From assembly GCA_903838035.1 (NCBI GenBank), contig CAILWW010000052.1, forward strand, positions 1 to 32,964: a DNA stretch of 32,964 nucleotides, written 5' to 3'. The translations under genes and the position numbers were made by a program. The notes beneath the pieces were generated by a model. The model was given only the letters and a program-made list of their open reading frames with translations. It had not been told where the DNA came from and did no database searches. The DNA is from an uncultured Actinomycetes bacterium (GTDB lineage Bacteria > Actinomycetota > Actinomycetes > Nanopelagicales > Nanopelagicaceae). This document shows positions 1-32,964 of this stretch, piece by piece (the stretch's first letter is position 1; each line of letters starts with the position of its first letter).

Positions 1-13
1 GATAGAGGATTTT

Positions 14-253
14 ATGAGTAATTTACGTATGTGGGCCTATTCGATGATTGCTATCGGCCTTCTAAACTGGGATTACCAACGCTCCCACCCTCACATTGCG
101 ATTCATAGTCTTGACATCGTTCTTCCAGGCGTTGTGCTACTTGGTTTAACATTTCTCAAGCGCGCTTCACGGTTCCTAAATTCACGGACCGGAAAAATAA
201 GCTGGTTAGTTATCGGCGCCATTGCCCTTCTTTACGGTTTTCTCAACAAGTAA
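14..253 (+). CDS. small hypothetical membrane protein (79 aa)
   Basis: Complete ORF with purine-rich agagga just upstream of ATG; hydrophobic segments; followed by a hairpin/T-run. Confidence 0.55.
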   Translation: MSNLRMWAYSMIAIGLLNWDYQRSHPHIAIHSLDIVLPGVVLLGLTFLKRASRFLNSRTGKISWLVIGAIALLYGFLNK

Positions 254-261
254 ATTCCAAT

Positions 262-296
262 AAAAAAACCCCCGCAATTAAGCGAGGGCTTTTTAA
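262..296. terminator. bidirectional rho-independent-like terminator between convergent genes
   Basis: aaaaaaacccccgcaattaagcgagggcttttt: A-run, GC stem CCCCCGC/GCGAGGG (one mismatch), T-run; lies between the convergent 79-aa ORF and ctaE. Confidence 0.75.
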
Positions 297-304
297 GTCT
301 TGCT

Positions 305-913
305 TTAGATGATTGATGTGGTGATTGCGCAAGCAATACCCGAGATTGCAATCCAGGTGAACCATGAGCCGGCAGTACGCAAGCGCCACTTTTCTAGGAT
401 TGGATCTACCTCAGCACGACGTGCGCGGATAACAAGTCCGAGCGAGATAAATGTTGCGAGAATGTAGTGGAACATATTTGCTCCGGCGATCAGTACCCAA
501 GAAGATGAGTATGAACCTTCAAAGCCAAAGACCTTGCCAGAATCTCCATCAACTTGGAATGGCATGTGAGCCAATTGCTTCCATTGCAGATAGAGACCAA
601 CAATGAGTGCAATCAAGGTAATGATTGAGATGTTTTTGAAGGAAGCCATCTGACGAGAGCCAAGCTTGTGAACGATTGCAGCCACGATTAATGGCAATAC
701 AATTACCCACCCTGTTGAAGCAGCGAGATGGTGTCCACCCTTTGGAATCCAACCGTTGTTTGCGTTGAGGTTACGAAGGTAGAAGTACGAGAAGATCATG
801 CCGAAGACGAAAGCGCCGTCCGCAACAATCAAGAGACGAACGCCTAAGCGCTCACGACGACCAACTTGTTCTGGTGAATCATGATGCATATGGAATTTAG
901 TATCTGCACTCAT
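305..913 (-). CDS. ctaE: cytochrome c oxidase subunit III
   Basis: Multi-TM protein with CoxC-type features (RRERLGVRLLIVADGAFVFGMIFSYFYLRN, HYILATF); TAATG junction with ctaD. Confidence 0.88.
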   Translation of the reverse strand: MSADTKFHMHHDSPEQVGRRERLGVRLLIVADGAFVFGMIFSYFYLRNLNANNGWIPKGGHHLAASTGWVIVLPLIVAAIVHKLGSRQMASFKNISIITLIALIVGLYLQWKQLAHMPFQVDGDSGKVFGFEGSYSSSWVLIAGANMFHYILATFISLGLVIRARRAEVDPILEKWRLRTAGSWFTWIAISGIACAITTSII

Positions 914-2775
914 TACTTTTCTGCCTTTCCATAGCCATAGAAATCACTCGTAACAACAGGTGGAGTATCAAAGTTCACAAGTGGGACTGGATAAGGAACG
1001 GTCCACTCGAGGGTCTTTGATCCCCATGGGTTCATTGGAGCAATCTTTCCAAAGCGCCATGAGTGAACGACCGCCCAGAGGAGAACGATCATTCCGATTC
1101 CAATCATGTAAGCACCAATGGTGCTGACCATGTTGGAGGTTGCAAATGTCTTGGCATAGTCAGAGACGCGACGAGGTTGTCCTTCTGCGCCGGCGATAAA
1201 CATGCCAAGGAAGAGGATCTGGAAACCAATCTGGACGAACCAGAATGAGATGTAGCCAGCGCGCTCGTTGAGCATGCGACCAGTCATCTTTGGGAACCAG
1301 AAAGCAAGACCTGCAAGTGCGCCGGTAAGTGCGGCGCCCATCAAGGTGTAGTGGAAGTGCGCGGTCACATACATAGAACCATGTAGGTAGTTATCGGCTG
1401 GTACATCGGAGAGATAGAGACCAGTGATTCCACCAACCAGCATGTTCCAGAGGAATGCGTAAACGCCGAGCATCGGCAGCTTCATCCACGGTCTACCTCG
1501 CCACAAAGTGCCGAGAAGAACCAAGAAGATGAGACCGGTAGGTACCGAGATCATCTCCGTAGTCACCATGAATGGACCGTTGAGCATTGGCATCCAGCCG
1601 GACATGTACATGTGGTGCGCCCAGACGAGGACCGAGAGGCCAGCGATTCCAGCAAAGCCCATGATTGCGGCGTTGTAGGAGAAGAGCGGCTTACGTACGA
1701 AGACTGGTGCAATTTCCATAAGTGCTGCAACACCAGGGATCAAGATTACGTAGACCTCAGGGTGTCCCATAATCCAGAAGAGGTGTGCGTACAACCAGCC
1801 GCTGCCGCCAAAGTTGGCGTCAAAGAAGGTAGTAGCAAACGTTCTATCCAAACCGGTCATGATCATCGAGACCATGAAGGTTGGGAAGGCTGGAATAGCG
1901 AGAGCAACAGAGACTGTTGCGCCAACCACGAAGATAGGAACACGGTTCCAGCTCATTCCCTTTGCGCGCATAGCAACGACGGTTGCGGTGATATTTGCAC
2001 CAGCAACAGCGGTTGAGATCGCGAAGATAATGATGGTTGCGATAAATGCATTCATACCCGGTCCAGCTTGAACGCTAAGGGGTGCGTATGCGGTCCAACC
2101 GGTAGGAATTCCACCGAGGAACCAAGCGCTGCAGAGCACTGGGATGGCGGTGAAGAGAACCCACCAAGAGAGTGCGTTGAGGCGAGGGAAGGCCATATCG
2201 GCAGCACCAATCATGATTGGCATGATGTAGTTACCGAAAGGACCGGTTGCAACGATGATCATCGCGATGATCATGGTGATTCCGTGAAGACCAACGAGTG
2301 AGTTGTAGATGATTGGGCTGACAAACTTTGATCCAGGCATGATTAAGTTTGTACGAATCATCATGGCGAGAGTTCCGCCAACGCCGAGCATGGTCATGAC
2401 GCCTACTAAATATTGAATTCCCACCACTTTATGGTCGGTGCAATACTTAAAGTAGCGCTTGATTCCTTGGCCATCGCCAGCGAGGTAGAGGTTCTCCTCA
2501 TCGGTCAGATCTTTTCCGATCAACCAACGGAATGGCCCAATGAAGGCGCCGATACCAATCATGAAGCCAAGGCTCCACATAAACATAGTTGCCAAAAGTT
2601 GGCGGTTGTATTCCTGGGCGACTGATTGATCAACGTGTGGGTTGATCAAGTAATAAGTCGCCAGTGCAAAAATAATTCCAACAACCATACCTGTACCCAT
2701 GTTGAGCTTGGTGATCAAACTCTTCTTTGGATTAGGAATTGGTCGGGTGGTTGCGTGGTGATCAAGTGTTGTCAT
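913..2775 (-). CDS. ctaD: cytochrome c oxidase subunit I (heme-copper oxidase, A-type)
   Basis: GHPEVYVILIPG, VWAHHMYMSG, PIMIGAADMAFPRLN, VTAHFHYTLMG motifs. Start placed at ATG 2775 (MTTLDHH), ATGA overlap with ctaC, rather than the longer ORF start at 2805. Confidence 0.95.
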   Translation of the reverse strand: MTTLDHHATTRPIPNPKKSLITKLNMGTGMVVGIIFALATYYLINPHVDQSVAQEYNRQLLATMFMWSLGFMIGIGAFIGPFRWLIGKDLTDEENLYLAGDGQGIKRYFKYCTDHKVVGIQYLVGVMTMLGVGGTLAMMIRTNLIMPGSKFVSPIIYNSLVGLHGITMIIAMIIVATGPFGNYIMPIMIGAADMAFPRLNALSWWVLFTAIPVLCSAWFLGGIPTGWTAYAPLSVQAGPGMNAFIATIIIFAISTAVAGANITATVVAMRAKGMSWNRVPIFVVGATVSVALAIPAFPTFMVSMIMTGLDRTFATTFFDANFGGSGWLYAHLFWIMGHPEVYVILIPGVAALMEIAPVFVRKPLFSYNAAIMGFAGIAGLSVLVWAHHMYMSGWMPMLNGPFMVTTEMISVPTGLIFLVLLGTLWRGRPWMKLPMLGVYAFLWNMLVGGITGLYLSDVPADNYLHGSMYVTAHFHYTLMGAALTGALAGLAFWFPKMTGRMLNERAGYISFWFVQIGFQILFLGMFIAGAEGQPRRVSDYAKTFATSNMVSTIGAYMIGIGMIVLLWAVVHSWRFGKIAPMNPWGSKTLEWTVPYPVPLVNFDTPPVVTSDFYGYGKAEK

Positions 2776-3563
2776 GCTGTGTGACCTCCTTGTGCAGTGA
2801 CCCAATTGTTGAAGTCAGCTCTTGTCGTGACCGCTCCGGTTGTCTCCATATATGCGTGATACAGGCCGCAGAGTTCGGCGCACTTCACATCGATGGTTCC
2901 AAGTTTGTTTGGAGTTGTATCTGCCAAAGTAACTTGGTAGCGATTGGCATCTGCCTTCACACCAAGTTGTACTGGCCAGAATGAGTGGTTCACATCGGCA
3001 GAGATGATGCGAAATTCAACTGGTTGGTTGATAGGAAGCATCAACTTATCTGTAGTGACATCTTGCGCTGGATAGTGGAAGTTCCAGACCCATTGGTTTC
3101 CGGTAACTTCTACAATCATTGCGTGAGGTGCATCAGCTTGAGCTTTGCCTTCGGCTGAGTTGAGTTCGATAAGTCCATAAACAACTGCGACTAAGCAGAG
3201 CATGCTGGAAACTACCGACCAGAGAATGACGATTGGTCCGCGAGTGCGAATTGCTGGGCCATCTTCAGGGGGGGTATCGCCCTTATGGCGATTGAAGAAT
3301 GTGTAGAGGGTGATTGCTACAACCGTTCCACAAACTGGCGCAGAGATCCAGGTGAAGATCACCATCAAGCGTTCGATGGACTTCATATCAGTGCTGAGCG
3401 CGGTTGGCATCCATTTGGTGTACCACCAGCCGCCGATGATGACGGTGAGGGCGGTGATTGCTACTCCTAGCGCGCTTGCGATGATCACATCTCTGCGCTT
3501 GAAGAAGTTGGTTAATTTTTCGCCAGGCGTTGGTGCCATTGATTCGTTCTCGTGGTTACTCAC
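2772..3563 (-). CDS. ctaC: cytochrome c oxidase subunit II with CuA domain
   Basis: Two N-terminal TM segments; VNHSFWPVQLG and CAELCGLYHAYM CuA motif. Start placed at GTG 3563 (GTGA overlap with upstream gene). Confidence 0.93.
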   Translation of the reverse strand: MSNHENESMAPTPGEKLTNFFKRRDVIIASALGVAITALTVIIGGWWYTKWMPTALSTDMKSIERLMVIFTWISAPVCGTVVAITLYTFFNRHKGDTPPEDGPAIRTRGPIVILWSVVSSMLCLVAVVYGLIELNSAEGKAQADAPHAMIVEVTGNQWVWNFHYPAQDVTTDKLMLPINQPVEFRIISADVNHSFWPVQLGVKADANRYQVTLADTTPNKLGTIDVKCAELCGLYHAYMETTGAVTTRADFNNWVTAQGGHTA

Positions 3564-4300
3564 GCAACACTCACCTTTCCTGACATATATCCGTATGAGC
3601 CCATAACTGCACCGAACCCCTGATAGGTGCCATCGCCGCATGGATATTCACAGTTCCATACATATTCGCCCTTACCGCCGGTGATAAAGGAGAAGGTCAC
3701 TGTGTGGCCCTGGAGCTTGGTTCCCGCATCTGTCGTAGGGAGGAAGTCACCCTTTTCATTGGTAGAAACACGGAGAAGTGGAACATTTACATAGAGTGGA
3801 TCTTGTGACGTCGTTGGGAGTCCATGGAGAGTGAAGGTGTGCTGCACTTGATCGGCAGGTATTGAAGTTACATCCTGACCATCAACATTCATAGTGCCAC
3901 CCACGGTTCCGACAACGCGGCCAAAGTATGGATTGTTGAGTTTCTCACCAGAGTCATAGACGTGAATAGTCATCGTCACATATGTATGTGCAGGAAGCAC
4001 AATATGAGTTGACGGTCCGTATTGAACCCAATCCTTCTTATTATTTGCTGTGCTTCCATGGTCAATCGCGGTTTGACGATCTGGATAAACACCGAGAGTT
4101 ACTGCAGCTTTGGGATAGCTCTTGCCATCAACAGAGATTGTGGCGGAGTCTTTAGTTGCATATAACTTCTTCTGTGGATCTGCGCTCGCGCTGTGGAGTG
4201 TGAATCCAACCGCACCGACAACTGCAACGCCAAGGAGCACGCCAACAATTGCGCTGGCTGTCCTCTTTCCTGCGGTCATCGTCGTATTAGTTCCCGACAT
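3560..4300 (-). CDS. membrane-anchored/exported cupredoxin-like protein, first gene of the oxidase operon
   Basis: N-terminal hydrophobic signal/anchor; HTFTLHG, beta-rich sequence, C-terminal YVWNCEYPCG...GYMSGKVSV resembling cupredoxin/CuA loops; GTGA overlap with ctaC. Confidence 0.7.
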   Translation of the reverse strand: MSGTNTTMTAGKRTASAIVGVLLGVAVVGAVGFTLHSASADPQKKLYATKDSATISVDGKSYPKAAVTLGVYPDRQTAIDHGSTANNKKDWVQYGPSTHIVLPAHTYVTMTIHVYDSGEKLNNPYFGRVVGTVGGTMNVDGQDVTSIPADQVQHTFTLHGLPTTSQDPLYVNVPLLRVSTNEKGDFLPTTDAGTKLQGHTVTFSFITGGKGEYVWNCEYPCGDGTYQGFGAVMGSYGYMSGKVSVA

Positions 4301-4349
4301 TGGGTAGCCTTTCTTCCGGCAAGAGTGTGAATCAAATAACTGATGTGGC

Positions 4350-4356
4350 TAGGGTA
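4350..4356. promoter_or_regulatory. candidate shared -10 of divergent promoters (TAGGGT on +, TACCCT on -)
   Basis: The 7-mer TAGGGTA reads as TAnnnT on both strands in the only gap between the divergent oxidase and ctaG operons. Confidence 0.4.
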
Positions 4357-4361
4357 CGCCT

Positions 4362-4430
4362 ATGAATAGCCTTAGCAAATGCTTTGCAGGTAACAATTTC
4401 CAGAAAGTAGAAAAGGGGCAAAACGGGTAA
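4362..4430 (+). CDS. candidate leaderless upstream ORF / leader peptide, MNSLSKCFAGNNFQKVEKGQNG
   Basis: ATG lies 6 nt after TAGGGT; 22 codons; TAA stop directly abuts ctaG ATG (TAAATG). Below the length of the supplied ORF track. Confidence 0.35.
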   Translation: MNSLSKCFAGNNFQKVEKGQNG

Positions 4431-5216
4431 ATGGGACTTAATCCACTCTGGGATATCGCCTTCGCCCTCGCCCTCGGTGGCAAGCTCATTTGGTACTTCT
4501 CGGAGTCACCTACGCGCCTAGGAATCAGCAAAGCTCGCCAATTCCTCTTCGCTTTGGGGATGGTGCTGGCTTTGATCCTGCTTGTGGGACCAGTTCCTCA
4601 CATAGCCATACATATCTTCTGGGTTCACATGATTCAGCACGTTGGATTAATGATGCTGATCTCCCCGCTCATCGTCCTGGGATCGCCGGTGAAGTTGGCC
4701 CTGAACTCTCGATATCGAACTGTGCGCTCGTTCGTGCGAAAAGTTTCGAGCAATCTGGCTATCCGCCAACTCTTTCGGCCGCAAGTCGGCTTTGCGATTT
4801 TCCTCGCGACTTTGATCTTGACCCATTTCTCTCCGCTCGCCAACGCTGGAATGACCAACCCCAACATTCATTGCCTCGAGCTCATGCTCTTCCTGGCGGC
4901 AGGAATCATTTATTACCTCCCGGTGCTCGAAGGAAACCCAACACCCTATTTCGTCCCATATTCATTTCGGGTGGGCTCACTCTTCGCGATGATGTTGCCG
5001 GAAACGATGACTGGCTTCTTTCTCTATTCCGGAAATAAATTGCTCCACGATATTCCAAGTGGCGTAACAACAATGGCTGGCATGAGCGATCAACATCGAG
5101 GTGGCGCCATCATGTGGGCGATGGGTATGTTGATTGACGCAATCTGGATTGTGCTTGCTGCTCGTGATTGGTTTAATAACGAACGTGAGTTATCGGAGGC
5201 GATGAATAATGAGTGA
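4431..5216 (+). CDS. ctaG: cytochrome c oxidase assembly factor, CtaG/caa3_CtaG family
   Basis: Multi-TM protein with WVHMIQHVGLMMLISPLIVLGSP and MSDQHRGGAIMW motifs typical of the family; adjacent to oxidase genes. Confidence 0.85.
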   Translation: MGLNPLWDIAFALALGGKLIWYFSESPTRLGISKARQFLFALGMVLALILLVGPVPHIAIHIFWVHMIQHVGLMMLISPLIVLGSPVKLALNSRYRTVRSFVRKVSSNLAIRQLFRPQVGFAIFLATLILTHFSPLANAGMTNPNIHCLELMLFLAAGIIYYLPVLEGNPTPYFVPYSFRVGSLFAMMLPETMTGFFLYSGNKLLHDIPSGVTTMAGMSDQHRGGAIMWAMGMLIDAIWIVLAARDWFNNERELSEAMNNE

Positions 5217-5457
5217 GCGGCCATCGATGCAAGAACCAGATCCAAAACGTAAATGGATTTTGCTAGGTATTCCACTCTGCATTGTGATGGGATTTCTGGA
5301 ATTAGATCGTGCGCTCTCTGGAAATCACCGAAGCTGGTTATATGTTTTTGAATGGCCATTCTTCGGCATATTTATTTACTACATGTACTGGAAGTTGTCC
5401 CAACCACAAGAAGAGTACGACGACGTAGATGATCCACGTCGAGGATTGCTGGAATAG
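5209..5457 (+). CDS. small membrane protein of unknown function (82 aa)
   Basis: ATGAGTGA 8-nt overlap with ctaG; two hydrophobic segments; acidic C-terminus. Confidence 0.65.
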   Translation: MSERPSMQEPDPKRKWILLGIPLCIVMGFLELDRALSGNHRSWLYVFEWPFFGIFIYYMYWKLSQPQEEYDDVDDPRRGLLE

Positions 5458-6916
<1,459 letters not shown>

Positions 6917-6918
6917 AG

Positions 6919-8592
6919 TTAAGCAGAGTGCGAACGGAAGCTCTGGATGAACTTCTCCGCGCGGATGGCCGCAATACCTACCTTGGGCAGGTCTTTAGCG
7001 CCTGGGTAGAGGACATAGCGAGCGCGCCATTCGGGCTGAAACTTGGCGTTGAATCGATACAAAGACTCAACCGGAAACCAATTGGAGAAGAAGCGAATGA
7101 TGTTGCGCAGCGTTCGAGTAATAAATCCTGCGCTAATTTTATCTGCGCGCTCAAAGAGCGATCTAAAGGCAGCAAAGTTAAGCGAGATATACTTAATTTT
7201 ATTTTCTTTTGCCCATTCAGTAGTTCCGACAATCATAAGTTCGGTAATACCAGGATCGCTACCTCGTTCGCGTTGCATGCGATCGAGTGAGAGTGAATCT
7301 GCATCCCACGGAACAAAATGTAAGAAACCAGTTTTGACTCCATCGATTTCAGCAATTGTGATGATGCAATCCTCATCAAAGGGATCGCCAAATCGATCCA
7401 GTCCCATCGAAAAACCGCGGTCTGGAACTCCATAGCGCCACTCTTTTGCTAGGCGAACGAGCTCTAGTTGGTCATCCTTCGAGAGCGAGGAAAATTTTAT
7501 TGTGTAACAGGAGTAGCCCTTGCGCTTGATGCGATTAACCATCTGGCGAACGTTTGCCATTGGTCGACCTTCGAGCGTGAACTCTTCAACGTTGATGATG
7601 GCTTCATCGCCGATTTCAAGCGCTTGCATTCCGGCGTGCTCTACCCAGACTTCGCCACCGCGATCGCCGGCGCCCATAACTGCAGGTGTCCAAGCGTGCG
7701 CGCGGGCAACTTCTAGGAAATTCTCAATTGCTTCTGGCCAGAGGCTGTATTCACCAAATGGATCACCGCTAGCCAGCATGACTCCGCCTTCAACGCGGTA
7801 AGCAATACCTGCCTTTTTATTATTCGACCAGACCACGCTCTTATCGCGTCGGGTGGCGAAGTAACCAAGTGAATCCTGTTCTTGATCATGCTTAATTAAC
7901 TTCTTCACGAGCTGAAGTTCTTCATCACTCATCTTCGGAATTGGCTTCACGCGCCGAAAGAAGAGCCAGAGCGGAATTATGAGCGTGAGCACGCCAAGGG
8001 AGAGCATGGTGGTATCAAAGGTGTCGCCTACGCCTTCACCTTTAAAATGCAGAGTTCCGGTGACGCCAATCAAACCTTTGAGGATGGCGAGCAGAATCAA
8101 GCCAAAAGATGGATTTCCCACGACTTGGTGATCGTGGCGAAAATAAATCAGAAAGAGACCAATCACAACGACTGCAATCAAGCTAAAGGCAAATGCACGT
8201 ACAGGCTGATATTTAGTTGTGGGATCTGAGACCGCATAAAACTCTTTGCGAAAGAGTAGGAGCGCAAGTAATAGCGCGACAACAACTGAAATTTGAAGTA
8301 GATGCGTGCGATTTCGAAAGAGATCACTGGCGAGGTTGATGATGAGAATTACAACAGTTATTGCCCAGGCGCGCTGTTTTCTGCGAATTAGCCCACGAGC
8401 CACAATAATCAGAACGACGCCGGTAAAGACTGCTGTTGCAAATGCAGTGGAATGAGTAAAGATCGGAAGATATGACTGAACTTTTGTAGCCGGTGCTTTA
8501 AAAGGATGTAGCACGTTTGCCAAGATGTCGATCAGGCCAACGACGTAAGCAGCGCGGCCGATTATCGCCGGAATATATTTGCGTAACTTCAT
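6919..8592 (-). CDS. MprF/LysX-like (DUF2156) membrane protein, putative aminoacyl-phosphatidylglycerol synthase
   Basis: N-terminal multi-TM region plus C-terminal GNAT-fold domain (GGVMLASGDPFG, FSMGLDRFGDPFDEDCIITIAE, YRFNAKFQPEWRARYVLY). Confidence 0.8.
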   Translation of the reverse strand: MKLRKYIPAIIGRAAYVVGLIDILANVLHPFKAPATKVQSYLPIFTHSTAFATAVFTGVVLIIVARGLIRRKQRAWAITVVILIINLASDLFRNRTHLLQISVVVALLLALLLFRKEFYAVSDPTTKYQPVRAFAFSLIAVVVIGLFLIYFRHDHQVVGNPSFGLILLAILKGLIGVTGTLHFKGEGVGDTFDTTMLSLGVLTLIIPLWLFFRRVKPIPKMSDEELQLVKKLIKHDQEQDSLGYFATRRDKSVVWSNNKKAGIAYRVEGGVMLASGDPFGEYSLWPEAIENFLEVARAHAWTPAVMGAGDRGGEVWVEHAGMQALEIGDEAIINVEEFTLEGRPMANVRQMVNRIKRKGYSCYTIKFSSLSKDDQLELVRLAKEWRYGVPDRGFSMGLDRFGDPFDEDCIITIAEIDGVKTGFLHFVPWDADSLSLDRMQRERGSDPGITELMIVGTTEWAKENKIKYISLNFAAFRSLFERADKISAGFITRTLRNIIRFFSNWFPVESLYRFNAKFQPEWRARYVLYPGAKDLPKVGIAAIRAEKFIQSFRSHSA

Positions 8593-9707
8593 TATCTAAA
8601 TACTCCCGTGTGTCCAAGTGAGTAACGCCCTGGTTGCGGATAGATAGCTAAGCCGTGGGGCTCGCGGCCCACCTTTATTTTAGTTAAAAATTTTCCATGA
8701 GTAATGTCGAAGACATAAACCACATTGTCATAGCGACCGGAAACCCAGAATTGGGTTCCATCGGCCGAGATTCCACCCATATCAGGGCTGCCGCCACCAG
8801 GAATGACCCACTTGGCAATTATTTTCTGATCGCTGAAACGAAGAACAGAGACGCTACCCTCGCCGCGATTGGTAATCAGCGCGGTCTTGGAATCGCGGGT
8901 GACATAGATGCCATGCGCTTCTTTGCCGGTCTTAATCAAAGTGAACTTTCCAAAATTATCTGCCGGCATTGCCCAGACGCCGTTAGCCATCATGTCGGCG
9001 ATGAAGAAGGTACTTCCATCTGGCGAGACTTTTACATCTTGCGGCATCGCCGTTGACTTACCAGTCATCGGAATCTTTGCAGTCTTTACAACTTCCATCT
9101 TTGTTGTATCCACCCATAAAACCATGGCCGAGAATTCGCAGGAGACGAGGAAGAAGTTTCCATCCTTAGTCCAGTCCGCGTGATTGACGCCTTCACAGGG
9201 AACGTTGAGTACCTTCTTTATCGCCATCGAGTGCGGATCGCGAAAGACAATCTTTTTATCGGCCTCTGACATAACGACTGCGTATTTGCCGTTGGGGGTG
9301 AAGTAAAGATTGTATGGATCATGGACATAAACCGATTTGCCCGCAGTCACCGTTTTTGGATTAATCGGAGTGAGGTAATTGCCCTCATTGTCATTGACCC
9401 ATAGGGTCTTGAGATCCCAGGAAGGGACGACGTGTTGTGGCCCCTTCGGCGTTTTAAAAGTCTTTACAACTTTGAAGGTCTTTGGATCAATGACGCTGAC
9501 GCTGGCACCGCCATGGTTGGGGACATAAACCCGCTCTGGCATATCTTTCACAACCGGGCTTAACTGGTTGGGGCGATCGGCGGCATAAATATCGTTCTGA
9601 TCGAGAACGGGTGGCATTCCAGCAAGTGGAGTCAGGGCTGATGAACCAGTCGCGGTCAAAGCAACAAATGCAAGTGATAGCGCCAGAATTTTTTTACGAG
9701 TTCTCAT
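8592..9707 (-). CDS. exported YVTN-type beta-propeller repeat protein
   Basis: Signal peptide; repeats such as VYVPNHGGASVSVIDPKTFKVVKTF, SPDGSTFFIAD, GREPHGLAIYPQPGRYSLGHTGVFR; TAATG junctions both sides. Confidence 0.8.
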   Translation of the reverse strand: MRTRKKILALSLAFVALTATGSSALTPLAGMPPVLDQNDIYAADRPNQLSPVVKDMPERVYVPNHGGASVSVIDPKTFKVVKTFKTPKGPQHVVPSWDLKTLWVNDNEGNYLTPINPKTVTAGKSVYVHDPYNLYFTPNGKYAVVMSEADKKIVFRDPHSMAIKKVLNVPCEGVNHADWTKDGNFFLVSCEFSAMVLWVDTTKMEVVKTAKIPMTGKSTAMPQDVKVSPDGSTFFIADMMANGVWAMPADNFGKFTLIKTGKEAHGIYVTRDSKTALITNRGEGSVSVLRFSDQKIIAKWVIPGGGSPDMGGISADGTQFWVSGRYDNVVYVFDITHGKFLTKIKVGREPHGLAIYPQPGRYSLGHTGVFR

Positions 9708-10411
9708 TAAATCTTTCCCAACATGGTGGTGAGAGTTACCGGAGTTAAACCTTTAGCTTGAAGTTGATCTAAGAGAGTCGGCATGGCATCAATAGTGTCT
9801 TGGTGTCCGAAGTGAAGACTGATGATGGAACCGTTCTTCACATTATTCATAACAGCCTTAAGAACGGTGGCCTTGCCTGGATCTTGATAATCCAAAGAGT
9901 CGACATCGTAAGAGATACATTTCTTATAACCATATTTCAGGGCGGTGCTGCGAATGAGAGCCGTTGAATTCTGAGTTCCAGATGGCCGAAAGAATGAACC
10001 GTGATTTCCAATTTGCGCAGTAAGTTCTTTGGCGCAGAGTGAAATCTCAGAATTTACTCGAGGCGCTGAAATAGTTTTCATCTGGGTATGTGAATATGTG
10101 TGGTTGCCGATGTCATGTCCTGCCGCAATTATGGTTTTTGCAATTGTTGGGTTGGCCTTTAGCCAGGTACCAACTGCAAATACAGTTACCGGAACTTTTC
10201 GTTCGGCGAGAATTGCCAGGAGTTTGTGCGCCATTCCGATATCGCCGTTTCCGTGAAAGGTGAGGGCAACTTGTGGCTTACTGCGCGAGCCATGCGAGAT
10301 ATCTGGAGAAGCGGCGTTTGCCAGCGAAGTGAAGCCGGATGCGCCGATGGCGATTGCTCCACCTAGGCCTGCCTTGAGTAGTTCACGGCGATTGAAAGGC
10401 TGGTTTGGCAT
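9707..10411 (-). CDS. Tat-exported polysaccharide deacetylase (NodB-like) family protein
   Basis: NRRELLKAGLGG Tat motif; VALTFHGNGD, GHDIGNHTYSH, FFRPSG, ISLHFGH motifs. Confidence 0.8.
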   Translation of the reverse strand: MPNQPFNRRELLKAGLGGAIAIGASGFTSLANAASPDISHGSRSKPQVALTFHGNGDIGMAHKLLAILAERKVPVTVFAVGTWLKANPTIAKTIIAAGHDIGNHTYSHTQMKTISAPRVNSEISLCAKELTAQIGNHGSFFRPSGTQNSTALIRSTALKYGYKKCISYDVDSLDYQDPGKATVLKAVMNNVKNGSIISLHFGHQDTIDAMPTLLDQLQAKGLTPVTLTTMLGKI

Positions 10412-10448
10412 AAGGTAAGGGTACTCGTGGCAGGCAGGAGGTTCTCTT

Positions 10449-11381
10449 ATGAGCGAAGATGACGATGGTCAATCTGATGAGATCATCACCGAAGAGATGC
10501 TCTGGGAGCGAATTCCGGAGGTAGAAGGAATCGATCGCGCCAATACCTATTATGAACTGAGCGCCCGAATCTATGCCCGCGGCCAATATGACGAAGCCTT
10601 GGCGTTGGCTGAGACGGCGCGTGATATCTATGCCGAGCTTGGATCTGCGAATTCACATGATGGTCTAGCCCAGGCTTATTCAGCAATTGGTTACAACCTC
10701 AACCAACTCAAGCGCATGAGCGAAGCTGCCGATGCCATGAGTAAAGCGGTAGAAATTTTGCGTGAGACAAAATCTCCAATGGCAATCGAACTTGCTTGCA
10801 CACTCGGCGAGTGGTGGTACTCCTCGAAAGAGTATGCAAAGACCATCGAGTGTATGGATGAATGTGTACAGGAACATCTCGTTGATGGAAACGAGAATGG
10901 CGCGGCAAACGACCTTCACCTCATTGGATGTTGCTACCGCGAACTTAAAGATTTTGATAAAGCGCTCGAAGCTTTTGGTGAAGCGCGAGTAATTTTTAAA
11001 AAGTTAAAAGAGGTCGTCAACGTTGCAAGATGCGATCAGAAGATTGCCTACTGCCTCACTGAGATGGGCGATGGCGAAGGTGCGCTCGCAGCTGCCCAGA
11101 AATCGCTTGATGTATTTGTTACTGCGCATGATCATCATCGCGAGACCTATTCACTTCTCGAACTTGGCAAGGCGCAAATCCTTACCGATCAAAATGAGAA
11201 GGGTCTAAATACCCTCGAGCGAGTACTTGATATCGCAACCGATGGCGACAGTAAGGATTTTGATTTCATTCTTGAAATCGAGCGCCGGATTGCGGGTGTT
11301 TTGATCAAACTCGGTCGCACCGAGGAAGCGGATGAGATTACCCGCCGACTTACCTCTATCTCGGAGGTAATGGAGGATTAA
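10449..11381 (+). CDS. tetratricopeptide (TPR) repeat protein
   Basis: Repeated TPR helices (YDEALALAETARDIYAELG, FDKALEAFGEARVIFKKL); AGGAGG upstream of ATG. Confidence 0.8.
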   Translation: MSEDDDGQSDEIITEEMLWERIPEVEGIDRANTYYELSARIYARGQYDEALALAETARDIYAELGSANSHDGLAQAYSAIGYNLNQLKRMSEAADAMSKAVEILRETKSPMAIELACTLGEWWYSSKEYAKTIECMDECVQEHLVDGNENGAANDLHLIGCCYRELKDFDKALEAFGEARVIFKKLKEVVNVARCDQKIAYCLTEMGDGEGALAAAQKSLDVFVTAHDHHRETYSLLELGKAQILTDQNEKGLNTLERVLDIATDGDSKDFDFILEIERRIAGVLIKLGRTEEADEITRRLTSISEVMED

Positions 11382-12021
11382 GGTGCTGCATCGCCCAGGC
11401 ATACATCGCTATTGCCCCCGCGGCTGATGCATTCATCGATCTGGTTGATCCATATTGGTTAATCGCTAAGACCGTTTCACAAACTTCGACTGCCTCATCC
11501 GACATACCAGCGCCTTCTTGGCCAAAGAAGAGGACGCATCTCTCGGGCAGGTTTGTGCTCTCTAACTGCTTAGATATCGCCAGGTTATCGATTCCAATAA
11601 TCGGTACCGAATTTTCTTTGCACCATTGTGCAAAATCTTGAACCGTTGGATGGTGAAGTACATGCAAATACTTATCGGTCACCATCGCACCGCGCTTATT
11701 CCAGTCGCGCTTTCCCACGATATGAACGTATGAAACGTTAAATGCATTAGCGGTACGAACAACAGAACCAATATTTAAATCATGTTGCCAATTCTCAATT
11801 GCAATTTGCAGTTTATGTCGCTTGGTATCAAGGTCGGCAACAATTGCTTCAACGCTCCAATATCGGTAATGATCTAGGACGTTTCGACGATCTCCATTTT
11901 CCAGAAGCTCGGGGTCAAAGTGAGCCTCAGTTGGCCAGGGGAGCGGGTGTGGTCCAACGCCAACGACTGGATAGAATTCGCCCGGTCCAATTTCACCAGG
12001 CGTCTTACTAGTCGCATCCAT
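11356..12021 (-). CDS. TrmH/SpoU-family RNA methyltransferase
   Basis: NIGSVVRTANAF, CVLFFGQEGAGMSDEAVE, INQYGSTRSMNASAAGAIAMYAW motifs. Confidence 0.88.
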   Translation of the reverse strand: MDATSKTPGEIGPGEFYPVVGVGPHPLPWPTEAHFDPELLENGDRRNVLDHYRYWSVEAIVADLDTKRHKLQIAIENWQHDLNIGSVVRTANAFNVSYVHIVGKRDWNKRGAMVTDKYLHVLHHPTVQDFAQWCKENSVPIIGIDNLAISKQLESTNLPERCVLFFGQEGAGMSDEAVEVCETVLAINQYGSTRSMNASAAGAIAMYAWAMQHLNPPLPPR

Positions 12022-12045
12022 AACTCAACTTTAGGGGCAGCGGGC

Positions 12046-12936
12046 ATGAAGCAAAAATCTTGGGTTCCTGCCTATATCGCCCTTGGAACCGTATGGGGAT
12101 GTTCATTCATCTTTATTAAGCAAGGTTTGGAATTTCTCACTCCATTTGGCGTGGCATTCATGCGCTGCGCGCTTGGCGCGCTCTCGTTGCTCATAATCAT
12201 TAAAGTGCGTAAGCAACCACTTCCGCGCCAGCGATCTACCTGGGTCAAATTGTGGATCGTTTCCTTACTGCTCAATGTTTTTCCTGGAATTCTCTTTGCC
12301 TATGCTGAAGTGCGAGTTACCTCTGTCCTTGCTGGAATTATTAATGCAACGACACCACTCACCACTCTTATTGTCATGCTCACTATTTTTCGAGAAGAGA
12401 AGATCAAGCGATACCAATTACTTGGACTTGGCTTTGGCGCGCTCGGAGTTCTAACGGTCCTTGGCATTTGGAAGGGAGTGGGCCACAACTCTCTCATCGG
12501 AATCCTTGCGCTTCTGCTCGCCGTCACTTGCTACGGTTTTTCATTTCCATTTTCTAGGAAATATGTGCTTCCACTTGGACTTCGCCCAGATGTAATGGCC
12601 GCTACTCAAATCACCAGCGCTTCGATCACCTTGCTTCCGCTCTTTCTCTATAACGGAATCTCCCATGATCATTACCGAGTCGGACCAGTCTTAGGAATGG
12701 TCGCCCTGGGTGTGCTCGGAACTGGGTATGCCTATATCTGGAATTTCCAAATCATCGCGGCCGCCGGAAGTTCAATCGCGAGCTCTGTTACCTATCTGAC
12801 CCCTGTGGTTGCGGTGATAGTTGGCTGGCTATTTCTTGGAGAGCACACGACATGGAATCAACCAGTCGGTGGCGCGCTAGTGGTTCTCGGTGCGGCGATT
12901 TCGCAAGGACGTTTCTCACAGGTAAGAAAGGCATAA
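12046..12936 (+). CDS. EamA/DMT-family transporter
   Basis: About ten TM segments; YIALGTVWGCSFIFIKQGLEF and AEVRVTSVLAGIINATTPLTTLI. Start set at internal ATG (MKQKSW), since the upstream ORF extension overlaps trmH antisense. Confidence 0.85.
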   Translation: MKQKSWVPAYIALGTVWGCSFIFIKQGLEFLTPFGVAFMRCALGALSLLIIIKVRKQPLPRQRSTWVKLWIVSLLLNVFPGILFAYAEVRVTSVLAGIINATTPLTTLIVMLTIFREEKIKRYQLLGLGFGALGVLTVLGIWKGVGHNSLIGILALLLAVTCYGFSFPFSRKYVLPLGLRPDVMAATQITSASITLLPLFLYNGISHDHYRVGPVLGMVALGVLGTGYAYIWNFQIIAAAGSSIASSVTYLTPVVAVIVGWLFLGEHTTWNQPVGGALVVLGAAISQGRFSQVRKA

Positions 12937-12943
12937 TCCTCTA

Positions 12944-14062
12944 GTGCGCCGATATCTCACTGCAGCTGGAAGTTGCCTACTTCTATTCACGGCTCTGATT
13001 TCACCTGCGCAGGCGCTGACAATTCCAACAAGTTTTAAACGCCTAGCTCAATCACCTTTGCTGGCACATCCGGGAATAATTCTGATTGACCCAGCAACCC
13101 AAGAGACTATTTTCTCATCGGCGCCAGATGCGCTACGCACCCCAGCATCTGTTCTCAAATTACTCTCAACAAGTTATGCGACGGCCACACTTGGAGCGGA
13201 TACAACTTTTCACACCACGATTAGCGAAACGGCCGAACCAGGCAAATATGTTATTAATGGCGAACTCGATCCGTGGCTTACCGCCAGCGAATTTGAAGCG
13301 AATAAATATCACCGCGCGTTCTTGCCAACGTTAATTAACGAAGTTTATATCAAAGATACCAATGTAAAAAAGCTCAACATTGATTTCTATGGACTGCATG
13401 ATGCAGATATTGCGCTGATAAAGAAATATTACGCCGGTGCCTTAACCCTTAATTTCCATCGCATAAATTCGCCAGCTGTTGCGAAAGCGGAGGCAACAAC
13501 TCAACTCTCTGAAATCACTTCACCGCCCCTCAAAGATATAGTCGGTTTCACACTTCTCTGGAGTGATAACAACTTGGCCGATCGTTTAGCTCGCCTTGCT
13601 GCAACAAAAGATGGATTTACTTCTGATGCTGCCGGAATACAAAGTGGATTTGAAAAATTCTTGGGTGCACAAGGAATCGATACCGTTGGCCTACATGTTT
13701 ATGATGGCAACGGACTTTCCAAAGAGAATAAGGTCTCGGCTAGAACGATTGCCCAACTACTTCTTAAAATTCGCACAGCACCAGAACTAGCTGCGGTCTA
13801 CGCCGGATTGCCACTTGCAGGCAAGACCGGAACGCTCAAAGATCGATTCATCAAAGATGCCCCCAAGGGCGTAGGTCTAGTCAAGGCAAAGACGGGTTGG
13901 ATCAACGGCACTGTGAGCCTGGCGGGGTATGTTGAAGTAGGCAGCAATCAGTATGTATTTGCAATTATTGCCGACAAAATTAAGCCCACAGAGCCCCGTC
14001 GGCAGCTTGCGCGTGAGACGATAGACAAGATGCTCGCGACAATTGCTAAGCCAAAGGCCTAA
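12944..14062 (+). CDS. dacB: D-alanyl-D-alanine carboxypeptidase/endopeptidase (PBP4 family)
   Basis: SxxK (PASVLK), SxN (WSDNNLADR), KTG (VKAKTGW); signal peptide; GTG start. Confidence 0.85.
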   Translation: MRRYLTAAGSCLLLFTALISPAQALTIPTSFKRLAQSPLLAHPGIILIDPATQETIFSSAPDALRTPASVLKLLSTSYATATLGADTTFHTTISETAEPGKYVINGELDPWLTASEFEANKYHRAFLPTLINEVYIKDTNVKKLNIDFYGLHDADIALIKKYYAGALTLNFHRINSPAVAKAEATTQLSEITSPPLKDIVGFTLLWSDNNLADRLARLAATKDGFTSDAAGIQSGFEKFLGAQGIDTVGLHVYDGNGLSKENKVSARTIAQLLLKIRTAPELAAVYAGLPLAGKTGTLKDRFIKDAPKGVGLVKAKTGWINGTVSLAGYVEVGSNQYVFAIIADKIKPTEPRRQLARETIDKMLATIAKPKA

Positions 14063-14064
14063 AT

Positions 14065-14928
14065 ATGAAAAATAGCTTTGCTCCTTATATTGCGCTGATG
14101 AAATTGCGCGTGGTCGAGCTATTGCTGGTCACCACTTTGCCAGCACTTTTTCTTGCGCAAGGTGGCACCCCATCTCTGAAAATCACCATCGCGACCCTGA
14201 TTGGCGGAACCCTTGCCGCCGGTGCATCCAATGCATTTAACATGATCATCGAAGTTGACTCTGATCGCTTGATGGATCGCACATCAAAGCGTCCACTTGT
14301 TACCGGTCAAGTCTCCGAGCAAGCGGCCTTCATCTTCGCATCTGCTCTAACCATCATCTCGCTTGCGATCTTTAAAATATTTACAAATACTTACGCAACC
14401 ATTCTGACCGCCGCGGCCATTGTTTTCTATGTACTTGGATACACAATTGGGTTAAAGCGTCGCACCTCTCAAAATATTGTTTGGGGAGGGATAGCCGGAT
14501 GTATGCCAGTACTAATCGGTTGGGCAGCTCTTCGCGACAGTCTCGCGCTCACTGCCTGGTTGTTCTTTTTGGTTATTTTCTTCTGGACCCCGCCACACTT
14601 CTGGGCGCTGGCGATTAAATATAAAGAGGATTACGCCGCCGCTGGAATTCCAATGCTGCCGGTCGTAGCCTCGATGAAATCAGTCGAGAAGCAGATGTGG
14701 TGGCACACAATCGGAATGATTCTCACCTCCCTGGGCGTTAACTACACCGCCCACCTTCCATGGTGGTGTTGGGTTATTACCGCCCTGCTTGGTGGCGGAT
14801 TTATTCAGCAGTTAATTCGCATAAATAAAGGCGATGGCGGAAAAGCTGCGGCCAAACTCTTTCAATGGTCTATCACTTACCTCTCTGCCTACTCACTTAT
14901 CCTCGTTATCGCGGTACTCGTTAAATAA
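14065..14928 (+). CDS. ctaB: protoheme IX farnesyltransferase (heme O synthase)
   Basis: UbiA-type NMIIEVDSDRLMDRTSKRPL motif; multi-TM. Confidence 0.92.
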   Translation: MKNSFAPYIALMKLRVVELLLVTTLPALFLAQGGTPSLKITIATLIGGTLAAGASNAFNMIIEVDSDRLMDRTSKRPLVTGQVSEQAAFIFASALTIISLAIFKIFTNTYATILTAAAIVFYVLGYTIGLKRRTSQNIVWGGIAGCMPVLIGWAALRDSLALTAWLFFLVIFFWTPPHFWALAIKYKEDYAAAGIPMLPVVASMKSVEKQMWWHTIGMILTSLGVNYTAHLPWWCWVITALLGGGFIQQLIRINKGDGGKAAAKLFQWSITYLSAYSLILVIAVLVK

Positions 14929-14955
14929 TTAAGGTTGGCGCGATACAGTGTCGGA

Positions 14956-15867
14956 ATGACGAAGCTGGCGATATCAGTACAAGATCTCACTAAAGTTTAT
15001 GGAGAGCGCGCTGCGCTCTCGCACGCAACCTTTGATGTTCCACTTGGAACAATCTGCGGATTCGTAGGACCAAATGGTTCAGGCAAGACCACGACTATTC
15101 GAATGCTTCTCGGATTAATTACTCCCACAGGTGGAACCGGATCGGTCCTTGGCGAGAGCATCAACGAGCCAGAGAAATACCTGCCAAAAGTTGGCGCCAT
15201 GATTGAGGGCCCCGCTTTCTATCCCGCTCTCTCTGGTGCGGAAAACCTACGTGTTCTCGCTAGTTTGGGCGGTTTTGCTCAGTCACGAGTGGCAGAGTTG
15301 TTGGAGAAAGTCGGGCTCGCCGATCGCGGTGGCTCTAAATACAAGACGTATTCGCTCGGCATGAAGCAACGGCTTGGAATTGCCGCCGCGTTATTACCCA
15401 ACCCAGAACTCTTAATCTTGGATGAACCAACAAATGGTTTAGATCCATCTGGCATTCAAGAGGTTCGTGAACTGATGCGATCACTTGCAGATAACGGCAC
15501 CACTGTCTTTGTTTCATCCCACTTACTCGGTGAACTTGAGATGATCGCAGAATCTCTTGTGATGTTGCGCAATGGAAAAGTTATCTTCGCTGGCCAGACC
15601 GACCAACTTCTCTCGGCTCAAAAACCAATCTTGGTTGTCACTCCGGAATATCACGTTGACTTACAAAGAGTTGCCGCCATTGCAGAATCGCAAGGACATC
15701 ACACCACCATCATCGGAGATGCCGCCCATATTGTGAGTCCGCCAGATTGGGCCCCGACTTTAAATCGAGCTGCATTCGAGGCGGGAATCACCCTGGCTTC
15801 AATCAGCCACGTCCGCCCATCTCTCGAAGAGAAATTCTTCGACATGACTTCCGAGGAGGAGAAATAA
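14956..15867 (+). CDS. ABC transporter ATP-binding protein
   Basis: Walker A GPNGSGKTT, signature YSLGMKQRLGIA, Walker B LLILDEPTNGLDP. Start set at ATG 14956 rather than TTG 14935. Confidence 0.93.
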   Translation: MTKLAISVQDLTKVYGERAALSHATFDVPLGTICGFVGPNGSGKTTTIRMLLGLITPTGGTGSVLGESINEPEKYLPKVGAMIEGPAFYPALSGAENLRVLASLGGFAQSRVAELLEKVGLADRGGSKYKTYSLGMKQRLGIAAALLPNPELLILDEPTNGLDPSGIQEVRELMRSLADNGTTVFVSSHLLGELEMIAESLVMLRNGKVIFAGQTDQLLSAQKPILVVTPEYHVDLQRVAAIAESQGHHTTIIGDAAHIVSPPDWAPTLNRAAFEAGITLASISHVRPSLEEKFFDMTSEEEK

Positions 15868-16662
15868 ATGTTTAGAGTCTTTCTCGCTGAGTCGCGAAAA
15901 TTACGCCGTCCTACTTTGGCAATCTCAACCCTGCTTACCGTCAGCGGACTGTCGGCGCTCTTCACCTCGATTGTCTTTCTCCGTTTAAATTCTGGCCGCC
16001 CAAATACCAAGCGGGGTCAGATCATCACCGCAGCAGAGTTAAGTAACGCACATGGAATGGTTTACGGCTTCAAGCTCGTTGCCTTCTTTCTCGGCATAAC
16101 CGCGCTTTGTGTATTTGCTTCTCAAACTGCCCAGGAGTACACCCATGGAACGCTTCGTAATCTCTTAGTTCGCCAACCCTCAAGAATGAAGATTCTGTTT
16201 GGAAAATTTGCGGCGATGACGCTTTTTGCGCTCGTAATGGTTACTTGGACTGGCGCGGTAAGTATTTTGACCTCATACCTTCTTGCCGGGAAAGGTCATG
16301 TAGATACTTCTCTTTGGAGTTCTGGAGCGGGCTTCCACTATCTCGCACAAACCACTATCAATATTTTGCTCGCAACTATTGGTTTTGGTGCACTGGGAAT
16401 GATTCTTGGTCTGCTCTTTAGATCGCCCATCACCTCAATTGCAGTCGGTGTCTTATGGTCGCTCATTCTCGAAACGATTCTTGGCGCCGCCCTCTCGAGC
16501 ACCCAACCATGGTTGCCTGGACAAAATATCGCCAATATTGCCGAAGGTGGTGGGACCCAGGGCGTCTCGTATATGCACTCAATCTGGCTCTCCCTGATTT
16601 ATCTGGGAGTTGGCTTAGCGATAGTGAGTACGCTCTTTAAAAGAAGAGATGTGGCTAACTAA
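15868..16662 (+). CDS. ABC-2 type transporter permease
   Basis: Multi-TM protein directly following the ATPase gene. Confidence 0.8.
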   Translation: MFRVFLAESRKLRRPTLAISTLLTVSGLSALFTSIVFLRLNSGRPNTKRGQIITAAELSNAHGMVYGFKLVAFFLGITALCVFASQTAQEYTHGTLRNLLVRQPSRMKILFGKFAAMTLFALVMVTWTGAVSILTSYLLAGKGHVDTSLWSSGAGFHYLAQTTINILLATIGFGALGMILGLLFRSPITSIAVGVLWSLILETILGAALSSTQPWLPGQNIANIAEGGGTQGVSYMHSIWLSLIYLGVGLAIVSTLFKRRDVAN

Positions 16663-16753
16663 TAGCGTTCAATTAACCTTTAAATTCAGAGCTTTTAACG
16701 TTCACTGCTTTATCCTTAAGGTTCCCCGAACTTATTGAATATGGATAGAGCAG

Positions 16754-17974
16754 ATGCGCAGAGATATGAAGCTAAAGCTACTTGTAGGTGCTTTAACTCT
16801 CTCCGCCGTGCTCATTCCAATCTCTGCCACCCAATCCTTTGCTAAAACTCCAGCGCCGACCCAAGCCCAGATTGATGCGGCGAAGGTGGCTGAAAAAGCA
16901 AAAGCTGCAGCAGCAAGTGCAGCGCAAGCAAAGTTAAATTCGGCGACCCAAACCCTTAATCAATTAGTAGCCGTGGCAAATAAAGCCGCCGCCGCATACC
17001 AAGTAGCCCTCAAGAATCTGGCAATCGCAACTGCAAATGCGAATGCCGCGGCCAAACATTCGGCGGCAGCACAGGCAGCAGTTGCAGCCGCGAATCAAAA
17101 TATCGGACGCATGGCTAGCAGCGCATACAAAATGGGCAGTGGCTTTAGCAACCTCAACTCGGTTTTAAATGCTAATGGCCCGCAAGATATGGTCGACCGG
17201 TTATCGACACTAAATAAAATTGGCGCCGGAGATGCCATCACTCTCCAACGTTTTCAAACCGCAGAAGCGGCAGCGAAGGCAGCAAAGCTAGAAGCAGATC
17301 GCACAAAGGCAGCACAAGCAGATGCAACTGCAAAAGTAGCCTCGACTAAAGCAGCAGCTGATGCCGCAAAGGCGGCACAACAGAAAGAAGTTGATCGCTT
17401 ACGTGCAATTCAAAACACGCTCGCGGCTGAATTAGCTAAGGCGCACAATTTCACCTTAACCCTTGTCCAACAACGTCAGATTGCCTTGCTGGAAGAAGCG
17501 AATGCAACTATCGCTGCCCAAACTCCAGGCCAGAAGAGCATCTGGCCAAATCGAAATTTCAAAGGTCGCAATTCAATTCGTTCAACCGATGCGATTCGTA
17601 CAAAAGCAGTTGCTTTTGCCAAGGCCCAAGTACTTGCTCGCTGGCCATATGTTTGGGGCGCGCAAGGACCGAAATCCTTCGATTGTTCTGGATTGGTTTA
17701 CGCTGCATATAAAGCAGCTGGTTTGGGCTATCCCAATTGGGGGCGCCTGAACGCAGCGCTTTACTTTGTAGATACCCAGCGCGTTCCGCTCAACGCCCTA
17801 ATACCCGGCGACCTGCTCTTCTATTCATACGATGGTTCAGTTCAAAATATTCACCACATCACCATTTATGCTGGCAATGGCATGATGTGGGAGGCGAATT
17901 CCAAGCGGCTTGGACTCTTGTACTCAAATATGTACAGCATCAAGGGCCTTATGCCATCAGGTGGTCGCGTCTAA
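16754..17974 (+). CDS. secreted NlpC/P60-family peptidoglycan hydrolase with Ala/Lys-rich coiled coil
   Basis: Signal peptide; long coiled coil; FDCSGLVYAAY and IHHITIYAGNG catalytic motifs. Confidence 0.87.
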   Translation: MRRDMKLKLLVGALTLSAVLIPISATQSFAKTPAPTQAQIDAAKVAEKAKAAAASAAQAKLNSATQTLNQLVAVANKAAAAYQVALKNLAIATANANAAAKHSAAAQAAVAAANQNIGRMASSAYKMGSGFSNLNSVLNANGPQDMVDRLSTLNKIGAGDAITLQRFQTAEAAAKAAKLEADRTKAAQADATAKVASTKAAADAAKAAQQKEVDRLRAIQNTLAAELAKAHNFTLTLVQQRQIALLEEANATIAAQTPGQKSIWPNRNFKGRNSIRSTDAIRTKAVAFAKAQVLARWPYVWGAQGPKSFDCSGLVYAAYKAAGLGYPNWGRLNAALYFVDTQRVPLNALIPGDLLFYSYDGSVQNIHHITIYAGNGMMWEANSKRLGLLYSNMYSIKGLMPSGGRV

Positions 17975-17986
17975 TACAGTAAGGCC

Positions 17987-18958
17987 ATGAGCATTACGAC
18001 GCCCGCGCTGCTTGCGATTCGTCACTCGCTCAAAAAGTATTTAGCTGATCTCTCGCCTAGCGAAAATATTCTGGTTGGTTGTTCTGGTGGAGCGGATTCG
18101 CTAGCTCTTACTTATGCGTTACATAAAGAGTCGGCAGCGCTTAAATTTAATTTGATTCCAGTAATTGTGGATCATGGACTTCAAGCAGGGTCTGCTGATG
18201 TCGCAGAACGTACCAAGCAGAAACTTCGCTCATGGGGAATCGAAGAAATCTTTTCGGCAAGAGCGCAGGTAACACTAACTGATGGTCTCGAAGCATCCGC
18301 TCGTCGAGCCAGATATCAAATCTTTCATCAGGCAATCGACACTTTCCCAACTCAAAAATTCTTTCTCGCGCACACGCAAAATGATCAAGCCGAAAGCGTG
18401 CTTCTTGGATTGGCTCGGGGATCCGGTACGAAGTCTCTATCCGGTATGGCAGATATCAATGGCGCATTCATTAGACCTTTGCTCAACATTTCTCGAACTT
18501 TGACTGAAGCCGCGTGCAATGAAGTGGGTATTGAGTTTTGGATTGATCCGCACAATTCGAATGAAGAATTTACCCGCGTGCGAGTTCGAAAAAATATTTT
18601 GCCGTTGATGGAGCGCGAACTTGGCCCCGGCATTATTGAAGCCTTAGCAAAGAGCGCCAGAATTCTTCGGGAAGATGCGCAGGCCCTTGATGATTGGGCG
18701 AGCCAGATCAACGATTTAGCCATTGAGGAACTTGCCGCCCTACCCAAGGCGGTTCGCGCCCGGGTCCTTCGACGTGTGATTTACGAGGCAGGTGCCCCTT
18801 CCGGGAGCCTCTCGGCCGAAGATATTGAGCCTGTGGAGGCTTTAATTTCGAATTGGCACGGCCAGGGCGAGGTCAGCCTCCCTGGCGGTGTGAAGGTAGC
18901 TCGAATTTCGGGCAGACTTTCGCTCTCGACCCACCCCAAAGGAGAACCGTGGACCTAG
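17987..18958 (+). CDS. tilS: tRNA(Ile)-lysidine synthase
   Basis: SGGADSLAL PP-loop; VDHGLQ; DPHNSNEEFTRVRVRKNILP. Confidence 0.93.
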   Translation: MSITTPALLAIRHSLKKYLADLSPSENILVGCSGGADSLALTYALHKESAALKFNLIPVIVDHGLQAGSADVAERTKQKLRSWGIEEIFSARAQVTLTDGLEASARRARYQIFHQAIDTFPTQKFFLAHTQNDQAESVLLGLARGSGTKSLSGMADINGAFIRPLLNISRTLTEAACNEVGIEFWIDPHNSNEEFTRVRVRKNILPLMERELGPGIIEALAKSARILREDAQALDDWASQINDLAIEELAALPKAVRARVLRRVIYEAGAPSGSLSAEDIEPVEALISNWHGQGEVSLPGGVKVARISGRLSLSTHPKGEPWT

Positions 18959-19500
18959 CAACATCAGGCAGCGATATTGAAAAAGTAATCGCTACTCATG
19001 ATCAGATCATCGCTCGACTAAAAGAGTTAGCTCGCAAAGTTGAGAGTGATTATGAAGGTCGCGATCTCTTGTTGATCGGCGTGCTCAAAGGCGCTGTTAT
19101 GACCCTTGCTGATTTTGCTCGTGAATTACAACGCCATGTCGAAATGGATTGGATGGCGGTCTCCTCATATGGTTCTGGCACAAAGTCCAGCGGAGTCGTT
19201 CGTATCCTGAAAGATTTAGATCGAGATATCACTGGACGTGAGGTCCTCATTATCGAAGATATCGTCGATACCGGATTGACGCTGGCTTGGTTAAAGTCGA
19301 ACTTGGAATCTCGTGGCGCTAAGAGCGTGGAAATTCTTACGATGCTTCGCAAACCTGATGCGGCCAAGGTTGCGGTTGATGTGAAGTATGTTGGTTTTGA
19401 AATTCCCATCGAGTTTGTAGTTGGTTACGGTTTAGATTTCGATGAGAAGTATCGCAACCTCGATTTCATTGGCGTACTAGCGAAACATATGTACTCATAA
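18949..19500 (+). CDS. hpt: hypoxanthine phosphoribosyltransferase
   Basis: VLIIEDIVDTGLTL PRPP motif; GVLKGA; GYGLDFDEKYRNL. Start set at GTG 18949 with AAAGGAG RBS; overlaps tilS by 10 nt. Confidence 0.93.
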   Translation: MDLATSGSDIEKVIATHDQIIARLKELARKVESDYEGRDLLLIGVLKGAVMTLADFARELQRHVEMDWMAVSSYGSGTKSSGVVRILKDLDRDITGREVLIIEDIVDTGLTLAWLKSNLESRGAKSVEILTMLRKPDAAKVAVDVKYVGFEIPIEFVVGYGLDFDEKYRNLDFIGVLAKHMYS

Positions 19501-21560
19501 TGGCGGCGAAGAAAAAGAAGAAATCCCCTTCAGTTAAGAAGGTCACCATCAAGCGTCCAAATATGCGCAAAGTTATGCGCGGTCCACTTTTCTGGATTCT
19601 CATTGCGTTGATTGCAATCTCATTCTTCGGAAATATTTCTGGCAGCGGAGCCAAGTTTGTAAAGGTTGATACCTCGAAGATTTTGACCGCTATTACCGAG
19701 AATAAGGTCGAATCGGCACGAGTAATCGATAAAGATCAACGAATCGAAGTCGTTCTGAAAAAGGGCGATTACATCAATGGCTCAAATCAAGTATTTGCAT
19801 CATATGTGACGGGTGAAGAGCCATCCATTGTTGCGCTACTGACTTCAAATCCACCGGCAAAAGCTTGGGATATTAAAGTTCCCACGACCTCATTCCTCGC
19901 TAATTTAGCGATGAGCTTTCTTCCGCTCTTGCTTATTGGTTTTCTCTTTATGCTCTTTATGGGCAATGCCCAAGGCGGAAAGAAAATCTTTAGCTTCGGC
20001 CGATCACGTGCGAAACAACAGACCAAAGAGATGCCGAAGAACACCTTTGCAGATGTTGCGGGTGCCGATGAGGCGGTCGCTGAACTCCGTGAAATCAAGG
20101 ACTTTCTCGCCGATCCAAAGCGCTATCAAGATATGGGTGCAAAGATTCCAAAAGGCGTTTTGCTTTACGGTCCTCCCGGAACGGGAAAGACGTTGCTCGC
20201 CCGCGCTGTTGCTGGTGAAGCGAACTGTCCATTCTTCTCTATCTCTGGCTCTGACTTTGTCGAAATGTTTGTCGGTGTTGGTGCTTCGCGAGTACGCGAT
20301 CTCTTTGCTCAAGCTAAAGCAGCCGCCCCAGCAATCATCTTCCTCGATGAGATTGATGCCGTTGGACGTCAACGTGGCGCCGGTCTTGGTGGCGGTAACG
20401 ATGAGCGCGAGCAGACTCTCAATCAATTACTTGTAGAGATGGATGGCTTTGAAGCAAATGGCCAAGTCATTCTCATTGCCGCAACCAACCGTCCCGACGT
20501 TCTAGATCCAGCACTTCTTCGTCCCGGTCGCTTTGATCGTCAGATTCCAGTTGATCGGCCAGACCTCAAAGGTCGAGCAGCGATTCTGGAAGTTCATGCC
20601 AAAAATAAGCCGTTGGCAAAGGCGGTTGATCTCAATGAATTCGCAAAGCGCACTCCAGGTTTTACCGGTGCGGATTTGGCAAATGTATTAAATGAAGCCG
20701 CACTCTTAACGGCTCGTCACAACGCCAAGATCATTACTGTGGAAGCACTTGATGAGGCGATTGATCGAGTCATGGCCGGCCCACAGCGCACAACGCACTT
20801 AATGACAGAGGATGAGCGACGTATCACTGCTTATCACGAGGGTGGTCACGCGCTTGTTGCGCGCGCTCTTACTCAAACCGATCCAGTACATAAGATCACG
20901 ATCATGCCGCGCGGTCGCGCACTTGGCTACACCATGATCTTGCCGGAAGAGGATCGATACGCAACTACGCGTAATCAACTGCTCGATCAGCTTGCCTACT
21001 CACTTGGTGGTCGTGCTGCGGAGGAGTTAATTTTCCACGATCCAACCACTGGTGCTTCCAATGATATTGAGAAGGCCACAAATCTTGCCCGTTCCATGGT
21101 TACTCAATATGGAATGACCGAACGAGTTGGCGCAATCAAACTTGGCGTCAGCGAAGGTGATCCATTCTTGGGTCGCAACTATGGTCATACGCGTGATTAT
21201 TCAGAAGAGATGGCAGCGATCGTAGATGAAGAAATTCGTTCACTGATTGAGACCGCCCATCAAGAGGCCTTCGATATTCTGGTTGAAAATCGCGATATTT
21301 TAGATGCGCTTGTCATCGAACTTCTTGAGAAGGAAACCCTGCTCAAAGAAGAGATCGAGAAAATATTTGCAAAGGTTCGTTCGGCAAAGCCACGTCCAGC
21401 TTGGACCGGTTCTGCTACCCGCATTCCTAGCCAACAGCCACCAGTCCCAACATCGCCAGCGAAGAAGAGCGTTTTTGCCAGCGAGCCAGAAGCTCCGGTT
21501 GCAAAGAAAGTTGCCAAGCGAGCTGCGGTGAAGAAGAAAGCTGCGCCGGAAAGTGAGTGA
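19500..21560 (+). CDS. ftsH: ATP-dependent zinc metalloprotease FtsH
   Basis: [27 protein letters not shown] zinc motif; two TM segments. Confidence 0.97.
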
Positions 21561-22176
21561 GATTAACTCTGTCTCTATGGGACCAAATGAAGGTGCCGCA
21601 GTAGGAGAGTTTGATCATGATCGAGCAGAACGTGCGGTTCGGGAACTTCTCATCGCAATTGGCGAAGATCCAACCCGCGAAGGTTTACTTGAGACCCCAG
21701 CTCGAGTTGCGCGTGCAATGCGCGAAAACTTTGCTGGGCTCTTTCAAGAACCCTCGGAAGTTCTCTCGACCACCTTCGACATTGGTCATAACGAACTCGT
21801 AATCGTTCGCGATATCGAAGTCTTCTCACATTGCGAACATCACCTCACTCCTTTTCATGGCTATGCCCACATCGGATATATCCCGGGTGAATCTGGTCAG
21901 ATTACTGGCCTCTCGAAATTGGCTCGGATTGTTGATCTCTATGCAAAGCGGCCACAAGTACAAGAGCGCTTAACCACTCAAATCGCAGATGCGCTTGTCG
22001 AAGGTTTAGATGCGGCTGGCGTCATCGTTGTGATTGACTGCGAACACTTATGTATGTCCATGCGCGGAGTGCGCAAATCAGAAGCACGAACTCTTACGAG
22101 TGCAGTTCGTGGGCAGCTGAGAAATCCTGCGACGCGAGCAGAGGCGATGAGCCTAATAACTGCTCCACATCATTAA
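21553..22176 (+). CDS. folE: GTP cyclohydrolase I
   Basis: [44 protein letters not shown]. Start GTG 21553 or ATG 21577. Confidence 0.95.
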
Positions 22177-22185
22177 GAATTAAAT

Positions 22186-22989
22186 ATGAGCGACGAACGC
22201 ACGTTGGTGATGGGCATTCTCAATATCACACCAGATTCCTTTGCCGACGGTGGTCGTCATAATTCTTTCGAAAGTGCCCTTGCCCGCGCAAAAGTGATGA
22301 TTGCCGAAGGCGTCGACATCATTGATATAGGTGGCGAATCAACCCGACCTGGTGCCGCTCGCGTGAGTGCCGACGAAGAGATTGAGCGAACCATTCCCAT
22401 CATTACCGAGTTAAAAGAATTGGGAATTCCAACAAGTATCGACACCATGCGAGCAAGTACGGCGCAAGCCGCTATCTCCGCCGGCGCTGCATACGTCAAT
22501 GATGTAAGCGGTGGTCTGGCAGATGAGAAGATGGCGAAGTTGATGGCCGCGCATCCAGATATTCAATATATAGCGATGCATTGGCGTGGACATTCCGAAG
22601 ATATGCAGAGCAAAGCCAACTACAAGAACGTAGTTAGCGAGGTTAAGGATGAACTTGAGGACCGTGTTGAGGCGCTCATAAAGAGTGGGGTCAACGCCGA
22701 GCAAATAATTTTGGATCCTGGTCTAGGTTTTGCAAAGACGGCCGAACACAACTGGGAGATATTGCGCAACCTTGATCGTTTCGCGCTACTTGGTTTTCCG
22801 TTACTGATCGGAGCTTCCCGTAAGAGTTTCTTGGGCGTGCTCTTGGAAGAACCAGATCCAGACCTGCGCGAAGCTGCATCAATTGCAATCACTACTGAAG
22901 TTGCCCGCCAAGGAGTTTGGGCGGTACGGACGCATGGAGTTAAGGCTCATGTTGATGCCATAAAAGTTGTAGCGGAGCTTTCCAAATGA
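22186..22989 (+). CDS. folP: dihydropteroate synthase
   Basis: MGILNITPDSFADGG, DIGGESTRPGA, DPGLGFAKTAEHNWE. Confidence 0.96.
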   Translation: MSDERTLVMGILNITPDSFADGGRHNSFESALARAKVMIAEGVDIIDIGGESTRPGAARVSADEEIERTIPIITELKELGIPTSIDTMRASTAQAAISAGAAYVNDVSGGLADEKMAKLMAAHPDIQYIAMHWRGHSEDMQSKANYKNVVSEVKDELEDRVEALIKSGVNAEQIILDPGLGFAKTAEHNWEILRNLDRFALLGFPLLIGASRKSFLGVLLEEPDPDLREAASIAITTEVARQGVWAVRTHGVKAHVDAIKVVAELSK

Positions 22990-23348
22990 GCGATCTAATT
23001 CGAGTTACCGGAATTTCAGCGACCGGCTTTCACGGAGTCTTTGAAGAGGAGCGCCGATCGGGTCAGGTATTTATCGTCGATGTCGAACTTCGAGTTGATC
23101 TTGCGCTGCCCGGTGCCACCGATGATGTGACAACAACAGTGGATTATGGCGCCGTGGCGAAAGTTGTCGAAGGTGAAATTAAGGGCGAGCCAGTTAATTT
23201 GATTGAGAAGCTGGCATCGAGAATTTCCTCCCGGATTTTTAGCGAATTCAACTTGGTCGATTCGCTGGTAGTGACGGTGCATAAACCAAGTGCGCCAGTA
23301 CAAGTTCTGACATCCGATATCTCAATAAGCATCGAACGATTTCGATGA
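22986..23348 (+). CDS. folB: dihydroneopterin aldolase
   Basis: GFHGVFEEERRSGQVFIVDVEL; ATGA overlaps with folP and folK. Confidence 0.92.
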   Translation: MSDLIRVTGISATGFHGVFEEERRSGQVFIVDVELRVDLALPGATDDVTTTVDYGAVAKVVEGEIKGEPVNLIEKLASRISSRIFSEFNLVDSLVVTVHKPSAPVQVLTSDISISIERFR

Positions 23349-23794
23349 AGGTAGTAATTGCGCTTGGCTCAAACCTTGGCGAAAGTTTCTCAATTTTAGA
23401 ATCGGCAGTTGAGAAAATATCGGAAATTATTACTGTCACCAATCTCTCCAGCTTCATCGAGACCGAGCCGGTTGGTGGCCCAGAACAACCGAATTACATC
23501 AACGCAGTTCTTATTGGTGAAAGTGAAATTGAGCCGCTGGAACTACTCCATCATCTTCAAAGAATCGAAAACGAATTTGGACGCACTCGTGAAGTGCGTT
23601 GGGGAGCCAGAACACTTGATTTAGATTTAATCGACGCAGGCGGTCTACTGATTAACTCTCCTGAACTAGAGCTGCCACATCCTCGGGCTCATGAGCGCGC
23701 CTTTGTATTGCAGCCTTGGGTGGAGATTGATCCCCACGCGAGTATTCCGGGGAGAGGCGCTATCGCCTCGCTTTTGAGTGAGATAGAGGAGTAA
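23345..23794 (+). CDS. folK: 2-amino-4-hydroxy-6-hydroxymethyldihydropteridine pyrophosphokinase
   Basis: ALGSNLG, RWGARTLDLDLI, LPHPRAHERAFVLQPW. Confidence 0.95.
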   Translation: MKVVIALGSNLGESFSILESAVEKISEIITVTNLSSFIETEPVGGPEQPNYINAVLIGESEIEPLELLHHLQRIENEFGRTREVRWGARTLDLDLIDAGGLLINSPELELPHPRAHERAFVLQPWVEIDPHASIPGRGAIASLLSEIEE

Positions 23795-23833
23795 CCTTTT
23801 CCCACGAGCCCGGTACCCGGAAAGGACTGGAGC

Positions 23834-24628
23834 ATGAACCTAGATCTCAAGCACCCAATGGCCTTTGTTCCAACTATGGGTGCGCTTCATCCTGGGCATC
23901 AATCGCTCATCAAAATTGCAAAAACCTACGCCCCCAATATTTTGGTGAGCATCTTTGTTAACCCACTTCAATTTGAAAACCCAATCGACCTAGAAAAGTA
24001 TCCACGCGATTTAGCTGGGGATATTGAAAAGGCGGAGGGAGCTGGTGCCACATTTGTCTGGGCTCCGACCGTGGAAGAGATTTATCCGGATCAACCCCAG
24101 ATAATTTCAGCCGGAGAACTTGGAAATAAATTTGAAGGCGTCCATCGATTTGGCCACTTTGATGGCGTACTCACCGTTGTCAAAAGACTCTTTGATCTCA
24201 CAGCCCCCGAGTTTGCCATCTTTGGTGAGAAAGATTTCCAGCAACTATTTCTCATCAAACGTATGGTCCGTGATTTAAATATTCCTATCGAAATTATTAC
24301 CGCGCCAATTATTCGTGAGCGTGATGGACTTGCCATGTCCTCCAGAAATGTGAGGCTGAGCGAGAAAGGCCGCAACGCTGCACTCGTAATATCACGGGCG
24401 CTAAGCGGGGCAGCAACCCAACAAAACCTCTCGGCAGCGCGTAAAGCGCTCCATGAAACGCTGGCGAGCGAGAAGTCTTTCGCCCTGGACTATGCCGAAA
24501 TAATCGATGCAGACACCTTTGAACTCGCGACCGAATCAACCATGAAACCCCGGGCGTTAGTTGCTGGCTGGGTGGAAGATGTTCGCTTGATAGACAATAT
24601 GGCGATGAAACCTGGAGCTGGCATATGA
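23834..24628 (+). CDS. panC: pantothenate synthetase (short N-terminus)
   Basis: FVPTMGALHPGHQSL, FVNPLQF, FGHFDGVLTVV, FGEKDFQQL, MSSRN motifs. Confidence 0.93.
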   Translation: MNLDLKHPMAFVPTMGALHPGHQSLIKIAKTYAPNILVSIFVNPLQFENPIDLEKYPRDLAGDIEKAEGAGATFVWAPTVEEIYPDQPQIISAGELGNKFEGVHRFGHFDGVLTVVKRLFDLTAPEFAIFGEKDFQQLFLIKRMVRDLNIPIEIITAPIIRERDGLAMSSRNVRLSEKGRNAALVISRALSGAATQQNLSAARKALHETLASEKSFALDYAEIIDADTFELATESTMKPRALVAGWVEDVRLIDNMAMKPGAGI

Positions 24629-26229
24629 AATTACTTACCGGAAAGCCAGGCTGGACCGTACAAGCAGATGTAATTGTGATTGGCTCTGGTGTTGCAGGTT
24701 TAACAACCGCGCTCAATCTTCGTGCATCAAAACTTTCGGTTCTACTAGTAACAAAAGCGAAAATTGATGAGGGTTCTACTAAGTGGGCACAGGGTGGAAT
24801 TGCTGCCGCCCTTGGTCCAGGCGATACGCCCGATCAACATAAGAAGGATACTTTGACGGCTGGCGCCGGACTTTGCGATATCGCCGCGGTTGATGTGCTG
24901 GTGACCGAAGGGCCAGAAGCAGTTCGAAAGTTAATTGCACAAGGCGCGGTATTTGATAAATCAGAGACTGGTGAAATCGCCTTAACTCGCGAGGGCGGCC
25001 ATCTTCGCAATCGAATTCTTCATGCTGGCGGCGACGCAACCGGTGCCGAAGTTTCGCGCGCGCTCTTGGCTGCAGTTAATGATGATGAAGGAATTGAAGT
25101 CATCGAGAATGCGCTTGCCATCGATGTGCTTCAGAGCGCCGCGGGCGCAGTATGTGGCGTAACTTTGCACGTAATCAATGCCGGAAGTCGTGATGGAGTT
25201 GGTCGCGCGCTGGCGAAAGCCGTTGTCATCGCCACAGGCGGTCTTGGTCAGGTCTATTCGCAAACCACAAACCCACCGGTCTCTACCGGCGATGGCGTTG
25301 CACTGGCGCTTCGAGCAGGAGCTGAAGTCGCCGACGTTGAATTCATTCAATTTCATCCCACTGTTCTCTGGCGCGAGAGCGCAAGTGGGGGGCAACAACC
25401 GCTCATTAGTGAAGCGGTACGTGGTGAAGGCGCGCTCTTGCTCAACGATAAAGGCGAGCGATTTATGAAAGAGAAACATCCGCTGGCAGAACTCGCTCCG
25501 CGCGATATCGTGGCAAAAGAAATTTTCATTCAGATGAAAGAGTCGAATTCTCCTCATGTTTGGTTGGATGCAACTACCGTTCCAGATTTCGAGAAGCGTT
25601 TCCCAACTATCTATGCCTCCTGCCTAGAAAATGGGATCGACCCAAAGAGTCAGGCAATTCCCGTGGCTCCTGCTTCGCACTACGCATCCGGTGGTGTCCG
25701 CGTTGATCTCAACGGTCAGACAACGGTGCCGGGACTTTATGCTTGTGGCGAGACCGCATGCACAGGTGCACATGGTGCGAATCGCCTTGCCTCTAATTCA
25801 TTGCTGGAAGGATTGGTATTTGGCGCGCGAATTGCAGCGCACATTGCCGCCCATCCGGCACCACAACTTGAACCGGAAGATGCACCCGCACATTTCCTGC
25901 TCAACCCCGCAATCCAATTGCCATTGCAATTAGCGATGAGCCAAGGCGCGGGCGTAATGCGCTCGGCTGCCTCGCTCAAAGAGACGCTTGGAATATTGGA
26001 GCAACTAGCAACTCGCACTAGCACGGAACCTTGTATCGAAGCGTGGGAGGCGACAAACCTTTATCTCCTCGCTATTGCCATCATTCGCGGTGCGGCAGAG
26101 CGTAAGGAATCTCGAGGTTCGCATTGGCGGAGTGATTTTCCGGAACCAAGTTTGGATTGGCAGCGAAGAATTATTCAGCGAATTGATAGTGATGGAGTTT
26201 GGCATATGCGTTATGAAGAGGTGAAGTAA
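24625..26229 (+). CDS. nadB: L-aspartate oxidase
   Basis: GSGVAGLTTAL FAD motif, KWAQGGIAAALGPGDTPDQH, GLYACGETACTGAHGANRLASNSLLEGLVFG. Confidence 0.93.
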   Translation: MKLLTGKPGWTVQADVIVIGSGVAGLTTALNLRASKLSVLLVTKAKIDEGSTKWAQGGIAAALGPGDTPDQHKKDTLTAGAGLCDIAAVDVLVTEGPEAVRKLIAQGAVFDKSETGEIALTREGGHLRNRILHAGGDATGAEVSRALLAAVNDDEGIEVIENALAIDVLQSAAGAVCGVTLHVINAGSRDGVGRALAKAVVIATGGLGQVYSQTTNPPVSTGDGVALALRAGAEVADVEFIQFHPTVLWRESASGGQQPLISEAVRGEGALLLNDKGERFMKEKHPLAELAPRDIVAKEIFIQMKESNSPHVWLDATTVPDFEKRFPTIYASCLENGIDPKSQAIPVAPASHYASGGVRVDLNGQTTVPGLYACGETACTGAHGANRLASNSLLEGLVFGARIAAHIAAHPAPQLEPEDAPAHFLLNPAIQLPLQLAMSQGAGVMRSAASLKETLGILEQLATRTSTEPCIEAWEATNLYLLAIAIIRGAAERKESRGSHWRSDFPEPSLDWQRRIIQRIDSDGVWHMRYEEVK

Positions 26230-27107
26230 TGGCACTGAGCGAGAAGTTAACCGCCGAATTATTGGCGCTAGATCTCAATCCTGAATATGTGCATTGGGTG
26301 GCAAGCGCAACCATTAAAGAAGATCTAAATGGCGGCGAAGATGTCACATCTGTGGCCACTATTCCAGCAGCACAATTATCGATTGCCGATTATCGGGCTC
26401 GCAAAGCCGGAACCGTGGCCGGATTGCATATTGCCGCGGCGGTTCTAGAAATTTGTGGAATTACTGATTATGAAATCAAAGTGTCGGAAGGCACTCATGT
26501 GGAAGCCGGGCAAGTTCTGCTTGTCGCAAAGGGAAATACTCGAGATCTGCTACTGAGTGAAAGAAGCGCCCTCAACTTCCTTGGACGCTTGAGCGGTATC
26601 GCAACGCTAACTCGTCGATGGGTTGATGAGGTAAAGGGCTATCCAGTAGCAATTAGAGATACTCGAAAGACCACACCGTTACTTCGCGAACTCGAGAAAT
26701 TTGCCGTTAGAGCAGGCGGCGGCGTGAATCACCGAATGTCGCTCTCGGATGCCGCGCTCATCAAAGATAACCATATTGTGGCCGCCGGCGGAGTCTCACA
26801 GGCATTTAAAGCGGTACGCGAGAAATATCCGAATATTGAAGTAGAAGTCGAAGTAGATCTGTTGGAACAGCTTCGCGAAGTTGTAGCTGCGGGTGCCGAT
26901 CTAGTTCTTCTCGACAATATGAATATTGAACAATGTCGTGCCGCAGTGGAGATTGTTACAGGGGCTACCAAGTTGGAGGCATCTGGTGGGCTGTCCCTTG
27001 AAAATGCTAAAGCTTATGCGGCGACCGGAGTTGATTATCTAGCGGTCGGCGCGCTAACACATTCCGCAGTTGTTCTCGATATTGGTCTCGATCTAAGGAT
27101 GGCGTAA
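26229..27107 (+). CDS. nadC: nicotinate-nucleotide pyrophosphorylase (carboxylating)
   Basis: RDTRKTTPLLRELEKFAVRAGGGVNHRMSLSDAALIKDNHI. Confidence 0.95.
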   Translation: MALSEKLTAELLALDLNPEYVHWVASATIKEDLNGGEDVTSVATIPAAQLSIADYRARKAGTVAGLHIAAAVLEICGITDYEIKVSEGTHVEAGQVLLVAKGNTRDLLLSERSALNFLGRLSGIATLTRRWVDEVKGYPVAIRDTRKTTPLLRELEKFAVRAGGGVNHRMSLSDAALIKDNHIVAAGGVSQAFKAVREKYPNIEVEVEVDLLEQLREVVAAGADLVLLDNMNIEQCRAAVEIVTGATKLEASGGLSLENAKAYAATGVDYLAVGALTHSAVVLDIGLDLRMA

Positions 27108-27884
27108 ATGTTATTAACAATCGATATCGGCAATACAAATACCGTTCTAGGTATTTTTGATGGTGAAAAGTTGGCGAAGTCATGGCGAGTAAAGACCGAC
27201 CCTCGCGATACCTCCGATGAACTTTGGCTGCGTTATAAGTCGCTGATTGAAGGTTACGAAGTCACGGGCCTTGCCGTATGCTCAACTGTTCCAGCCTCGC
27301 TGCGCGAAGTAAGAACAATGATCTCTCAGTATTTCTCCAATACTCCGACTACTCTGGTTGAGCCCGGAATTAAAACTGGCGTTCCACTACTCGTGGATAA
27401 TCCCAAAGAGATTGGCGCCGATCGGATAGTCAACACTTTGGCGGCTCACACTCTCTACGGCGAGCACGGACCCTGCATAGTTGTCGATTTCGGAACTTCA
27501 ACAAATCTCGACGTTGTATCACCAAAGGGAGAATTTCTCGGTGGCGCCCTCGCCCCCGGAATTGAAATCTCAGTCGAAGCACTTGCAGCGAGAGCGGCTC
27601 AACTTCGCAAAGTTGAACTAGTCGTACCAAAGAACATCATCGGTAAGAACACCGTGGAAGCGCTCCAATCGGGAACTATTTATGGATTTGCTGGCCAAGT
27701 CGATGGCTTAGTTCTGCGCATCATTGACGAACTAGAAATTCAATATCCTGATGCCGGCCCAGTGACGGTAATTGCTACTGGGGGATTAGCTCCACTCGTG
27801 ATGGGGATTGCCGAAAATATCGATTTTCATGAGCCAGATTTAACGCTGATTGGACTTCGACTAGTTCATGAGCGCAATCACTAA
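27108..27884 (+). CDS. coaX: type III pantothenate kinase
   Basis: [42 protein letters not shown]. Confidence 0.95.
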
Positions 27885-27904
27885 ACGGTAGACTTCCCAC
27901 TCTT

Positions 27905-29416
27905 ATGAGCGAGAATAATTCAGTTACCGCGCCGGCCGAAGACGATCTACCCGAACAACTTCGAATTCGTCGTGAAAAGCGAGCTGCAATTATTGCCAAG
28001 GGCCAAGAGCCATACCCAGTCTCGGTTCCTCGCACCGCATCACTCAAAGCAATCCGCGAAGAACATGCCGGTCTTGAAACGGATACCGCCACTGGGATTA
28101 TTGAAAGTGTCGCAGGTCGAGTTATCTTCAAGCGCGATACCGGCAAACTCTGCTTTGCCACTTTACGCGAAGGTGATGGCACCGAACTTCAAGCAATGCT
28201 CTCACTCGACAAGGTCGGTCAAGATGCACTCGATGCTTGGAAGAGCGAGATTGATTTAGGTGACTTGGTCAGCGTTACTGGTGAAGTAATCACATCAAAG
28301 CGCGGTGAACTTTCGATTCTGGCCAACTCATTTAATATTGCGGCAAAATCACTTCGACCATTACCGGTCGAACATAAGCCGCTCTCGGAAGAGACGCGCG
28401 TTCGGATGCGATATGTGGATCTCATCGTTCGACCTGAAGCCAGAACAACTGCGCGACTTCGCCCAGCTGTGATGCGTTCACTTCGTGAAACCTTCAATGC
28501 CCGCGAGTTCATCGAAGTCGAGACACCAATGCTCCAGGTCATGCACGGTGGCGCGACGGCTCGTCCATTTAAAACCTTAAGTAATGCCTACGATATGGAA
28601 CTCTTCCTGCGTATTGCGCCAGAGCTCTTCCTAAAGCGTTGCGTTGTTGGTGGCCTCGAGCGCGTCTTTGAAATTAACCGAAACTTCCGAAATGAAGGCG
28701 CTGACTCAAGTCACTCGCCCGAATTTGCAATGATTGAGAGCTATGAGGCATATGGAGATTGGAACTCCATTGCCGAACTCACTCGCACGCTAGTTCAAAA
28801 TGCAGCGATGGCGGTTTCGGGAAGCCATGTTGTTACACATCACGATGGTCGCCAGCTCGACCTTGGTGGAACTTGGCGGGAAGCAAATCTTTATGACCTA
28901 ATCTCTGAAGGTGTTGGCACCGAAGTAACGCCACAAACTTCTTATGAGAGTCTCAAAGAGATGGCGATAAAGCTCGGCATGAAGGTGGATCCAAAGTGGA
29001 TTACCGGAAAGCTGGCGGAAGAGATTTTTGAACATACCTCTGCCGATCAACTCGCTGGTCCGATTTTTGTTAAGGGATATCCAGTCGATACTTCTCCACT
29101 TGTTCGAGAGCATCGAACTATTCCTGGAATTGTTGAGAAGTGGGATTTGTATGTCGAGGGATTTGAACTCGCCACTGGATACTCAGAACTCATTGATCCG
29201 GTAATTCAACGCGAACGTCTGACCGAACAATCATTGCTGGCTGCCAAGGGCGACCTAGAGGCAATGCAACTCGATGAAGATTTCTTGCGCGCCATGGAAT
29301 ATGCCATGCCACCAATGGGTGGAATGGGAATGGGTGTTGATCGCTTGTTAATGGCTCTGACCGGTCTTGGCATTCGCGAAACTATTCTCTTCCCACTGGT
29401 TAAGCCAGAGGAATAA
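27905..29416 (+). CDS. lysS: lysyl-tRNA synthetase, class II
   Basis: [53 protein letters not shown]. Confidence 0.96.
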
Positions 29417-29424
29417 GCCGTTTA

Positions 29425-29925
29425 ATGTCTATTGAAATCCGTGCCGCACGCACCAGCGATGTAAAACAAATCCGCGAGCTTATTGATACTTACGCGGTTC
29501 CTGGCCGCATGCTTGGAAAAGAGACCGTAACTCTTTTTGAAAGCGTCCAAGAATTTACCGTTGCCGTTGAAGGCGATCTCGTCGTAGGTTGCGGAGCTCT
29601 TCACGTGCTTTGGGAAGATCTGGCTGAAGTCCGCACTGTTGCGGTCTCGCCGAATTTCCAGCGCCAAGGAATTGGCCACAAGATTTTGGATGCAATCGTT
29701 GAACGGGCAATGAGCGTTGGCGTAAAACGAATCTTCTGCCTCACCTTTGAAACCGAGTTTTTCGGCTCGCATGGCTTTGAAGTAATCGAAGGCACCCCAG
29801 TCAGCCACGAGGTCTATGGCGAACTCCTTCGCTCCTATGATCAAGGAGTCGCCGAATTCCTCGACCTTGAGAGCGTGAAGCCAAATACCCTTGGCAATAC
29901 CCGAATGCTCAAGATTCTCGCCTAA
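29425..29925 (+). CDS. argA: amino-acid (glutamate) N-acetyltransferase, short GNAT-type ArgA as in mycobacteria
   Basis: VVGCGALHVLWEDLAEVRTVAV, FCLTFETEFFGSHGFEVIEGTPV, YDQGVAEFLDLESVKPNTLGNTRML resemble actinobacterial GNAT-only NAGS. Confidence 0.8.
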   Translation: MSIEIRAARTSDVKQIRELIDTYAVPGRMLGKETVTLFESVQEFTVAVEGDLVVGCGALHVLWEDLAEVRTVAVSPNFQRQGIGHKILDAIVERAMSVGVKRIFCLTFETEFFGSHGFEVIEGTPVSHEVYGELLRSYDQGVAEFLDLESVKPNTLGNTRMLKILA

Positions 29926-29938
29926 TTCGGGCATAAAT

Positions 29939-29956
29939 AGCCCCTGGGCGGGGTTT
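29939..29956 (+). terminator. weak terminator-like hairpin after argA
   Basis: agCCCCtgggcGGGGttt; only a 3-nt T-run. Confidence 0.35.
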
Positions 29957-29964
29957 ACTGAAAG

Positions 29965-30006
29965 TAATCTCAAGCAGCGGGCACCTGCCCGTAAGCAATA
30001 GGCTTG
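29965..30006 (+). promoter_or_regulatory. candidate clpC promoter -10 (TAATCT) plus nested hairpin in 5' leader
   Basis: TAATCT 29965-29970; outer arms CAAGC 29971-29975 / GCTTG 30002-30006; inner arms CGGGCA 29978-29983 / TGCCCG 29986-29991. Confidence 0.45.
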
Positions 30007-30051
30007 GCGATACAAGTCCAAGCAATACAAGTCCAAGAAATACCAGTCCAA
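30007..30051 (+). repeat. three tandem 15-bp repeats in clpC leader
   Basis: gcgatacaagtccaa / gcaatacaagtccaa / gaaataccagtccaa, contiguous. Confidence 0.85.
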
Positions 30052-30070
30052 CCACCCTGGAGGTAGCTAG

Positions 30071-32575
30071 ATGTTCGAGCGCTTTACCGATCGAGCCCGC
30101 CGCGTAGTGGTCCTTGCCCAAGAAGAGGCACGGATGCTCAACCACAACTACATCGGCACCGAGCACATTCTCCTTGGCCTGATTCACGAGGGCGAAGGCG
30201 TTGCCGCAAAGGCGCTGGAGGCACTGAACATCTCACTCGAGGCTGTGCGCTCGCAGGTAGAGGAGATTATTGGTCAAGGCCAACAAGCTCCATCAGGACA
30301 TATTCCATTTACACCTCGCGCAAAGAAAGTTCTCGAGCTCTCACTTCGCGAAGCGCTACAACTTGGCCACAACTACATCGGCACTGAACATATTCTGCTT
30401 GGTTTAATTCGCGAAGGTGAAGGCGTTGCCGCTCAAGTTCTCGTAAAACTTGGCGCAGATCTGCCACGCGTTCGCAATCAAGTTATTCAACTGCTCTCTG
30501 GCTACCAAGGCAAAGAGGCTGCTACATCTGGCGGCCCAGCCGAAGGAACTCCATCTACTTCACTTGTTCTCGATCAATTTGGTCGCAACCTCACCCAAGC
30601 AGCGCGCGAAGGAAAACTTGATCCAGTTATTGGCCGCGATAAAGAGATTGAACGCGTTATGCAAGTTCTCTCACGTCGCACCAAGAACAACCCAGTTCTC
30701 ATTGGTGAGCCTGGTGTAGGTAAGACTGCAATCGTTGAAGGTCTTGCACAATCAATTATTAAAGGCGATGTACCAGAGACTCTGAAAGATAAGCAGGTCT
30801 ACGCACTTGATCTTGGCGCACTTGTCGCCGGTTCGCGTTATCGCGGAGATTTTGAAGAGCGCCTAAAGAAGGTGCTCAAAGAGATCCGCACCCGCGGGGA
30901 TATCGTTCTCTTCATCGATGAGATTCATACCCTCGTTGGAGCTGGTGCAGCAGAAGGCGCAATAGATGCGGCAAGCATCTTAAAGCCAATGTTGGCACGC
31001 GGTGAACTCCAGACAATCGGTGCAACTACCCTAGATGAATATCGCAAGCACCTCGAGAAGGACGCTGCGCTCGAGCGTCGTTTCCAACCTATTCAAGTCG
31101 CTGAGCCAACAGTTGCTCACACTATTGAAATTCTTAAGGGTCTTCGCGATCGCTACGAATCACATCACAAGGTTTCCATCTCTGACGACGCCCTCGTTGC
31201 AGCTGCGACTTTGGCAGATCGCTATATCTCAGATCGCTTCCTTCCAGATAAGGCGATTGACCTTATTGATGAGGCTGGATCACGTCTTCGCATTCGTCGC
31301 ATGACCGCTCCACCAGAGCTTCGTGCCTATGACGAGAAGATTGCTAACGCTCGCAAAGAGAAGGAATCAGCTATTGATTCCCAAGACTTTGAGCGCGCGG
31401 CAGCACTTCGCGATAACGAGAAGAACTTAATTGCGGAGAAGGCGGAGAAGGAGAAGGCCTGGAAGGCTGGCGACCTCGATGTCGTTGCTGAGGTTAATGA
31501 AGAACTCATTGCCGAAGTTCTTTCGACTGCAACTGGAATTCCAGTATTCAAACTTACCGAGCAGGAGACTGCACGTCTGCTTCGCATGGAAGATGAATTG
31601 CATCGCCGTGTTATCGGTCAAGACCAAGCAATTAAGGCTTTGTCGCAAGCAATTCGTCGTACTCGCGCCGGTCTTAAAGATCCTCGCCGTCCTGGTGGCT
31701 CCTTTATCTTCGCCGGTCCTTCCGGTGTTGGTAAGACCGAGCTCTCGCGCACACTTGCACAATTCCTCTTTGGTGATTCTGATGCACTTATCCAATTGGA
31801 TATGTCGGAATACTCCGAGAAGCACACCGCCTCACGACTCTTCGGCGCCCCTCCAGGCTTCGTTGGTTATGACGAGGGTGGACAGCTCACCGAGAAGGTA
31901 CGCCGCAAGCCATTCTCTGTCGTTCTCTTTGATGAGGTCGAGAAGGCTCACCCAGATATCTTCAACTCACTTCTACAAGTTCTAGAAGATGGACGCCTCA
32001 CCGATTCCCAAGGTCGAGTCGTCGATTTCAAGAACACCATCATCATCATGACCACCAACCTCGGTACTCGCGATATCTCAAAGACACTCGGACTTGGTTT
32101 CCACAACTCCGATGATGTCCTTGGAAATTACGAGCGCATGAAGGCCAAGGTCAGCGATGAACTCAAGACCCACTTCCGTCCGGAATTCCTGAACCGTATC
32201 GATGACATCATCGTCTTCCATCAACTATCAGAGGCCGAGATTGTTCAAATCGTTGACCTCATGATTGTGAACTTGGATGAGCGACTACGCGCGCGCGATA
32301 TGGGTATCGAACTCACTACTGCGGCTAAGGCACTGCTTGCAAAGCGTGGATACGACCCACTTCTCGGAGCGCGCCCACTTCGTCGTTGCATTCAACGCGA
32401 AATTGAGGATGTACTCTCAGAGAAGATTCTCTTCGGCGATATCAAGGCGGGCGAGATTGCCCTTGTTGATGTGAAGGATGTAGATGGCAAGGAAGAATTC
32501 ACATTCACAAGTACACCAAAGTCATCACTTCCAGATTCACCGGAAGATCTAGCGGAAGCGCCAACAGCTAACTAA
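30071..32575 (+). CDS. clpC: ATP-dependent Clp protease ATP-binding subunit ClpC
   Basis: Double Clp_N repeat ([14 protein letters not shown] x2), [18 protein letters not shown]-like middle region, [23 protein letters not shown]. Confidence 0.96.
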
Positions 32576-32964
32576 CTAGCTAATTTAAAGCTCTTGCCGG
32601 TGGCCTCAATCAGGCCATCGGCAATTAGCGTTTTTAGGGCCATTTCTAATTGGGATTCATGAGGCCAACTCTTCATAAGTAGCGTTTTAGTCGCGCGATC
32701 TCGCTCTTTGAGCACTTTCATCACAACGCCGCGGCATTGCCGATCGCTGCCCTCAAATTTAGCTTGCCGCTTAATCTCCATCTCGGGATAGCCGGCGGCT
32801 CTCCACGCACAATCTTTAGCCAGAAAACATTGATCGCATTTAGGCGAGCGCGACGTACAGATGAGCGCGCCAAATTCCATAGTCGCAGCGGCCCAAGTAT
32901 CACCTCGAAGCGAAGGTATGAGTTCGGAGCGAAGCTTCTTTTCAACGAGGGATGGCGAATTGGA
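32572..32964 (-). CDS. mutY: A/G-specific adenine glycosylase, C-terminal part (runs off window)
   Basis: Frame stays open to window end (SNSPSLVEKKLRSELIPSLRGDTWAAATMEFGALICTSRSPKCDQCFLAKDC); C-X6-C-X2-C-X5-C iron-sulfur motif. Confidence 0.8.
   Translation of the reverse strand, partial: SNSPSLVEKKLRSELIPSLRGDTWAAATMEFGALICTSRSPKCDQCFLAKDCAWRAAGYPEMEIKRQAKFEGSDRQCRGVVMKVLKERDRATKTLLMKSWPHESQLEMALKTLIADGLIEATGKSFKLAS

Follow-up and report, generated by a model that had tools for sequence, protein, structure and literature searches.

An unnamed family of putative cupredoxins with an invariant, non-canonical candidate ligand set at the head of an actinobacterial oxidase operon

What kind of protein is encoded immediately ahead of ctaC in this actinobacterial oxidase operon, and what would it do for the oxidase? 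The window, a stretch of 32,964 nucleotides, corresponds to contig C52 in an actinobacterial MAG of 1.35 Mb that is 87 percent complete, and the statements made below about its own genome are the outcome of family searches of that assembly. The original prediction was of a diverged CuA or type 1-like copper protein with an incomplete set of CuA ligands, which could act as an extra oxidase subunit, as an electron donor or as a CuA metallochaperone. The open reading frame, here called cup (3560-4300, minus strand), starts with ATG preceded by a GAAAGG-type ribosome site, and its verified translation is a protein of 246 aa in which the motifs VQHTFTLHG and YVWNCEYPCGDGTYQGFGAVMGSYGYMSGKVSV are both present exactly as they had been given. 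The position claimed for it at the head of the operon is also right. The minus-strand order is cup, ctaC (2772-3563, oxidase subunit II), ctaD (913-2775, heme-copper oxidase subunit I or COX1, by Pfam and alignment) and ctaE (305-913, probable subunit III from operon position and conservation), and successive genes overlap: GTGA joins the stop of cup to the start of ctaC (a GTG codon), ATGA the stop of ctaC to the start of ctaD (ATG at 2775) and TAATG ctaD to ctaE. Divergently from cup run ctaG (4431-5216, plus strand; Caa3_CtaG, PF09678, E 1.7e-44), a proposed CuB assembly factor, and a small gene recognised by its conservation (orf82, 5209-5457, plus strand), whose 82-aa product has no family match and is found at the ctaG end in most relatives.

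The CtaC of the window has the full set of CuA ligands (VNHSFW ... CAELCGLYHAYM), which are also kept in the CtaC sequences checked among relatives. COX2 is its sole Pfam domain and, as had been noted, it has no fused cytochrome c domain. A second ctaC of the assembly was found on contig C29. The same contig carries the sole cytochrome c domains detected in this incomplete genome, two in one frame and similar to the diheme QcrC of the bc complex. The oxidase of the window is therefore a second, distinct one.

In the product of ctaD about 110 additional N-terminal residues precede the COX1 match. The Lys of its K-channel is replaced by a hydrophobic residue (PTGLIF vs PTGIKF in the mycobacterial enzyme), and the same is seen in the aligned relatives, while the D-channel Asp, GHPEVY and the heme and CuB His are kept. 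For ctaE there was no match to Pfam COX3.

The AlphaFold2 model of Cup alone (pLDDT 82.6 over the full length and 85.7 for the domain) bears out both the membrane anchor, a single N-terminal helix at residues 10-39, and the cupredoxin fold that had been proposed, a Greek-key beta sandwich with the putative metal loop just before the last strand. Confidence in the model is lowest at the Cys/Met loop, where pLDDT falls below 50. The top PDB hits of Foldseek were rusticyanin, auracyanin, the CuA domains of N2O reductase and of Thermus ba3 oxidase, AcoP (7z3i), nitrite reductases and laccases, all of them cupredoxins or enzymes with cupredoxin domains, at modest TM-scores of 0.3-0.6. By sequence, the long form found at the oxidase had nothing above the cut-off in Pfam (COX2 included), NCBIfam or PADLOC scans, and PDB searches with the protein and with profiles gave no relative. 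Two short distant relatives (L230 and L232) fall narrowly above the cut-off of Pfam Cupredoxin_1 (PF13473), which ties the family to the cupredoxins by sequence as well. Weak matches to CbtB/DUF2613 were discarded, as they fall on the membrane helix. An origin by duplication of ctaC was also set aside: hhalign gave the Cup profile a probability of 0.5 percent against the neighbouring CuA domain, an insignificant match even if its alignment sets CEYPCG against CAELCG of CtaC, and therefore we make no claim of descent from CtaC. No study of this family in actinobacteria was found in the open-access literature. Cup thus reads, from its sequence, as a member of an unnamed family of cupredoxins whose candidate ligand set is non-canonical and invariant.

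This set consists of H154, C217, C221, M233 and M239, all unchanged in 105/105 distinct homologs, far beyond what chance would give; a Pro ahead of the second Cys is invariant too. The first His, both Cys and the last Met had been singled out before, and their conservation is complete; M233, equally invariant, had been overlooked. H159 is kept in 101 of the 105 and lost in the most divergent. Over a wider set of 132 homologs the pattern C-x3-C-x(4,10,11)-M-x5-M holds in 131, the remaining one having x6. It was correctly observed that the C-x3-C spacing equals that of CAELC in CtaC and that, unlike in CtaC, there is no His between the second Cys and the last Met; actually, the loop between Cys and Met is free of His in 126 of the 132. 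In the short relatives the spacing is about H-x39-C-x3-C-x4-M-x5-M and, compared with the canonical CuA pattern Hx34Cx3Cx3Hx2M (PMC6189053), the first Met falls almost exactly at the position of the CuA His. The second Met comes ahead of the final strand, where cupredoxins have theirs (ba3: CGLGHQNMFGTIVV). Calling the CuA set incomplete was hence misleading, since the family has a conserved His-Cys-Cys-Met-Met set of its own with an invariant Met in place of the loop His, and we take it as a complete, non-canonical candidate set rather than as a decayed CuA. Copper binding itself and the role of each ligand we infer from sequence; the site would hold one copper or two, or perhaps none. We know of no characterised protein with a His-Cys-Cys-Met-Met ligand set.

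The two Cys could also be read in another way, as a disulfide or thiol switch within a redox-sensing or structural subunit with no redox copper. Their closeness, the invariant Pro before the second one and the disorder of the loop in the model would all suit a switch of this kind, and similarity of fold alone does not prove a metal. A disulfide, however, needs neither His nor Met, and H154, M233 and M239 vary no more than the Cys do and are located at cupredoxin ligand positions, so that we regard the switch as improbable.

Among characterised systems, Cup resembles AcoP of Acidithiobacillus ferrooxidans in being a membrane-anchored cupredoxin with its gene in an oxidase operon; acoP lies just upstream of coxB. 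Both the N-terminal anchor and the operon context of an AcoP-like oxidase partner are thus found in Cup. AcoP copurifies with its oxidase (PMC5982212) and its ligands are H85, C159, H166 and M171 (PMC4059628), that is, one Cys and two His, whereas Cup has two Cys, one His and two Met, and there is no sequence match between them. The His-Cys-His-Met set of type 1 (blue or green) sites, with a single ligand Cys, is not that of Cup either, in which the second Cys is invariant and the loop His absent. CuA domains, as found in COX2 and N2O reductase, share with Cup the cupredoxin fold, the core His, the C-x3-C and the axial Met before the last strand, and the GEY...C...CG of Cup resembles the CuA of ba3 (GEYRIICNQYCGLGHQNM). 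But its loop is C-x3-C-x11-M-x5-M instead of C-x3-C-x3-H-x2-M (PMC6189053), and neither Pfam COX2 nor the profile of the neighbouring CtaC gave a significant match. From the proposal of a diverged CuA or type 1-like protein, then, the fold stands, and the CuA motif and family as well as the type 1 ligands do not. Sco proteins have a C-x3-C plus His that recalls Cup, over a thioredoxin fold that differs from it, and Cup has no match to that family. PCuAC has a cupredoxin-like fold and a Met/His copper site with the motif H(M)X10MX21HXM (PMC9145763), which contains no Cys ligands, unlike Cup, and no match of Cup to PF04314 (PCuAC) was listed at E up to 1. PmoD is a cupredoxin with a non-canonical CuA of Cys, Met and His encoded beside its enzyme (PMC6189053), and shows that cupredoxins adjoining their enzyme genes can have unusual CuA ligand sets, although the PmoD site differs from that of Cup: it spans a homodimer, comes from the N-terminal region and has one ligand Cys per chain.

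The scan of species genomes detected 170 loci that encode Cup relatives, and the 79 distinct loci listed are all actinobacterial by title. Actinobacterial MAGs are the nearest relatives with a name, and among the more distant ones are Ca. Planktophila and Actinobacteria bacterium IMCC19121, so that the source of the window probably belongs in or close to the freshwater Nanopelagicaceae. The survey of related genomes shows that the gene is nearly fixed beside ctaC: it directly precedes ctaC in 100 of the 102 cases with context, adjoins it in 11 of a further 13, more distant, loci elsewhere in Actinomycetota, and is present in all 30 genomes that have this ctaC lineage in a sample of 100 relatives (one more, G023, was set apart since only a fragment of ctaC was seen at a contig end). 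In the two exceptions cup is found beside ctaG and then unrelated genes, with no ctaC following (L178), or as a second copy in its genome that is not followed by ctaC (L137, in G360). Where the oxidase operon is doubled or in tandem (L088, L181) each operon keeps its own copy. We found no plasmid-borne copy. Distances between Cup sequences correlate with those of CtaC (r 0.88) no more strongly than among other oxidase genes, and therefore cup is not set apart from the rest of the operon in this respect.

Some relatives are found in other respiratory loci. A lipoprotein-like homolog is encoded beside NrfD and a 4Fe-4S protein (L174, G065:C121) and four relatives in tandem beside NrfD (L230, G662:C15), in both cases with no ctaC; these proteins are secreted, and both loci have a histidine kinase gene nearby. 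Secreted, lipoprotein-like forms of this type are what could be expected if Cup were an electron donor unspecific to its oxidase, for example a plastocyanin-like shuttle, but the form at the oxidase is membrane anchored and almost never away from ctaC, and we give such a shuttle little chance.

The main rival comes from the copper-delivery genes. Of 20 cup-positive members of the family 15 have Sco genes, and of 17 cup-negative members none has (Fisher p 3e-6, without correction for kinship); Sco genes lie within 12 of the 79 cup loci retrieved. Strong Sco matches are at G000:C23 and C83, and among the sampled family members matches of this strength are confined to those with the cup oxidase. 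PCuAC, on the other hand, turned up in a single cup-positive genome of those sampled. That Sco tracks the cup oxidase with PCuAC nearly absent keeps alive a role of Cup as copper donor, similar to PCuAC, for both Sco and CtaC: a CuA assembly factor, that is, a membrane-bound Cu(I) donor that, together with Sco, would load CtaC in place of the missing PCuAC. The soft Cys2-Met2-His set and the nearly constant company of ctaC agree with this, and a chaperone-like action has been proposed for AcoP too (PMC7463520). However, Sco itself already tracks the cup oxidase, there are relatives beside FeS/NrfD genes where CtaC is missing, and every duplicated operon seen has a copy of its own when one shared chaperone would suffice. 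We therefore see the assembly factor as rather unlikely, although still a serious competitor.

The three roles initially proposed are consequently not equal, and we favour a redox subunit or partner, because cup is paired so constantly, one to one, with ctaC and because it has relatives in FeS/NrfD loci. Specifically, there is perhaps an even chance that Cup is an AcoP-like redox subunit, or a tightly held partner, of a second and diverged heme-copper oxidase. An electron-transfer subunit or partner would account for the anchor, for the gene overlaps, for the one-to-one pairing of cup with ctaC and for the occurrence of relatives in a second respiratory context. Against it count the low confidence of the modelled loop, the modest structural matches, the two homologs that lack a following ctaC, the Cys2-Met2-His set, which also suits a Cu(I) carrier, and the lack of PCuAC in most cup genomes, which leaves the chaperone slot free. 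In such a redox subunit the single N-terminal helix would anchor the cupredoxin domain beside CtaC on the outer side of the membrane, and copper would be held by the core H154 and by C217, C221, M233 and M239 of the C-terminal loop, with M239 at the usual axial position and M233 in place of the second His. Electrons might then pass from a membrane donor to the copper of Cup and on to the CuA of CtaC, as proposed for AcoP in Acidithiobacillus; alternatively, Cup may hold the oxidase together. No electron donor for Cup was identified in the incomplete assembly. More speculatively, and with perhaps one chance in four, the site could be a dinuclear CuA-like centre with Met for the second His on a separate anchored subunit, which would add to CuA another copper relay in series; the same centre would be reused with FeS/NrfD complexes.

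Cup would bring in an unnamed family of cupredoxins that is tied to an actinobacterial oxidase lineage with very abundant freshwater groups in it. The question becomes testable as one between an extra copper relay ahead of CuA and a copper donor that fills the gap left by PCuAC. Besides, a natural His-to-Met CuA, if true, would bear on the tuning of copper sites.

Elsewhere in the window, the gene at 8592-9707 (minus strand) codes for a YncE-like beta-propeller, probably secreted, with weak similarity to cytochrome d1. The product of the gene that follows is, on inspection by eye, probably an exported polysaccharide deacetylase.
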